Below are positions 1-64,000 of a stretch of 64,000 nt of DNA, in pieces; position 1 is the first letter of the stretch; each line of letters begins with the position of its first letter. Source of the stretch: Sphingomonas taxi (GTDB taxonomy: Bacteria > Pseudomonadota > Alphaproteobacteria > Sphingomonadales > Sphingomonadaceae); contig NZ_CP009571.1 of assembly GCF_000764535.1 (NCBI RefSeq), forward strand, positions 3,534,001-3,598,000, written 5' to 3'. A program made the position numbers and the translations under genes. The notes under the pieces were generated by a model that was not told where the DNA came from, ran no database searches, and saw only the letters and a list, made by a program, of their open reading frames with translations.

Positions 1-547
1 CGCCATAATGGTCCGCGAGTTCGGCGGCGATCTCGGCGAGGCGGTGGATCGACAGATGGATGGCGAGCGTCGCGCCGGTCGCGCCGAAGGCCGCGAGCGT
101 CTCCGCCGCCGGCATCGCGCTGGCGCGACCGGAGGTGCGGGTCAGCACCACCGATTGGGCGAGGCCGGGCAGCGTCAGTTCGGCCTCCAGCGCCGCCGCG
201 GCGGCGGCGAAGGCGGGCACGCCGGGGGTGATCGTGACCGGGATGTCCAATGCGCGCAGCCGGCGGAGCTGTTCGCCCATCGCCGACCAGATCGACAGAT
301 CGCCCGAATGGAGGCGGGCGACGTCCTGACCCGCCTCGTGCGCCGCGACGATCGCGGCAACGATCTCGTCGAGCGACAGCGACGCGGTGTTCACGATCTG
401 CGCGCCGGGCGGGCAATGGTCGAGCAGCGCGGCGGGCACCAGCGATCCGGCGTAGAGGCAGACCGGCGAGGCGGCGATGCGGTCGCGGCCGCGCAGCGTC
501 AGCAGATCGGGTGCGCCGGGGCCGGCGCCGATGAAATGGACGGTCAT
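1..547 (-). CDS. cobM: Precorrin-4 C11-methyltransferase, 3' end beyond the window
   Basis: SAM-dependent methyltransferase that methylates C-11 of precorrin-4 in aerobic cobalamin synthesis. The protein opens [20 protein letters not shown], the glycine-rich N-terminal loop of tetrapyrrole methylases. Further in it carries the family's H-S-G-D segment ([11 protein letters not shown]) and the [15 protein letters not shown] stretch around the SAM pocket. About 182 codons are visible and the gene runs off the left edge; complete family members are about 250 residues. The ATG overlaps the stop of the upstream cobE as ATGA (544-547), implying translational coupling at the distal end of cobL-cobE-cobM. 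Confidence 0.93.
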
Positions 548-912
548 GCGGGAATATCCTGTGAGATGGCGAGCGCGCAGGTCGCCATTCGATCCGGCGA
601 GATGCGGCGGGATGTGAGCAGCCGCGCACCGCGACCGGCGGCGGCGAGCGCGGCGGCCTCGGCGACGCTGCCGGTGCCGCGCGCGGCGAGGCTGGCGCGC
701 GAGCGGGTCGGCGTAACGATGGCGGCGAGCGCATTGGTGGCGATGCCGACCAGCGGCAGATCGAGCGCGTCGGCCAGCGGCCGGGCGATCGCGAGCCGGT
801 CGGCAGGGATGGCGAGCATCGTCGCGACATGGTCTTCGCTCGCGACGACGAGCGCGGCGTGCAGCGATGCGGCGGTGGCGCCGGCGCGGCACCCGAAACC
901 CGCGACGATCAT
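544..912 (-). CDS. cobE: CobE-like cobalamin biosynthesis protein (CbiG C-terminal domain)
   Basis: Small 122-residue protein matching the CobE/CbiG C-terminal family, which accompanies aerobic cobalamin genes; its exact role in the aerobic route is not settled. It begins [20 protein letters not shown], with the typical G-x-G-C-R start, and contains [20 protein letters not shown], the S-V-A-E-A-A-A-L motif of the family. The start is fixed by an ATGA overlap with the cobL stop (909-912), and its own stop overlaps the cobM start. A longer frame upstream exists but is only the shadow of cobL. Confidence 0.85.
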
Positions 913-2111
913 AGCGTCACGCTCCACTGGACCAGCGGATAGCTCGACCGCCAGCCGCGGCGGCTGCCGAGCGGCACCGCTTCGGCGAGTTCGATGCGCA
1001 GCAATTGCCCGCCGCGCCGCGCCTGCCAGCCGGCGAGCAGGGCTTCGGATTCGAGCGTCACCGCATTGGCGACCAGCCGTGTGCCGGCGGGCAGGTCGGC
1101 GCACAGCCGGGCGAGCAGCGCCTCGCCGAGTCCGCCGCCGACGAACACCGCATCCGGCGGCGACCGGCCAGCGAGCACCGCGGGGGCGTCGCCCTCGACG
1201 ACGTCGAGCCGGTCGACGCCAAGCGCGGCGGCGTTGGCGCGCGCGCGGGCGGCGCGGACGGGATCGCGCTCGAAGCCGATCGCCCGGGTCGAGGGGCAGG
1301 CAAGCAGCCATTCGATCGCGATCGATCCCGATCCGCTGCCGATGTCCCACAGCGTCTCGCCGGGACGCGGCGCGAGCGCCGAGAGCGTCAGCGCGCGCGC
1401 CGGGCGCTTGGTGATCTGGCCGTCATGCGCGAACCAGTCGTCGGCGAGGCCGGCGGTGCAAGGCAGGACTGCGCCGTCGCCGGCGAAGGCGATGCCCACC
1501 GCGACGGGATGCGCGATGTCGTCCAGCGCGAGATCCACCGCGGCGGCGTGGCGGATGCGTTCGCGTGGACCGCCGAGCGCTTCGAGGACGGCGATCCGCG
1601 ATGCGCCGAAGCCGTGGTGGGTCACATAGCGCGCGGCGGCCAGCGCCGCCTCGCCGTCGCGGACCAGCACGATCGCGCGGGCACCCGGCGCCAGATGCGG
1701 GCGCAGCCGCGTCGGCGGCGCGGCGTGGAGGCCGAGGCAGGCAGTCTCCTCCAGCCGCCAGCCGAGCCGCGCCGCGGCGAGCGCGAAGGTCGAGGGGGCG
1801 GGATGGGCAACCCATTCGCCGGGCGCAAGATGGCGGGCGAGCGTGCCGCCCGCGCCGAACCAGAACGGATCGCCCGACGCCAGCATCACCACGCGCTGCC
1901 CGCGCCGCGCGAGCAATGGCGCGATCCCCGCCTCGAACGGCACCGGCCATGGTTCGACCGGGCAGGCGAGCGGCGGCAGCAGCGCGAGATGACGGCGCGC
2001 GCCGGTGACCCATTGCGCTGCGTCGAGCGCGGCACTGCTTGCCGCGGACAGGCCCGCGGGTCCATCTTCGCCGATCCCGACGATCGTCAGCCACGGATTG
2101 CCTTCAGCCAT
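909..2111 (-). CDS. cobL: Precorrin-6Y C5,15-methyltransferase (decarboxylating)
   Basis: Bifunctional 400-residue enzyme that methylates C-5 and C-15 of precorrin-6Y and decarboxylates the acetate side chain on ring C. The N-terminal half is a tetrapyrrole methylase domain ([12 protein letters not shown] at residues 6-17; [10 protein letters not shown] further on). The C-terminal half is a CbiT-type class I methyltransferase with [17 protein letters not shown] as SAM motif I and a later VFVGGG segment. Full family length. A purine-rich AGGAG lies about 8 bases before the ATG on the minus strand, inside the 5' end of cobK. The start codon shares two bases with the divergent cobK start. It leads a coupled cobL-cobE-cobM group. 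Confidence 0.94.
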
Positions 2112-2856
2112 GCCCCATCTCCTGATCCTCGGCGGGACGACCGAGGCGAGCGCGCTCGCCGCTGCCTGTGCGGCGCGCGGGGTGGCGGCGACGCTGAGTT
2201 ATGCCGGACGTACCGCGGCCCCTGCGGCACAGCCGGTGCCGGTGCGGATCGGCGGTTTCGGCGGGGTGGCCGGGCTGACCGCGCATCTCCGGCGGGAGGG
2301 CGTCACGCATCTGGTCGACGCCACCCATCCCTTCGCCGCGCAGATGAGCGGCCATGCCGTCGCCGCCGCCGCAGCCGCGGGCGTGCCGCTGCTCGCGCTG
2401 ACCCGCCCGGCCTGGGTGGCGCAGGCCGGCGACCGCTGGACGCACGTGTCCGACATCGCCGGCGCGGTGGCGGCGCTCGACGGGCCGGCGCGGCGGGTGA
2501 TGCTCGCGCTGGGCCGGATGCACGTCGAGGCCTTCGCGGCGCAGCCGCAGCATCATTATTTGCTCCGCTTCGTCGACCGGCCGGACGCGGCTCCGCCGCT
2601 GCCGCGATACGATCTGGTGGTCGATCGCGGGCCGTTCACCGTCGCCGGCGACCGCGCGCTGATTGAGCGGCACGGCATCGACCTGGTCGTCGCCAAGAAT
2701 GCCGGCGGCAGCGGCGCGGCGGCGAAGCTGGCGGCGGCGCGCGCGCTCGGTCTGCCGGTGCTGCTGATCGACCGGCCGATGCTGCCGGCGCGCGCCGAGG
2801 TGCACGACGTCGCCGCGGTGCTGGCGTGGCTGGGTCATGCCGAGCGCGGCGTATAG
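2110..2856 (+). CDS. cobK: Precorrin-6A reductase
   Basis: NAD(P)H-dependent reductase converting precorrin-6A to precorrin-6B, 248 residues. It starts [20 protein letters not shown], the typical CobK opening. It also contains THLVDATHPFAAQMSGHA and, near the end, VVAKNAGGSGAAAKLAAA, both characteristic of CbiJ/CobK. It is the only cob gene on the plus strand. Its ATG overlaps the cobL start codon divergently and its 3' end overlaps the cobJ 3' end by 22 bp. I see no strong Shine-Dalgarno upstream, so initiation may be weak. A longer in-frame extension upstream is antisense cobL sequence and was dropped. Confidence 0.93.
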   Translation: MPHLLILGGTTEASALAAACAARGVAATLSYAGRTAAPAAQPVPVRIGGFGGVAGLTAHLRREGVTHLVDATHPFAAQMSGHAVAAAAAAGVPLLALTRPAWVAQAGDRWTHVSDIAGAVAALDGPARRVMLALGRMHVEAFAAQPQHHYLLRFVDRPDAAPPLPRYDLVVDRGPFTVAGDRALIERHGIDLVVAKNAGGSGAAAKLAAARALGLPVLLIDRPMLPARAEVHDVAAVLAWLGHAERGV

Positions 2857-3587
2857 AGGATCGGCGCGCCGGCGCGCGCGATCAGCCGGGTGCGGCTCGA
2901 TCCGACGATCACCATCGTGCGCATGTCGGCCATCGCGCCGCGCGCCGCGGGCAGCGGCACGATGCGCAGCGCTTCCTCCGCGGTGGTGACGGCGCGCGCG
3001 AAGAGCACCGGGCGATCGTCGCCGCATGCCTCGCGCAGGATCGCGAAGGCGGCGTCGAGCGTGTCGGGCCGCGCGCGCGAGCGCGGATTGTAGAAGGCGA
3101 TGGCGAAATCCGCTTCGGCGGCGAGCGCGATCCGGCGTGCGAGCAGCGGCCAGGGCTTGAGATTGTCGGAGAGGTTGATCGCGCAGAAATCATGGCCGAG
3201 CGGCGCACCGGCGCGGGCGCTGGCGGCGAGCATCGCGGTGATGCCGGGCAGCACGCGGATGTCGAGGTCGCGCCAGTCGGGCGGCCCCGCCTCCAGCGCC
3301 TCGAACACCGCCGCTGCCATCGCGAACACGCCGGGATCGCCCGACGACACCACGACGACGCGCGCGCCCGCCGCCGCCAGCCGCAGCGCGTGGCCGGCAC
3401 GGTCGATCTCGACGCGATTGTCGCTGGCGTGCAGCCGCAGGCCCGGCCGCGGCGCGATCCGCGCGACATAGGGGATATAGCCGATCACGTCGGTTGCGTG
3501 GGTTAGCGCGTCGGTCACCTCGGGCGTGATCAGCGCCGCATCGCCCGGTCCCAGCCCGGCGATCGCCAGCCAGCCGCTGCCGATCAT
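2835..3587 (-). CDS. cobJ: Precorrin-3B C17-methyltransferase
   Basis: Ring-contracting methyltransferase that methylates C-17 of precorrin-3B to give precorrin-4; 250 residues. The start MIGSGWLAIAGLGPGDAALI carries the tetrapyrrole methylase G-x-G-P-G-D loop. VVVVSSGDPGVFAMAAA and AFYNPRSRARPDTL are the usual CobJ landmarks, and LPGITAMLAASARAGAPLGH carries the SAM-site region. The start was chosen at the ATGA overlap with the cobI stop (3584-3587); the longer frame upstream is cobI in another frame. Last gene of the riboswitch-led run before the antisense cobK. Confidence 0.94.
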   Translation of the reverse strand: MIGSGWLAIAGLGPGDAALITPEVTDALTHATDVIGYIPYVARIAPRPGLRLHASDNRVEIDRAGHALRLAAAGARVVVVSSGDPGVFAMAAAVFEALEAGPPDWRDLDIRVLPGITAMLAASARAGAPLGHDFCAINLSDNLKPWPLLARRIALAAEADFAIAFYNPRSRARPDTLDAAFAILREACGDDRPVLFARAVTTAEEALRIVPLPAARGAMADMRTMVIVGSSRTRLIARAGAPILYTPRSA

Positions 3588-4309
3588 GGCCGCCGCCCCT
3601 GGCCGTGGATCAGCAGGATCGCGAAATAGGGTGCGGTCTCGCCCGCCTCGGCGAGCGGGGTGACGCGTTCTTCCGGCATCGCGGCATATTCGACCAGCCA
3701 GGCCGCGTCGGTGCGCCCGGCGGCGGCGATCGCGCGGCGCAGCTTGGCGAGGTGGCGGCCGATCTTCATCACCACCAGCGCATCGGTATCGCGGATGCGG
3801 CGGGCCAGCTCCGCCTCGGGCAGCGTCGCGGTGGCGATGGTCAGCACGTCGTCGCCCCAGGTGATCGGCCGGTCGGTCGCGGTCCAGGCGCCCGACATGC
3901 CGGTGATCCCCGGCACGATCCGCACCGGCACGCGGCCGGCGAGCCGCGCATGCAGGTGCATGAACGATCCGTAGAAGAACGGATCGCCCTCGCACAGGAC
4001 CACCACGTCCTCGCCCGCTTCCGCCAGCGTGGCGAGATGCGCGGTGCAGTCGGCATAGAAGGCGGCGAGGCAGGCGTTATAGGCGGGGTCGGCGACGGCG
4101 ATCTCGGTGGTGACCGGATAGTCCATCGCATATTCGACCACGTCGGCACGCAACAGGCCGTCGACCAGCCGGCGGGCACGGCCGGCGCGACCCCGTTTGC
4201 GGAAATAGGCGAGGTGGCGCGCGCCGCGCACCAGCCGGTCGGCGCGCACGCTCATCAGGTCGGCGGCGCCGGGGCCGAGGCCGACGCCATGGATGGTGCC
4301 GGTCGTCAT
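3584..4309 (-). CDS. cobI: Precorrin-2 C20-methyltransferase
   Basis: SAM-dependent methyltransferase acting on C-20 of precorrin-2, the first dedicated step of the corrin branch; 241 residues. It begins MTTGTIHGVGLGPGAADLMS with the glycine-rich loop. It contains VVLCEGDPFFYGSFMHLHAR (the EGDP-FFYGS motif of CobI) and VRIVPGITGMSGAW. The start overlaps the cobH stop as ATGA (4306-4309) and the stop overlaps the cobJ start in the same way, so cobH-cobI-cobJ look translationally coupled. Confidence 0.95.
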   Translation of the reverse strand: MTTGTIHGVGLGPGAADLMSVRADRLVRGARHLAYFRKRGRAGRARRLVDGLLRADVVEYAMDYPVTTEIAVADPAYNACLAAFYADCTAHLATLAEAGEDVVVLCEGDPFFYGSFMHLHARLAGRVPVRIVPGITGMSGAWTATDRPITWGDDVLTIATATLPEAELARRIRDTDALVVMKIGRHLAKLRRAIAAAGRTDAAWLVEYAAMPEERVTPLAEAGETAPYFAILLIHGQGRRP

Positions 4310-4935
4310 TCGGCGCGGCTCGCCAGCGCGTTGACCGCGGCGACGGTGATCGCGCTGCCGCCGAGCCGCCCGGCGACGATCGCGCAGGGCACCGGCTGCT
4401 CGGCCCAGAGCGCGTCCTTCGACTCGCATGCACCGACGAAGCCGACCGGGCAGCCGATGATCGCCGCCGGGCGCGGGCAGGCGGGGTCGGCGAGCATATC
4501 GAGCAGGTGGAACAAGGCGGTCGGCGCGTTGCCGATCGCCACCACCGCGCCGGCGAGATGCGGCCGCCACAATTCCAGCGCGGCGGCGGAGCGGGTGTTG
4601 GCCATCGCCGCGGCGCGCGCCGGCACCTGCGGATCGTGCAGCGTGCAGATCACCGCATTGCCGGCGGGCAGGCGGGCGCGGGTGATGCCCTCGCTGACCA
4701 TGCGCGCGTCGCACAGGATCGGCGCCCCGTCGGCGAGCGCGGCGCGGGCGCGGGTCGCGAAGCCGGGCGAGAAGCGGATCGCGGCGGCGAGCTCGACCAG
4801 TCCGGCGGCATGGATCATCCGCACCGCGACCGGTTCCTCCTCGGGCGGAAAGCGGGCGAGATCGGCCTCGGCGCGGATGATGGCGAACGAGCGGCGATAG
4901 ATTGCGGCGCCGTCGGTTTCGTAGCTATGCGACAC
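4306..4935 (-). CDS. cobH: Precorrin-8X methylmutase
   Basis: Moves the C-11 methyl group to C-12, forming hydrogenobyrinate; 209 residues from the chosen start, the usual family length. It contains DGAAIYRRSFAIIRAEADL at the N terminus, GAPILCDARMVSEGITRARL in the middle and IGNAPTALFHLLD, all typical of CobH/CbiC. No ATG lies near the conserved N terminus. The best start is a GTG at 4935 inside the last codons of cobG, giving an 11-bp overlap. An upstream ATG would run through cobG sequence and add unrelated residues. Confidence 0.92.
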   Translation of the reverse strand: MSHSYETDGAAIYRRSFAIIRAEADLARFPPEEEPVAVRMIHAAGLVELAAAIRFSPGFATRARAALADGAPILCDARMVSEGITRARLPAGNAVICTLHDPQVPARAAAMANTRSAAALELWRPHLAGAVVAIGNAPTALFHLLDMLADPACPRPAAIIGCPVGFVGACESKDALWAEQPVPCAIVAGRLGGSAITVAAVNALASRAE

Positions 4936-6178
4936 GGGAAGGGCTTTCGAGCAGGGCGATGAGGTCGTCGGGCGACAGGCCGGCGACGGCGGCGGGATCG
5001 CCGGCACGGGCGTGGAAGGCGAGATCGAAACGGCCGTCGCGGCCGGTGGCAACGAAGTCGGCGGGGGCGGCGCGGGCGCAGCCCTTGGCGCATCCGGAGA
5101 CGTGCAGCCGCCCGGCGACGTGCGGCGCGAGACGCAGCGCGAGCGCGCGCGTCGCGACGGTCGCCTGCGGACAGGCGGGTGCGCCGACGCAGGCGTCGAC
5201 GGCGAGGTCCGCAGCCGCGCAGGCGGGGAGGCCGGCGGCGGTGGGATCGAGCCCCTCGACCAGCAAATTGCGCCACGGCGTCACGCGGATGCCGGTGACG
5301 CCGGCCCGGTCGGCGAGATCGGCGAGCATCGCCGCGTCGGCCCGGCCGAAGGGGAGGCCGATCGCGGTGCCTTGGGTAGGTCGTAGCGGATGCGTCTTGT
5401 GGTCCCCGGCGGAGGCGCGACCTTCGCGCAAGCCGACGCCATCCCCCGTTCTCCCGCGAAGGCGGGAGTCCAGGCCCCCGGACACCACAAGACGATGTCC
5501 TGCTTGGTCCTGTGCTCCCGCTTTCGCGGGAACACTGGGGGTGGTGGCACCCCCCGCGAGGTTCGCCGGCAACGGTACGACATGACGCGCCATTCGTCCC
5601 GCCGCGACGCCGCCGCTGGCGACGAACCACTCCGCCAGCGCGATCAGCGCCGTCGTTTCCTCGCCCGGCGTCAGCGCGTACCCACCGGCGCGGCCGTCGG
5701 CGCGCAGGATCAGCCCACCGGTCGCATCGCGTTCGATCCGGAAGTCGGCGGGACTGTCGGTCAACACCGGCTCGCGGCCGGCGTCGATCGCGATGCCGAT
5801 CTTGCCGGGCAGCGGCGGCAGCGCGTCGAGACGGTCGAGCAGCACGCAGGCGATGCGATGCGTGTCGTCGCTCTCCCGCCAGTCGGGCGCGACCAGCAGC
5901 GCGCGGGACTCGCGAACCGGATCGGGATCGACCAGCCCGGCGGCGACCAATGCGCCGAGCGCGACCGGCCAGTCCGCCTCGCGCAACCCGCGCAACTGGA
6001 GCGCGGCGCGGTTGGTGAGGTCGATCAGGCCATTGCCATGCGTGCGGGCCACCACGGCGATCGTCCGCGCCTGCGCCGGCGTCAGCCGGGCGAGCCGCGG
6101 GCGGACGCGCAGGATCAGCCCGTCGCCCGCCGCCATCGGCCGCCATGCGGTCGGGCACCAGCCACGCACGACGCTCAT
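4925..6178 (-). CDS. cobG: Precorrin-3B synthase with an in-frame repeat insertion
   Basis: Fe-S/siroheme-type monooxygenase-like enzyme that converts precorrin-2-derived intermediate (precorrin-3A) to precorrin-3B using oxygen, marking the aerobic route; 417 residues. It has two ferredoxin-reductase-like halves. The first includes RTHGNGLIDLTNRAALQLRG (residues 46-65). The second includes the cysteine cluster CVGAPACPQATV and HVSGCAKGCARAAPADF. Residues about 213-246, in the linker between the halves, are encoded by a palindromic A-family repeat (5446-5540) that keeps the frame open. The catalytic halves appear intact. The ATG overlaps the cobN stop as ATGA (6175-6178). Confidence 0.92.
   Translation of the reverse strand: MSVVRGWCPTAWRPMAAGDGLILRVRPRLARLTPAQARTIAVVARTHGNGLIDLTNRAALQLRGLREADWPVALGALVAAGLVDPDPVRESRALLVAPDWRESDDTHRIACVLLDRLDALPPLPGKIGIAIDAGREPVLTDSPADFRIERDATGGLILRADGRAGGYALTPGEETTALIALAEWFVASGGVAAGRMARHVVPLPANLAGGATTPSVPAKAGAQDQAGHRLVVSGGLDSRLRGRTGDGVGLREGRASAGDHKTHPLRPTQGTAIGLPFGRADAAMLADLADRAGVTGIRVTPWRNLLVEGLDPTAAGLPACAAADLAVDACVGAPACPQATVATRALALRLAPHVAGRLHVSGCAKGCARAAPADFVATGRDGRFDLAFHARAGDPAAVAGLSPDDLIALLESPSRVA
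5446..5540 (-). repeat. A-family palindromic element inside cobG (copy A1)
   Basis: About 95 bp. The left hairpin CTCCCGC-GAA-GGCGGGAG (5451-5468) and the right hairpin around GCTCCCGCTTTCGCGGGAAC (about 5513-5532) are inverted copies of each other. The spacer, read on the minus strand, contains ACAGGACCAAGCAGGACA, matching the spacer CCAGGGCCAAGCAGACAATA of the copy at 22.6 kb. It is oriented so that the same frame is open in cobG. The other four A copies in the window lie between genes. Confidence 0.88.
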
Positions 6179-9100
6179 GCCAGCGACGCCACAATGGCGT
6201 TGCGCCGCGTCGGCCACAGGCCCGAGCGATGCAGCGCGGCGAAGCGCGCCTCCATCGCGGCGAGCGCGGCGGGATTGGCGGCGGCGAGGAAGGCGCGCAC
6301 CGCGTCGCGGCCGAGCGTCGCGTCGTGATAAAGGTCGATCAGCTCCGGCGTCACGACGCGCGCGAGATGCGCGAAGGCGCCGAGATGGTCGAGCGTCGCG
6401 GCGATCTCGGCGGCGCCGCGGAAGCCGTGGCGCATCATGCCGTCGATCCACGCCGGCTGCGTCGCCCGGCCGCGGACGACGCGGGCGATCTCCTCGCGCA
6501 GGCTGCGCGCGCGCAGCCGCTCGGGATCGCGCGCATCGAGATGATAAAGCGCCGCCCGGCCGCCCGCGACCGCCTGCGCGGCGGCGAACCCCCCTTCGTG
6601 CGCGGCATAATCGGCGGCGAGCAGCAGGTCGCTTTCGGGCAGGTCCTGCAGATGGACGAAGGCGTCGGCGGCGGCGACGCGCGCGCGCAGGCCGGCGGCA
6701 TCGGCGCGCGCGTCGGTGTCGTCGAAGGCAAAGGACGATGCCGCCAGCCACGCCTCTCCCGCCGCGGTGCGTGCAGCGTCGGTATAGGTGTCCGCAGCCT
6801 CGCCCAAGCCGAGCCCGTACCGCCCCGGCGCCGGGCCATAGACGCGCGGCGCTGCGGCACGGCCGACGAACGGATTCCAATCGGCGGACTCGTCGCGCGC
6901 CGCCAGCGCCCGCACCGCCTGGCCGAACAGCGTGCAAAGCGGCCCGAACGTGTCGCGGAACAGGCCGGAGATGCGCAAGGTCACGTCGATCCGGGCCCGG
7001 TCGAGCAGCGCGAGCGGCAGGATGTCGACGCCGGTGACGCGATCGGAGCCGGTATCCCAGACCGGCGCGGCGCCGAGCAGGTGCAGCGCCATCGCGAATT
7101 CCTCGCCGGCGGTGCGCATCGTCGCCGATCCCCACAGATCGACCACCAAGCCGCGCGGATAGTCGCCGTGATCCTGAAGATGGCGGCGGATCAGTTCGTC
7201 GGCGAGCCGCTGGCCCTGCACATGCGCCGAGCGCGACGGCACCGCGCGCGGATCGACCGCGAACAGGTTGCGCCCGGTCGGCAGCACGTCGGTACGGCCG
7301 CGGTGCGGCGATCCCGCCGGGCCGGCGGCGACGCGGCGGCCGGCGAGCGCGGCGAGCAGTCCGTCGCGCTCCGCCGCGCCGCACGCGCCGCGTCCGAAGA
7401 CGTGCAGGCCGTCGCCGAAGCGGCTGTCCTTCACGTCGCAGACGAAAGCGTCGATGCGGGTGATCGCCTCGGCGGCGGTGGCCGCGCCGGCGAGATCGAG
7501 TTCGGCGGCGAGGCCGATCGCCTGCGCCTCCTCGGCGATGTCGCGCTGCAACCGGTCGCGCCGCGCCGGGTCGAGCCCGCCGGCATTGGAGAATTCGTCG
7601 AGCAGCGTCTCGATCCGCCCGAGACCCACGCCGCCGTCCGCCGCGATCATCGGCGGCGGCAGATGGCCGAGCGTCACCGCGGCGGTGCGGCGCTTGGCCT
7701 GCGCCGCCTCGCCGGGATCGTTGACGATGAACGGATAGAGGATCGGCAAGTACCCGGTCAGTGCCTCCGGCCAGCAGGCGTCGGACAGCGCCACCGCCTT
7801 GCCGGGCAGCCATTCGAGCGTGCCGTGCGCACCGATCTGGATCGCCGCATGGCACCCGCGGCTGCGCAGCCAGAGGTAGAAAGCAACATAGCCATGGCGG
7901 GGAACGCGCGACAGATCGTGATAATCGTCGGCGCGCGTCGCGGGCGTGCCGCGTTCGGGCTGGAGCGCGACCAGCGTCGCGCCGCGCAGCGTCGCGGCGA
8001 AGCGGAAGGCGCCGTCGGCGACCGCGGGATCATGCTCGGGCTCGCCCCAGGCTGCGGCGAGATCGTCGCGCAGCCCCGGCGGCAAGGCGGCGAGCGCGGC
8101 GCGATAGGCGACGACCGGCCAGCAGAGCCGCTCCGCCGCCAACGCCTCGGCCAGCGGCGCCCCGGCGGCGACCGCGTGCCCGACCGTGGCGAGATCGGCG
8201 AGCATCGCCTCGGCAGAGGCGAGCGCGTCGAGCCCGACCGCATGCGCCATCTGGTGGCTCTTGCCGGGATAGGTGGAGAGGATCAGCGCCAGCCGCCGCG
8301 CCGCCGGAGCGGTCCGCCCGAGCGAGACCCAGGCGGCGACGCGATCGGCGATCGCCGCGATGCGGGCGGGGTCGGCGCGATGCGCGCGGCGGGCGTAATC
8401 GAGATCGGGGTCGCGCACCGCATCCTGCTTGCAACTGGCGATCCCGGCGAAGATGCGACCGTCGACTTCGGGCAGGACGACATGCATTGCGAGATCGGCG
8501 GGCGACAGGCCGCGCGTGCTCTCGGCCCAGGCGGCCTGCGTCGAGGTGGCGAGCGCGACCTGGAAGACCGGCACGTCCGCGCCATCGAGCGGCGACTCGG
8601 TCTCGTCGCGCGCCGAGAAGGCGGTGGCGTTGACGATCGCGACCGGGGCCAGCGCCTTGACCCATCGTGCGATCCAGCCGCGCGCGTGCGCGTCCTTGAG
8701 CGACGGCGCGAACAGCGGGACGACGTCGAAGCCGCGCGCCGCCAGCGCCCCGGCGAGCGCTACGACCGGGTCGAGATCGGCGGCGAGCAGATAGGAGCGA
8801 TAGAAGGTGAGCAGCACCCGCGGCCGCGCCTCCGGTCGCATCGCGAGCGCCGCGGGGCAGGTGACGCCGTCCGCCTGCGTCCAGCCGCCGACCGGCGGAA
8901 CCGCACGCACGCCGCGTACCGGTCCCGCCGCCAGCCCCGCAGCGAGCGCGAGCTGCGCCAGCGCCGCCTGTGCAGCGACCGCGCCGCCGGTGTCGCACAA
9001 GGCGGCGAGCCGGCCGAGCGTCGAGCCTGGCACCGTCGAGGCGGCGGCCAGCGCGGCGTCCTCGCGCCCGTCGGCGGCGAGCACCGCCAGCGCGATGCCC

Positions 9101-9429
9101 TGCGCCCGCGCCAGCGCCTCGACCTGTTGCAGGCCATAGGACCAATAGGACCGCCCGCCGATCAGCCGAATCAGGATGCCCTTCGCGCCCGCCAGCGTCC
9201 GCTCGACATAGGTGTCGACCGACAGGGGATGCGCGAGATCAGCGAGGTTGGCGAGCCGCAGCGACGGCAACGGCACGCCGCCGCCGCGCGCGGCATGCCA
9301 GCCCGCGGCGAATGCGCCGAGGTCGCTGTCGGAGAAGGACAGGACGACGAGATCCGCCGGCCGCTGGCCGAGATCGCGCGGCGTCGCGGTCTCCTCCAGG
9401 CCGTGGCTCTCGCGGAAGACGACGTGCAT
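6175..9429 (-). CDS. cobN: Cobaltochelatase subunit CobN
   Basis: Large subunit of the ATP-dependent aerobic cobaltochelatase that inserts cobalt into hydrogenobyrinate a,c-diamide, acting with CobS and CobT (not in this window); 1084 residues. It contains family landmarks such as TYPGKSHQMAHAVGLDALAS, IQIGAHGTLEWLPGKAVALS, LPTGRNLFAVDPRAVPSRSA, LVVDLWGSATMRTAGEEFAM and NPFVGRAAAPRVYGPAPGRY. The length is a little short of the roughly 1100-1275 usual but both ends look natural. It starts 9 bp after cobW and its stop overlaps cobG as ATGA. Confidence 0.95.
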   Translation of the reverse strand: MHVVFRESHGLEETATPRDLGQRPADLVVLSFSDSDLGAFAAGWHAARGGGVPLPSLRLANLADLAHPLSVDTYVERTLAGAKGILIRLIGGRSYWSYGLQQVEALARAQGIALAVLAADGREDAALAAASTVPGSTLGRLAALCDTGGAVAAQAALAQLALAAGLAAGPVRGVRAVPPVGGWTQADGVTCPAALAMRPEARPRVLLTFYRSYLLAADLDPVVALAGALAARGFDVVPLFAPSLKDAHARGWIARWVKALAPVAIVNATAFSARDETESPLDGADVPVFQVALATSTQAAWAESTRGLSPADLAMHVVLPEVDGRIFAGIASCKQDAVRDPDLDYARRAHRADPARIAAIADRVAAWVSLGRTAPAARRLALILSTYPGKSHQMAHAVGLDALASAEAMLADLATVGHAVAAGAPLAEALAAERLCWPVVAYRAALAALPPGLRDDLAAAWGEPEHDPAVADGAFRFAATLRGATLVALQPERGTPATRADDYHDLSRVPRHGYVAFYLWLRSRGCHAAIQIGAHGTLEWLPGKAVALSDACWPEALTGYLPILYPFIVNDPGEAAQAKRRTAAVTLGHLPPPMIAADGGVGLGRIETLLDEFSNAGGLDPARRDRLQRDIAEEAQAIGLAAELDLAGAATAAEAITRIDAFVCDVKDSRFGDGLHVFGRGACGAAERDGLLAALAGRRVAAGPAGSPHRGRTDVLPTGRNLFAVDPRAVPSRSAHVQGQRLADELIRRHLQDHGDYPRGLVVDLWGSATMRTAGEEFAMALHLLGAAPVWDTGSDRVTGVDILPLALLDRARIDVTLRISGLFRDTFGPLCTLFGQAVRALAARDESADWNPFVGRAAAPRVYGPAPGRYGLGLGEAADTYTDAARTAAGEAWLAASSFAFDDTDARADAAGLRARVAAADAFVHLQDLPESDLLLAADYAAHEGGFAAAQAVAGGRAALYHLDARDPERLRARSLREEIARVVRGRATQPAWIDGMMRHGFRGAAEIAATLDHLGAFAHLARVVTPELIDLYHDATLGRDAVRAFLAAANPAALAAMEARFAALHRSGLWPTRRNAIVASLA

Positions 9430-9438
9430 CGTGGGGGC

Positions 9439-10482
9439 TCAGCCGTTCAGCACGGGCCCGATCGTCGCGGGGTCGATCCGGTCGCGCTCGGCGATCACGA
9501 CCAGCCGGGTAGCGCGCGCCTCGCCCGGCCGCCACGGCCGGTCGTATTGCGTCCGCACCCGCGCGCCGACCGCCTGGACGAGCAGCCGCATCGGCTTGCC
9601 GCGCACCGCCGCATAGCCCTTGACGCGCAACACGTCGGACTCGCGCGCGAGCCGTTCGATCCGCGCGACCAGATCGGCGGGATCGTCGATCTCGCCGATT
9701 TCGTGGACGAGGCTGTCGAAATCGTCGTGCTCATGCTCGTCCTCGCCGTCATGATGCGAGGGGCGGGCGGCGATGTCGTCCTCGGCGGCGGCATCGAGGC
9801 CGAGGATCACAGCCGGATCGATCACGCCGTCGACCAGCTCGACCACCGGCACCGGCCGCGGCGCCTCGGCGGCGATCACCGCGCGGGCGGCGGCGACGCC
9901 CTCCGGCCCGGCGAGGTCGGCCTTGGTCAGCAGCACCATGTCGGCACAGGCGAGCTGGTCCTCGAACACCTCCGCCAGCGGCGTCTCGTGGTCGATCCCC
10001 GGATCGGCGGCGCGCTGCGCGTCGAGCGCGGCGACATCGGTAGCGAAGCGACCGGCGGCGACCGCCTCGGCGTCGGCCAGCGCGATGACGCCGTCGACGG
10101 TGATGCGCGAGCGGATCGCCGGCCAGTCGAACGCCTTCAGCAACGGCTTGGGCAGCGCGAGCCCGGAGGTTTCGATGAGGATATGGTCGGGGCGCGGGTC
10201 GAGCGCGAGCAAGGTCTCCACCGTCGGGATGAAATCGTCGGCGACGGTGCAGCAGATGCAGCCATTGGCCAGCTCGACGACATTCTCCGCCGGGCAATCG
10301 GGGATCGCGCAGCCCTTCAGGATGTCGCCGTCGACACCCAAGGTGCCGAATTCGTTGACCACCACCGCGAGCCGGCGGCCGTTGGCGTTGCGGATCAGAT
10401 GGCTGATCAGCGTCGTCTTGCCGGCGCCAAGGAAGCCGGTGACAATGGTGACGGGGATCTTGGCGAGCTGTGGATCGGCCAC
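9439..10482 (-). CDS. cobW: CobW-family GTP-binding metal chaperone
   Basis: G3E-family P-loop GTPase associated with cobalamin synthesis, thought to supply cobalt to the chelatase; 347 residues. It has Walker A GFLGAGKTT (about residues 16-24), the metal-binding CxCC motif in NGCICCTVADD, a histidine/acid-rich loop HHDGEDEHEHDD and a C-terminal CobW domain. The start is taken as GTG at 10482, preceded by AAGGAA about 7 bases upstream on the minus strand. An in-frame ATG further upstream (10632) would add about 50 unconserved residues from the leader. First gene behind the cobalamin riboswitch. Confidence 0.93.
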   Translation of the reverse strand: MADPQLAKIPVTIVTGFLGAGKTTLISHLIRNANGRRLAVVVNEFGTLGVDGDILKGCAIPDCPAENVVELANGCICCTVADDFIPTVETLLALDPRPDHILIETSGLALPKPLLKAFDWPAIRSRITVDGVIALADAEAVAAGRFATDVAALDAQRAADPGIDHETPLAEVFEDQLACADMVLLTKADLAGPEGVAAARAVIAAEAPRPVPVVELVDGVIDPAVILGLDAAAEDDIAARPSHHDGEDEHEHDDFDSLVHEIGEIDDPADLVARIERLARESDVLRVKGYAAVRGKPMRLLVQAVGARVRTQYDRPWRPGEARATRLVVIAERDRIDPATIGPVLNG

Positions 10483-10676
10483 GGATGTTCCTTCGCGAGC
10501 GCCGCGACGACGAGAACACGGTGGGGCCACATATCGCCGATGCGCGAGCGACGGACGGGCGCTTCGCATGTCGCCCGCGCCACGCACCGATGCGGGCCAA
10601 CCGCATGGGTCTTCGTCGCTCAGACGGAACACCGTGCCCCGGCCATCCCCTGGACCGAAGCAAGAGCGACCCTATC

Positions 10677-10875
10677 GCCGGCAGGTTTCCTGGCTCGCGG
10701 GTCGTCGCTCGGGGCACGGCCTTCCCGGGTCGGGCGAACCCTTGCCAGTGGCCGCCTTCCCGCGGGGGAAGGCATGTGTCCGTCGCTCGCCGCTTACAGT
10801 TGCAGGGACAGCCGCGGCATTGGAGCCGAGGCCCCGCACCGCATTCCCATTTACGCCCTCTTGCGAAGGGCACCG
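10677..10875 (-). promoter_or_regulatory. Cobalamin (B12) riboswitch
   Basis: Read on the minus strand, the ordered hallmarks of the class are all present: GGTGCCC followed by AAGAGGG, then GCGGCTGTCCCTGCAACTGT with GTAAGCGGCGAGC. The B12-box core GCCACTG lies at about 10755-10763, then GGGAAGGC, then CGAGCCAGGAAACCTGCCGG at the 3' end. It lies about 195 bases before the cobW start, leaving room for an expression platform. It should repress cobW-cobN-cobG-cobH-cobI-cobJ when adenosylcobalamin is plentiful (known behaviour of the class). Confidence 0.96.
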
Positions 10876-10911
10876 ACGCGATCATGGCACCGGGAACCGG
10901 CGCCGCCGGTC

Positions 10912-10940
10912 GACTTAGCCGCTACCGCCGGCTTTGCCAA
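10912..10940 (-). promoter_or_regulatory. Candidate promoter of the riboswitch-led cob transcript
   Basis: On the minus strand, TTGGCA (10940-10935) and TAAGTC (10917-10912) are separated by 17 bases and lie about 35 bp before the riboswitch. The -35 matches the housekeeping consensus at 4 of 6 positions and the -10 at 3 of 6. Placement is the main argument. Confidence 0.4.
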
Positions 10941-10971
10941 TCGCGCAGGCGGGGGCAGACGGCGATCGCTG

Positions 10972-10987
10972 TGTACGGTTTCGTACA
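10972..10987. promoter_or_regulatory. Perfect 6-4-6 palindrome upstream of the cob leader
   Basis: TGTACG, spacer GTTT, then CGTACA: a perfect inverted repeat about 30 bp upstream of the candidate cob promoter, within the 250-bp gap between the riboswitch and the response regulator stop. It could be an operator. I cannot name a regulator, and only one copy was noticed. Confidence 0.35.
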
Positions 10988-11131
10988 TAGCCCGTTTCCG
11001 GTCGACTTGCCGCCGTTAACCATTAGAGCCCGTGCGCAGCAGGAAGGGTTCTCCCGATCCTTCGTGTGCAGTTCTCCAGGACTGTCGGAGCCGTCGCCGC
11101 ATCATGCCGGTGGCGGCTCCACCCCGCCCCG

Positions 11132-11503
11132 TCAATGCGCCGCGAGGTGCGCGGCCTCATCCTCGATCAGCCGGCTGATCGAGCGTTGCAGCGTATCGTG
11201 CGACACCGGCTTTTCGATCACCGTCGATCCCGGCGGGCATTCGCCGCAGCGTTCGGGATAGCCGGTGACGTAGAGGATCGGGATGCGGCGCCCCTTGACG
11301 ATCCGCTCGACCGCACGAACCCCGGAGCCGTGGACGAGCTTGACGTCGGCGATGATCATGCCCGGCATGCAACGCTGCGCCGCCGCTTCCGCCGCTTCCT
11401 GCGTCTCCACGATCTCCGTGCTGCCGGCACCGGCGAGCACCGCGGCGTCGGCGACGAACTGGCCGAACAAATAGGAATCCTCGATGATCAGCACATGGGT
11501 CAT
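11132..11503 (-). CDS. Single-domain response regulator (CheY-like receiver)
   Basis: A 123-residue protein made up only of a receiver domain. The acidic pocket is E8-D9 (VLIIEDSYLFG), the phospho-acceptor is D53 (MIIADVKL), the switch residue T80 (YVTGYPE) and the conserved lysine K98 (VIEKP). There is no output domain, so it probably acts by protein contact or as a phosphate relay. No histidine kinase is adjacent, so the partner is unknown. An imperfect inverted repeat (GGAGCC...GGCTCC, about 11088-11121) follows the stop and may help end the transcript, though no T-run follows it. Confidence 0.85.
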   Translation of the reverse strand: MTHVLIIEDSYLFGQFVADAAVLAGAGSTEIVETQEAAEAAAQRCMPGMIIADVKLVHGSGVRAVERIVKGRRIPILYVTGYPERCGECPPGSTVIEKPVSHDTLQRSISRLIEDEAAHLAAH

Positions 11504-11680
11504 GACCGCTCCCGGCAGTATCCGGGGGGCGGCAGGCCAGAGGTGGCGACGCCGTCTCCCGAACCGGCTCCTAATGCGTCATGCTGATCTAAGTTCCTGA
11601 TAGAGGTCATTCTCCGCATGTTCGACGGGCGATGCGTCCGGTCCCCGGCACGGTGCGTTGACGCCGCGCACGAGGAGAGA

Positions 11681-11890
11681 ATGATGACCGACACGACCGA
11701 CCAGAATGGCCCCGCCGAAAGCTACGGCGACCTGCCGATCCAGCCGACCGGATCGGGTGTCGCCGATCTCGAGATCGCCTATGAGCAGATGAAGCTCGCC
11801 GAACAGGCCGAGGCGGATGTCGGTGCGGTCGCGGTGACGCCGACCGATGCCAGCGACGCCGCCGCCGAGAGCGCCGCCCACCCGAGCTGA
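11681..11890 (+). CDS. Small acidic hypothetical protein
   Basis: 69 residues starting MMTDTTDQNGPAESYGDLPI, preceded by GAGGAGAGA directly upstream of the ATG (a second ATG follows immediately). The composition is rich in Ala, Asp and Glu, with a likely helical middle (ADLEIAYEQMKLAEQAEADV). No membrane segment or known domain is recognised. The strong ribosome-binding site and GC-rich third positions argue that it is real. An in-frame start at 11618 would add 21 residues without an obvious ribosome-binding site. Confidence 0.6.
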   Translation: MMTDTTDQNGPAESYGDLPIQPTGSGVADLEIAYEQMKLAEQAEADVGAVAVTPTDASDAAAESAAHPS

Positions 11891-11940
11891 GCGACGGGAC
11901 GGCGCTTGCGAGGCAGCGGCGGCACGGTGCCGCAAGGAGA

Positions 11941-13074
11941 ATGACGATCTTCCACCTGATCTTTGCGACGCCGTCCCTGTACGTCATCGTCCGTTGGCTG
12001 CTGCCGCTGTCCCTGCCGCTTTGGGCGAAGGGCGGCGTCGCGGTGACGCTGCTCGCCGCCTCGCAATATCATTTATGGAGCCGCCTCTCGTCGGGATCGG
12101 TGTTCGCGCCGGAATTCCCGCGCGCGATCGTCATCCTGTTCAACTGGGCCTTCGGCGCCATCCTGTTGCTCGCGCTGCTGCAGATCGTGCTCGATCTCGG
12201 CACGCTCGCTACGATGGTGGTGCGGCGCGAGGTGTTGGGGGCGCCCGATGCGGCCCGCTATGGCATCGCCGGCGTCGCGGCGCTGCTCGGCGCGGTCGGC
12301 GTTGCCGGGGCGATCCGCGTGCCGCCGGTGCGCGACATCACCGTCGCGGTGCGCGACCTGCCGCCGTCGTTCGACGGCTACCGGCTGGTCCAGCTCACCG
12401 ACCTGCACATCAGCCGTCTGTTTCCGCAACGCTGGACCCGGGCCGTCGTCGATCGCACCAATGCCGCGGGGGCCGACCTGATCGTCGTCACCGGCGACTT
12501 CATCGACGGATCGGTCGACATGCGCCGCGCCGACGTCGCCCCGCTCGCCGGATTGCGCGCGCCCGATGGCGTCTACGCCATTCCCGGCAACCACGAATAT
12601 TTCTTCGATTACGGCGGCTGGATGCGGCACCTCGCCGGGCTCGGCTTTCGCATGCTGCCGAATGCGCATCGCGTGCTGGCGCGTGGCGGCGACGGGCTGG
12701 TGCTCGCCGGCGTCACCGACGCCTCCGCGCCGTCGCATGGCGAGCCCGGCCCCGATCTCGACGCCGCACTGTCGCGCCGCCCGCCGGGCGCGCCGGTCCT
12801 CCTGCTCGACCATCAGCCGCGCAATGCGCGTCGGGCGGCGGCGCGCGGGGTCGCGCTGCAATTGTCCGGCCACACGCATGGCGGGATGATCGTCGGGCTC
12901 GACCGATTGTTCAGGCCCGCGAACGGCGGCTTCGTGTCGGGCCGGTATGCGGTGGACGGCATGACGCTCTACGTCAGCAACGGCACCGGCTTGTGGCCGG
13001 GCTTCGCGCTGCGCCTCGGCCGCCCGCCGGAGATCACCCGGATCACGCTCCGCGCCGCACCGGGCGGAGGCTGA
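11941..13074 (+). CDS. Membrane-anchored metallophosphoesterase (YkuE/YaeI type)
   Basis: 377 residues. Three or four hydrophobic segments occupy residues 5-40, 62-90 and 106-125, followed by a calcineurin-like phosphoesterase domain. Metal ligands are visible in order: D154-x-H156 (TDLHIS), D186 with D189 (GDFIDG), N217-H218 (GNHEY), and H311-x-H313 (GHTHGG). Relatives hydrolyse phosphoesters at the membrane, for example UDP-diacylglucosamine or other lipids; the substrate here is not evident. The ATG follows AAGGAGA. It converges on the next gene with one base between stops. Confidence 0.88.
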   Translation: MTIFHLIFATPSLYVIVRWLLPLSLPLWAKGGVAVTLLAASQYHLWSRLSSGSVFAPEFPRAIVILFNWAFGAILLLALLQIVLDLGTLATMVVRREVLGAPDAARYGIAGVAALLGAVGVAGAIRVPPVRDITVAVRDLPPSFDGYRLVQLTDLHISRLFPQRWTRAVVDRTNAAGADLIVVTGDFIDGSVDMRRADVAPLAGLRAPDGVYAIPGNHEYFFDYGGWMRHLAGLGFRMLPNAHRVLARGGDGLVLAGVTDASAPSHGEPGPDLDAALSRRPPGAPVLLLDHQPRNARRAAARGVALQLSGHTHGGMIVGLDRLFRPANGGFVSGRYAVDGMTLYVSNGTGLWPGFALRLGRPPEITRITLRAAPGGG

Positions 13075-13075
13075 G

Positions 13076-13351
13076 CTACAGACCGAGCTTGTCGAGCGCG
13101 GCGGCGAGTTCGGCGTCGATCGCCGCCGCTTCGCCCTTCGGCGTGAGACGGTTGAGCGCGGTTTGCACGCGGGTCTGCGCGACCTGGAGCGTCTTGTAGC
13201 GCACCTCGCGCGTCGCATTGGTCCGCCACGACGGGCTCTCGCCGAGCAACGCCGCCCATTTCGCCTCTTCGACGGCGAGGATCGCCAGCGCCAGCCGCAA
13301 TCCGTCGCGCCGGCCGCGGGCATAATCGTCGGAAGGGGGCGGGGTCCTCAC
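13076..13351 (-). CDS. Hypothetical protein, 91 residues
   Basis: Starts GTG at 13351, overlapping the stop of the upstream minus-strand gene as GTGA, which supports a coupled pair. The sequence is largely helical (DGLRLALAILAVEEAKWAAL, then RYKTLQVAQTRVQTALNRL) and charged, with no membrane segment or catalytic motif I recognise. GC-rich third positions fit coding. Confidence 0.6.
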   Translation of the reverse strand: MRTPPPSDDYARGRRDGLRLALAILAVEEAKWAALLGESPSWRTNATREVRYKTLQVAQTRVQTALNRLTPKGEAAAIDAELAAALDKLGL

Positions 13352-13551
13352 ACCGGGGCCACGCCGTCGGCATTGACCAGATCCGGCCCGACCAACGTGC
13401 CGACCAGCCGCACGCGCTTCTCGACCAGATCGACCGGCGTGCGATGGAGTTCCAGCTCGAACCGTCCGCCCGAATCGCGGCGCAGGTAGAAGGCGCCGCC
13501 GTCGCGGATCAACGTGCCGGTTTCATCGACCCGGGTTCCGATTGCGATCAT
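13348..13551 (-). CDS. DUF5818-like small protein
   Basis: 67 residues beginning MIAIGTRVDETGTLIRDGGA with a short beta-rich repeat (GGAFYLRRDSGGRFELELHR, then VGTLVGPDLVNADGV). It resembles the small DUF5818 proteins found in sphingomonads; this is a recollection of family style, not a search. The ATG at 13551 is preceded by GAGG about 10 bases upstream. It is coupled to the downstream 91-residue gene. Longer starts upstream run into terminator and leader sequence. Confidence 0.6.
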   Translation of the reverse strand: MIAIGTRVDETGTLIRDGGAFYLRRDSGGRFELELHRTPVDLVEKRVRLVGTLVGPDLVNADGVAPV

Positions 13552-13721
13552 AAGGAATTGGGCCTCGTGCTGGGATGCCGGAACAGGCGGCGGGGGAGAG
13601 CCGAAGGCTCGATCCCCCGCCCAACCGGTCGGGCCGTTGCCGGTCTTGCCGGCGGCTCCTCTCCTGCCGTTTCTGTTTCGATCCGCCCGGACACGGTAAC
13701 TGGAACCTGCCGGAGATCGGG

Positions 13722-13753
13722 ACAAAAAGAAAGGCCGATCGAAACGACCGGCC
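13722..13753 (-). terminator. Intrinsic terminator of the candidate sRNA or upstream gene
   Basis: On the minus strand GGCCGGTCG-TTT-CGATCGGCC (one mismatch in nine pairs) is followed directly by TTTCTTTTTGT. It is too far from tgt to be its own proximal terminator. Confidence 0.85.
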
Positions 13754-13821
13754 GTAAAAGTTTTTAGGAGAGGATGCCTGAAAGGCACGCTCTTTGTGCA
13801 GCGCAGCACCCGATGTCGCAA
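13722..13821 (-). ncRNA. Candidate small RNA with CCUCUCC loop and intrinsic terminator
   Basis: The 333-bp gap 13552-13884 has no convincing gene. On the minus strand it holds a possible promoter (TTGCAA, 18 bp, TACCAT at about 13857-13828), a short hairpin GTGC-TGCGCT-GCAC, a second hairpin TGCC-TTTCA-GGCA, and an unpaired CCTCTCC (anti-Shine-Dalgarno-like, 13773-13767). A strong hairpin with T-run ends it. This order is typical of base-pairing sRNAs. Alternatively it is the 3' UTR of the small gene at 13885-14073. Confidence 0.45.
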
Positions 13822-13884
13822 GTGCAAATGGTAGCGCTCAACATGCAAAGTTTGCAATCGCACGAAGGCGGCGCTCCGGGTCGG

Positions 13885-14073
13885 TCAGTCGCGCTTCTTG
13901 CCTGAGTTGGCGAACAGCACCGCTGCCGCCACCGCCGCGGAGCCGATGCCGACACCGATGATCCGCATCGGCCAATGGCTCTTGGTCGACGGATCGCGCG
14001 TGTTCGCGGCGGCATCCTGTTGCGCCTTGGCCGCGGCGGCCGCGGCGAGAATCTCATTGGGCTGATCCGACAT
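13885..14073 (-). CDS. Small protein with one C-terminal membrane segment
   Basis: 62 residues: a polar N-terminal half ([20 protein letters not shown]...) and a single hydrophobic segment at about residues 36-54 (MRIIGVGIGSAAVAAAVLF) with a basic C-terminal tail GKKRD. It lies one base after the tgt stop, so it is probably co-transcribed with tgt. The function is unknown. Confidence 0.65.
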   Translation of the reverse strand: MSDQPNEILAAAAAAKAQQDAAANTRDPSTKSHWPMRIIGVGIGSAAVAAAVLFANSGKKRD

Positions 14074-14074
14074 A

Positions 14075-15492
<1,418 letters not shown>

Positions 15493-15555
15493 AGTGTTGC
15501 AGACGTCTCAAAGGGATCTCGAGCGAGTCGCAGCCTCAGCAGATGTCGACCGGTC

Positions 15556-16014
15556 TCAGCGCTTGCGCTTGCCGGGCGGTCCCATCATCCGGCCGGCCAT
15601 GGCGCGGATCGTCAGCAGCTCCTTGCGGGTGACGAAGCCGTCCTTGTCGACGTCGAGCCGCGCGAAGATGCGCGCGAACGCCGCCTGCAGCTCGGCGAGG
15701 GTGATCCGATTGTCGCCGTCGCCGTCGACCTCGAACGGGCTCGGCAGCGCATTGCGGTCGCCGAGCCAGCGCTCCGCCCAGTCGGCGAAGGCGATATAGC
15801 CGATCGTGCCGGCCTGCGCGCTGTCGACCGCGGCGAAGCTGCGGCGCACGCCCGCGTCGAGCTCGGCGCGGCTGGTCCGCCCGTCGCCGTCGGCATCGAA
15901 TCCCGCGATCGCCATGCCGACCGGCTCGACGACGAAGGTCGCCGGCGGCTGGCCCGGCGCGGCGGGCGCGGGCGAGGCCGGAACGGCGGCCTGGAGCAGC
16001 AGCGCGAGCAGCAT
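15556..16014 (-). CDS. Exported EF-hand protein
   Basis: 152 residues with an N-terminal hydrophobic leader ([20 protein letters not shown]). EF-hand calcium loops are clear at GFDADGDGRTSRAEL (loop D-x-D-x-D-G), VDGDGDNRITLAEL and LDVDKDGFVTRKEL. The tail is basic (GPPGKRKR). The ATG overlaps the queA stop as TGATG; a GTG one codon earlier is possible. Probably a periplasmic calcium-binding protein expressed from the queA transcript. No enzymatic domain is seen. Confidence 0.82.
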   Translation of the reverse strand: MLLALLLQAAVPASPAPAAPGQPPATFVVEPVGMAIAGFDADGDGRTSRAELDAGVRRSFAAVDSAQAGTIGYIAFADWAERWLGDRNALPSPFEVDGDGDNRITLAELQAAFARIFARLDVDKDGFVTRKELLTIRAMAGRMMGPPGKRKR

Positions 16015-17048
16015 CACGATCGCGCCGGCAGCAGCAGCGACGCATCGCCATAGCTATAGAAGCGATAGCCCGCGGCGATCGCATGCGCGTAGGCCGCCTG
16101 CATCCGCTCCCGCCCCATCAGCGCCGATACCAGCATGAACAGCGTCGATTTGGGCAGATGGAAGTTGGTCACCAGCCCGTCGATGCCGCGGAAGGCGTAA
16201 CCGGGGGTGATGAAGATCGCAGTGTCGCCCTCGAACGGGGCGATGACGCCATCGGCGCGCGCGGCGCTTTCGATCAGGCGCAGCGAGGTGGTGCCGACCG
16301 CGATCACCCGGCCGCCGTTCACGCGCACCGCGTTGAGCCGGTCGGCGGTCGCGGCGTCGATCCGGCCCCATTCGGCGTGCATGCGGTGATCGGCGGTGTC
16401 CTCCGCCTTGACCGGCAGGAAGGTGCCGGCGCCGACATGCAGCGTCAGCGTCTCATGCGCGATCCCCGCCGCGGCGAGCGCGTCGATCAGCGCCGGGGTG
16501 AAGTGCAGCGCCGCGGTGGGCGCGGCGACCGCGCCGGGTTCGGCGGCGAACATCGTCTGGTAATCGGTCGCATCCTGCGCGTCGGTCGGGCGCTTGGCGG
16601 CGATATAGGGGGGCAGCGGCATGCGGCCGGCGCGCTCGAGCAGCAGCTCGACCGGCTCGTCGCCGGCGAAGTCGAGCGCGAAACTGCCGTCCTCGCCGCG
16701 ATCGGAGGCGCGCGCGCCGACCCCCGCGCCGAAGTCGATCGTATCGCCGTCGCGCAGCCGCTTGGCGTTGCGGATGAAGGCTCGCCAGCGGCGCGGCCCC
16801 TCGCGCTTGTGCAGCGTCGCGCCGATCGTCGCATCGCCACGCCGCCCTTCGAGCTGCGCGGGGATGACGCGCGTGTCGTTGAACACCAGACAGTCGCCGG
16901 CGCGCAGCTGGCCGGGCAGGGCGCCGACGGTCAGGTCACGTGTCGCCTCGCCGTCGAGGACGAGCAGCCGCGCTGCATCGCGCGGCACCGCCGGACGCAG
17001 CGCGATCCGCTCGGCCGGCAGGTCGAAGTCGAAAAGGTCGACCCTCAC
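16014..17048 (-). CDS. queA: S-adenosylmethionine:tRNA ribosyltransferase-isomerase
   Basis: Transfers and isomerises the ribosyl part of SAM onto preQ1-modified tRNA to form epoxyqueuosine; 344 residues. Typical motifs are [79 protein letters not shown] and [19 protein letters not shown]. The start is GTG at 17048, overlapping the stop of the upstream peptidylprolyl isomerase as GTGA. Confidence 0.95.
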
Positions 17049-17764
17049 TTGCGCGCGGGCGCGGCCCCGGCGGGCGCGCGCTTGGGCGCGGCGGTGCCGG
17101 CCGGGCCGGCACCGGGCAGCGTCACCGGCGCGCCGAGCGTCACCGGCGCCGGCGCGGCCGCGGCGGTATAGGGCGGGGGATTGTCGGCGGCGATATAGGC
17201 GCGGACGATCCGGGTCGGATTGGCGGGCGGCTCGCCGCGTTCGATCGCGTCGACATATTGCATCCCGTCGATCACCCGCCCGAACACCGTATATTTCTTG
17301 TCGAGGCTGAGCCGCGGCTGGAAGACGATGAAGAACTGGCTGTTGGCGCTGTTCTCGGCATCGGCACGCGCCGCCGACACCGCGCCGCGGACGTGCGGCA
17401 GATAGTTGAACTCGGCCGCGACGTTGGGCAGCGTCGAGCCGCCGGTGCCGTCGCCCTTGGGATCGCCGCCCTGCGCCATGAAGCCGTCGATCACGCGGTG
17501 GAACAGCAGGCCGTTGTAGAAGCCCTGCCGGGTCAGCGTCTTGACCCGCTCGACCATCTTCGGCGCGACATCGGGGCGCAGCCAGATCGTCACCCGGCCG
17601 CCGTCCGACAGATCGATCAGCCAGAGGTTTTCCTTGTCGGTGGTCGCCGGCGGCGTCGCCCGTTCGGCGACCCCGGGCACCGCCTGCGCCGCGGCGGCGG
17701 TCGCCGCGAAGGGCAGCGCGAACAGGCAGAGAAGAAACGCGAACAGACGGGCGAACAGGCGCAT
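17045..17764 (-). CDS. Periplasmic cyclophilin-type peptidylprolyl isomerase
   Basis: 239 residues with a signal peptide ([20 protein letters not shown], cleavage likely near AAAQA). The cyclophilin core includes [20 protein letters not shown], the FHRV and QGGD motifs, and [20 protein letters not shown] with [12 protein letters not shown] Pro/Ala-rich C-terminal tail follows. It catalyses cis-trans isomerisation of prolyl bonds, probably in the periplasm. It is translationally coupled to queA downstream. A longer frame upstream crosses repeat B1 and was rejected. Confidence 0.93.
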
Positions 17765-17905
17765 GGAATATCCAACCTTGGGTGGTGCCGGCGGCTTAGA
17801 ACAAAATGCGGATTGCACCAAACTGAACGTGGTCAGACGTTCCTGATACTTGGTCTGCGTCTCGCGCCGCTGCCCCGCTGGTCGATCCGCTATCATACTC
17901 ACGTC

Positions 17906-18010
17906 GTCACCCCGGACTCGTTCCGGGGTCCACCCTGCGGCGAGGAGAGAGGCTTGAGGAGCAAGCGCGCAATTGCGGCCCGGTGGACCCCGGAACCAGT
18001 CCGGGGTGAC
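17906..18010. repeat. B-family palindromic element (copy B1)
   Basis: Fills much of the 326-bp gap 17765-18090. Left arm GTCACCCCGGACTCGTTCCG then GGGTCCACC; right arm GGTGGACCCCGGAACCAGTC then CGGGGTGAC, nearly perfect inverted repeats around a spacer containing TGCGGCGAGGAGAGAGGCTT. Flanks hold a decayed version of the outer arm seen around B2 and B3 (ATCGATCGAGCCTCGTCAC; GTCCGATGGCCTTGCCG). Confidence 0.9.
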
Positions 18011-18090
18011 GGGCCGTTGGGGAGATCGATCGAGCCTCGTCACGCCACCTTGTCCGATGGCCTTGCCGTGGGTTAACGCGCGGAGCGCCC

Positions 18091-18597
18091 TCAGCTGCCC
18101 TTGCGGCCGATCACCTCGACGCGGGCGACCACTTCGGCGCAGACGGCGGGGGTGACGAACTTGCCGATCGGGCCGCCGAACAAAGCGATTTCCTTGACCA
18201 GCCGGCTGGCGATCGGTTGCAGCGCGACGTCGGCCATCAGGAAGACGGTCTCGACCCGCGGATTGATCTGCTGGTTCATCCCCGCCATCTGATATTCATA
18301 TTCGAAGTCTGCCACCGCGCGCAGGCCGCGGATGATGACCCTGGCGCCCTGACGTTCGGCGAAGTCCATCAGCAGCGAATCGAAGGCGACGACCTCGACC
18401 GTGCCACCGATCCCCGCCACCTCGCGGCGGACGATCGCCATCCGCTCCTCGATCGTGAACATCGGCGACTTGGACGGGTTGGTGGTGACGCCAATCATCA
18501 GCCGGTCGACCAGCTTCGCGCCGCGCCGGATGATGTCCATATGCCCCAAGGTGATGGGGTCGAAGGTGCCGGGATAGACGCCGATCCGCTCTGCCAT
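18091..18597 (-). CDS. coaD: Pantetheine-phosphate adenylyltransferase
   Basis: Adds AMP to 4'-phosphopantetheine to make dephospho-CoA; 168 residues, usual length. The nucleotidyltransferase signature is GVYPGTFDPITLGHMDIIRR (T-x-G-H). It also has IIRGLRAVADFEYEYQMAGM, NPRVETVFLMAD and the C-terminal ASRLVKEIALFGG segment. The start is the ATG before AERIGVYPG. Confidence 0.96.
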   Translation of the reverse strand: MAERIGVYPGTFDPITLGHMDIIRRGAKLVDRLMIGVTTNPSKSPMFTIEERMAIVRREVAGIGGTVEVVAFDSLLMDFAERQGARVIIRGLRAVADFEYEYQMAGMNQQINPRVETVFLMADVALQPIASRLVKEIALFGGPIGKFVTPAVCAEVVARVEVIGRKGS

Positions 18598-18608
18598 GTC
18601 GTTACCCT

Positions 18609-19499
18609 TCAGCGATCGCGTTCGACGACGTAGCGCGCGACCTCGCGCAGCACGTCGGCTTCGGCGCCGTACCCGTGGAGGTGCCGTACCGCCTGGTCGA
18701 CGAGCATGCGGCATTGCTCGCGCGCCCGGTCGACGCCGAGCAGCGAGAGGAACGTCTCCTTGCCCGCCTCGCCGTCCTTGCGCAGCGCCTTGCCGACCAC
18801 CGCCTCGTCGCCCTCGGCATCGAGCAGGTCGTCGGCGATCTGGAAGGCGAGGCCGAGGTCGTGCGCATAGCCGTGCAGGCTGCGCCGCCCCTCCGGCGGC
18901 ACGCGGCCGAGGATCGCACCCAGCTCCACCGAAACGGAGATCAGCGCGCCGGTCTTCATCTGCTGCAGCCGGGTGACGGTGGCGAGATCGAAGCGCGAGC
19001 GTTCGGCGACGAGGTCCATCATCTGCCCGCCGGCCATGCCGCCCGGCCCGGAGGCGCGCGCCAGTTCCATCACCAGCTCGGCGCGGACGAAGGGATCGGC
19101 GTGCGTCCTGGGATCGGCGAGGATCTCGAACGCCAGCGCGTGCAGGCAGTCGCCGGCGAGGATCGCGGTCGCCTCGTCAAATGCCTTGTGGACGGTCGGC
19201 TTGCCGCGGCGCAGGTCGTCGTCGTCCATCGCCGGCAGATCGTCGTGGATCAGCGAATAGACGTGGATCGCCTCCACCGCGAGCGCGACGTCGCCCGAAC
19301 AGTCGCGGTCGACGCCGAACAGATCGGCGGTCGCGCCGACCAGCAGCGGCCGCAGCCGCTTGCCGCCGCCGATCGCCGCATGCCGCATCGCGCGATACAG
19401 ATCGGCGCGGGGATCGTCGGGGATCGCCAGCAGCCGGGCGAACCGCGCGTCGATGTCCGCGGACATGCGCGCCAGTGCCGCATCGAGCGTCGTCGTCAC
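18609..19499 (-). CDS. ispA: Polyprenyl synthetase, probable farnesyl diphosphate synthase
   Basis: Head-to-tail isoprenyl diphosphate synthase, 296 residues from a GTG at 19499. The first aspartate-rich motif is SLIHDDLPAMDDDDLRRGK (DDx4D type) and the second is FQIADDLLDAEGDEAV. GGKRLRPLLV and DCLHALAFEIL are further family features. Size and the xseB neighbour match IspA (FPP synthase) in proteobacteria, where xseB-ispA is a common pair. It starts 4 bases after the xseB stop. Confidence 0.88.
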   Translation of the reverse strand: MTTTLDAALARMSADIDARFARLLAIPDDPRADLYRAMRHAAIGGGKRLRPLLVGATADLFGVDRDCSGDVALAVEAIHVYSLIHDDLPAMDDDDLRRGKPTVHKAFDEATAILAGDCLHALAFEILADPRTHADPFVRAELVMELARASGPGGMAGGQMMDLVAERSRFDLATVTRLQQMKTGALISVSVELGAILGRVPPEGRRSLHGYAHDLGLAFQIADDLLDAEGDEAVVGKALRKDGEAGKETFLSLLGVDRAREQCRMLVDQAVRHLHGYGAEADVLREVARYVVERDR

Positions 19500-19503
19500 G
19501 CGA

Positions 19504-19743
19504 TCAGCCTGCGGCAAAGGGGCGCGTCGCCGTCGCCTTGCCCTCGGCATCGAGGCGGATCGCCTCGATCCGCGCCTGCGCGGCGTCGAGCCGCTCGGCG
19601 CAGCGCTGGCGCAGACGGTCGCCGCGCTCGTAGAGCTGGATCGATTCGTCCAGCGTCGCCTCGCCGCTTTCGAGCCGGCCGACGATCCGTTCCAGCTCCT
19701 TGAGCGCGTCTTCGAACGACAGGCTTTCGATAGGATTATCCAT
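19504..19743 (-). CDS. xseB: Exodeoxyribonuclease VII small subunit
   Basis: 79 residues: IESLSFEDALKELERIVGRL, ESGEATLDESIQLYERGD and LRQRCAERLDAAQARIEAI are the standard XseB helical segments. It pairs with XseA (not in the window) to form the single-strand nuclease. Upstream of ispA and probably co-transcribed. Confidence 0.95.
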   Translation of the reverse strand: MDNPIESLSFEDALKELERIVGRLESGEATLDESIQLYERGDRLRQRCAERLDAAQARIEAIRLDAEGKATATRPFAAG

Positions 19744-19806
19744 GGCCTCGCTATGCGGCAGCGTCGCAGCAGGCGCAAGCACGGGCGGCGGCATCGCCGC
19801 GTCGGC

Positions 19807-19998
19807 TCAGCGGCGGGCGGTCCAGGTGTAGAGCACCGACACACCGACCAGCCCGAGGTCGATCGCCGCCTGGACGCGATGCGGGCGCGGATCGCCGATG
19901 TCGTGGGTGAGCAACCGGATGTCCGGCGTCGGGTGGCGCAGCGCGAGCAGCGAGGCGAGCGCGATGCCTGCCACGGCCAGTTTCCGACGGTCCCTCAT
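19807..19998 (-). CDS. Small hypothetical protein with hydrophobic N terminus
   Basis: 63 residues, MRDRRKLAVAGIALASLLAL followed by RHPTPDIRLLTHDIGD; one N-terminal hydrophobic segment (residues 8-20) and another moderately hydrophobic one near the C terminus (AIDLGLVGVSVLYTW). Membrane or exported, function unknown. It lies between the GGDEF gene and xseB on the same strand. Confidence 0.55.
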   Translation of the reverse strand: MRDRRKLAVAGIALASLLALRHPTPDIRLLTHDIGDPRPHRVQAAIDLGLVGVSVLYTWTARR

Positions 19999-20056
19999 CG
20001 CGCAATCCTCCCGATGGGTGAATTCCTACCAGAAAGCCGGCCCCGCTGCCAGCGGG

Positions 20057-21742
20057 TCATGCCACCTGGGCGAGGGGGGCGCCGTGGCGGACGCGGTCGC
20101 GTCCGGCCGCCTTGGCGGCGAACAGGGCACGGTCGGCGCAGCGGTACAGCGCCTTCCAGTCGGTCTCGCGGCGCAGCGTGCCGGTGCAGGTGCCGATGCT
20201 GGCGGTGACGACCAGGTCGAACGGCATCCGCTCCATGCGCAGCCGGTCGAGCACCGCGCGCGCGTCGAGCGGCGTATCGGCACGCACCAGCAGCGCGAAT
20301 TCCTCGCCGCCGATCCGCGCGACCAGCGCCTCGGGCGTGGCTGCGGCGCGCAGCGAGCGGGCGATGAGGCGCAGCACCTCGTCGCCGCCGTCATGGCCGA
20401 TCGTCTCGTTGATCCGCTTGAAATGGTCGATGTCGACGAGGATCAGCTGATGCGCGTCCTCGCGGCCGATCGCACCGTCGAGGAAGGCGCGGCGGTTGAG
20501 CAGGCCGGTGAGCGGGTCGGTCGCGGCGAGCAGGCGGGCGGCGATCTCCTGCTCGCGCGCCGCGTCGCGCTCCAGGCTGAGCAGGCGGATGCGATAGGCG
20601 ACGCCGAGCGACGACAGCGCCGCCTCCAGCGCCATCGCCAGCAGCGTCGAATTGTCGATCCACAATTGCCAGGCGAAGACGTTGAACGCCGCCAGGATGC
20701 GGACGCTGCCCAGCACCACCGGCGCGCCCCAGGCGAGGCCGAAGACCCACAGATAGTTGCTGCGCCGGCGATAGGCGCGGATCAGGATCGGGGCGAGCAG
20801 GGTGATGACGAACAGATAGCTTGAGGTGCTGATCAGATCGGTGATCGCGGCGAAGCGCGGGGTCAGTCCGGCATAAGCGGCGGCGGCGAGCAGGACGAAG
20901 GCGATGACCGCGCTGCTGTACGGCCGCAGCCAGCCGTCGAACACGCGGCGTTCGAAGAAGGCGCGCGCGAAGACCAATGCCGCGGCGGCGGAGCCGGCGA
21001 GCAACACGTAATTGATCCGCTGTCGATCGTTGTTGTCGATGCCGGTGATCTGGCCGAGCAGCCCCGACGAGGTGAAGGCATAACCGAGCAAACACAGCAC
21101 CATCAGGCAATAGGCCGGCTGGAACGCCTGACGCAGCGCCGCCCAGAGCGCGAGATTGTAGACGAGCAGCGCGAGGCACATGCCGGCGAACGCCGCATAG
21201 AGCGCGGCCATCGTCATGTCGGCGGCGGCGGCGGCGTCGCGGTCGATCAGCGTCGGCCCGATCACCACGCCGCGGCGGTTGAGCGCCCCCTCGACGTGCC
21301 ACAGCAACCGCACCGGCGGCGCGGCGTGACGCGGCAGCGCCAGTTCGATGATCGCGCCGAGGCGCAGGTGCCGGCCCGCGTTAGCGCTGGTGAAGCCGGT
21401 CCGGCGGATCGCGCCATCGGCATAGAGCACGTAGAGCGTCGCGCGTGTCTGCCACAGGCTCGCCTGGCGCACGCGCAGCGGCGCGTCGCCGGTGGCGGGC
21501 AGCGGCTGCGACAGCACCCAATAGTCGCCCGCGCCATAGGCGGTCTGCTTGCCCGCGCAGTCGAAGCGCTGCGGCTGCGTGAACAGCATCGCGGCGGTGC
21601 GGCCGTCCGCCTGACCGGTGGCGGGGAGGATGCAGGCGCGCAGCGGGACGTGGACGGCGGCGTGGGCCGGATCGGCGGCGAACGCGGTCAGGACCAGCAA
21701 CAGGACGGTGAGGATCCATCGTATTGCGGGCGCGCTCGACAT
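20057..21742 (-). CDS. Membrane diguanylate cyclase (7TMR-DISM + GGDEF)
   Basis: 561 residues. Signal-like N terminus (IRWILTVLLLVLTAFAADPA), an extracytoplasmic 7TMR-DISMED2-type domain (about 30-165), seven transmembrane helices (about 175-380), then a GGDEF domain. The active-site motif RIGGEEFALL is intact and ATDPLTGLLNRRAF and VDIDHFKRINETIGHDGGD are typical. No RxxD inhibitory site precedes GGEEF, so product inhibition by that route is unlikely. It should make c-di-GMP in response to an external cue. The ATG at 21742 was chosen because it begins the signal segment; the frame continues upstream without support. Confidence 0.9.
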   Translation of the reverse strand: MSSAPAIRWILTVLLLVLTAFAADPAHAAVHVPLRACILPATGQADGRTAAMLFTQPQRFDCAGKQTAYGAGDYWVLSQPLPATGDAPLRVRQASLWQTRATLYVLYADGAIRRTGFTSANAGRHLRLGAIIELALPRHAAPPVRLLWHVEGALNRRGVVIGPTLIDRDAAAAADMTMAALYAAFAGMCLALLVYNLALWAALRQAFQPAYCLMVLCLLGYAFTSSGLLGQITGIDNNDRQRINYVLLAGSAAAALVFARAFFERRVFDGWLRPYSSAVIAFVLLAAAAYAGLTPRFAAITDLISTSSYLFVITLLAPILIRAYRRRSNYLWVFGLAWGAPVVLGSVRILAAFNVFAWQLWIDNSTLLAMALEAALSSLGVAYRIRLLSLERDAAREQEIAARLLAATDPLTGLLNRRAFLDGAIGREDAHQLILVDIDHFKRINETIGHDGGDEVLRLIARSLRAAATPEALVARIGGEEFALLVRADTPLDARAVLDRLRMERMPFDLVVTASIGTCTGTLRRETDWKALYRCADRALFAAKAAGRDRVRHGAPLAQVA

Positions 21743-21875
21743 GAGCCGCGGGCTAGCAGTCGAGTGCAAACCATTGGTTAACAACAGGGTAAGCCGATTT
21801 GCCCGGTGGCGGCGATCGGGCATACCGGTGCCCGGGGAAAGATCGACGTTCAGCTCGTGGACTATCGCATGCCGC

Positions 21876-22122
21876 CGCCCCCCTTGCGGGCAGGGCAATC
21901 GCATATGGACGCCCGTGTGAGCCTGTCCTCTTCCAAGCTGACCCCGTCACCCCGGACTTGTTCCGGGGTCCACCCTGCGGCGAGGCGTAAGGCTTGAGTC
22001 GACACCCTTCTTTCGCGGCCCGGTGGACCCCGGAACGAGTCCGGGGTGACGATCCTGCTAACGAAACCGATCGAACCTCATCACCGCAGCCATAGGCGAT
22101 AGCCCTGCCTTGGCGGGCGAGG
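21876..22122. repeat. B-family element with outer inverted arms (copy B2)
   Basis: Occupies the 422-bp gap 21743-22164. The core B hairpin is 21946-22050 (GTCACCCCGGACTTGTTCCG ... CGGAACGAGTCCGGGGTGAC). Around it lie outer arms: left CCCTTGCGGGCAGGGCAATC-GCATATGG (21881-21908) and right CCATAGGCGATAGCCCTGCC-TTGGCGGG (from 22090), imperfect inverted copies. The same double layer recurs at 35.6 kb. Confidence 0.85.
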
Positions 22123-22164
22123 AATTTGTGACCAAGATCATCGGCTCCACCGAGGGAGGGACGC

Positions 22165-22578
22165 ATGCAATCCATGACCGAACCGCGCGTCGGCTGCGGC
22201 GCGGCGATCGTCGTCGATGGCCAGATCCTGCTGCTGCGCCGGCTCAAGCCGCCCGAGGCGGGCTGCTGGGGCCTGTCCGGCGGCAAGATCGACCTGTTCG
22301 AAACCGCCGAAGCGGCGATGCGCCGCGAGGTTTCGGAAGAGCTCGGCATCACCGTCGGTGCCGCGGAGTGGCTGTGCTGGGTCGACCAGATCGATGCCGA
22401 CGCCGGCACGCATTGGGTCGCGCCGGTCTATCGCGTCCGCGACTTCACCGGCACGCCGCGCAATTGCGAGCCGACCAAGCATGAGGGACCGCGATGGTTC
22501 GCGCTCGACGCGCTGCCCGAACAACTGACCACGCCGACGCGGGTCGCCGTGGCGGCGCTGGGGGTGATCGGGGCATAG
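22165..22578 (+). CDS. NUDIX hydrolase
   Basis: 137 residues. The Nudix box is complete from G40: G-x5-E46-x7-R54-E55-x2-E58-E59-x-G61 (GKIDLFETAEAAMRREVSEE then LGI). It hydrolyses a nucleoside diphosphate linked to another moiety; the substrate cannot be read from sequence. The C-terminal EGPRWFALDALPEQLTTPTR is usual in ADP-ribose/CTP-type members. The ATG at 22165 follows GAGGGAGGGACGC. Flanked on both sides by palindromic repeats, so probably a single-gene unit. Confidence 0.92.
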   Translation: MQSMTEPRVGCGAAIVVDGQILLLRRLKPPEAGCWGLSGGKIDLFETAEAAMRREVSEELGITVGAAEWLCWVDQIDADAGTHWVAPVYRVRDFTGTPRNCEPTKHEGPRWFALDALPEQLTTPTRVAVAALGVIGA

Positions 22579-22636
22579 GGTAGCCTGCGCGCGTCCGGGG
22601 GCTGTCCCTGCAAAGGGCCGTGATATCGACGGATCA

Positions 22637-22733
22637 GCACCGTGTTCCTGCGAAAGCAGGAACCCAGGGCCAAGCAGACAATACCTTACGGTGTTCGGGA
22701 CTCCTGGGCTCCTGCGTTCGCAGGAGCACTGGT
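22637..22733. repeat. A-family palindromic element (copy A3)
   Basis: In the 309-bp gap 22579-22887. Hairpin GTTCCTGC-GAA-AGCAGGAAC, spacer CCAGGGCCAAGCAGACAATA, then GGCTCCTGCGTTCGCAGGAG. Same orientation as the cobG copy read on its coding strand, and open in the corresponding frame. Confidence 0.88.
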
Positions 22734-22829
22734 CGGGTATCGCCCTTGCCGGGGCATTACTGAGCAAACCATCACCAGCGCGAGCACGTCCGCGTAACGC
22801 ACAGTCTGTCGACCGTACGCCGCACTCCC

Positions 22830-22866
22830 AAAGCAAAACGGGCCGGACTGTCGCCAGTCCGGCCCG
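22830..22866 (-). terminator. Intrinsic terminator of clpA
   Basis: On the minus strand GGGCCGGACT-GGCGAC-AGTCCGGCCC is a perfect 10-bp stem followed by GTTTTGCTTT. It lies 22 bp after the clpA stop. Confidence 0.9.
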
Positions 22867-22887
22867 CTCTGCATCGTCGTCCGAACC

Positions 22888-25203
22888 CTATTTGGCGTCG
22901 ACCGGTTCGGCCTTGCCCTTCTTCTTGGGCTTCTTCGGCGCCGCCGGCTCGATGCCGAACGACAGCGCACCGTCCTTCATCCGCACCGTGACCTCGCCGC
23001 CATGGACGAGCTTGCCGAACAGCAGTTCCTCGGCGAGCGGCTGCTTGATCTTCTCCTGGATCAGGCGACCCATCGGACGCGCGCCGTACAGCTTGTCATA
23101 GCCCTTCTCGGTGAGCCAGCTCTTGGCGGCATCGTCCAGATTGATGTGGACGTTGCGGTCGGCGAGCTGGAGTTCGAGCTGGAGGATGAACTTGTCCACC
23201 ACCCGCGCGACCACCTCGGTCGGCAGATAGCCGAACGGCACGATCGCATCGAGCCGGTTGCGGAATTCCGGCGTGAACATCTTCTGCACCGCCTGCTCGT
23301 CCTCGCCCTCGCGGGTGAGATTGCCGAAGCCGACCGTCTCGCGCGCCATGTCCGACGCACCGGCATTGGTGGTCATGATCAGGATGACGTTCCTGAAATC
23401 GACCGACTTGCCGTGCTGGTCGGTGAGGCGGCCGTTGTCCATCACCTGCAACAGGATGTTGAACAGATCGGGATGCGCCTTCTCGATCTCGTCGAGCAGC
23501 AGCACGCAATGCGGATTCTGGTCGACCGCATCGGTCAGCAGCCCGCCCTGGTCGAAGCCGACATAGCCCGGCGGCGCACCGATCAGTCGGCTGACCGAAT
23601 GCCGCTCCATATATTCGCTCATGTCGAAGCGCTGGAGCGGGATGCCCAGGATCGACGACAATTGCTTGGCGACCTCGGTCTTGCCGACGCCGGTCGGGCC
23701 GGTGAACAGATAGTTGCCGATCGGCTTTTCCGGCTCGCGCAGGCCGGCGCGGGCGAGCTTGATCGCCGAGGCGAGCTTCTCGATCGCGCTGTTCTGGCCG
23801 AAGACGACGCGCTTCAGATCGGTTTCGAGGCTTTCCAGCGCCGCCTTGTCGTCGGTGCTGACCGACTTCGGCGGAATGCGCGCCATCGTCGCGATCACCT
23901 GTTCGATCTCCTTGGCGGTGATCGTCTTCTTGCGCTTGTTGAGCGGCACCAGCATCTGCATCGCGCCGACCTCGTCGATCACGTCGATCGCCTTGTCGGG
24001 CAATTTGCGATCGTTGATGTAGCGCGCCGACAGCTCCACCGCCGACTTGATCGCATCGGGGGTGTATTTGACGTTGTGATGATCCTCGAACGCCGAGCGC
24101 AGGCCGGCGAGGATCTTGATCGTATCCTCGATCGTCGGCTCGTTGACGTCGATCTTCTGGAAGCGCCGCAGCAGCGCGCGGTCCTTCTCGAAGTGGTTGC
24201 GGAACTCCTTGTACGTCGTCGAGCCGATGCAGCGGATCGTGCCGCCCGACAGCGCGGGCTTCAGCAGGTTGGAAGCGTCCATCGCGCCGCCGCTGGTCGC
24301 GCCGGCACCGATCACGGTGTGGATCTCGTCGATGAACAGCACCGCGTGCGGCAGCTTCTCCAGCTCGTTGACGACCGCCTTCAGCCGTTCCTCAAAATCG
24401 CCGCGATAGCGGGTGCCGGCGAGCAAGGCGCCCATGTCGAGGCTGTAGATCACCGCCTCGAGCAGCACGTCAGGCACCTCGCCCTCGACGATCTTGCGCG
24501 CGAGCCCCTCGGCGATCGCGGTCTTGCCGACGCCGGGATCGCCGACATAGAGCGGGTTGTTCTTCGACCGGCGGCACAGGATCTGGATCGTACGATCCAC
24601 CTCCGGCCCGCGCCCGATCAGCGGATCGACCTTGCCGATCTTCGCCTTCTCGTTGAGGTCGACGGTGAATTGCTTGAGTGCGCTTTCCGTCTTGCCCTTC
24701 TCCTGTCCCTTGGCGGGCTTGTCGTCCTCGGCGCCCTTCGGCGTCGTGGCTTCGGTCGCGGCGCCGCCCTTGCCGACGCCGTGGCTGATGAAGCTCACGG
24801 CATCGAGGCGGCTCATGTCCTGCTGCTGCAGGAAATAGACGGCATAGCTCTCGCGCTCGCTGAACAAGGCGACGAGCACGTTGGCGCCGGTCACCTCGTC
24901 GCGACCCGACGATTGCACGTGCAGGATGGCGCGCTGGACGACGCGCTGGAAGCCGCTGGTCGGCGACGGATCGGTCGCGGCATCGACCTTGAGCGCGTCG
25001 AGCTCGGTATCGAGATAATGCGCGACGGTAGTCTTGAGATCGCCGAGCTCGACGTGGCACGCCTCCATCACCTTGGAGGCATGTTCGTCGCCGATCAGCG
25101 CGAGCAGCAGATGTTCGAGCGTCGCATATTCGTGCCGACGCGAGGACGCGGCTTCGAGCGCCTTGTGCAGCGTGGTCTCGAGCGCGGGGGCGAAGGATGG
25201 CAT
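22888..25203 (-). CDS. clpA: ATP-dependent Clp protease ATP-binding subunit ClpA
   Basis: AAA+ unfoldase that feeds substrates to ClpP; 771 residues. It has an N-terminal Clp repeat domain (residues 1-145), Walker A of D1 at 221-228 (GDPGVGKT) with Walker B VLFIDEIH near 288-295, and Walker A of D2 at 502-509 (GPTGVGKT) with [20 protein letters not shown]. There is no coiled middle domain, which separates it from ClpB. The C-terminal tail is Lys/Pro-rich. The adaptor gene clpS, often just upstream, is absent here; a DUF1192 gene lies there instead. Confidence 0.96.
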
Positions 25204-25337
25204 TCAGATTACTCCAGTCGGGCCGCGGTGGGTCGCCGCGCCCTTTCCAACCATGTCGGTATCGCGGGCGTCCGCATCAAGCACTTGACGTCGCACCGTC
25301 GGCATCCTGCACGCGGCCGGTCGAGTGCCCTGCCGGT

Positions 25338-25532
25338 TCATCGCCGGAATAACGCGTCGGCGGTTGCGCGGTGGTTAACGGATCGCTCGCGCGCCAGCCG
25401 GGTCCGGACGATCTCGCCCTCCAGCGCGTCGAGCCGCGCGTCGAGCTCGGCGACCGACAGCGGATCGAGATCCTGCCGCAGCAGCTCGGTCAATGCGTCA
25501 TTGGGACGCGACGGGGCGTCGTCCGATTCCAT
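25338..25532 (-). CDS. DUF1192 family protein
   Basis: 64 residues; PLSVAELDARLDALEGEIVR is the characteristic DUF1192 segment (a short helical hairpin). Function unknown; the family is widespread in alphaproteobacteria. It is upstream of clpA on the same strand with a 134-bp gap. Confidence 0.85.
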   Translation of the reverse strand: MESDDAPSRPNDALTELLRQDLDPLSVAELDARLDALEGEIVRTRLARERSVNHRATADALFRR

Positions 25533-25627
25533 CGTCGCATAACGTTGACCCCCGCCCGCACGATGTCAATAAGGCCGTCATGCCCGTATCTCCGCGGTCG
25601 GGCGAGCTACGGACAGGATGCGACCGG

Positions 25628-26626
25628 ATGAGCGAAGTGCCCGAGACGATGCAGGCGATCGATCCGGAGGCGCCCGGCGGCCCCGAAGTGCTGCAACTGG
25701 TCGAACGGCCGGTGCCGCGGCCCGGTGCGGGCGAGGTGCTGATCCGCGTCGCCGCCGCCGGGGTCAACCGCCCCGACGTGCTCCAGCGCAAGGGCGGCTA
25801 TCCGCCGCCGCCGGGCGCGCCGTCGATCCCCGGGCTGGAGATCGCCGGTACCGTCGTCGCGCTCGGTGCCGATGTCGATGAGGCGCTGCTCGGCCAGCGC
25901 GTCTGCGCGCTGCTCGCGGGCGGCGGCTACGCCCAATATGCGGTCGCGCCCGCCGGCCAGTGCCTGCCGGTGCCCGCCGGGCTCGACATGATCGAGGCGG
26001 CGGCGATCCCCGAGACGCTGTTCACCGTGTGGACCAATCTGTTCGAGCGCGCCTTCGCCACCGAGGGTGACAGCGTGCTGCTGCACGGCGGCACCAGCGG
26101 CATCGGCACGATGGCGATCGCGCTCGCCAACATCTTCGGCCTGACGATCATCGTCACCGCCGGCTCGGACGCGAAATGCGCACGCGCCCGCGAACTCGGC
26201 GCGACGCATGCGATCAACTACAAGACCGAGGATTTCGTCGAGCGGGTCAAGGCGATCACCGACGGCAAGGGCGTCACCGCGGTCATCGACATGGTCGGCG
26301 GCGACTACGTGCCGCGCAACCTGCAATGCCTCGCCGACGACGGCCGCCACGTCTCGATCGCGGTGCAGGGCGGCGCGCAGGCGACGATCCCGCTGTTCGA
26401 GATCATGCGCCGCCGCCTGACGCTGACCGGATCGACCCTGCGCCCGCGCGACACCGCGTTCAAGTCGCTGGTCGCCGACGAGATCGGCCGCACCGTCTGG
26501 CCGCATGTCGAGGCCGGCCGGCTGCGCCCGATCATCGATCGCGTCTTCCCGCTCGCCGAGGCGGCCGCGGCGCACGCCCGGATGGAAGAGGGCGATCACG
26601 TCGGCAAGATCGTGCTCACCGTCTGA
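25628..26626 (+). CDS. NAD(P)H-quinone oxidoreductase (zinc-free MDR family)
   Basis: 332 residues of the PIG3/QorA type. It has an N-terminal GroES-like domain (EVLIRVAAAGVNRPDVLQRK, GYPPPPGAPSIPGLEIAGTV) and a Rossmann domain with LLHGGTSGIGTMAIALANIF as the nucleotide loop. There are no zinc-ligand cysteines in the catalytic loop. It probably reduces quinones or enones with NADPH. The ATG at 25628 is taken; an alternative ATG seven codons later also begins at a conserved position. The frame upstream is not conserved. Confidence 0.9.
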   Translation: MSEVPETMQAIDPEAPGGPEVLQLVERPVPRPGAGEVLIRVAAAGVNRPDVLQRKGGYPPPPGAPSIPGLEIAGTVVALGADVDEALLGQRVCALLAGGGYAQYAVAPAGQCLPVPAGLDMIEAAAIPETLFTVWTNLFERAFATEGDSVLLHGGTSGIGTMAIALANIFGLTIIVTAGSDAKCARARELGATHAINYKTEDFVERVKAITDGKGVTAVIDMVGGDYVPRNLQCLADDGRHVSIAVQGGAQATIPLFEIMRRRLTLTGSTLRPRDTAFKSLVADEIGRTVWPHVEAGRLRPIIDRVFPLAEAAAAHARMEEGDHVGKIVLTV

Positions 26627-26870
26627 TCCGCGCCGGGCATAGATATTAGGTTGTTAACTCCCTTGTCTTTAAACGGTAACTTATTGAAATCTATCCGACG
26701 GACATGCGCCGCGGTTTGTGTTCGGAGGTCCTTTCCGATGCAAGTGGAATCTTGACCCGCGGCAGGTGCGGTTCCGTACCGCGCGCGTCCTTACTGGCGA
26801 AACTCTTGCTCCCCTCGCCGCTTGCGTCCATGCCTGCGGTTCATCCCCAATGGATTGTCCCGCGCGCGTC

Positions 26871-27950
26871 ATGACTCTTCCTCCCGCTTCTCCGCCCCGC
26901 TCCTCCCGCCGGGCGGGTTCCGCGCCGACGATCAGCGACGTCGCCAAGCGCGCCGGCGTCTCGCCGATGACCGTCTCGCGCGTCATCAACGGCGAAAGCA
27001 ACGTCCGCCCCGCCACCCGCGACCGGGTCAACGACGCGATCTCCGCGCTCAATTACGCCCCCAATCCCGCCGCACGCAGCCTGGCGGGGGCGGGGCCGTC
27101 GCGCGTCGGGCTGCTCTACAGCAATCCCAGCGCCGGCTTCCTCAGCGAATTCCTGCTCGGCAGCCTCGACCAGGCGAGCCGCAGCGACGTGCAGATCATC
27201 GTCGAGAAATGCGACCTCGGCGATCACGAGCTGGAGGTCGCACAGCATCTGATCGACGGCGGCATCGACGGCATCATCCTGCCGCCGCCGCTGTGCGAGG
27301 CGCCGGCGCTGCTCGCGCTGCTCGACGCGGCCAATATCCCGAGCGTCGCGGTCGCCACCGCGCTGCCCGCGGCGAGCCAGATGGCGATCCGCATCGACGA
27401 TCGCGCCGCCGCGGCGACGATGACCCGGCATATCATGGACCTTGGCCATCGCCGCATCGGTTTCATCGCCGGCAATCCCAATCTCTCCGCCAGCGACCAG
27501 CGGTTGGAAGGCTATCGCGAGGCGCTGGCCGAAGCGGGGATCGCGATCGACCCGGACCTGATCGTCGACGGCCTGTTCACCTATCTGTCCGGCCTCGACG
27601 CCGCCGAACAACTGCTCGGCCTGACCGACCCGCCGACCGCGATCTTCTCGTCCAACGACGACATGGCGGCGGCGACGGTGGCGGTGGCGCATCGCCGCGG
27701 GCTCGACGTGCCCGGCGACCTCACCGTCTGCGGCTTCGACGACACGACGCTGTCGACCGCGATCTGGCCCGAGCTCACCACCATCCACCAGCCGATCGCC
27801 GACATGGCGCGCGCCGCGGTCGCGCTGCTCGTCGGCACCATCCGCCGCCAGCGCGGCGGCGACGCCCCGCGTCATCAGGTGCTCGACTATACGCTGATCC
27901 GCCGCCAGTCCGACGCCCCGCCGCGGCGGCGGCCGCGCGCCAGCCTTTAG
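26871..27950 (+). CDS. LacI-family transcriptional regulator
   Basis: 359 residues from ATG 26871. The helix-turn-helix and hinge are APTISDVAKRAGVSPMTVSR ... INGESNVRPATRDRVNDAI, with a basic N-terminal tail. A periplasmic-binding-like effector domain follows (VGLLYSNPSAGFLSEFLLGS; FSSNDDMAAATVAVAHRRGL; LTVCGFDDTTLSTAIWPELT). It closely resembles the LacI regulator at 61.6-62.6 kb. Its target is not obvious: no sugar genes adjoin it. A half-operator-like CGGTAAC lies in its own leader at about 26676. An ATG at 26850 would add seven residues. Confidence 0.9.
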   Translation: MTLPPASPPRSSRRAGSAPTISDVAKRAGVSPMTVSRVINGESNVRPATRDRVNDAISALNYAPNPAARSLAGAGPSRVGLLYSNPSAGFLSEFLLGSLDQASRSDVQIIVEKCDLGDHELEVAQHLIDGGIDGIILPPPLCEAPALLALLDAANIPSVAVATALPAASQMAIRIDDRAAAATMTRHIMDLGHRRIGFIAGNPNLSASDQRLEGYREALAEAGIAIDPDLIVDGLFTYLSGLDAAEQLLGLTDPPTAIFSSNDDMAAATVAVAHRRGLDVPGDLTVCGFDDTTLSTAIWPELTTIHQPIADMARAAVALLVGTIRRQRGGDAPRHQVLDYTLIRRQSDAPPRRRPRASL

Positions 27951-27990
27951 GTTGGATCGACGGTCCCGAAGGGCCTAGAAGAAGAGGAAT

Positions 27991-28107
27991 GTTCGCGCGG
28001 AGGCGCGGAGATGGACCGGGTAGGCGATGTGGTCCTGTCATCGCCGTCGTTCGATAGGAAGGACCGCGGATCGGGCGAGCGCAACACCTCCGCGCCTCCG
28101 CGTGAAC
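27991..28107. repeat. Long inverted repeat (20-bp arms)
   Basis: In the 284-bp gap between the LacI gene and the ATP-grasp fusion. Left arm GTTCGCGCGGAGGCGCGGAG (27991-28010); right arm CTCCGCGCCTCCGCGTGAAC (28088-28107), 19 of 20 pairs, with a 77-bp loop that itself contains GCGATG...CATCGC. Distinct from families A, B and C. Confidence 0.8.
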
Positions 28108-28234
28108 GTCACCTCGGCTCGTGCGAACCGGCGGCGCGGCCCTCGATTGGTCGCGGCGGCCGGTTATGGGTTGCGTCGCGGCGCGCAAGCGTAGACGGTG
28201 CCGGGCAGGGCGGATGAAGGTGACACGCTAGGCT

Positions 28235-30709
28235 ATGGCGACGCAGGCAGCGCCTCTCTCGGACGCCGCGACGCATGCGCGGCGCTGGATCACGGATTAT
28301 TGCGCGCGCACCACCGCGGGCGACGTGCTGTGCGGCAGCGACGACGCCGCCTGGGCGGCGATGTTCGAGGAACTCGCCACCGTCGCCTCCGACGACCTCG
28401 ACCACGTCCGCGAGCGCGTCCGCCGCCACGCCGCCGATATCGGCATGGGCTTCCGCATCATCGGCGAGGCGGACGAGCGACCTTGGCCCGTCTCGCCCGT
28501 GCCGCTGCTGATCGCGGCGGACGAATGGGCGCAGATCGTCCGCGGCGTCACCCAGCGCGCCGCGCTGATGGAGACGGTGATCGCCGACCTCTACGGCCCC
28601 GGCCGGCTGGTCGAGCGCGGGCTGATCCCCGCCGCTCTGGTCACCGGCAGTCCCTATTTCCTGCGGCCGATGGTCGGGCTGGAGCCACCCGGCGGCCGCC
28701 ACCTCCATTTCATCGCGATCGACCTCGGCCGCGGCCCGACCGGCGAGTGGCGTGTGCTCGCCGATCACCTGCGCGCGCCCGCGGGCGCGGGATATGCGCT
28801 GGAGAACCGGCTCGCGGTCAGCCGTACGCTGGGGGGCCTGCAGGCGCGGATCAACGTCCAGCGCCACGCGCCCTTCTTCGCCGCCTTCCGCGCCGGCATC
28901 GCCGCGATGTGCCGCCGCACCGACCCGCGTATCGGCCTGCTGACGCCGGGCCGGTTCAACCCGAGCTATCCCGAACAGGCGCATCTCGCGCGCTATCTCG
29001 GGCTGCTGCTGGTCGAGGGCGCCGATCTCGCCGCGCTCGAGAACCAGCTCTACGTCCGCACCATCGCCGGCCTCAAGCGCGTCGATGCTCTGTGGCGGCG
29101 CGTCGATCCGCGCATGCTCGACCCGCTGGCGTTCGATTCGCATTCGCAGATCGGCGTGCCGGGGCTGATCGATGCCTATGCCGCGGGCAATGTCGTGCTC
29201 TCCAACGCCCCCGGCGCGGGCGTGCTCGAGGCACCGGCGTTCGGCGCCTTCCTGCCGCAGCTCGCGACGCGACTGTGCGGCGAGAGCCTGCACCTGCCCA
29301 ATATCGCGACCTGGTGGTGCGGCCAGCCGTCCGAGCGTGCGCGCGTCGAGGAGGATCTCGACCGGATGCTGATCGGCTCGGCGTTCGGACCGGTGCCGCT
29401 GGGGCTCCCCGGCGGGCGTACGATGCCGGGCGCCGAACTCGACGCCGGCCAGCGTGCCGCGCTGCTCGCCGACATGGAACGCCGGCCACAGGATTATGTC
29501 GGGCAGGAGATCGTCCGCCTGTCGACGATGCCGGTGGTGATCGACGACCGATTGGTGCCGCGGCCGTTCACGCTGCGCGTCTTCGCCGCGCGCGACGGCA
29601 ATGGCGAATGGACGGTGCTGCCCGGCGGCTTCGCGCGGATCGGCGAGGCGACCGACCCGCGCGCCAGCGTGCTCGGCGAGGGGACGTGGTCCGCCGACGT
29701 CTGTATCCACGGCGCCGACACGGTCGAGCCGGTGTCGCTGTTGCACGCGCCCGATTCGCATCAGGTCCGCCGCAATCCCGGCACGCTGCCGAGCCGCGTC
29801 GCCGACAATTTCTACTGGCTCGGCCGCTATCTGGAGCGCGGCGAGGCGTTGCTCGCGGCGATCCGCGTCATGCTCGGCAATTCGATCGATGCCGATGGCG
29901 GCGCAGCGCTTTCGAGCGCGACGGTCGGCAAGCTCGTCGGGCTGATCGCCGGCGGCGGCGCGGCGCCGCATCCCGCCTCGCTGCGCCGCGCCGACCTCAC
30001 CGGCTTCGCCAGGACTGCGATGGAGGACGAGGGCTGGCATTCGGTCGCGACGATCAACCGGCTCGCGCGCGGCATCGGCGAAGGCTCGCGCGACCGGCTG
30101 TCGGCGGACATGGTGCGCCTGCTCGAAGCACCGTTCCCGACGCATCGCGGCATGCTCGATCGCGCCGGCTCGCTCCAGCGCCGCTATGTCGCGATCGCCG
30201 GCCTGTCGGCGGAGCATATGGGGCGCACCGCGGCGTGGCGGTTCCACGATCTCGGCCGCCGCGTCGAGCGGGCGATGGCGATGACGCGTGCGTTGCGTCT
30301 GTTCGGCATGCCGGGGGCGACCGCCGACGATCTGTCGACCCTGCTCGACCTCGCCGACAGCCAGATCAGCTATCGCCAGCGCTATCTGACGGGAATCGCG
30401 CGCGTCCCCGTCGTCGATCTCGTCGCGCTCGATCCGGGCAATCCGCGCAGCCTCGCCTATCAGGCGGAGCGGATCGGCGAGCGGCTGCGCGACCTGCCGG
30501 TGCTCAGCGACGACGGCATGCCCGAACCGCAACAGGCGCACGGCCGCAGCCTCGCCGCCGCACTGGCGATGACGACCGCGGCGACGCTCGATGCCGACGT
30601 GCTCGGCGACCTCGAACGACGGCTGGCGCAACTATCGGAAAGCGTCGCGCGCCGCTATTTCCTGCAAGGCGCCGAGCCGCTGCGCGAAGGCGGGCTGACG
30701 CTGGCATGA
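28235..30709 (+). CDS. Circularly permuted ATP-grasp protein fused to an alpha-E domain
   Basis: 824 residues joining two proteins usually encoded separately. Residues about 1-480 are a circularly permuted type 2 ATP-grasp domain (IADLYGPGRLVERGLIPAAL, HLHFIAIDLGRGPTGEWRVL, NRLAVSRTLGG, PNIATWWCGQP). Residues about 510-820 are an alpha-E (DUF403) domain starting PSRVADNFYWLGRYLERGEA. Together with the transglutaminase downstream this is the recurrent ATP-grasp/alpha-E/transglutaminase set predicted to make or trim a peptide-like tag; no product is proven. The start lacks a strong ribosome-binding site. Confidence 0.88.
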   Translation: MATQAAPLSDAATHARRWITDYCARTTAGDVLCGSDDAAWAAMFEELATVASDDLDHVRERVRRHAADIGMGFRIIGEADERPWPVSPVPLLIAADEWAQIVRGVTQRAALMETVIADLYGPGRLVERGLIPAALVTGSPYFLRPMVGLEPPGGRHLHFIAIDLGRGPTGEWRVLADHLRAPAGAGYALENRLAVSRTLGGLQARINVQRHAPFFAAFRAGIAAMCRRTDPRIGLLTPGRFNPSYPEQAHLARYLGLLLVEGADLAALENQLYVRTIAGLKRVDALWRRVDPRMLDPLAFDSHSQIGVPGLIDAYAAGNVVLSNAPGAGVLEAPAFGAFLPQLATRLCGESLHLPNIATWWCGQPSERARVEEDLDRMLIGSAFGPVPLGLPGGRTMPGAELDAGQRAALLADMERRPQDYVGQEIVRLSTMPVVIDDRLVPRPFTLRVFAARDGNGEWTVLPGGFARIGEATDPRASVLGEGTWSADVCIHGADTVEPVSLLHAPDSHQVRRNPGTLPSRVADNFYWLGRYLERGEALLAAIRVMLGNSIDADGGAALSSATVGKLVGLIAGGGAAPHPASLRRADLTGFARTAMEDEGWHSVATINRLARGIGEGSRDRLSADMVRLLEAPFPTHRGMLDRAGSLQRRYVAIAGLSAEHMGRTAAWRFHDLGRRVERAMAMTRALRLFGMPGATADDLSTLLDLADSQISYRQRYLTGIARVPVVDLVALDPGNPRSLAYQAERIGERLRDLPVLSDDGMPEPQQAHGRSLAAALAMTTAATLDADVLGDLERRLAQLSESVARRYFLQGAEPLREGGLTLA

Positions 30710-30762
30710 TCCGGGCGCTCGATCATCGCGGATGGGGATCGGAACCGGTCCACTTACACTTC

Positions 30763-30952
30763 GTCACCCCGGGTTCCTTCGAGTGGTCCGCGGGAGTCCG
30801 CATTACCAGTGAAGCAACACAGTGCTCCTGCGAAAGCAGGAGCCTAGGGCCAAGCAGAGCAACGTATCCTTGCGCTCGGGACTCCTGGGCTCCTGCTTTC
30901 GCAGGAGCACTGGGACAGTTTTACAGAGGTTTCGAACAATTCCGCGGTGACG
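30763..30952. repeat. A-family element (A4) nested within B-like ends
   Basis: Accounts for most of the 316-bp gap 30710-31025. The A core is 30819-30914 (GCTCCTGC-GAA-AGCAGGAGC; spacer TAGGGCCAAGCAGAGCAACG; GGCTCCTGCTTTCGCAGGAG). It is flanked by GTCACCCCGGGTTCCTTCGA (30763) on the left and CCGCGGTGAC (30943-30952) on the right, which look like the ends of a B element. Confidence 0.82.
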
Positions 30953-31025
30953 GGGGGTGTGGGGCGAAGGATCGCCCCAAGCCAGTCGTCACAGGCACGT
31001 ATTCCGCGCACCGGACAGAAACGGC

Positions 31026-31928
31026 ATGATCGGTGAAATGCTTTACGATATCCGCCACATCACGCGCTTCGACTATGGCGGCAACGTCAAGTTCGCGCGC
31101 TGCAACCTGCGGCTGAAGCCGATCGACTGGCCGGGGCAGAGCCTCGAGGAGTATGCGCTTACCGTCGAACCGGTCGGCCGGCTCAGCCCGGCGCGCGCCG
31201 AGGCGGGACTCGCCAACGTCACCCGGCTGGTGATCGACACGCCGGTGCGCAGCCTGACGATCGAGAGCCGCTCGCGGATGCGCGTCGACCGGCTGGTGCC
31301 GGTGGCCTCGCCCGACGACCCGACGCTGGCCGAGGTCGCGGCGCTGGCGCGCGCCAGCCGCGACCTGTCCGCGGCGAGCCCGGCCAATTACCTGTTCCCG
31401 TCGCCGCTGATCCCGCTCGATCATGCCATCGCCGCTTATTGCGCGCCCGATCTCGACCCGGCGCGCGGCGCGCTGGAGGCGGGGATCGCGCTCGCCCGGC
31501 GCATCCAGGACGATTTCACCTTCGATGCGACCGCGACTCTGGTCGACACGCCGCCGCACGAGGCGTTCCTCAAGCGCAAGGGCGTCTGCCAGGATTTCGC
31601 GCAGATCATGATCACCGGCCTGCGCGCCGCCGGCCTGCCCGCCGCTTATGCCAGCGGCTATATCCGCACCATCCCCCCCGCGGGCCAGCCGCGGCTGGTC
31701 GGCGCGGATGCGACGCACGCCTGGGTGCTGTTATGGTGCGGACCGGTGCACGGCTGGGTCGGGCTCGACCCCACCAACGGCATCTGGATGGCGGGCGATC
31801 ACATCGTCATGGCGGTCGGCCGCGACTATGCCGAGATCGCGCCGGTCGACGGCGTCGTGCTCGGGTCGCAGGCGCAGAACATGGCGGTGAGCGTCGACGT
31901 CGCGCCGCTGGCCAATGCGGAGGGCTGA
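31026..31928 (+). CDS. Transglutaminase-like cysteine peptidase family protein
   Basis: 300 residues. The N-terminal bacterial transglutaminase-like beta domain begins LYDIRHITRFDYGGNVKFAR. The catalytic triad is visible: C188 (RKGVCQDFAQIM), H231 (ATHAWVLLW) and D248 (VGLDPTNG). No signal peptide, so cytoplasmic. Probably functions with the upstream ATP-grasp/alpha-E fusion in amide-bond making or breaking; they are separated by a repeat, so co-transcription is uncertain. ATG 31026 is used; the ATG at 31038 is a possible alternative. Confidence 0.9.
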   Translation: MIGEMLYDIRHITRFDYGGNVKFARCNLRLKPIDWPGQSLEEYALTVEPVGRLSPARAEAGLANVTRLVIDTPVRSLTIESRSRMRVDRLVPVASPDDPTLAEVAALARASRDLSAASPANYLFPSPLIPLDHAIAAYCAPDLDPARGALEAGIALARRIQDDFTFDATATLVDTPPHEAFLKRKGVCQDFAQIMITGLRAAGLPAAYASGYIRTIPPAGQPRLVGADATHAWVLLWCGPVHGWVGLDPTNGIWMAGDHIVMAVGRDYAEIAPVDGVVLGSQAQNMAVSVDVAPLANAEG

Positions 31929-31959
31929 GGGCGCATAGGTGCGCGATGCCCGCTGCCCC

Positions 31960-32176
31960 GTCACCCCGGGCTCGACCCGGGGTCCCGCTTTTCGCGGTGT
32001 AGCCCGGCTTGAGTCGATACCTTCGCGGAATTCTATCAGTGCTCCCGCGCAGGCGGGAGCCCAGGAGTCGCGGACGCTATGAGATGGTATTGTGCGTGGC
32101 CCTAGGTTCCCGCCTGCGCGGGAACACTTTAGGGGGCAACGACTTTCAAAAGCGGCTCGCCCAAGTCCGGGGTGAC
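31960..32176. repeat. A-family element (A5) nested within B-like ends
   Basis: Fills the 288-bp gap 31929-32216. The A core (32036-32130, GCTCCCGC-GCA-GGCGGGAGC ... GGTTCCCGCCTGCGCGGGAA, spacer TGTGCGTGGCCCTAGG) is in the opposite orientation to A3. Left flank GTCACCCCGGGCTCGACCCG-GGGTCCCGC from 31960; right flank AAGTCCGGGGTGAC ending at 32175. Confidence 0.82.
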
Positions 32177-32216
32177 GGCGATATCCCCGAGATCGAAAGC
32201 AGCGTCGATCGGACCC

Positions 32217-34682
32217 TCACAAATCCGGCAACACCTGCTCCGCCACGCCCCAGCCCGCCAGCGCCCGCGACGTCGCGCGCTGCAACAGTTCCTCGGCATC
32301 GCGCACGCCCCAGCGCGCCGCGGTGTCGATATCGCGCAGCTCGGTCCACGACACCGGCGCCGCGACCGGCGCGCCGGCCCGCGCACGCGTCGAATAGGGC
32401 ATGATCGCGGTGCTGCCGCGCTGGTTGCGCAGGTAGTCGATGAAGATCTTCCCCTTGCGCTTCGCCTTGGTCATCACCGCGACGTAGCGGTCGGGCTCGG
32501 CCGCCGCCAACGCCCGCGCGAAGCGATCCGCAAAGTCCTTCACCGCCGGCCATGCCGCCTGCGGCGTCAGCGGCACGACGACGTGCACACCCTTGCCGCC
32601 CGACAATAACGGAAAGCTGACCAGCCCCAGTTCGGCGAGCTGCGCGCTGACATGCTCCGCCGCGCGCTTGGTGTCGGCGAAGTCGAGCCCCTCGTCGGGG
32701 TCGAGGTCGATCACCAGCCGGTCGGGCTTCTCCAGATCGTCGATCCGCGATCCCCAGCCGTGGAATTCGATCGTCCCCATCTGCACGCAGGCGACCAGCC
32801 CGTCGGCATCGTCGACATAGAGATAGGGCTGCACCGAGCCGTCCTTCTCCTTGACGTCGACATGATGCACCGTGTCGCCGAAGCTGCCCGCGTCATGCTT
32901 CTGGAAGAAGCATTGCTTGGCCCGCCCCTGCGGACAGCGCACCAGACTGACCGGCCGCCGCCCCGCCCAGGGCAGCATGATCGGCGAGAGGTGCGCATAA
33001 TAATCGGCGAGCTCGCCCTTGGTGACGTCGCTCTCCGGAAAGATCACGCGGTCGCGGCTGCTGACCTTGATATGCACCTCGGGCGCCGCAGGTGCGGGTT
33101 CGGCGACCTCCGCCACCACGTCCGCCGCCGCCTTGTCGCCGCGCAGGCCGAGGAAGCTCGAATGACGGAGCACCTTGTCGGGCGTCACCTCGGCGAAAGC
33201 GATTTCGGCGACGAGTTCGGGCTTCACCCATCTGGCGCCGCGCAGCGCCGCCTTGAACGGCTTGAGGCTCTCCGCATCGACCGGCGGCGTCTTGACCGCA
33301 AGCCCCGCCAGCCGCTCCGCGAGGTCATCCATCATCGCCTGATCGAAGCCGGTGCCGACCTTGCCGGCATAGCGAAAGCCGCCATCCTCGTGCAGGCCGA
33401 GCAGCAGCGACTTGAAGCCGCGCTTCTTGTCCGACGGCGTCCAGCCGATGATGACGAACTCCTGCCGCCGCGTGCATTTCGCCTTGAGCCACGTCCGGTT
33501 GCGCTTGCCGGCATAAGGCGCGTCGGCGCGTTTCGAGACGACGCCCTCCAGCCCCTCCTTGCACATCGCCTCGAACAGCGCCTCGCCCGAGCCGAGCACG
33601 TGCTCGGCGAACTGGAGGCGCGGCCCGTCGGTCAGCATCGCACGCAGCCGGTCCTTGCGCTCGACGGTGGTCAGCGCCGTCAGGTCCTCGCCGTCCAGTT
33701 CGAGCAGGTCGAAGGCGAACAGCGTCATGTCGCCGCCGGCCGAAATGGCGTCCTTGAGCGTCGAGAAATCGGGCCGCCCGTCCTTGAACGCGACGATCTC
33801 GCCATCGATCAGCGCGCTGTCGACGGGCAGCGCAGCGGCCGCCTCGGCGATCGCGGCGAATTTGTCGGTCCAGTCGAGTCCGCTGCGCGTGAAGACCTTT
33901 GCCTCGCCCCCGGCGACCGCGACCAGCGCGCGATAGCCGTCATATTTCACCTCGTGCAGCCAGCCGGCGCCCGCGGGGACGGCGTCGACCAGGGTGCAAA
34001 GCTGCGGTTCGCGAAAGGCGGGCATCGCCTGCGGCTTGGCGGCGCGGCGCTTCGCAGGTTTGACGGCTTTCGCGGGTTTCGCCGCCTTGGCGGGCGCGGT
34101 CTTGCGCGCCGGCTTGCCCTCGGCGATCTCCGCCATCGTCCGGCCCGTATCGACGCTGGTCAGCGCCTCCTCGACCAGCGTGTCGGTGCCGCCGGCATAA
34201 GCGTCGTCGAGCTTGCGCAGCAGCCAGTTCTCGCGCTTTTCCTTGGCGCGCGGCTTCAGCCGGATCAGCAGCCATTCGCCCTTCATCCGCTCGCCGTCGA
34301 GCGTGAAGTGGAGATGCCCCTTGTCGATATCCTTGGCCGATTTGCCCGCCACCGGCGCCCAGGTGCCGCGATCCCACAGCATCACCGTGCCGCCGCCATA
34401 TTCGCCTTTGGGGATCGTCCCCTCGAACGTCGCATAGGACAAAGGATGGTCCTCGGTGCGCACCGCCAGCCGTTTCTCGTCGGGATCGAGGCTCGGCCCG
34501 CGCGTCACCGCCCAGCTCTTGAGCACCCCGTCCACCTCAAGCCGGAAGTCCCAGTGCAGCCGCGTCGCATCATGCTTCTGCACCATGAAGCCGTTGCCAT
34601 GGCCGGGTTCCAGCGTCCCCGCCGGCTCGGCAGTCTTCGCGAAGTCGCGCTTGGCGTTATAGCGTTCGAGCGGATCAGGCAC
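32217..34682 (-). CDS. ligD: Multifunctional DNA ligase LigD (non-homologous end joining)
   Basis: 821 residues with three domains in the order phosphoesterase - ligase - polymerase. Residues 1-160 are the 3'-phosphoesterase (FMVQKHDATRLHWDFRLEVD; EGTIPKGEYGGGTV). A Lys/Ala-rich linker spans 190-220. The ATP-dependent ligase has adenylated lysine K246 in EVKYDGYRALV. The C-terminal primase-polymerase has D659-x-D661 (LVIDLDPDEGLDF). It repairs double-strand breaks with Ku. It overlaps the ku 3' end by 8 bp, so the two are co-transcribed. Confidence 0.96.
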   Translation of the reverse strand: MPDPLERYNAKRDFAKTAEPAGTLEPGHGNGFMVQKHDATRLHWDFRLEVDGVLKSWAVTRGPSLDPDEKRLAVRTEDHPLSYATFEGTIPKGEYGGGTVMLWDRGTWAPVAGKSAKDIDKGHLHFTLDGERMKGEWLLIRLKPRAKEKRENWLLRKLDDAYAGGTDTLVEEALTSVDTGRTMAEIAEGKPARKTAPAKAAKPAKAVKPAKRRAAKPQAMPAFREPQLCTLVDAVPAGAGWLHEVKYDGYRALVAVAGGEAKVFTRSGLDWTDKFAAIAEAAAALPVDSALIDGEIVAFKDGRPDFSTLKDAISAGGDMTLFAFDLLELDGEDLTALTTVERKDRLRAMLTDGPRLQFAEHVLGSGEALFEAMCKEGLEGVVSKRADAPYAGKRNRTWLKAKCTRRQEFVIIGWTPSDKKRGFKSLLLGLHEDGGFRYAGKVGTGFDQAMMDDLAERLAGLAVKTPPVDAESLKPFKAALRGARWVKPELVAEIAFAEVTPDKVLRHSSFLGLRGDKAAADVVAEVAEPAPAAPEVHIKVSSRDRVIFPESDVTKGELADYYAHLSPIMLPWAGRRPVSLVRCPQGRAKQCFFQKHDAGSFGDTVHHVDVKEKDGSVQPYLYVDDADGLVACVQMGTIEFHGWGSRIDDLEKPDRLVIDLDPDEGLDFADTKRAAEHVSAQLAELGLVSFPLLSGGKGVHVVVPLTPQAAWPAVKDFADRFARALAAAEPDRYVAVMTKAKRKGKIFIDYLRNQRGSTAIMPYSTRARAGAPVAAPVSWTELRDIDTAARWGVRDAEELLQRATSRALAGWGVAEQVLPDL

Positions 34683-35550
34683 GTTTCTTCGCCGGCGCCT
34701 TCTTGGCCGGTGCCTTCTTCGCGGGCGCCCCCGTCTCCGCCTTGGTCTCCGCCTTGGCCGCGCCCGATTTCTCCATCGACTTCTTGAGCGCCGCCATCAG
34801 GTCGACGACGTTGCTCGACGTCTTGCCGCCGTCGTCCTTCTCCTCGATCACCTTGGCGCCCTTCGCCTTGCGCTTGCGCTCGACGAGGTCCTTCAGCGCA
34901 TCGACATAGCGGTCGTGGAATTCCTGCGGATCGAACGCCGAGGTCTTCTTGTCGATCAGCGCCTCGGCGAGGTCGAGCAATTCGGCGTCGGGCTTGCCCT
35001 CGGGGATCTCGCGGAAATAGCTCTGCGCCTTGTTGACCTCGTCGGCATAGCGCAGCGTCTCGAGCACCAGCCCGCGACCGCAGGGTTTCAGGCTGACGAC
35101 ATATTCGCGCCCGCGCATCGCCAACTGCCCCAGGCCCACTTTCTTGGTCCGCCGCAGCGCCTCGCGCAGCACGATGAACGCCTCTTCGGCGAGATCGTCC
35201 GCCGGCACGACGAAATAGGGTTTCTCGTAATAGAGCACGTCGATCTCGCTCGCATCGACGAACTGGGTCAGCTCCAGCGTCTTCTTCGATTCGAGCTTCA
35301 CCGCGTCGATCTCGTCCTGCTCGAGCAGCACGAACTCGCCCTTCGACACCTCATAGCCCTTCATGATCTCGTCGGTGTCGACCGGGCCGACGCCGGTGAC
35401 GATCTTCTCGTAATGGATCGGCTGGCCGGTCGGCTCGTGGATCTGCTTGAACGCGACCGACGCGCCGCTCTTGGTGGCGGCATAGATCTCGACCGGGATC
35501 GACACCAAAGCGAGCCGGATCTGTCCTTGCCAATAGGCGCGTGCGGGCAT
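34675..35550 (-). CDS. ku: Ku DNA end-binding protein
   Basis: 291-residue bacterial Ku: MPARAYWQGQIRLALVSIPV at the start, the beta-barrel core (VALKP-type region YVVSLKPCGRGLVLETLRYA), and a Lys/Ala-rich C-terminal tail with repeats of APAKKAPAKK after residue 265 that should help DNA binding. It forms a ring on broken ends and recruits LigD, encoded immediately downstream. ATG at 35550. Confidence 0.96.
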   Translation of the reverse strand: MPARAYWQGQIRLALVSIPVEIYAATKSGASVAFKQIHEPTGQPIHYEKIVTGVGPVDTDEIMKGYEVSKGEFVLLEQDEIDAVKLESKKTLELTQFVDASEIDVLYYEKPYFVVPADDLAEEAFIVLREALRRTKKVGLGQLAMRGREYVVSLKPCGRGLVLETLRYADEVNKAQSYFREIPEGKPDAELLDLAEALIDKKTSAFDPQEFHDRYVDALKDLVERKRKAKGAKVIEEKDDGGKTSSNVVDLMAALKKSMEKSGAAKAETKAETGAPAKKAPAKKAPAKKRA

Positions 35551-35617
35551 GATGGGGTCTTTCCGTTGCGGAAGCGATTCAATCCGCGGGCGCGGGAGTC
35601 GTTCCGCCGAGGTCAAT

Positions 35618-35865
35618 CCCTCCCCCGGCGGGCAGGGCCATCGCATACGGGCGTTCGAGTGGGTCTATCGCTTTCCAAGCCTACCCCCGTCACCCCGGAC
35701 TTGTTCCGGGGTCCACTCCGCGGCGAGGAGAGCGGTTTGATTCGAGGCCGTTTCCCTGCGGGCCGGTGGACCCCGGAACGAGTCCGGGGTGACGAATCTG
35801 ATGAGGAAATCGATCAAACCTCATGACCGCAACCATAGGCGATAGCCCTTCCCCGGCGGGGGAGG
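35618..35865. repeat. B-family element with outer inverted arms (copy B3)
   Basis: In the 364-bp gap 35551-35914. The B core 35689-35793 matches B2 nearly base for base in both arms. Outer arms CCTCCCCCGGCGGGCAGGGC-CATCGCATACGG (35619-35650) and CCATAGGCGATAGCCCTTCC-CCGGCGGGGGAGG (35833-35865) form a second, imperfect inverted repeat. Flank segments CTTTCCAAGC and ATCGATCAAACCTCATGACC are shared with B2. Confidence 0.87.
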
Positions 35866-35914
35866 AATCGATGGCTGCATTTCCCGTTGCATCAACATGC
35901 GCTAAGGGCGGCGC

Positions 35915-36493
35915 ATGGCTGACGACCCCTTTGCGCTGTTCGAGTCCTGGTACGCCGAGGCGCGCGACAGCGAAATCAACGATTCCAACGCGATGGCCTT
36001 GGCCACCGTCGATGCGACGGGGCAGCCGTCGGTGCGCATGGTGCTGCTCAAGGGCCATGGCCCGGACGGCTTCGTCTTCTACACCAACCGCGAAGGGCGC
36101 AAGGCCGCCGATCTCGCCGCGGTGCCCAAGGCGGCGCTGCTGTTCCACTGGAAGTCGCTGCGCCGCCAGATCCGCATCGAGGGGCCGGTAAGCCTCGCCA
36201 GCGACGCCGAATCGGACGCCTATTTCGCCAGCCGCGGCCGCGATTCGCAGCTCGGCGCCTGGGCCTCCGACCAGTCGCGCCCCCTCGACTCGCGCGAGAC
36301 GTTCGAGGCGCGGGTCGACGCCGCCAAGGCGCAGTTCGAAGGCCACGACGTCCCGCGCCCGCCGCATTGGGGCGGCTATTGCGTCACCCCGCACGCCATC
36401 GAATTCTGGCAGGATCGCGCGCATCGCCTGCACGAACGCCGCCTGTTCACCCGCGCCGGCGACGGCTGGACCGAAGGATTGCTGTTCCCATGA
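35915..36493 (+). CDS. pdxH: Pyridoxamine 5'-phosphate oxidase
   Basis: FMN-dependent oxidase making pyridoxal 5'-phosphate from PNP or PMP; 192 residues. Typical features are [55 protein letters not shown] and the C-terminal [20 protein letters not shown] with LHERRLF. It overlaps the downstream metal exporter as ATGA. Confidence 0.95.
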
Positions 36494-37437
36494 CGCGCGA
36501 CGAACAGCGCCGGCTTCTGCCGCTGGCGACGCGTGCCGCGCTCGCCAGCGTGGCGATGGCGTGCTTCCTGCTCGCGCTCAAGGGCTTCGCCGCCTGGCAT
36601 ACCGGGTCGGTGGCGATGCTCGGCAGCCTCGCCGATACCGCGCTCGACCTGCTCGCCAGTCTAGTCACGCTGTATGGCGTCCGCCTCGCCGCGACGCCGG
36701 CGGATCACGACCACCGCTTCGGCCACGGCAAGGCGGAGGCGCTCGCCGCGCTGTTCCAGGTCGCGCTGATCACCGCCTCGGCGGCGGGCATCGCGTGGCG
36801 CGCGATCACCGCATTGTCGGAAAACGGCCCGACCGCCGACGCCGAATTCGGCATCGGCGTGTCGATCGTCGCGATCGGCGCGACCATCGTGCTGCTCTGG
36901 TACCAGCGCCAGATCATCCGCCAGACCGGCTCGGTCGCGATCATGGCGGACAACGTCCATTACCAGTCCGACGTGCTGCTCAACGGTTCGGTCATCATCG
37001 CTTTGGTGCTCGATCAATATTTCGGCTGGCACAAGGCCGATCCGATCCTCGGCATCGTCATCGCCCTGTGGCTGGCCTGGGGCGCGTTCCAGGCGTCGTC
37101 CAACGCCATCGACCAGCTGATGGACAAGGAATGGCCCGACGACGAGCGCGCCGCCTTCCTCGACGTCGCCGCGCGCCAGCCGGGGCTGAAGGGCATCCAC
37201 GACTTCCGCACGCGCCGCTCGGGCAGCCACGATTTCGCGCAATTCCACATGGAGGTCGACCGCGACCTCACCGTCGGCGCGGCGCATGACATCGTCGAAT
37301 CGGTCGAGCGCAACCTCCGCCGCACCTTCCCCAAGGTCGAGGTGCTGATCCACCTCGATCCCGAGGGGCATGTCGACACCGACAATCCGCTGGTCGAGGC
37401 GGACGTCACCCCCCATTGGTTCGGGAAACGCCTGTGA
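36490..37437 (+). CDS. Cation diffusion facilitator (FieF-like)
   Basis: 315-residue inner-membrane divalent metal/proton antiporter. About six transmembrane helices occupy residues 15-205. The metal site is visible as [13 protein letters not shown] (D-x3-D in helix 2) and [14 protein letters not shown] (H-x3-D in helix 5), and [16 protein letters not shown] is the histidine-bearing loop. A cytoplasmic C-terminal domain follows. Exports Zn or Fe. The start overlaps the pdxH stop. Confidence 0.92.
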
Positions 37438-38231
37438 GAATACCGTTCGCGCAGATCGACGCCTTCGCCGACGCGCCGTTCGGCGGCAATCCCGCCGCGG
37501 TGATGCCGCTGTCGCAATGGCTCGCCGACGACGTGCTGCAGGCGATCGCGGCGGAGAACAATCTGTCGGAAACCGCCTTCCTGATCCCCGATGCGAGCGG
37601 CGAGGCGGATTTCGAGCTGCGCTGGTTCACGCCGGGGCATGAGGTGCGATTGTGCGGTCATGCCACGCTCGCGAGCGGCCATTTCGTGCTGTCGTCGGAC
37701 ACCGACCGCACGCAGGTCCGCTTCCGCACCCGCCGGGCGGGCGTGCTGACCGTCATGCGGGAAGGCGCGGGCTATACGCTGGCGCTGCCGGCGTGGAAGC
37801 CCGAACCCCGGCCGCTGCCCGAGGTCGTCGCGGCGCTGGGCGTCACCGATGTGGTCGAGACCTTGTGGCGCGAGGGGGGGTACGGCGTGATCGTGCTGGA
37901 GTCGGAAGCCGCCGTCCGTGCCGTCCGCCCCGACCTGCGCGCCCTGGCGGCGACCGGCGACCATCAGGCGATCGTCACCGCGCGCGGCGAGACCGCCGCG
38001 GTGGTCAGCCGCATGTTCGCGCCCGGCGCGGGCGTCGACGAGGACCCGGTGACGGGCTCGGCGCATGCGGTGATCGTGCCCTATTGGGCGGAAAAGCTCG
38101 GCACCGACCGGTTCGGCGCCTATCAGGCGAGCGCGCGCGGCGGCGCTTTGTCCTGCCGGCTGGAGGGCGACCGCGTGGTGCTCGGCGGCGCCTGCGTGAC
38201 GGTGATCGAGGGAACGTTCCTGCTGCCGTGA
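37434..38231 (+). CDS. PhzF-family isomerase/epimerase-like protein
   Basis: 265 residues from GTG 37434, whose GTGA overlap with the exporter stop and GGGAAA upstream support the choice; a TTG six codons earlier is the alternative. Family features: QIDAFADAPFGGNPAAVMPL, NNLSETAFL with the catalytic glutamate, HEVRLCGHATLASGHFV, and EDPVTGSAHAVIVPYWAEKL. Members act as proton-transfer isomerases on varied metabolites; phenazine synthesis itself is not implied. Confidence 0.9.
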   Translation: MRIPFAQIDAFADAPFGGNPAAVMPLSQWLADDVLQAIAAENNLSETAFLIPDASGEADFELRWFTPGHEVRLCGHATLASGHFVLSSDTDRTQVRFRTRRAGVLTVMREGAGYTLALPAWKPEPRPLPEVVAALGVTDVVETLWREGGYGVIVLESEAAVRAVRPDLRALAATGDHQAIVTARGETAAVVSRMFAPGAGVDEDPVTGSAHAVIVPYWAEKLGTDRFGAYQASARGGALSCRLEGDRVVLGGACVTVIEGTFLLP

Positions 38232-38257
38232 CGGTGCTGCCGCGGCATCGCCCCGCT

Positions 38258-38350
38258 TTGTCATCCCCGCGAAGGCGGGGATCCAGACGCGCAGGTCCCC
38301 GACTGAGCCGGAACGTCAGCGTCTATGGATCCCCGCCTCCGCGGGGATGA
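38258..38350. repeat. C-family palindromic element (copy C1)
   Basis: Arms TCATCCCCGCGAAGGCGGGG-ATCCAGACG and CGTCTATGGATCCCCGCC-TCCGCGGGGATGACA with a spacer CGCAGGTCCCCGACTGAGCC. A sister copy lies at 46.6 kb. It lies in the 370-bp gap 38232-38601. Confidence 0.88.
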
Positions 38351-38442
38351 CAGACATGGGGTGGACGCGTAGGCCCGCACCGGTGGGTCTGCTGATCGTG
38401 CGGCGAGTTCGTCGCCGCCGGCATCTGTCACCACCCCTCCTG

Positions 38443-38547
38443 TCGTCATCCCGGCGAACGCCGGGACCCATGGATACGATGACGTAGGCGGTAGTGTTCC
38501 CCGCCAGCCGCCCGCAACCATGGGTCCCGGCGTTCGCCGGGATGACG
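38443..38547. repeat. C-like palindromic element, variant (C3)
   Basis: Same gap as C1 but with a different core: CGTCATCCCGGCGAACGCCG-GGACCCATGG and CCATGGGTCCCGGCGTTCGC-CGGGATGACG, almost perfect inverted arms around a 55-bp spacer. The outer TCATCCC ends are shared with the C family, so it may be a subfamily. Confidence 0.85.
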
Positions 38548-38601
38548 ATCGGGCGCGCGCGCGTGAGGTGAGGCGACGGTTGCCCCTCCACCCCTCGCGC
38601 G

Positions 38602-38856
38602 CTACCGCCCCCGGCGCTTGGTCATCGGATCGGGCTTGACCGGCTTCACCCAGCCTTCGGGCGGCACCACCCGCGACTGGCTCGTGCCGAGCCCCATCGC
38701 GCCCGGCCGCTGCCGCTCCAGCCCGGCAGGATCGACATCCTCGCCACCGGCGCGCAGCAGGCTGATCCGGTCGCGCAGCCGCCCCGCCGTCTCGAAGTCG
38801 AGCGCCGCCGCGGCCGCCTCCATCTCCAGCCGCAGCGCCTCGATCGAGACGGTCAC
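38602..38856 (-). CDS. UVR-motif (UvrB/UvrC-type) small protein
   Basis: 84 residues starting at a GTG that overlaps the mnmA stop as GTGA. Residues 5-38 ([20 protein letters not shown] ... LRDRISLL) form the UVR helical hairpin that in UvrB and UvrC mediates their contact. A Pro/Arg-rich tail follows. There is no nuclease or helicase domain, so a repair role is only a guess. Confidence 0.78.
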
Positions 38857-39968
38857 GCCGCCGCCGCCGCCGCCAGCGCCGGTTCGGTCGCCGCGATCCA
38901 GCCGCCGCCGAGCACGCGCTCGCCCGCATAGAGCACCGCCGCCTGGCCCGGCGCGACGCCATATTCGGGCGCGGCGAAGCGCAGCCGGTCGCCGTCGAGC
39001 CGCGCCGGCACCGGCTTGGCCATCGAGCGCACCTTGGCGGTGATCGCGCCGTCATGGTCGCCGCCGATCCAGTTGAGCCCCGTCACCTGCGCCGCCGCCA
39101 CCGCCAGCGCGGCGCGCGGGCCGACCACCACCTGCCGCGTCGCCGCATCGACGCGCACGACGTAGAGCGGCTCGGGTGTGCCGCCGATCTCGAGCCCGCG
39201 GCGCTGGCCGACGGTGAAATGGATGATGCCGCGATGGCTGCCCAGCCGCCGGCCGACGAGGTCGACGATGTCGCCTGCGGTATCCGCCTCGGGGCGCAGC
39301 TTGCGCACCAGCCCGGCGTAATCGCCGTCGGGGACGAAGCAGATGTCCTGGCTGTCGGGCTTGGCGGCGACGCCGAGACCGAGTTCGGCGGCGATCTCGC
39401 GCACCCGCGCCTTGGGCAGCGCGCCGAGCGGGAAGCGCAGATAGTCGAGCTGCGCCTGCGTCGTCGCGAACAGGAAATAGCTCTGGTCGCGCGCCGGATC
39501 GGCACCGCGATGCAGCTCCGCCCCCGCCGGACCGACGACGCGGCGGACATAATGGCCGGTCGCGAGACAATCGGCCCCGAGGTCGCGCGACAGGCTCAGC
39601 AGGTCGGTGAATTTCGGCCCGGTGTTGCACTGGACGCAGGGGATCGGCGTCTGCCCCGCCAGATAGGCGTCGGCGAAGGTGTCGACCACCGTTTCGCGGA
39701 ACCGCGTCTCGTGGTCGAAGACGTAATGCGCGATGCCGAGCCGGTCGCACACCGCGCGCGCGTCGCGGATGTCGCGCCCGGCGCAGCAGCTGCCGGCACG
39801 GCCCGTCGCCTCGCCATGGTCGTACAGCTGCAGCGTGACGCCGATCGTCTCGGCGCCGGTCTGTGCCGCCAGCGCCGCGACCACCGAACTGTCGACCCCG
39901 CCCGACATCGCCACGACGATCCGCTTGCCGGTAAGCGCGTCGCCGAGCTGGAAATCCACATCGTCCAT
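38853..39968 (-). CDS. mnmA: tRNA-specific 2-thiouridylase
   Basis: Puts the 2-thio group on wobble uridine of Lys, Glu and Gln tRNAs; 371 residues. PP-loop SGGVDSS at 22-28. The catalytic cysteines are C114 ([12 protein letters not shown]) and C210 (KPDSQDICF). [20 protein letters not shown] and [12 protein letters not shown] are typical. An Ala-rich tail ends the protein. Translationally coupled to the UVR-motif gene. Confidence 0.96.
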
Positions 39969-40122
39969 CCGGCCATCATACCCGGTCCGGCGGCGAACCG
40001 CAAAACAGCTACGGTTAACATCGGCTCACATAGGTTCGCACAAAAGTGACGGCGGCTTTACCCCGCCTTCATTGCTCGCCGCTACAAGGGAGGTTCGAAC
40101 AGGCAACACGAGTGGATCAGCG

Positions 40123-40368
40123 TTGGACCTCAGCTTTCCAGGCTTCGACAGAAATACGGAGGTCACCAAGCTTCCGGGCGATCTGGCGGTGCTCATGGTC
40201 GGGATCGCCGCACGGCAGACGGCGTCGCCGACCGCCGTCGCGCAGGCGCGCTTCGGCCGGATCGGTCATCCCTCGCGTTTGCTGCAGCCGCTCGACGGCG
40301 CCTTCAACGGTCCGACCGCGGCGCTGCTTGCCCAATGGAGGGACGGAATTCCGCGCCCGGAAGAATGA
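40123..40368 (+). CDS. Hypothetical protein, probable TTG start
   Basis: 81 residues from TTG 40123 (DLSFPGFDRNTEVTKLPGDL, ending DGIPRPEE). GC-rich third positions through most of the frame and its place just before sciP support coding. No ATG or GTG suits the conserved-looking body, and the ribosome-binding site is weak. No domain recognised. It might instead start downstream at the internal ATG (VLMVGIAARQ). Confidence 0.45.
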   Translation: MDLSFPGFDRNTEVTKLPGDLAVLMVGIAARQTASPTAVAQARFGRIGHPSRLLQPLDGAFNGPTAALLAQWRDGIPRPEE

Positions 40369-40470
40369 AACTGCCGTTAACCTTGGCGTGCAAGGCGATC
40401 TTCAAGACCGTTCGCTAAGGTTCAGTATCGCGTTTGAGAGGGGGCCCCCAGCCCCGATCGAGGTTGAGTG

Positions 40471-40770
40471 ATGATCGAGAACCAGAAAATCCGTCCTGCC
40501 AAAGTGATAGGCCCGCTCGGCGAGTCGCTCACGCTGGATTCGCTGCCGCCGCCGTCGACGACGCGCTGGGTGGTGCGGCGCAAGGCGGAAGTGGTCGCGG
40601 CGGTCAACGGCGGTCTGCTGACCGTCGACGAGGTCTGCGCGCGCTACGGTCTGACGGTCGAGGAATTCGCCAGCTGGCAGCGCGCGATCGACCGCTCCGG
40701 CATGCCCGGACTGCGCGTCACCCGCATCCAGCACTATAAATCGCTATACGAGCGCCAGCAGAAATATTGA
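40471..40770 (+). CDS. sciP: CtrA inhibitor SciP (DUF1153)
   Basis: 99 residues. LDSLPPPSTTRWVVRRKAEV, VAAVNGGLLTVDEVCARYGL and TVEEFASWQRAIDRSGMPGL are the signature of SciP, the small helix-turn-helix protein that binds the CtrA regulator and blocks its transcription activation in Caulobacter. The ATG at 40471 directly follows a GTG in the same frame. GTTAACC at about 40375, upstream, resembles a CtrA half-site (TTAAC), consistent with feedback but weak. Confidence 0.92.
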   Translation: MIENQKIRPAKVIGPLGESLTLDSLPPPSTTRWVVRRKAEVVAAVNGGLLTVDEVCARYGLTVEEFASWQRAIDRSGMPGLRVTRIQHYKSLYERQQKY

Positions 40771-40811
40771 GCGATCCGACGCCCCTGGCGCCCTAAAAAC
40801 GAAACGCGTGC

Positions 40812-40839
40812 GGAACATTGTTACGGGGTTGAGAGTCTT
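40812..40839 (+). promoter_or_regulatory. Weak EcfG-like promoter candidate
   Basis: GGAACA at 40812 followed at 16-18 bp by GAGTCTT, about 40 bp before a stress-type membrane protein. The -35 matches the general stress sigma factor GGAAC box; the -10 does not match CGTT well. Confidence 0.25.
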
Positions 40840-40877
40840 TCCGAGCGGAGCCCACGGCGGGCACAACGGAGGGACCT

Positions 40878-41135
40878 ATGGGTATCATTCTTTGGCTTAT
40901 CATCGGCGGTGTCATCGGCTGGCTGGCCAGCATCATCATGCGCACCGATGCCCAGCAGGGCATCTTCCTGAACATCGTCGTCGGCATCGTCGGCGCGTTC
41001 ATCGGTGGCCTGATCCTGTCGGGCGGTTCGATCAACAATCAGCCGCTCAACATCACTTCGTTTCTGGTATCGCTGCTCGGTGCGGTGATCCTGCTTGCGA
41101 TCGTGAACCTCGTGCGTCGCGGTAGCGTCCGCTAA
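40878..41135 (+). CDS. GlsB/YeaQ/YmgE family membrane protein
   Basis: 85 residues with three hydrophobic segments (2-21, 29-47, 58-78) and the glycine-rich family pattern LIIGGVIGWLASIIMRTDAQ ... IFLNIVVGIVGAFIGG. Small inner-membrane proteins of this family are stress-responsive; their function is not established. GGAGGG lies 7 bases before the ATG. Followed by a strong terminator. Confidence 0.9.
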   Translation: MGIILWLIIGGVIGWLASIIMRTDAQQGIFLNIVVGIVGAFIGGLILSGGSINNQPLNITSFLVSLLGAVILLAIVNLVRRGSVR

Positions 41136-41158
41136 GACGTTCGCTTCGTCACGCGAAA

Positions 41159-41195
41159 CGAAAGGGCCGTCCGGGCGACCGGGCGGCCCTTTTCG
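41159..41195. terminator. Intrinsic terminator shared by converging genes
   Basis: AAAGGGCCGTCCGGG-CGA-CCGGGCGGCCCTTTT: a GC-rich stem with A-run and T-run on either side, so it can work in both directions for the GlsB-type gene and the SIMPL gene. Confidence 0.88.
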
Positions 41196-41197
41196 CG

Positions 41198-41923
41198 TCA
41201 TTGCAGCAGGAAGCGCACCGACAAGGTGACGGTCACGTCCTTCTCGCCCGGCGCGATCTCGGTCGATGCGGCATCCGCCTTCATCGCGCGCGCCATGAAC
41301 ATCGGTTGCGGCCCCGGTCCGCCGGCATCCTGCCCCGCCTCGGCGATCGAGATCACCCGCGCCACCTTCATCCCCGCCGCCGCCGCATACAGATCGGCCC
41401 GCGCGCGCGCCCGCTTGACCGCATCGGTCCGCGCCTCGTCCAGCGCCGTCTCGGGCTGGTCGATCGACAGGTTGGGGCCGTCGATCTGGTTCGCGCCCTG
41501 CGCCACCAGCGCATCGAGCACGCTGCCCGCCTTGCTCACGTCGCGGAAGCGGACGCTGACCGTGTTGGTCGCCTGATAGCCGGTGATCGCGGGCGGCTGG
41601 CCGTCGGTATAGCGATATTGCGGGCTCAGTCCGACGTTCGACGTGGCGAGGTCGCGCGGCGCGATGCCGGCGCGCTTCAGCGCCGCGAGCACGCGCTGCA
41701 TCCGCTGCGCATTGTCGGCGAGCGCGGCGGCGGCCGTCGGTGCCTGCGACACCACGCCGGCACGGATCGTCGCCAGATCGGGCACCCGCGTCGTGCGTCC
41801 CTCCGCGCTGACGTCGAGGATCGTCCCCTGCGCCGGCACCAGCGGCTCGACGCTGGTCGCGGCGCTCTGCGCCAGCGCCGCCGTCGGGACCATCATTAGC
41901 GCCATTGCTGACAGATATTTCAC
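41198..41923 (-). CDS. Exported SIMPL-domain (DUF541) protein
   Basis: 241 residues with a signal peptide (MKYLSAMALMMVPTAALAQS). The SIMPL domain is seen in ILDVSAEGRTTRVPDLATIR, NAQRMQRVLAALKRAGI, ATSNVGLSPQYRYTDG and the C-terminal EKDVTVTLSVRFLLQ. Periplasmic or outer-membrane-facing; the biochemical role is unknown. Single gene, divergent from the RND adaptor with a 212-bp gap in which I saw no clear signal. Confidence 0.88.
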   Translation of the reverse strand: MKYLSAMALMMVPTAALAQSAATSVEPLVPAQGTILDVSAEGRTTRVPDLATIRAGVVSQAPTAAAALADNAQRMQRVLAALKRAGIAPRDLATSNVGLSPQYRYTDGQPPAITGYQATNTVSVRFRDVSKAGSVLDALVAQGANQIDGPNLSIDQPETALDEARTDAVKRARARADLYAAAAGMKVARVISIAEAGQDAGGPGPQPMFMARAMKADAASTEIAPGEKDVTVTLSVRFLLQ

Positions 41924-42135
41924 TTAGTCTCTCCCGTGTTGGTGAACGCCAGGCCGAGCATTTGCCCTGATCGAGGTCAACCCTAGCTGAACGGGCGATC
42001 GTGTTGCGGACACTGTGCATTTCGGGCATGGCAGCGCCATCGCGCCAGCGGGGGCTTGAGCGCGGTGATTTATTCAGATAACACAGTCGCGACGGACGAT
42101 GGCCCGGCAGTGGCCGGCACGGGGATGGGACAGGC

Positions 42136-43323
42136 ATGAACGACTATCAGGGTTCGATCGGTCACGAGGAACGGCTGGCTCTGCCGGGTGAATCCGCACC
42201 GTCGGGCCGCCGCCGCAAGATCGTCGTCGTCGCCGTCATCGTGCTGCTGCTCGCCATCGTCACCTGGGCGATGTTCGGCCGCAAGAAGGCCGATCCCGCC
42301 GCCGGCCAGAAGACCGAGCAGATGCCGACCGTCACCGTCGTCGTCCCCGGCCGCAAGACCGTCGACCGCACGCTCACCGCCACCGGCACGCTCGCCGCGC
42401 GCCGCGAGATGCCGGTCGGCGTCGCCGGCGAGGGCGGGATGATCACCCGCGTCCTCGTCGAGCCCGGCCAGTGGGTCAATGCGGGGCAGGTGCTCGCCAC
42501 CGTCGACCGCTCGGTGCAGACGCAGACCGCCGCCTCGCTCGCCGCGCAGGTCGCGGTCGCGCGCTCCGACCAGACGATCGCGCAGGCCGAGCTCGACCGC
42601 GCCCAGCAGCTCGTCGACCGCGGTTTCATCTCCAAGGCCGATCTGCAGCGCAAGGCCGCGACCCGCGACGCCGCCGCCGCGCGCGTCCAGGTCGCCGCCG
42701 CCAGCCTGCGCGAGGCCAATGCCCGCAACGGCCGCCTCGACATCCGCGCGCCCGAAGCCGGCCTCGTCCTCACCCGCGGCGTCGAGCCCGGCCAGATCGT
42801 CAGCTCGGGCAGCGGCGTGCTGTTCCGCATGGCGCAGGGCGGCCAGATCGAGATGCGCGCGCAGCTCGCCGAGGCCGATCTCGCCAGCCTGCACGCCGGC
42901 GCGCGGGCGCAGGTGACGCCGGTCGGCAGCGACCGGACCTTCGCCGGCGAGGTGTGGCAGGTCTCGCCGATCATCGATGCGAACACGCGGCAGGGCATCG
43001 CGCGGATCGCGCTGCGCTACGATCCGGCATTGCGCCCGGGCGGCTTCGCCTCGGCGACGATCGTCGGCGGCGCCGCGGTCGCGCCCTTGCTCCCCGATGC
43101 GGCGTTGCAGAGCGACGACAAGGGCAGTTTCGTGTATATCGTCGGCAAGGACGACAAGGTCGAGCGCCGCAACATCAAGATCGGCCAGGTCTCCGACGCC
43201 GGCGTGACCGTGGTGGCGGGCCTCGACGGCAGCGAACGCGTCGTCCGCTCGGCGGGCGGGTTCCTGGCCCCCGGCCAGAAGGTGAAACCGGTCGTCGCGA
43301 CCGCCCAGCCAAAGGCGAGCTGA
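42136..43323 (+). CDS. RND efflux periplasmic adaptor (membrane fusion protein)
   Basis: 395 residues. N-terminal membrane anchor at about 28-46 (IVVVAVIVLLLAIVTWAMF), lipoyl halves (GGMITRVLVEPGQWVNAGQV; LDIRAPEAGLVLTRGVEPGQ), an alpha-hairpin (QTAASLAAQVAVARSDQTIA ... LDRAQQLVDRGFISKADLQR) and a beta-barrel. Links the inner-membrane pump encoded one base downstream to an outer-membrane channel. No TolC-like gene is present here. Confidence 0.92.
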   Translation: MNDYQGSIGHEERLALPGESAPSGRRRKIVVVAVIVLLLAIVTWAMFGRKKADPAAGQKTEQMPTVTVVVPGRKTVDRTLTATGTLAARREMPVGVAGEGGMITRVLVEPGQWVNAGQVLATVDRSVQTQTAASLAAQVAVARSDQTIAQAELDRAQQLVDRGFISKADLQRKAATRDAAAARVQVAAASLREANARNGRLDIRAPEAGLVLTRGVEPGQIVSSGSGVLFRMAQGGQIEMRAQLAEADLASLHAGARAQVTPVGSDRTFAGEVWQVSPIIDANTRQGIARIALRYDPALRPGGFASATIVGGAAVAPLLPDAALQSDDKGSFVYIVGKDDKVERRNIKIGQVSDAGVTVVAGLDGSERVVRSAGGFLAPGQKVKPVVATAQPKAS

Positions 43324-43324
43324 C

Positions 43325-46300
43325 ATGAGCTTCCGCAACATCTCCGCCTGGGCGATCCGCAACCCGGTCCCGCCGATCGTGCTGTTCCTCGCACTGACGC
43401 TGGCGGGGATCGTCAGCTTCATGCGGATGGACGTCAACAACGACCCCGACATCGACTTCCCGGTCGTCATCGTCGTCATCAGCCAGCCCGGCGCCGCGCC
43501 GACCGAGCTGGAGAATCAGGTCACCAACCGCGTCGAATCGGCGGTCCGCTCGCTCCAGGGCATCGACGAGATCACCTCGACCGTCACCGAGGGCCAGTCG
43601 ACCACCGTCGTCCAGCTCGCGATCGGCACGCCGATCGACCGCGCGGTCAACGACACGCGCGACAAGATCGCGCAGATCCGCAGCAATCTGCCCGAGGGCA
43701 TCCTCGAACCGCAGATCTTCCGCGCCGACACCACCGACAACGACCTCGCCAGTTACTCGGCGATCGCCAGCGACATGACCGTCGAGCAATTGAGCTGGTA
43801 CATCGACAATACGGTGACCAAGGAGCTGCTGTCGGTGCCCGGCATGGCCGCGGTCAATCGCAACGGCGGCGTCAGCCGCGAGATCCGCGTCATCCTCGAT
43901 CCGCTGCGTCTGCAGAGCCAGGGCCTCACCGCCAGCCAGGTCAACGCGCAGCTGCGCCAGATCAACCTCAACGCCGCCGGCGGCCGTGCCGAGATCGCGG
44001 GCTCCGAACAATCGGTGCGCGTGCTCGGCAACGCCCGCAACGCCAACGACCTCGCGCAGACGCAGATCAACGTCGGCAACGGCCGCACCATCCGCTTGGG
44101 CGACATCGCCACCGTCCGCGATCTCTATGCGGAACAGCGCAGCCGCGCCGCGGTCGACGGCCGACAGGCGATCAGCTTCGACTTCCAGCGCGCCAAGGGC
44201 GCCTCCGACGTCACCGTCTTCAACGAGGCGGTGAAGAAGCTCGCCGACCTCGAGAAGCGCAACCCCAACGTCCATTTCATCCTGCGCTCGAACAGCGTCA
44301 AATACACCGAGGCGCAATACGAATCCGCGATCCATGCGATGATCGAGGGCGCGGTGCTCGCGGTGCTCGTCGTGCTGCTGTTCCTGCGCGACTGGCGCGC
44401 GACGATGATCTCGGCGCTGGCGATCCCGCTGTCGGCGATCCCGACCTTCTGGTTCATGGAGCTGCTCGGCTTCAACCTCAACCAGATGACGTTGCTCGGT
44501 CTCAGCCTCGTCGCCGGCGTGCTCGTCGATGACGCGATCGTCGAGATCGAGAATATCGTCCGCCACATGCGGATGGGCAAATCCGCCTATCAGGCGTCGA
44601 TCGACGCCGCCGACGAGATCGGCCTCGCGGTGCTCGCCACCACCATGTCGATCGTCGCGGTGTTCATGCCGGTCAGCCTGATGCCCGGCATCTCGGGCCA
44701 GTATTTCCAGAATTTCGGCCTTACCGTCGTCGTCTCGGTGCTGATGAGCCTCGCCGTCGCGCGTCTCATCACGCCGATGATCGCCGCCTATTTCCTCAAG
44801 AGCTTCGGTCACGCCAGCCATGGCGAGGGCAGGCTGATGGACGTCTATATGGCGGTGCTGCGCTGGACGCTCGACAGCAGCCGGCAAAAGGCGAGCGCGG
44901 CGCGCGGCGGCGTCCACCGCTTCACCAGCCGCTGGCGCGATCACCGCATGTGGGTGATGGGCTTCGGGTTCCTCACCTTCATCGCGACGATCCTGATGTT
45001 CGGCGCGGTCCCGATGCAATTCTCGCCCGCCGAGAACAGCGACAATTCGACCGCGACGATCGAGATGGTGCCGGGCGCGACGCTGGCCCAGACCGACGAG
45101 GTCGTGACGCGGGTCGGCGAGCTGCTGCGGCGCCAGCCCGAGGTCGCCTCGGTCTATACCCGCACCGGCTCGAACGGCGCGGTCAACACCGGCCGCGTCA
45201 CCGCGACGCTCAAGGAAGACCGCACCGTCACCAGCACCGAATTCGAGCGCAACCTCGCGCCCGAACTCGCCAAGATCGCCGATGCGCGCGTCGGCTTCCG
45301 CTCGCAGTTCGGCTGGGGCTCGTCGGGCCGCGACATGACCGTCGTGCTCGGCGGCGACGATCCCGTGCTGTTGCAGAAGACCGCGAACACGCTGGTCGAC
45401 CAGATGGCGACGCTGCCGACGCTCACCCAGCCGCGCATTTCGGGCAACCTCCAGCGGCCTGAGATCGTCATCAAGCCGCGCTTCGACCTCGCCGCCAATC
45501 TCGGCGTGACGACGCAGGCGCTGTCCAGCGCGATCCGCATCGCGACGCTCGGCGACATCGACCAGAATTCGGCGCGCTTCTCGCTGTCGGACCGGCAGGT
45601 GCCGATCCGCGTCGCGCTCGATCAGGGCGCGCGCACCGAATTGTCGACGATCCAGAACCTGCCCGTCTCCACCGCGAGCGGCGGGTCGGTGCCGCTGTCG
45701 CTGATCGCCGACATCAGCCTGGGCTCCGGCCCGACGCAGATCGACCGCGTCAACCAGCAGCGCCGCATCGCCGTCGGCGCCGATCTCGCCCCCGGCATCG
45801 TCTCCGGCACCGCGCAGAAGCAGATCGACAATCTGCCGATCATGAAGAACCTGCCGCTGGGCGTGAACAAGCTGACGCTCGGCCAGGCCAAGTGGCAGCA
45901 GGAGATGCTCAACAATTTCGTCGTCGCGGTGATCGCGGGCACCTTCCTCGTCTTCGCGGTGCTGGTGCTGCTCTACCGCCGCGCGCTGCCGCCGTTCGTC
46001 AACATGGCCTCGCTGCTGCTCGCGCCGCTGGGCGGGCTGATCGCCTTGTGGGCGACGGGCAATCCGCTGTCGCTGCCGGTGTTCATCGGGCTGCTGATGC
46101 TGCTCGGCATCGTCGCCAAGAATTCGATCCTGCTGATCGACTTCGCGCTGGAGGAGATGAACAAGGGCGTCGACACGCTCACCGCGATCATCGACGCCGG
46201 CCACAAGCGCGCGCAGCCGATCGTGATGACGACGGTCGCGATGGTCGCCGGCATGGTGCCGACCGCCGCGTCGATCGGCAGCGACGGGTCGTGGCGCGCA

Positions 46301-46555
46301 CCGATGGGCATCGTCGTGATCGGCGGCCTGCTGCTCTCGACGCTGCTGACGCTGGTGATCGTGCCGGCAGCCTTCAGCCTCGCGGTCGGCATCGAACGCT
46401 ACATCGGCCCCCGCCTCGGCAGCCGCCTGCTCACCTACCGTCCCGGCGACGACGGCAGCACCGTGGTCGGCATCGCCGGCCCCGACCAGCCGAGCATCGC
46501 CCCGGTCCCGGGCCGCATCGGCCGCGACGATCCGGGCGCGCAGCCGGCGGAATAA
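43325..46555 (+). CDS. RND efflux pump inner-membrane permease (HAE-1-like)
   Basis: 1076 residues, full length for the family. Twelve transmembrane helices are expected, with two large periplasmic loops. The start is [20 protein letters not shown]. The proton-relay aspartates are in [20 protein letters not shown] (helix 4). [20 protein letters not shown] and [20 protein letters not shown] are conserved signatures. Proton-driven efflux of hydrophobic or amphipathic compounds; substrate unknown. Forms an operon with the adaptor. Confidence 0.94.
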
Positions 46556-46591
46556 GGGGGGGCGAGGCGGAACGACGCGTCCGCCACCCTA

Positions 46592-46686
46592 CCGTCATCC
46601 CCGCGCAGGTGGGGATCCAGACGCGCAGGTCGGGCTTGGGCCGCAACCTCAGCGTATATGGATCCCCGCCTGCGCGGGGAGGACAT
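46592..46686. repeat. C-family palindromic element (copy C2)
   Basis: Between the RND pump and the DUF445 gene. GTCATCCCCGCGCAGGTGGG-GATCCAGACG ... TATATGGATCCCCGCCTGC-GCGGGGAGGAC; the spacer CGCAGGTCGGGCTTGGGCCG matches C1 for the first eight bases. The right end differs at one base from the left-arm complement. Confidence 0.85.
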
Positions 46687-46772
46687 AGGAACAAGCGGTA
46701 TCGACCGACGCCGCGCCATCCCAATCGCCCCATCCACTTGAACTTCCCCCGCGCTCGGGGATTGTTTCGCAT

Positions 46773-48038
46773 ATGACAGCCTTCCCCCGCGCCAGCACCA
46801 CCGAGGCGGCACCGCCCGCGCTGGTCCGGATGCGGCGTATCGCCGTCGGCCTTCTCGTCGCGATGGCGGCGCTGTTCCTCGTCAGCCGCCAGCTCGCCCC
46901 GACGCACCCCGGCTGGGGGTTCGCGCAGGCGTTCGGCGAGGCGGCGATGGTCGGCGGGCTCGCCGACTGGTTCGCCGTCACCGCCTTGTTCCGCCACCCG
47001 CTCGGCCTGCCGATCCCGCACACCGCGATCATCCCGCGCAACAAGGACCGGATCGGCGACACGCTCGCCGCATTCCTGCGCACCAATTTCCTCCAGCCCG
47101 CGGTGATCGGCCGGCGCATGCGCCGCGTCGACGTCGCCACCGCAATCGCGCGCTGGCTCACCGATCCGCCCGAGGGGGCAGGGGGCCGTTTCCGCCAGGG
47201 CGCGTCGAAGCTCGTCGCGCAGGTGCTCGAAGGCCTCGATCCGCAGCGGCTCGGCGGCATGGTCAAGGCCGGCATCGCCGCCCGGCTGCGCGAGACGGAG
47301 GTCGCGCCGATCCTCGGCCGGGTGATGCAGGCCGCGCTCGCCGAACAGCGCCACGCGCCGCTGCTCGACGGCGCGATCCGCTGGGGAGCGAAGGCGCTCG
47401 CCGCCAACGAGCATCTCATCCGCCAGATGGTCCACGACCGCGCCGGATCGATCCTGCGCTGGACCGGGCTCGACGAGAGGGTGGCGGACAAGCTCATCGC
47501 CGGGCTCGACAAACTGGTCGCCGACATGGCCGACGATCCGCAGCATCCGCTGCGCCTCAAGGCGGAGGAGGGGCTCGACCGACTCGCCTGGGACCTGCAA
47601 TTCGATCCCGCCACCCGCGCCCGCGTCGAGGCGATGAAGGTCGAACTGATCGCCAATCCGGCGATGCAGCGCTGGCTCGACGGGCTCTGGGAGTCGGCAC
47701 GCGCGGGCCTGCTTCGCATCGCGCGCGATCCCGAGGGGGCGATGCAGGGCCAGCTCGGCGACATGCTGCGCCAGCTCGGCCAGACGCTGACGCAGGACCC
47801 GCGGCTGTCGCATACGATCAACCGCTTCGTCCGCCGCGCCGTGGTCGGCATCGCCGCGGATTATGGCGACGGCATCGTCCGTTTGGTCTCGGAGACGGTG
47901 CGCGGCTGGGATGCCGATACGATCACCAGCCGGCTGGAGAATGCGGTCGGTCGCGACCTGCAATATATCCGCATCAACGGCACGCTGGTCGGCGGTCTGG
48001 TCGGCCTCGCCATCCATGCCGTCGACGTGCTGTTGTGA
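46773..48038 (+). CDS. DUF445 domain-containing membrane protein
   Basis: 421 residues. N-terminal helix (about 25-42), then the DUF445 signature WGFAQAFGEAAMVGGLADWF with AVTALFRHPLGLPIPHTAII and PRNKDRIGDTLAAFLRTNFL. A long charged middle follows and a second hydrophobic helix at the C terminus (IRINGTLVGGLVGLAIHAVD). Function unknown; it lies upstream of the Mla operon but 82 bp away. Confidence 0.9.
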   Translation: MTAFPRASTTEAAPPALVRMRRIAVGLLVAMAALFLVSRQLAPTHPGWGFAQAFGEAAMVGGLADWFAVTALFRHPLGLPIPHTAIIPRNKDRIGDTLAAFLRTNFLQPAVIGRRMRRVDVATAIARWLTDPPEGAGGRFRQGASKLVAQVLEGLDPQRLGGMVKAGIAARLRETEVAPILGRVMQAALAEQRHAPLLDGAIRWGAKALAANEHLIRQMVHDRAGSILRWTGLDERVADKLIAGLDKLVADMADDPQHPLRLKAEEGLDRLAWDLQFDPATRARVEAMKVELIANPAMQRWLDGLWESARAGLLRIARDPEGAMQGQLGDMLRQLGQTLTQDPRLSHTINRFVRRAVVGIAADYGDGIVRLVSETVRGWDADTITSRLENAVGRDLQYIRINGTLVGGLVGLAIHAVDVLL

Positions 48039-48120
48039 ACCCGCGCTGTCCGGTCAACCCAACCGTCCCGTATGATAAACGCCTTGCCGTGGATCGGAAC
48101 TTGCCGCACAAGCGCAAGCG

Positions 48121-49221
48121 ATGAGCGCCACAGCCGAATTCGAGCAGGACAGCGGCGGAACCCTTCGCTTTTCCGGTGATCTGCTGTTGCGGACGCTCGG
48201 CACGCTGCCCGACCGGCTCGACGCGATCAGCGGCCCGGTCGAGCGGATCGATCTCAGCGGCATCGGCCGGATCGACACCGTCGGCGCCTGGGTCGTCCAT
48301 CGCCTCGCGACCCGCCACGAGGCGGCGATCGAGGGGCTCGACGAGGACGGCCGCTATCTGCTCGATTCGGTGGTCGCCGCCGACCGGCCGGTGGCGCTGG
48401 CCCCGCACGCGCGCAACGCCTTCAGCAAGATGCTCGGCGAGATCGGCGATGCGGTCATCATCACGCTGCGTACGCTGTACGGCCTGCTCGGCTTCATGGG
48501 CGCGACGACGATCGCCTTCGTCAACGTCGTGCGTCATCCCAGCCGTTTCCGCTTCAACGCCACGGTGCACCGGTTCGAGGTGGTCGGCGTCCAGGCGCTC
48601 GCCATCGTCGGTCTGATGAGCTTCCTGATCGGCATCGTCATCGCCCAGCAGGGCGCGGTCCAGCTCCGCCAATTTGGGGCAGAAGTATTTACCATTAATC
48701 TGGTCGGCCGGCTCACTTTGCGTGAACTTGGTGTACTTATGACCGCGATCATGGTCGCCGGCCGCTCCGGCTCGGCCTTCGCCGCGCAGCTCGGCACGAT
48801 GAAGCTGACCGAGGAGATCGACGCGATGCGCACCATCGGCGTCTCGCCGATGGAGGCGCTGGTGCTGCCGCGGACGATCGCGGCGGTGCTGCTGATGCCG
48901 CTGCTCGGCTTCTATTCCTCGCTGATCGCGATCATCGGCGGCGGCCTGCTCGCTTGGGTGTCGCTCGACATCCCGCCGGTCACCTTCATCCAGCGCATCC
49001 GCGAGGTCGTGCCGATCACCGACCTCTACATCGGTCTCATCAAGGCGCCGGTGTTCGGTGCGATCATCGCCATCGCCGGTTGTTTCCAGGGCATGCTGGT
49101 CGAATCGGACGCCGAACAGGTCGGCCTGCGCACCACCTCGGCGGTGGTGCAGGCGATCTTCCTCGTCATCGTGCTCGACGCCTTCTTCGCGGTGTTTTTC
49201 ACCTGGGTGGGGTGGAACTGA
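48121..49221 (+). CDS. mlaE: MlaE-type lipid ABC transporter permease with N-terminal STAS domain
   Basis: 366 residues. Residues about 1-95 look like a STAS domain (VERIDLSGIGRIDTVGAWVV), covering the role of the separate MlaB. The MlaE permease body follows with VEVVGVQALAIVGL-type segment, INLVGRLTLRELGVLMTAIM and GRSGSAFAAQLGTMKLTEEI. Part of an inner-membrane system moving phospholipids between membranes. The stop overlaps the mlaF start by one base (TGATG). Confidence 0.93.
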   Translation: MSATAEFEQDSGGTLRFSGDLLLRTLGTLPDRLDAISGPVERIDLSGIGRIDTVGAWVVHRLATRHEAAIEGLDEDGRYLLDSVVAADRPVALAPHARNAFSKMLGEIGDAVIITLRTLYGLLGFMGATTIAFVNVVRHPSRFRFNATVHRFEVVGVQALAIVGLMSFLIGIVIAQQGAVQLRQFGAEVFTINLVGRLTLRELGVLMTAIMVAGRSGSAFAAQLGTMKLTEEIDAMRTIGVSPMEALVLPRTIAAVLLMPLLGFYSSLIAIIGGGLLAWVSLDIPPVTFIQRIREVVPITDLYIGLIKAPVFGAIIAIAGCFQGMLVESDAEQVGLRTTSAVVQAIFLVIVLDAFFAVFFTWVGWN

Positions 49222-50126
49222 TGGCGCAGCGCGAGCCGCAGGACGACGCACCGATCATCCAGGTGCGCGGCCTCAAGAACGCCTTCGGCGACGCGGTCGT
49301 CCACGACAATCTCGACCTCGACGTGCGTCGCGGCGAGATCCTCGGCGTGGTCGGCGGCTCGGGCACCGGCAAGTCGGTGCTGATGCGCTCGATCATCGGG
49401 CTGCAGACGCCGGTCGAGGGCGACATCACCGTCTTCGGCGAACCGACGATCGGCCGCGAGGAGACCGAGGCGACCGACATCCGCAAGCGCTGGGGCGTGC
49501 TGTTCCAGGGCGGCGCATTGTTCTCGACGCTGACCGTCGCCGAGAACGTGCAGGTGCCGCTGCGCGAGTTCTACGGCGACCTCAACCCCGCGCTGATGGC
49601 GGAGATCGCCGCCTACAAGGTGGTGATGACCGGCCTGTCGCCCGACGCCGGCCCCAAATACCCCGCCGAACTGTCGGGCGGCATGAAGAAGCGTGCCGGC
49701 CTCGCCCGCGCGCTCGCGCTCGATCCCGAATTGCTGTTCCTCGACGAGCCGACCGCGGGGCTCGACCCGATCGGCGCGGCGGCGTTCGACGGCCTCACCA
49801 AATCGTTGCAGAAGACGCTGGGGCTCACCGTCTTCCTGATCACCCATGATCTCGACACGCTCTATGCGATCTGCGACCGCGTCGCGGTGCTCGCCGACAA
49901 GAAGGTGATCGCGGTCGGCACGATCGACGAACTGCTCGCGCTCGACCATCCGTGGATCGAGGAATATTTCAAGGGTCCGCGCGGCCGCGCCGCGATCGCG
50001 ACCCAGGAAGCGCATGCCGACGCGTCACAGCATCCGACCGAAGTGAAGACGCAGCAGATCGCGGCAAGTCCGGCCGCCGCCACCGAACCGGCCGAACCGG
50101 CCCGACCCCCTGTAGGGACCGACTGA
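49221..50126 (+). CDS. mlaF: MlaF-type ABC transporter ATPase
   Basis: 301 residues: Walker A VGGSGTGKSVLM, Q-loop WGVLFQGGALFSTLTV, signature YPAELSGGMKKRAGLARALA and Walker B LLFLDEPTAGLD, followed by ITHDLDTLYAICDR. The C-terminal extension (about 265-301) is Ala/Pro/Glu-rich and unstructured-looking. It powers MlaE. Start TGATG with mlaE and stop TGATG with mlaD. Confidence 0.94.
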   Translation: MAQREPQDDAPIIQVRGLKNAFGDAVVHDNLDLDVRRGEILGVVGGSGTGKSVLMRSIIGLQTPVEGDITVFGEPTIGREETEATDIRKRWGVLFQGGALFSTLTVAENVQVPLREFYGDLNPALMAEIAAYKVVMTGLSPDAGPKYPAELSGGMKKRAGLARALALDPELLFLDEPTAGLDPIGAAAFDGLTKSLQKTLGLTVFLITHDLDTLYAICDRVAVLADKKVIAVGTIDELLALDHPWIEEYFKGPRGRAAIATQEAHADASQHPTEVKTQQIAASPAAATEPAEPARPPVGTD

Positions 50127-51088
50127 TGGAAACCCGTTCCAACCATGTGATCGTCGGCGCGGTGGTGCTGATCCTGCTCGCCGCGCTCGCGATCTTCACG
50201 ATCTGGATCGCCCGGCTCGGCGGTGCCACCGAGCGCGAATACGACATCTTCTTCAAACAGTCGGTCGACGGTCTGGCGAAGGGATCGACGGTCACCTATT
50301 CCGGCGTTCCCACCGGCCAGGTCAAGACGATCGCGCTGTGGAAGCCCGATCCGCAGTTCGTCCGCGTCCGCGTCACCGTCAACGAGGAGACGCCGATCCT
50401 GCTCGGCACCACCGCGACGATCCAGGGCAGCTTCACCGGCACCAGTACCGTCGCGCTCGACGGCGCCCGCAAGGGCGCGCCACCGATCGTCTGCCCCGAG
50501 CGTGCCGATGCGACGCAATGCCCCTATGGCGTGCCGGTCATCCCGACCAAGCAGGGCGGCATCGGCGCGATTCTCAATTCGGCGCCGCAGCTGCTCGAGC
50601 GGCTGTCGACGCTGACCGAGCGGCTGACCGGGCTGCTGACTGACCGCAACCAGGCGTCGATCGCCGGCATCCTCGAGAATACGAACCGTCTGTCGGGCGC
50701 GCTCGCCGATCGCGGGCCGGAGATCGCGGCGACGCTGGCGCAGACGCGCATCGCGATCCAGCAGGCGGGCGACGCCTCGCAGCAGATCGGCAAGCTCGCC
50801 GAGACGACCAACGGCCTGCTCGCCGAGGACGTCAAGCCGACGATGCAGAACCTCAACAAGGCGATCGCCTCGGCGCAGCAGAGCGCCGAGACGCTCAACT
50901 CGGCGATCCAGGACGCGCGGCCGGGCCTCCAGACCTTCTCCAAGCAGACGATACCGGAGGCGAACCGGCTGGTCCGCGACCTGCGCGTCACCGCGACGGC
51001 GCTGTCGTCGATCGCCGACAAGGTCGATCAGGGCGGCGCCAGTTCGCTGATCGGCCAGCAGAAGCTCCCCGATTACAAGGGCAAGTGA
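50126..51088 (+). CDS. mlaD: MlaD-type lipid-binding substrate protein (MCE domain)
   Basis: 320 residues. N-terminal anchor helix (about 8-28: VIVGAVVLILLAALAIFTIW), then an MCE domain (YDIFFKQSVDGLAKGSTVTY, SGVPTGQVKTIALW). An extended helical C-terminal half rich in Gln, Leu and Thr (about 155-300) may form a tunnel-like coiled coil. Periplasmic lipid shuttle of the Mla system. Confidence 0.93.
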   Translation: METRSNHVIVGAVVLILLAALAIFTIWIARLGGATEREYDIFFKQSVDGLAKGSTVTYSGVPTGQVKTIALWKPDPQFVRVRVTVNEETPILLGTTATIQGSFTGTSTVALDGARKGAPPIVCPERADATQCPYGVPVIPTKQGGIGAILNSAPQLLERLSTLTERLTGLLTDRNQASIAGILENTNRLSGALADRGPEIAATLAQTRIAIQQAGDASQQIGKLAETTNGLLAEDVKPTMQNLNKAIASAQQSAETLNSAIQDARPGLQTFSKQTIPEANRLVRDLRVTATALSSIADKVDQGGASSLIGQQKLPDYKGK

Positions 51089-51092
51089 GATC

Positions 51093-51680
51093 ATGAAGAC
51101 CAAGCTTCTCCTCCTCGCCGCGGCGCTGCCGCTCGCCGGCTGCATCAGCTTCGGCGCCAAGCCGCCGCCCTCGCTGCTGACGCTCGACGCGACCTCGGCG
51201 CCCGCGGTCGGTGCCGACCAGAATTCGGCGAAGACGCGCTCGATCACCATCCAGGTACCGTCGACGCCGACCGCGATCGCCGGCGGACGGGTGCCGGTGC
51301 AGGCGACGCCGACGACGATCGCCTACGTCAAGGACGCGTTATGGGCCGAGCCGCCGGCACGGCTGTTCGCGCGGCTGCTGTCCGATACGGTGTCGGCGCG
51401 CAGCAACATGGTGGTGCTCTCGACCGTCCAGTCGATCGCCGACCCGAGCGCGACGCTCGCCGGTGAATTGCGCCGCTTCGGCCTCGACGCGACGACGCGC
51501 GAGGCGGTGGTGACCTATGATGCGTCGCTGACCCGTGCCGGCAAGGAGACGGTCGAGAAGCGCCGGTTCGAGGCACGCGTCCCGGTGACCGCGATCGACG
51601 CGGCGAGCGCCGGCCCGGCGATCAGCCAGGCGGCCAACCAGGTCGCGGTCGAGGTCGCCGCCTGGGTCGCCGCGAGCTGA
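51093..51680 (+). CDS. ABC-type transport auxiliary lipoprotein
   Basis: 195 residues with a lipobox LPLAGC (cysteine near residue 17). The domain pattern (PPSLLTLDATSAPAVGADQN, IQVPSTPTAIAGGRVPVQAT, LWAEPPARLFARLLSDTVSA) fits the auxiliary lipoprotein family that accompanies MlaE/MCE transporters (PqiC-like). Outer-membrane anchored. Starts 4 bases after mlaD, so part of the same operon. Confidence 0.86.
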   Translation: MKTKLLLLAAALPLAGCISFGAKPPPSLLTLDATSAPAVGADQNSAKTRSITIQVPSTPTAIAGGRVPVQATPTTIAYVKDALWAEPPARLFARLLSDTVSARSNMVVLSTVQSIADPSATLAGELRRFGLDATTREAVVTYDASLTRAGKETVEKRRFEARVPVTAIDAASAGPAISQAANQVAVEVAAWVAAS

Positions 51681-51684
51681 TCGG

Positions 51685-52572
51685 CTAGCGCGGCGTGCGC
51701 CGGACCGTCGGCAGCACGTCGCACACCGCCGCGCCGCCCAGCCCGACCGTCGGCGCGTCGGGGGTCTCGCGCTTGGCCACCGCGGCGGCGAACCGTGGAT
51801 TGTCGGCGCTGCGATACTGGAAATGCGGCCGGTCGCCCGCGGGCATGTCGCTGGCCAATCGCACCGAGACGATCGGCAGCCGCTCCGCCGCGCTCGCATA
51901 GACGCCCATCGCCGCATCGCTGCGCGGCAGGCCCGACAGATACCCCATCCCCTCGACGATCCGCCCGACGACGGTATAGTTGCGATCGAGCCGCCGCGCC
52001 GACTGGCCGATCGGCGTGAACAGTTCGGCGCCCGAGCCGGTGCTCGGCAAGGCGTCGCGCGCGACGCCGACCATGCCGTAGCAATGCGTCAGCCACGCCT
52101 GCCGCCCGTTGGTCGCGACCGGCCAGCCGTCCGCGGTGATGCCGCTCGCGGTCGAATAGCTGTCCGCCTTCGTCATCCGTACCGCGGGCCGGAAGGCGGC
52201 GATCTCGAACTCGGCGGCGGGATGATCGGTGATGCCGGCGGGCAGCGGCTTCTTCTCGGTGGCGTCGCCCCATTGCGCCACCCAATTCTCCTGCACCCGA
52301 TAGACGCTGGCATCGTCCCACCAGCGCGCCCGGGCGAGCGTGCGGATGTTGGCGACGTGCGCGGGGGCGAAGCCCGGCGCGAGCCGGATGACGACCTGCT
52401 TGCCGGTGGCGAGCGTCATCACCAGCAATTCGTCGTCGGGCACCGCGTGCCAGTCGGCCTCGACCGGGTTGGCGGGGGAGGCGGCGGGGGCGGCCTGGGG
52501 CGGCGGCGCGGCGGCGAGAAGGAGCAGGCTCAGCATGGCCGCGAGACTGGCCCAGGCGCGCCGATCACGCAA
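51685..52572 (-). CDS. Exported cyclophilin-type peptidylprolyl isomerase
   Basis: 295 residues from TTG 52572 with a good signal peptide (RDRRAWASLAAMLSLLLLAA); ATG 52536 would shorten its basic N region. The cyclophilin core is divergent (SVYRVQENWVAQWGD in place of FHRV-QGG; CYGMVGVARDALPSTGSGAE; NYTVVGRIVEGMGYLS), so isomerase activity is less certain than for the enzyme at 17 kb. It converges on the Mla lipoprotein gene with four bases between stops. Confidence 0.82.
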   Translation of the reverse strand: MRDRRAWASLAAMLSLLLLAAAPPPQAAPAASPANPVEADWHAVPDDELLVMTLATGKQVVIRLAPGFAPAHVANIRTLARARWWDDASVYRVQENWVAQWGDATEKKPLPAGITDHPAAEFEIAAFRPAVRMTKADSYSTASGITADGWPVATNGRQAWLTHCYGMVGVARDALPSTGSGAELFTPIGQSARRLDRNYTVVGRIVEGMGYLSGLPRSDAAMGVYASAAERLPIVSVRLASDMPAGDRPHFQYRSADNPRFAAAVAKRETPDAPTVGLGGAAVCDVLPTVRRTPR

Positions 52573-52623
52573 TCACTTGCAGCCCGGATGCGGACCGGCT
52601 ACGCGCGCCTTTCCAGGACATGC

Positions 52624-52714
52624 GGAGCGGTGGCCGAGTGGTCGAAGGCGCTCGCCTGGAAAGTGAGTATACGTCAAAAGCGTATCGAGGGTTCGAATCC
52701 CTCCCGCTCCGCCA
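52624..52714 (+). tRNA. tRNA-Ser(GGA)
   Basis: Acceptor stem GGAGCGG (52624-52630) pairs with CCGCTCC (52704-52710), followed by G and encoded CCA. The anticodon loop CTGGAAA gives GGA. Long variable arm TATACGTCAAAAGCGTA, typical of tRNA-Ser, and T arm GAGGGTTCGAATCCCTC. Confidence 0.97.
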
Positions 52715-53001
52715 CTTCAGTACCTGACCGGGCACGCCGATCGGCACAGATTTCTCCCCCTGCGCCGTTACGAGCGTCCTGAGTAGGTCGCTTTGCTCCC
52801 ATGATGCCGGCCTCGTCGTCGCTGACCTTGATGCGCTAGGCGAGCGCGCGCCGATGATCGAAAGGCTCGCCGAGCGGTTCGGAATGTCCAATCTTCTTGC
52901 GATGAGCGGCAAGTTCAGGTCCACGCCTGCGATCAGCCCCGCAGGCGTCAGCCAATCAAGATCGTTCTTCCTAGACGCATCGATCGATCAGGCCGTCGCC
53001 A
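52715..53001. other. Gene-free stretch after tRNA-Ser
   Basis: 287 bp between the tRNA and the carbohydrate locus without a credible gene. Minus-strand frames show short protein-like runs (for example RIKVSDDEAGIMGAK) broken by stops, as in a decayed gene. No direct copy of the tRNA 3' end was noticed within the gap. Confidence 0.4.
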
Positions 53002-56001
53002 TCAAAGCGGCATGGCGTAGAGCGCGTGATGGGTCAGGATGAACAGCGTGCGTTTGTCCTTCCCCCCGATCAATAGCTGCAATGGCCGCTCGGGGGTGTC
53101 GATCCGGCGCTCGAGCTTTCCGTCCGCGCCGTAGACGAACACCTGCCCGTTGGCGACGTAGAGGGTCCCGGCGTCATCGCGCGCGACGCTTTCGCCGCCA
53201 CGGTCTGCTACCACCTTCAGGTCGGTCAATTGTCCGCCGATGCCGACCAGTCCGCTGTACGTCCGGTTTTCCGATGCATTCGTCAGGACCACGCGCTCAC
53301 CCTGTTTCGCGGCCACCAATCCATAAGCGTCGAGCGAGTCCGACCAGCGCCAGCCGAGAGTGTCCGCCGTGCTCTGGTTCCAGACGCGAAACGCCGGCAG
53401 CACCAGCGACCCGTCGGGCGAGACATATTCCTGCGGCTTGGCCTCGGCCATCTTGTCCACGAAGAATGCGGACAGGGGCGGGAAGGCATAGGTCTTGGGA
53501 TCGAGCCGATCGGCGAACTCGCCATTGGCATAGACGTTGACCGGCAACAGCGTCGCCGCGTCGCCGTTTCTGCGCGCCGGGGTGGCGGGGATCGTGCGGA
53601 TCTGCTCGGGATGCGCGGGATCGATGCTGTACACGCTGGCGTCCGTCCCCGCCGACGAGAGCACCATCAGGTCGCCGGAGCGGGCGACCGCCAGATTCAC
53701 CGGGTCGAGCGGCGTATCCGTCAGCAGCGACAATCCCTCCTCCTGCGACCAGCCATGGATGCGGTGTTGAAAGCGGTCGATGAAGTAGAGCTTGCCGCTG
53801 GCATCGACCGCGCCGCCGGCGACCGAATAGAAGCCGTCCGCCAGTTTCCGGATGCCCGGCGTCACCACGACGCCGGACTCAGTGGCCGCGGCTGCCGCGG
53901 TGGCGGGGACGTCCAATCTGGCGAACTCGCGCTCGCGCACCTCCTGCCGGCGCGTGTAATCCTTGATCGCATTCTCGAACGGATATTTGCTGGCGCGCGA
54001 GAAGGTGCCGCAACCCTTTGCGTCGCAATGCGCGAAGCTGTTGTCCGCGTTAACGTGGACGTTGCGGAACCGGATGTCGCCCGAATCGAACAGCCGCACC
54101 GCCGTGTCCATCGGCTTGGCCGACCGCGTCACCCGATAGCTGTGGTAATTGGCGAACAGGATGTTGCGCGAATGGTGGAACTCGGTCGACACCGCATTGA
54201 CCCCGTCGGTGACCTCCTGCTCGGTCTGCGGCCCCAGGAATTGCCAATTCTCGACGTTGCGCAGCACGATCTCGTTCTTGAGGTGATGCTCCGCCGACAG
54301 CTCGTAGACATAGCCCGGCGTCTTGGTGTCGGACACCATGAAGCCGCTTGACGCGAGTCCGTTGGGGGTCCAGATCGCGGCGAAGGTGCCGCCGCCGCCA
54401 TCGGTCACCCAGATGCTGGCATGTTGCGAATCCATCCGTGCGCCGGGTTCGTTGACGCCGGTCGGCTTGCCGCCCGCCAGGACGACCGGGCCGTGGATGC
54501 GGACGTCGTTGACCAGCGATGCCTCGCCGGCCTTCCAGATCAGCGCCGTCGCACGCGGGTTGATCGCCCCCGCCCACAGGCCGAGCCCCGAGACGATCGC
54601 ATTGCCGCCGCGGGCGCTCTCCACCATCGCCTTGGCGGCGCCCGTACCCGCATAGCCTTCCGTCCGGTTCGCCAGCGTGATCTGGGTCAGATCGGGATGC
54701 AGCGCGATGACCACGCTGTCCGGCCGCAGCTTCAGCGTATCGGTGATCCGGTAGCGGCCGATCGGCAGGTAGACGACGCGATGCGCGGTGATCGCGCGCT
54801 GGAGCGCGGCGGTATCGTCGGTGCTGTCGTCGCCCCGCGCGCCGGCGTCGCGCACGTTGGCCCATTCGCGCACCGGCGGCAGCGCGCGGATCGCCGGCGC
54901 GCGCCGCGTCGGCACCCGGGGCAGCGGGCTCATGCTGAGGTCGGTCGCATAGTCGCCGACGGCACCGAGGCCGGGTAGTTTCAGCCCGTAGGAGAAGTCC
55001 TTGACCAGCCAGCGGCTGCCCTGGCCTGCCAGCGTCCTGCCGCTGTCGCGAAACAGCGCGAACGTCGGCGTGTTGATGCCGATCGCATGGTCGAAGCCGA
55101 TCTGGGTGAAGACGCTTTTCTCTTCGGAGATCAGCACGGCGGCGCGCGACACGTTCTCGAAGCGGACGTCCTTGCCCCACAGGGAATCCGAATAGCCGCG
55201 ATCGATCTCGATGCCGACCGGCGTGTTGCGGATCGAGACGTTGACCAGCGTCAGGCCTAGTTCGTGTTCGCGGATCGCGGCGTCGCGCTGCCCCTCGAAT
55301 TCGGAATCGATGAGCGTGAACGGCCAGGCGGGCGACGTCTTTTCGCTGATGATGCCGTAGCGACCGCCGTAGAAGCGCAGGTCCTCGCATTCGTTGCCGG
55401 CCTGGTAGATGCCGGCGAGGCCGGATCCGAGCTGGAAGTCGGCGTGCCGCACGAAGGCATGTTGCGCCACGCGGAAGCGGATGGCGACGGCGCCGGCATT
55501 GCCTTGGCCGAGCGCGAAGTCGACGTTCGAGAGGGCGGAATAGAAGGTCGTCTGGGTCGCATCGAACACGGCGGGGTCGAACGGGCGGGTGGTGGGCGGC
55601 GGGATCGGTGGCTTGCCCGACCGGTATTGATCGTCGCCGGTGAAGCTCACCACCGCGGCGATACCGTCCGCAAAGCCCGGCGTGTTGTCGCCGAGCACGA
55701 TCACCGGGCGCGTCTTGCCGATGCCGAACACCCGGACCGCGGAACGGATCAGGATGGTGCGACCGACCCGATAGCGTCCCGACGGCAGGAAGACGATGCC
55801 GCCCTTGGCGCCGCCGGTCCTCGCCGCGGCATCGATCGCCTGCTGGATCGCCGCGGCATCGTCGGCGACGCCATCGCCGACGCCGTTCACCGTGATCGCC
55901 CGTGGCTCGTCCGGACGGGTGACGTACACCGACGAGGACGCCCCATATGCGGGACCGGCGATGCTCGCCAGGGCGACGCCCAGCATCACGAAGGCTTTCA
56001 A
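53002..56001 (-). CDS. Exported GH55-like double beta-helix protein with C-terminal beta-propeller
   Basis: 999 residues with a signal peptide (MKAFVMLGVALASIAGPAYG). Two right-handed beta-helix (Pectate_lyase_3/GH55-like) modules start at GDGVADDAAAIQQAIDAAAR and GDDSTDDTAALQRAITAHRV, each followed by LPSGRYRV or LPIGRYRI. From about residue 700 the repeats (FYSVAGGAVDASGKLYFIDR, QHRIHGWSQ) look like an SMP-30/NHL beta-propeller. Likely a secreted or periplasmic polysaccharide lyase or glucanase; substrate unproven. It follows the esterase by 115 bp on the same strand. Confidence 0.82.
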   Translation of the reverse strand: MKAFVMLGVALASIAGPAYGASSSVYVTRPDEPRAITVNGVGDGVADDAAAIQQAIDAAARTGGAKGGIVFLPSGRYRVGRTILIRSAVRVFGIGKTRPVIVLGDNTPGFADGIAAVVSFTGDDQYRSGKPPIPPPTTRPFDPAVFDATQTTFYSALSNVDFALGQGNAGAVAIRFRVAQHAFVRHADFQLGSGLAGIYQAGNECEDLRFYGGRYGIISEKTSPAWPFTLIDSEFEGQRDAAIREHELGLTLVNVSIRNTPVGIEIDRGYSDSLWGKDVRFENVSRAAVLISEEKSVFTQIGFDHAIGINTPTFALFRDSGRTLAGQGSRWLVKDFSYGLKLPGLGAVGDYATDLSMSPLPRVPTRRAPAIRALPPVREWANVRDAGARGDDSTDDTAALQRAITAHRVVYLPIGRYRITDTLKLRPDSVVIALHPDLTQITLANRTEGYAGTGAAKAMVESARGGNAIVSGLGLWAGAINPRATALIWKAGEASLVNDVRIHGPVVLAGGKPTGVNEPGARMDSQHASIWVTDGGGGTFAAIWTPNGLASSGFMVSDTKTPGYVYELSAEHHLKNEIVLRNVENWQFLGPQTEQEVTDGVNAVSTEFHHSRNILFANYHSYRVTRSAKPMDTAVRLFDSGDIRFRNVHVNADNSFAHCDAKGCGTFSRASKYPFENAIKDYTRRQEVREREFARLDVPATAAAAATESGVVVTPGIRKLADGFYSVAGGAVDASGKLYFIDRFQHRIHGWSQEEGLSLLTDTPLDPVNLAVARSGDLMVLSSAGTDASVYSIDPAHPEQIRTIPATPARRNGDAATLLPVNVYANGEFADRLDPKTYAFPPLSAFFVDKMAEAKPQEYVSPDGSLVLPAFRVWNQSTADTLGWRWSDSLDAYGLVAAKQGERVVLTNASENRTYSGLVGIGGQLTDLKVVADRGGESVARDDAGTLYVANGQVFVYGADGKLERRIDTPERPLQLLIGGKDKRTLFILTHHALYAMPL

Positions 56002-56116
56002 CTCATGCTCTCCCGGGACCGATCCGTTCGCGGACTGGGTTATGCCGCGCGGCGGGGGCGCGCAATCCGTCGTAAGGTCGTAGATTCATTGGTATTTTCG
56101 GAAGGTCGGATCGGCT

Positions 56117-57322
<1,206 letters not shown>

Positions 57323-57448
57323 CTAATATCGCCTTGTTGTCAATGACCTATGCGTCGCTTGCCGACCCTCCGTCCGATCGTCATCAGGCCGGGCAATCAT
57401 TTGTAATGTGGGAGTATTGACAGCCGGCCCAAATCCCACGACACGTGA

Positions 57449-57462
57449 TGGTAACGTTACCA
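57449..57462. promoter_or_regulatory. LacI-type operator between esterase and TonB receptor
   Basis: TGGTAACGTTACCA, a perfect 14-bp palindrome with the central CG usual for LacI operators. It lies 28 bp before the receptor ATG and 160 bp before the divergent esterase start. A near copy (TGGTAACGTTATCG) is at 62807. Confidence 0.8.
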
Positions 57463-57490
57463 GATACATCTGGACAGGAAGGGAGAGGCC

Positions 57491-60400
57491 ATGTTGAACC
57501 GTGCTGGCGGATCGCGTTTGCGAATGAGAGGGATCGGCTCGGCGAGCGTCGCCGCCATCGCCATCGGGCTCGTCTGCACGCCGGCAGCGGCGCAGCAGAC
57601 GCCGGCCCCGGTCGACGTCCAGCGCGCCACGCCGGTCCAGACGGACGCCGGCGGTCAGTCGGCGGATGCGGCAGGGGGCACGATCACCCAGGCGGACCCG
57701 CAGTCCGCGGCAGCAGCCGGCCAGGATACGCCGGCCGAGGATATCGTGATCACCGGATCGCGCATCACCACCGGCGGCTTCACCGCGCCGACGCCCACCA
57801 CGATCATCGATTCGGCCGCGATCGCCGCGAACGCACAGCCCAACGTCTTCACCACGATCGCGCAATTGCCCTCGCTGCAAGGCTCGACCGGCACGTCGGT
57901 CGGCACGTTCAGCACCTCGAGCGGGCAGCAGGGGCTCAGCTCCTTCTCGCTGCGCGGCGTCGGCGCGATCCGCACGCTGACCTTGCTCGACGGCCAGCGC
58001 GTGGTCGGCGCGAACGTGACCGGCGTTCCCGACATCAGCCTGTTCCCGCAACTGCTCATCAAGCGCGTCGACGTCGTCAACGGCGGCGCGTCCGCCTCCT
58101 ACGGTTCGGATGCGGTCGGCGGGGTGGTCAATTTCATCACCGACACCCGGTTCAAGGGCATCCGCGGCAACGTTCAGGGCGGCATCACCACCTATGGCGA
58201 CGACGAGCAGGTGCTCGTCCAGCTCGCGGCCGGCACCAGCGCGCTGAACGATCGGCTGCACCTGATCGCCAGCACCGAATATGCGCATGAGGAGGGCGTC
58301 GGCGGCGGCGACTTCGGCATCGGCCTGGCGGGCGGGCGTGACTGGTTCCGCCAGTCGACGCTCATCAACCGCAACGTCGTCAATGACGGTTCGCCGCAAT
58401 ATCTGTTCCGCGACTTCGCCCAGCCGTACAATTACACCAAATACGGGCTGATCACGGCGGGGCCGTTACAGGGTATCGCCTTCGATCAGGGCGGCAATCC
58501 GTTCCAGTTCAACTATGGCTCGAACGGCGTTCCGGCGCGCGACGCGGCCGGCAACGTCAACGGCTGTTACCCCGGCTTCTGTCTGGGCGGCGATCTGTCC
58601 GGCAACGTCGACGCGGGGCGGACGCTCCAGTCGAAGATCCAGCGGGTCAACAGCTACGGCCGGATCGGCTTCGACTTCGCGCCCAACGGCGAGATCTACG
58701 CCACCGCCAACATCGGTCAGGTGAAGACCAGCAACCAGCCGGTGGGCGGGCAGAATCGCCCCAATCTCACCATCCAGTGCGCCAATCCCTTCGTACCCGC
58801 GCTGGTGCAGGCCGCCTGCGCCACCGCCGGGATCACCAATTTCCAATATGGCACCAGCAACGCGGCGCTCGGCAGCACGCAGGTGTTCACCGATCGTCGG
58901 CAATACCGGTTCGTCGCCGGCGCGAAAGGCCGCCAGCCCGTCGCCGGCTCGGAGTGGAGCTACGACATCTATTACGAACATGGCACCAATTATTCGAACA
59001 TCGACGTCAACAACATCCTGCTGTCCAACCGCTTCAACCAGGCGATCAACGCGACGACGCTGAACGGCGCGATCGTCTGCGCCAATGCGGTGGCGCGCGC
59101 CAACGGCTGTCAGCCGCTCAACATCTTCGGCGGCAATCCGTCCCAGGCGGCGCTGTCGTACATCATGCCCGAGAACGGGCCGCGGCAGCGGACGCGGCAG
59201 ACGCAGGACGTCATCAGCCTCAACTTCTCGGGATCGCCCTTTTCGTCGTGGGCGGGACCGGTCTCGGTCGCCTTCGGCGGCGAATTCCGGCACGAATTCT
59301 ACACCGTGCGTGCCGATCCTTATGGCGCCGGCTTCGCCAACACGCCCGCCGATGCGGCCTATCCCGCCGATCCGACGCTGCTCGCGGGCGGCAACAACTG
59401 GTATGCGGGCAATTACAAGAACGGCAACGGCGCCTACAGCGTCAAGGAAGCCTTCGTCGAGGCCGATTTGCCGCTGATCAACTCCGATCTGGCCGGGCGC
59501 GCCAACGTCAACGGCGCGGTGCGCGTCACCGACTACAGCACCTCCGGAACGGTATGGGCGTGGAAGATCGGCGGCACCTGGGACCTGCCGCTGGACGGCC
59601 TGCGGGTGCGCGGCGTCACCTCGCGCGACGTGCGCGCGCCCAATCTGTCCGAATTGTTCGCCGCGCCGGTGACGACCACGCTGCCGGGCTTTTTCGATCC
59701 CTTCCGCAACGTCAACGTGCTGGCGATCCAGAACACGATCGGCAACCGCAACCTGACGCCGGAGATCGCCCGCAACACCACCTTGGGGATCGCCTTCTCG
59801 GGCTCGAAGGCGCTGCCGGGGCTCAGCCTGTCGGTCGATTACTACAAGATCAAGATCACCGACGTCATATCCAGCCTGGGCGCGGCAGACATCGTCAACC
59901 TGTGCTTCCAGAACATCGCGCCGGAAACCTGCGGCGCCTTCAACCTGAACAACAATGCGGGTCCGAACTTCATCAACGTCCAGGCCTTCAATCTCGCATC
60001 GATCGAGACGGACGGGTTCGACATCGAGGCGAGCTATCGCTGGCAACGGCCGCTGGGACTGCCCGGCAGCCTGACGTTGCGGGCGCTGGCGACGAACATC
60101 CGCAGCTTCGTCACCGATACCGGCCTGCCCGGTACGATCCCGGTCGACAGCGCCGGCGCCAACATCGGCAACACGCCCGACTGGAAGTGGCTCGCGGTGC
60201 AGACCTATGCCACCGACGATTTCTCGCTGCTGGTGCAGGAGCGCTGGTTCAGCGACGGCGTGCTCGGCCATCAATATGTCGAGTGCACGACCGGCTGCCC
60301 GGTCTCGACCAACAACCGTCCGACGATCGACACCAATTTCATCCCCGGTGCCTTCTACATGGACGTCGGCGGGACCTACAATCTCACCTCGGCGATGACC

Positions 60401-60523
60401 GCCTATTTCAAGGTCGACAACGTGTTCAACCGCGATCCGGCGCGCTCGCCGTATTTCGTCAATCCCGCGCTCTACGACGTGCTCGGCCGCGTCTACCGCG
60501 CCGGCGTCCGTTTCAAGTTCTGA
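57491..60523 (+). CDS. TonB-dependent receptor
   Basis: 1010 residues. Signal sequence (GSASVAAIAIGLVCTPAAAQ), TonB box EDIVITGSRITTGG, plug domain (FSLRGVGAIRTLTLLDGQRV; VVNGGASASYGSDAVGGVVN) and a 22-strand barrel ending in FKF, the outer-membrane assembly signal. A GGAAGGGAGAGG ribosome-binding site precedes the ATG. Outer-membrane uptake of oligosaccharides is inferred from its LacI operator and glycosidase neighbours. Confidence 0.95.
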   Translation: MLNRAGGSRLRMRGIGSASVAAIAIGLVCTPAAAQQTPAPVDVQRATPVQTDAGGQSADAAGGTITQADPQSAAAAGQDTPAEDIVITGSRITTGGFTAPTPTTIIDSAAIAANAQPNVFTTIAQLPSLQGSTGTSVGTFSTSSGQQGLSSFSLRGVGAIRTLTLLDGQRVVGANVTGVPDISLFPQLLIKRVDVVNGGASASYGSDAVGGVVNFITDTRFKGIRGNVQGGITTYGDDEQVLVQLAAGTSALNDRLHLIASTEYAHEEGVGGGDFGIGLAGGRDWFRQSTLINRNVVNDGSPQYLFRDFAQPYNYTKYGLITAGPLQGIAFDQGGNPFQFNYGSNGVPARDAAGNVNGCYPGFCLGGDLSGNVDAGRTLQSKIQRVNSYGRIGFDFAPNGEIYATANIGQVKTSNQPVGGQNRPNLTIQCANPFVPALVQAACATAGITNFQYGTSNAALGSTQVFTDRRQYRFVAGAKGRQPVAGSEWSYDIYYEHGTNYSNIDVNNILLSNRFNQAINATTLNGAIVCANAVARANGCQPLNIFGGNPSQAALSYIMPENGPRQRTRQTQDVISLNFSGSPFSSWAGPVSVAFGGEFRHEFYTVRADPYGAGFANTPADAAYPADPTLLAGGNNWYAGNYKNGNGAYSVKEAFVEADLPLINSDLAGRANVNGAVRVTDYSTSGTVWAWKIGGTWDLPLDGLRVRGVTSRDVRAPNLSELFAAPVTTTLPGFFDPFRNVNVLAIQNTIGNRNLTPEIARNTTLGIAFSGSKALPGLSLSVDYYKIKITDVISSLGAADIVNLCFQNIAPETCGAFNLNNNAGPNFINVQAFNLASIETDGFDIEASYRWQRPLGLPGSLTLRALATNIRSFVTDTGLPGTIPVDSAGANIGNTPDWKWLAVQTYATDDFSLLVQERWFSDGVLGHQYVECTTGCPVSTNNRPTIDTNFIPGAFYMDVGGTYNLTSAMTAYFKVDNVFNRDPARSPYFVNPALYDVLGRVYRAGVRFKF

Positions 60524-60537
60524 ACCGTCCCCCCTCT

Positions 60538-60572
60538 GTGGTCCGGGAGCAGCGCTTCCGGACCACTTTTTT
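60538..60572 (+). terminator. Intrinsic terminator between TonB receptor and GH43 gene
   Basis: GTGGTCCGGGAGC-AGC-GCTTCCGGACCAC (13-bp stem with one mismatch) followed by TTTTTT, beginning 14 bp after the receptor stop and ending just before the GH43 start. Confidence 0.92.
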
Positions 60573-60581
60573 GGAAATTCC

Positions 60582-61571
60582 ATGGTGCGCGCTTCCCGCC
60601 TGACCGCAATGCTGCTGCTGACCTCCGCCGTCGCGAGCGCGGCGCCCGACGTCCGGCCCGGCGCCAATCCGATCATCCGCGACACGTTCACCGCCGATCC
60701 GGCGCCTCTGGTGGTCGGCGACCGGCTGTACCTCTACGTCGGGCATGACGAAGCGCAGCGCGACGAGATGTTCAACATGAAGGAATGGCTGGTCTATTCC
60801 ACGACGGACATGCGGCATTGGACCCGCCACGGGCCGATCATGAAGGTGTCCGACTTTACATGGGCGAAGAAGGACGCCTGGGCGTCGCAGACGATCTTCA
60901 AGAACGGCAGATACTGGTTCTATGCCGCGGTCGAGCATGACGACACGCATCCCGGAAAGGCGATCGCGGTCGCGGTGTCCGATCGCCCGACGGGGCCGTT
61001 CGTCGATGCCAAGGGGTCGGCGCTCATCACCAATGGCATGACGCCGAAGGGCACGCATAGCTGGGAGGATATCGATCCCACCGTGCTGACCGACGACGAC
61101 GGCACGACCTGGATCGCATGGGGCAACCGGCAATGCTACATCGCCCGGCTGAAGCCCAATATGGTGGAGATCGACGGGCCGATCGTCGAGATCACGCCCC
61201 CGCATTTCGAAGAGGGGCCGTGGCTGCACAAGCGCGGCGGGCTTTACTATCTGACCTATGCCTCGCTGGATCGCGCGACGCATCGTGACGAGCGCGTGTC
61301 CTATTCGACCGCACCGTCGCTGAAGGGGCCGTGGACGTATCGCGGCGAACTCACCGGATCGGGGAAGTACAGTTTCACGATCCATCCCGGCATCGCCCGG
61401 TTCAAAGGCGCGTGGTATCTGTTCCTGCACAATGCAGCGCTGACGATCGGCGACCTGAACGGGGCGATCGGACGGCGGGCGGTGACCGTCGAGCCGCTGC
61501 GCTACAAAGCGGACGGCGCGATGATCCCCGTCGTGCAGACCGATGCCGGCGTCACCGCCCCGACGCGGTGA
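60582..61571 (+). CDS. Exported glycoside hydrolase family 43 enzyme
   Basis: 329 residues with a signal peptide (MLLLTSAVASAAP). Five-bladed propeller with the three GH43 acidic residues: D39 (TADPAPLVV, base), D165 (WEDIDPTVL, pKa modulator) and E211 (HFEEGPWLHK, acid). Typical activities are alpha-L-arabinofuranosidase, beta-xylosidase or arabinanase. It lies 9 bp after a strong terminator, so expression may depend on readthrough or a promoter within it. Ends 4 bp from the converging LacI gene. Confidence 0.92.
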   Translation: MVRASRLTAMLLLTSAVASAAPDVRPGANPIIRDTFTADPAPLVVGDRLYLYVGHDEAQRDEMFNMKEWLVYSTTDMRHWTRHGPIMKVSDFTWAKKDAWASQTIFKNGRYWFYAAVEHDDTHPGKAIAVAVSDRPTGPFVDAKGSALITNGMTPKGTHSWEDIDPTVLTDDDGTTWIAWGNRQCYIARLKPNMVEIDGPIVEITPPHFEEGPWLHKRGGLYYLTYASLDRATHRDERVSYSTAPSLKGPWTYRGELTGSGKYSFTIHPGIARFKGAWYLFLHNAALTIGDLNGAIGRRAVTVEPLRYKADGAMIPVVQTDAGVTAPTR

Positions 61572-61575
61572 TCGC

Positions 61576-62640
61576 CTACGGCATGGTCCGGACCGGATGG
61601 GGCAGGGGGTTCGACCGCGGCGTCGCCGTGGACTCGCGTTCGATCAACTGGTGGTCGAGGATGGTCGCGCGCGCATCGTCGTCCGCCACCGGGCCCGCAC
61701 GAATGTCCTGGATCAGCAATTGCAGCGCCGCCGCAGCGAGCGCGCGCACCGGTTGGCGGATGGTGGTGAGCGGCGGCCAGAGCGTGGTGGCGGCGGTGCT
61801 GTCGTCGAATCCGGTCACGGTGAGATCGGCGGGAACGTCGAGATGACGGCGATGCGCCACCGAGACGACGGCCGCGGCCATATCGTCGTTGCTCGCGAAG
61901 ATCGCCGTAGGCGGATGCGCGCCGGCGAGCAGCGCCTCGCCGGCGACGAGTCCCGAGGCATAGCTGTAGTCGCCCTGGACGATCTGGACGTCGAGGTCGC
62001 CTTCCTCGTCGACGGCCGCCCTGAAGCCGGCGAGCCGTTCCGCGCTGGCGGACTGGTCGGGATTGCCGAGGATGAAGCCGAGGCGCCGGTGTCCCAGCGC
62101 GATCAGGTGCCGCGTCATGTCATAGGCGGCACGGCGATTGTCGATGCCGACGCAGATCGCGCCGCGTGCCGCCCCGCCCACCACCGCGACCGGCAGCTTC
62201 GCGGCACGCAGGATCTGACCGACCACTTCGGATTCGCCGAGGGGCGGCGCGAGGATCATGCCCGCTACCCGCGAATCGATCAGCCCCTGGATCGCCTCGC
62301 GGCTCGGCGGCTTGCCATTCTCTCCCTTCAGCAGGATCAATTGGGCGGCGCGGGCCGACGCTTCCTCGAAGACGCCGGCGAGCAGGTCGCTCATGAACGC
62401 CGCGCTGGGATTGGAATAGATCACGCCGATCCGGATCTCGCGCGACGTCACCAGGCTGCGGGCGGTCAGATTGGGCGTATAGTTCAACGCGCTGATGATC
62501 TCGCCGACGCGGGCACGCACCTCGTCGCGCACCCCCGGATCGCCGTTGATGACGCGCGACACCGTCATCGGCGACACGCCGGCATGTTTCGCGACGTCGA
62601 TGATCGTGACGCCACGCGAGCGGCCTCTGGAACGGGTCAA
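61576..62640 (-). CDS. LacI-family regulator of the carbohydrate locus
   Basis: 354 residues. HTH-hinge VTIIDVAKHAGVSPMTVSRV ... INGDPGVRDEVRARVGEIIS and an effector domain (IGVIYSNPSAAFMSDLLAGV; FASNDDMAAAVVSVAHRRHL). The start must be the TTG at 62640, because an in-frame TAG lies four codons upstream and no other start precedes the HTH. It is divergent from the MFS gene, with an operator in the shared gap. Presumed repressor released by a sugar from the imported polysaccharide. Confidence 0.9.
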   Translation of the reverse strand: MTRSRGRSRGVTIIDVAKHAGVSPMTVSRVINGDPGVRDEVRARVGEIISALNYTPNLTARSLVTSREIRIGVIYSNPSAAFMSDLLAGVFEEASARAAQLILLKGENGKPPSREAIQGLIDSRVAGMILAPPLGESEVVGQILRAAKLPVAVVGGAARGAICVGIDNRRAAYDMTRHLIALGHRRLGFILGNPDQSASAERLAGFRAAVDEEGDLDVQIVQGDYSYASGLVAGEALLAGAHPPTAIFASNDDMAAAVVSVAHRRHLDVPADLTVTGFDDSTAATTLWPPLTTIRQPVRALAAAALQLLIQDIRAGPVADDDARATILDHQLIERESTATPRSNPLPHPVRTMP

Positions 62641-62806
62641 CTGTCTAGCGTCCTATCATCGGGCGCGTGGACGCCCGGCTGTTCCGCATCGACGTGCATC
62701 GTGCCGGGCGTGCAGGTCAATGGGGTCGTGCCGTCCTGCGCCGCTTCGGTACGCAAGCCGCGATCGGAACGCTTGCCATCCCATACCGCCAACACCTAAC
62801 CCTGCA

Positions 62807-62820
62807 TGGTAACGTTATCG
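62807..62820. promoter_or_regulatory. Second LacI-type operator, before the MFS gene
   Basis: TGGTAACGTTATCG: 12 of 14 bases match the palindrome at 57449. It lies 13 bp before the MFS start, in the 192-bp divergent gap with the LacI gene. Confidence 0.72.
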
Positions 62821-62832
62821 AGGAGCGGCGAC

Positions 62833-64000
62833 GTGAGGCGTTTCCCATATATACGCTGGACGATCATCGCGCTGTTCGTGGTTGCGATGATCATCAATTA
62901 TCTGACGCGCAGCATCCTCGGGGTCGCCGCGCCCGCGATCATGGCGGAGCAGCACATCTCCTCCGCGCAATATTCCTGGATCACCGGCGCCTTCCAGTTC
63001 GGCATCATGTTCCAGCCGCTCGCCGGATACCTGCTCGATGTGATCGGGCTGAAGGTCGGCTTCACGCTGTTCGTCGCGATCTGGTCGTGCATCACGCTCG
63101 GCCATGGCTTCGCCAACGGCTGGATGGGCTTCGCCGGCCTGCGCGGTGCGCTCGGCCTGGTCGAGGGATCGGCGCAACCGGCGGGGATGAAGCTGGTGGC
63201 GGAGTGGTTCCCGGCGCGCGAGCGCGGGGTGGCCGGCGGGATCTACCAGATCGGCGCCTCTTTCGGTGCCGTATTCGCGCCGCCGCTGGTCGCCTGGGCG
63301 GTGTTCAACCATAGCTGGCGTGCCGCCTTCTTCGTCGCGGGGGGCCTCGGGCTCGCATGGGTCGTCGCATGGCTGGCCTGGTATGCCCCGCCGCAGCGCC
63401 ACCGGCGGCTGTCCGATGGCGAACGGACGCTGATCGTGGCGGGGCAGGAGGCCGCGCTGGTGAAGCATCGCCGCCGCCCGCCGCTCGGCGAGTTGCTGCG
63501 CAAGCGCAATCTCTGGACGATCGCGGCGGCGCGATTCCTCGCCGATCCGGTCTGGGGCATGCTGTCGCTCTGGATGCCGCTCTATCTGGTGCAGGCCCGG
63601 CATTTCGATCTCGGCCAGATCGCGTTGTTCGCGTGGCTGCCGTTCCTCGCCGCCGATCTCGGCTGCCTGTTCGGCCCGGCGGTGGTCGCCTTTCTCCAGC
63701 GCCGCGGCGTCGGCCTGATCGACGCCCGGCGCGGCGCCTTCACGCTCGGCGCGGTGCTGATGACCGGCATGATGTTCGTCGGCACGGTGACCAGCCCGGC
63801 GGCGGCGATCGCGTTGCTGTGCCTCGGCGGCTTTGCGCATCAGACACTGTCGGTCACGGTGATCACCTTATGCTCCGACCTCTTCCCGCACGATCAGGTG
63901 GCGACCGCCACCGGCGTCTCGGGCACCGCCGCCAATCTGGGCGTGCTGATCTTCACGCTTTCGCTCGGCTCGATGGTCGACCAGATCGGCTATCAGCCCT
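62833..64000 (+). CDS. MFS transporter of the hexuronate (ExuT-like, ACS) type, 3' end beyond the window
   Basis: About 389 codons visible. Start GTG 62833 with GGAG about 8 bases upstream. Helix 1 carries IINYLTRSILGVAAPAIMAE and helix 4 region GLVEGSAQPAGMKLVAEWFP with ARERGVAGGIYQIGASFGAV, the anion:cation symporter pattern. ExuT relatives import galacturonate and glucuronate; that substrate here is inferred. The family's NYLDR motif reads NYLTR, so the helix-1 aspartate is replaced by threonine. Confidence 0.88.
   Translation, partial: MRRFPYIRWTIIALFVVAMIINYLTRSILGVAAPAIMAEQHISSAQYSWITGAFQFGIMFQPLAGYLLDVIGLKVGFTLFVAIWSCITLGHGFANGWMGFAGLRGALGLVEGSAQPAGMKLVAEWFPARERGVAGGIYQIGASFGAVFAPPLVAWAVFNHSWRAAFFVAGGLGLAWVVAWLAWYAPPQRHRRLSDGERTLIVAGQEAALVKHRRRPPLGELLRKRNLWTIAAARFLADPVWGMLSLWMPLYLVQARHFDLGQIALFAWLPFLAADLGCLFGPAVVAFLQRRGVGLIDARRGAFTLGAVLMTGMMFVGTVTSPAAAIALLCLGGFAHQTLSVTVITLCSDLFPHDQVATATGVSGTAANLGVLIFTLSLGSMVDQIGYQP

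Follow-up and report, generated by a model that had tools for sequence, protein, structure and literature searches.

The cobG gene of Sphingomonas taxi carries a two-hairpin REP dimer that keeps the reading frame and sits in the linker joining both halves of the CobG protein; the insertion is real, it is old rather than recent, and the linkers of a sister lineage are repeat-derived as well. It is probable that this REP dimer has been tolerated in the linker as a neutral addition, neutral insertion being the most likely reading and a tolerated insertion in the linker the simplest account of the evidence. Positions given below refer to the window, i.e., the whole stretch of 64,000 nucleotides that was analysed. 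The gene and its neighbours are arranged as follows.

4925 to 6178, minus strand: cobG (precorrin-3B synthase-like, 417 aa), between cobN and cobH, containing the REP dimer; Pfam NIR_SIR_ferr, best match NCBIfam TIGR02435
6175 to 9429, minus strand: cobN, overlapping the start of cobG; above its family cut-off
4306 to 4935, minus strand: cobH (precorrin-8X methylmutase), overlapping the end of cobG; above its family cut-off
5078 to 5191, minus strand: stretch of cobG with cysteines 330, 336, 363 and 367, in frame, downstream of the element

The reading frame of cobG (4925-6178) is open over its whole length, with no stop. The name CobG rests on the best family match and on the position in the operon; TIGR02435 matches residues 5-376 with 199.1 bits, short of the curated cut-off of 234.8, and the S. 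melonis protein, with 186.8 bits, likewise remains under it. The cysteines C330, C336, C363 and C367 (C-x5-C plus C-x3-C) do not vary across 50 aligned CobG proteins, and a PDB sequence search with CobG matched six nitrite reductases, in the C half only. The host genome (4.06 Mb, 3 contigs) is listed as 100% complete, and the named genomes nearest to it by cobG are Sphingomonas. An open frame of 1624 aa that runs antisense to cobN (6145-11019, plus strand) is probably a by-product of high GC content. Two of the homologs, P0020 (587 aa) and P0055 (590 aa), are both listed with PF03460 and PF02570; we take the PF02570 part to be a CobH/CbiC-type domain and these proteins to be apparent CobG fusions.

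A sequence-only reading of this DNA had described a palindrome at 5446-5540, within cobG and free of stops, and this was borne out: the stretch corresponds to residues 213-245, preserves the frame and belongs to the linker that connects the CobG halves, as that reading had placed it. A covariance model (R1), for which 31 copies from the same genome were used and the cobG copy was left out, matches it on the two strands at 5447-5535 and 5448-5536 (77.9 and 80.0 bits), and in the search of the whole genome the cobG copy has an E value of 1.5e-14.

5446 to 5538, minus strand: two-hairpin REP dimer (A family, REPIN-like), profile match, in frame as cobG residues 214-245
5516 to 5531, no strand assigned: first hairpin in gene order, TCCCGC-NNNN-GCGGGA (G000:C1:3539516-3539531)
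5452 to 5467, no strand assigned: second hairpin in gene order, TCCCGC-NNNN-GCGGGA (G000:C1:3539452-3539467)
5408 to 5438, minus strand: linker sequence just 3' of the element, matching the sequence just 3' of the worn S. melonis copy (local score 16)

Elements of this family are about 95 bp long and contain two GC-rich hairpins with CAGTG-like outer ends and CCCAGG-like inner tails; the hairpins have 8-bp stems and 4-nt loops and are paired in inverted orientation with a spacer between them, their starts lying 62-66 nt apart in the copies compared. An 11-base inverted match to the middle of the element near 5390-5400 was considered as a second element and rejected by eye; the P0002 and P0003 proteins have THPPRP at that place without an element.

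Genome-wide, R1 detects at least 75 copies (at least 150 strand matches). The window has four more copies, matched by the model and placed between genes by the gene calls.

15399 to 15488, no strand assigned: intergenic family copy
22642 to 22730, no strand assigned: intergenic family copy
30822 to 30911, no strand assigned: intergenic family copy
32039 to 32128, no strand assigned: intergenic family copy

It had been claimed that the copy at 22.6 kb is open in the matching frame, where indeed it reads VPAKAGTQGQADNTLR, and that the copies at 15.4 and 30.8 kb have TAG at that place, which they do. An open frame through a family copy is by itself unremarkable, since 345 of 465 readings are free of stops (155 of 162 orientations scored in 3 frames each, the other 7, in which the arm motif was not found, being dropped). 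The description of the element as otherwise intergenic also held outside the window: in a profile scan of 64 own-genome loci, 80 of 81 copies lie between genes and the cobG copy is the sole one inside a gene, genes having been called with a home-made codon-usage script. Two further loci (L100 and L101) were scanned, yielded no two-hairpin copy and are not part of this count. The coding density of the 64 loci is 0.83, and the chance of one copy or none falling in a gene under independent random placement is about 2e-60; therefore, a copy that lands in a gene is presumably eliminated in most cases. A further four genomes from the genus, picked for strong matches and covered in the surroundings of their best-listed copies, gave a similar picture, with all 71 copies intergenic in the loci examined (31, 8, 7 and 25). 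Old copies in genes are undercounted in these scans, because the worn cobG copy of S. melonis (L102) was scanned and still fell below the threshold. A crude frame score (30/33 copies) had put forward two further loci, L080 and L097, as intragenic copies; the ORF lists and gene calls place both outside genes, and they were rejected.

A DNA search detected relatives of the element in 162 of 294 genomes, the present one included. PF01797 (Y1_Tnp, RAYT) has no match in the own genome; it matches in 5 of 14 control genomes and in 32 of the 294 genomes of the genus. A search of Rfam returned one microRNA match, below threshold. Some arrangements of the repeats were observed in passing. Five copies of the element stand head to tail with a 155-bp period between called genes (L095:1563-2319; G000:C1 2671862-2672618). 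Two shortened copies of 79 and 80 nt, compared with about 89, lie less than 500 bp apart (L155:1487-1565 and 1870-1949) and possibly form a sub-family. A second, related repeat type is present in the window at 38258-38353, 38446-38546 and 46595-46684, the latter two as weaker model matches (36.3 and 30.4 bits). Its copy at 38258, between called genes, has the ends GTCATCCCCGC...GCGGGGATGAC, which we take to be close to those of a published CGTC-type REP.

The linker was compared, between the motifs GRMARH and FGR, in 153 CobG proteins (the best 120 of 1474 and the best 120 of 1821 matches, which overlap, plus P0121 of S. melonis). It measures 27-43 aa in 148 of the 153, a count that includes P0016, with 40 aa read through a broken frame. 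The five linkers longer than 50 aa, i.e., those of the window protein P0001 (77 aa), P0004 (69), P0006 (67), P0005 (59) and P0121 (59), all belong to one clade and match translated repeats. When the 153 proteins were compared with translations of the 60 best-scoring own copies, excluding the cobG copy, the six best were P0121 (102), P0001 (94), P0016 (89), P0005 (83), P0004 (73) and P0006 (62), all matching at the linker; the next score, 54, fell elsewhere in the protein. In a shuffle test of 14 linkers (60 shuffles each, peptides from all own copies save that of cobG), the scores of P0001, P0004, P0005 and P0006 were reached by none of the 60 shuffles, and those of the other ten, including P0002 and P0003, by 3 to 54. 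At the DNA level, R1 was run on 42 of 70 cobG loci, giving 80.0 bits for the own gene, 29.4 bits (E 1.2e-4) for S. melonis and 11.7 bits for the next; a profile run on all 70 loci, in which some genomes figure twice (S. melonis, for example, as L010 and L039), pointed to the same two places (S. melonis E 0.012), everything else having E of 2.9 or worse. These matches indicate a repeat-derived linker from the DNA in S. melonis, where the copy is worn yet of full length, and from the protein in P0004, P0005 and P0006. The sequence-only reading had proposed an alignment with related CobG proteins as a check; 148 of the 153 examined have a linker of 43 aa or less. The contrary outcome that it had named, the same linker in all close homologs, is found in part: of the six other clade members in the tree, four do carry such a linker, and P0002 and P0003 do not. 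The P0002 linker, of 43 aa, is to be compared with about 45 aa for the window linker minus the element (hand count).

In a CobG tree computed without the linker (29 rows: P0001-P0031 minus P0016, P0026 and P0027, plus S. melonis; P0026 and P0027 failed the motif used for cutting out the linker), this clade of seven members has support of 100/99. It is divided into P0001 + P0002 + P0003 (99/91) and P0004 + P0006 + P0005 + S. melonis (98/94), so that five of the seven members have a repeat-derived linker and the two closest full-length relatives of the window protein have none. The sequence-only reading had expected a recent insertion, and this is not borne out, the cobG copy being among the most diverged of the family in its own genome. 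In 44 conserved columns it shows 5 mismatches, compared with 11 for the copy of S. melonis. Among the 80 other own-genome copies, 78 have fewer than 5, and only two, with 6 and 13, exceed it. By this measure the window copy appears old for its family. The distance between the window and S. melonis cobG genes at fourfold sites is 0.362; for an insertion dating back to the split, 7.4 mismatches would be expected per lineage at d 0.19, and the probability of 5 or fewer is 0.23.

The history of the insertion may be read in two ways. The sequence 3' of the element matches in the window and in S. melonis (score 16, reached by none of 2000 shuffles), so the insertion sites coincide within about 8 nt. 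However, the frames differ, the window reading VPAKAG... and the S. melonis branch CS...W(A/P)...AG-like peptides. Two separate insertions are slightly favoured over one ancestral insertion, because the frames differ and because the P0002 linker is near-empty. To a single insertion in the ancestor of the seven-member clade, which then decayed in frame on the way to S. melonis, changed frame through compensating indels on the window branch and was lost in P0002 and P0003, we would give somewhat less than an even chance. It agrees with sites placed so close together by the flank match and with the ages, 5 and 11 mismatches being compatible with the 7.4 expected; against this, the different frames of the two branches would call for the compensating indels, and the P0002 linker looks like an empty site. 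It is a variant within the account of a REP-dimer insertion, not a rival from outside.

Whether one insertion or two, the insertion of the REP dimer would have kept the frame of cobG, and the element would have persisted in a linker that tolerates extra residues, its translation adding some 32 neutral residues. In the S. melonis branch the linker would also have been struck, either separately or through an insertion in the common ancestor that P0002 and P0003 have since lost, and in S. melonis, where the hairpins have decayed and the frame has been kept, the repeat would by now be ordinary linker coding sequence. We infer that the peptide is translated and neutral and that the linker is flexible, just as we infer the mode by which the element moves; judging from the alignments, the linker would be a tolerant stretch joining the two halves.

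This account has to be weighed against P0016, a protein from one metagenome contig of 1153 bp, 97% identical to the window protein over 53% of the query. It leaves the frame within the element and follows the other frame to a stop, apparently because of one base in the first hairpin, and may be either a genuine null allele or a product of faulty assembly. The in-frame state may therefore not be stable, as P0016 goes out of frame within the element. The possibility that the frame is broken, raised by the sequence-only reading with regard to a verified assembly, was encountered only in P0016, that is, in one unverified metagenome contig known by its protein. The same observation bears on three other readings. 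One would make the palindrome in the cobG linker a frame-switching hotspot, in which indels in the hairpins switch cobG off and on; this is quite unlikely, and if true it would explain both the different frames of the sister lineages and the apparent one-base break of P0016 in the first hairpin. Hairpins invite miscalled indels, and the difference of P0016 in the first hairpin, apparently of one base as judged from the protein, would also suit an artefact of sequencing or assembly that hides a frame-shifted gene in the strain. The loop of the cobG copy in the window, however, has the 4 nt of its family, the genome is complete as listed, in its 3 contigs, and the P0001 cluster (90% identity) has 10 member sequences on 3 contigs, weak support given that the cluster may include the own record; we consider an artefact very improbable.

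The third reading, according to which cobG is decaying towards a pseudogene and the insertion has no part in this, could likewise draw on P0016, as well as on the position of the window CobG under the TIGR02435 cut-off and on slightly more frequent changes in the C half. Of the three sisters, P0001 alone has changed in 8 of 198 columns of the N half and in 11 of 141 columns of the C half (Fisher P 0.16), which hints weakly at relaxed constraint. Decay is nevertheless unlikely: the window gene has no stop and retains the four cysteines, its neighbours cobN and cobH are above their family cut-offs, the CobG of S. melonis is under the cut-off too, and the P0001 branch is of ordinary length (0.055 compared with 0.059 and 0.037), i.e., not long.

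A selected function of the repeat-encoded peptide in CobG would be in line with repeat-derived linkers that are open in five lineages and with a weak third-position excess in S. melonis. Compared with its 20 nearest copies (minimum of 85 aligned bases), the S. melonis copy shows mean differences of 6.9, 7.5 and 12.8 by codon position, and with the two tied nearest copies the excess has P 0.19 and P 0.03; the excess is weak, and high-GC codon bias may contribute to it. The window copy, with 5.9, 7.0 and 7.7, has little third-position excess. Against a function, the two frames yield unrelated peptides, P0002 and P0003 manage without any, and the linker changes faster than its surroundings, P0005 and P0121 of S. 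melonis differing at 8 of 59 linker positions, compared with 14 of 199 positions before it and 2 of 141 after it; such a role is very unlikely, and a tolerated, neutral insertion remains the preferred reading.

Among known repeats, the published CGTC-type REPs are nearer relatives of the element than the palindromic elements of Rickettsia. S. alaskensis and E. lithoralis, from which REPs within ORFs have been published, are sphingomonads. According to passages of one report (PMC3733652), CGTC-type REPs predominate in alphaproteobacteria; REPs are mostly intergenic and sometimes lie within ORFs, where linkers and loops were suggested as harmless places; in S. alaskensis and E. lithoralis, the ORFs that contain REPs encode tRNA synthetases and tRNA pseudouridine synthase B, the passage giving no REP type, and recB of X. 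campestris and X. oryzae carries REPs at about the same site. The cobG case is thus of a known kind, because REPs within ORFs, sphingomonads included, have already been published (PMC3733652). In structure, the 8-9 bp stem, 4-5 nt loop and CCA tail of CGTC-type REPs resemble the 8-bp stem, 4-nt loop and CCCAGG of the element, and in those passages they too occur as paired units with a spacer, mostly intergenic and sometimes in ORFs (PMC3733652). The element differs in its outer ends, which are CAGTG/CACTG-like and lack the CGTC tag. CGTC-type REPs are described there as head-to-head dimers without a linked transposase, and the element is seen in inverted pairs in a genome without a Y1_Tnp match; relative to the cases in those passages, it is set apart by its target cobG, the worn copy in a sister lineage and the two reading frames. 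REPINs, as described in parts of PMC3116915, likewise combine two inverted REPs with a spacer, able to fold together, in many dispersed and mainly extragenic copies (in SBW25, of the 1,067 16-mers with the highest abundance, 14 overlap genes); the element differs from them in that its own genome has no match to Y1_Tnp (RAYT). In the titles, abstract openings and passages of the literature consulted, neither a CAGTG-ended family nor a case in cobG is mentioned, which does not prove their absence.

The resemblance to Rickettsia palindromic elements, the best-known example of palindromes within genes, which the sequence-only reading had evoked, holds for the outcome: a palindrome of about the same length is read in frame within a conserved enzyme (PMC10969869, PMC2229807 and PMC3767692, in the parts seen). 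Those elements occur in Rickettsia or Wolbachia. The resemblance does not hold for the distribution: according to a review excerpt, close to half of the R. conorii elements in the first report lay in ORFs (PMC10969869), compared with 1 of 81 copies here and none of 71 in the four other genomes (in a scan that misses worn copies), and with a Sphingomonas host, membership of the Rickettsia elements was rejected. According to the same partial sources, Rickettsia orthologs have inserts at the same place and hotspot versus common origin is debated there too; the Rickettsia elements enter many genes, whereas the present family is found in one gene of its own genome, in two frames in two lineages. 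An excerpt on the Rickettsia guanylate kinase reports that the enzyme with an insert is active, with changed substrate affinity (PMC2229807).

The insertion in cobG is therefore ordinary in kind, and its history is unusually legible. The stages through which a palindrome becomes protein may be followed in a single gene, with hairpins intact in the window, worn but open in the sister lineage, absent in two relatives and seemingly broken in frame in one strain. If this is borne out, the distinction between a tolerated and a useful insertion would become testable in one enzyme through a natural comparison of proteins with and without it.
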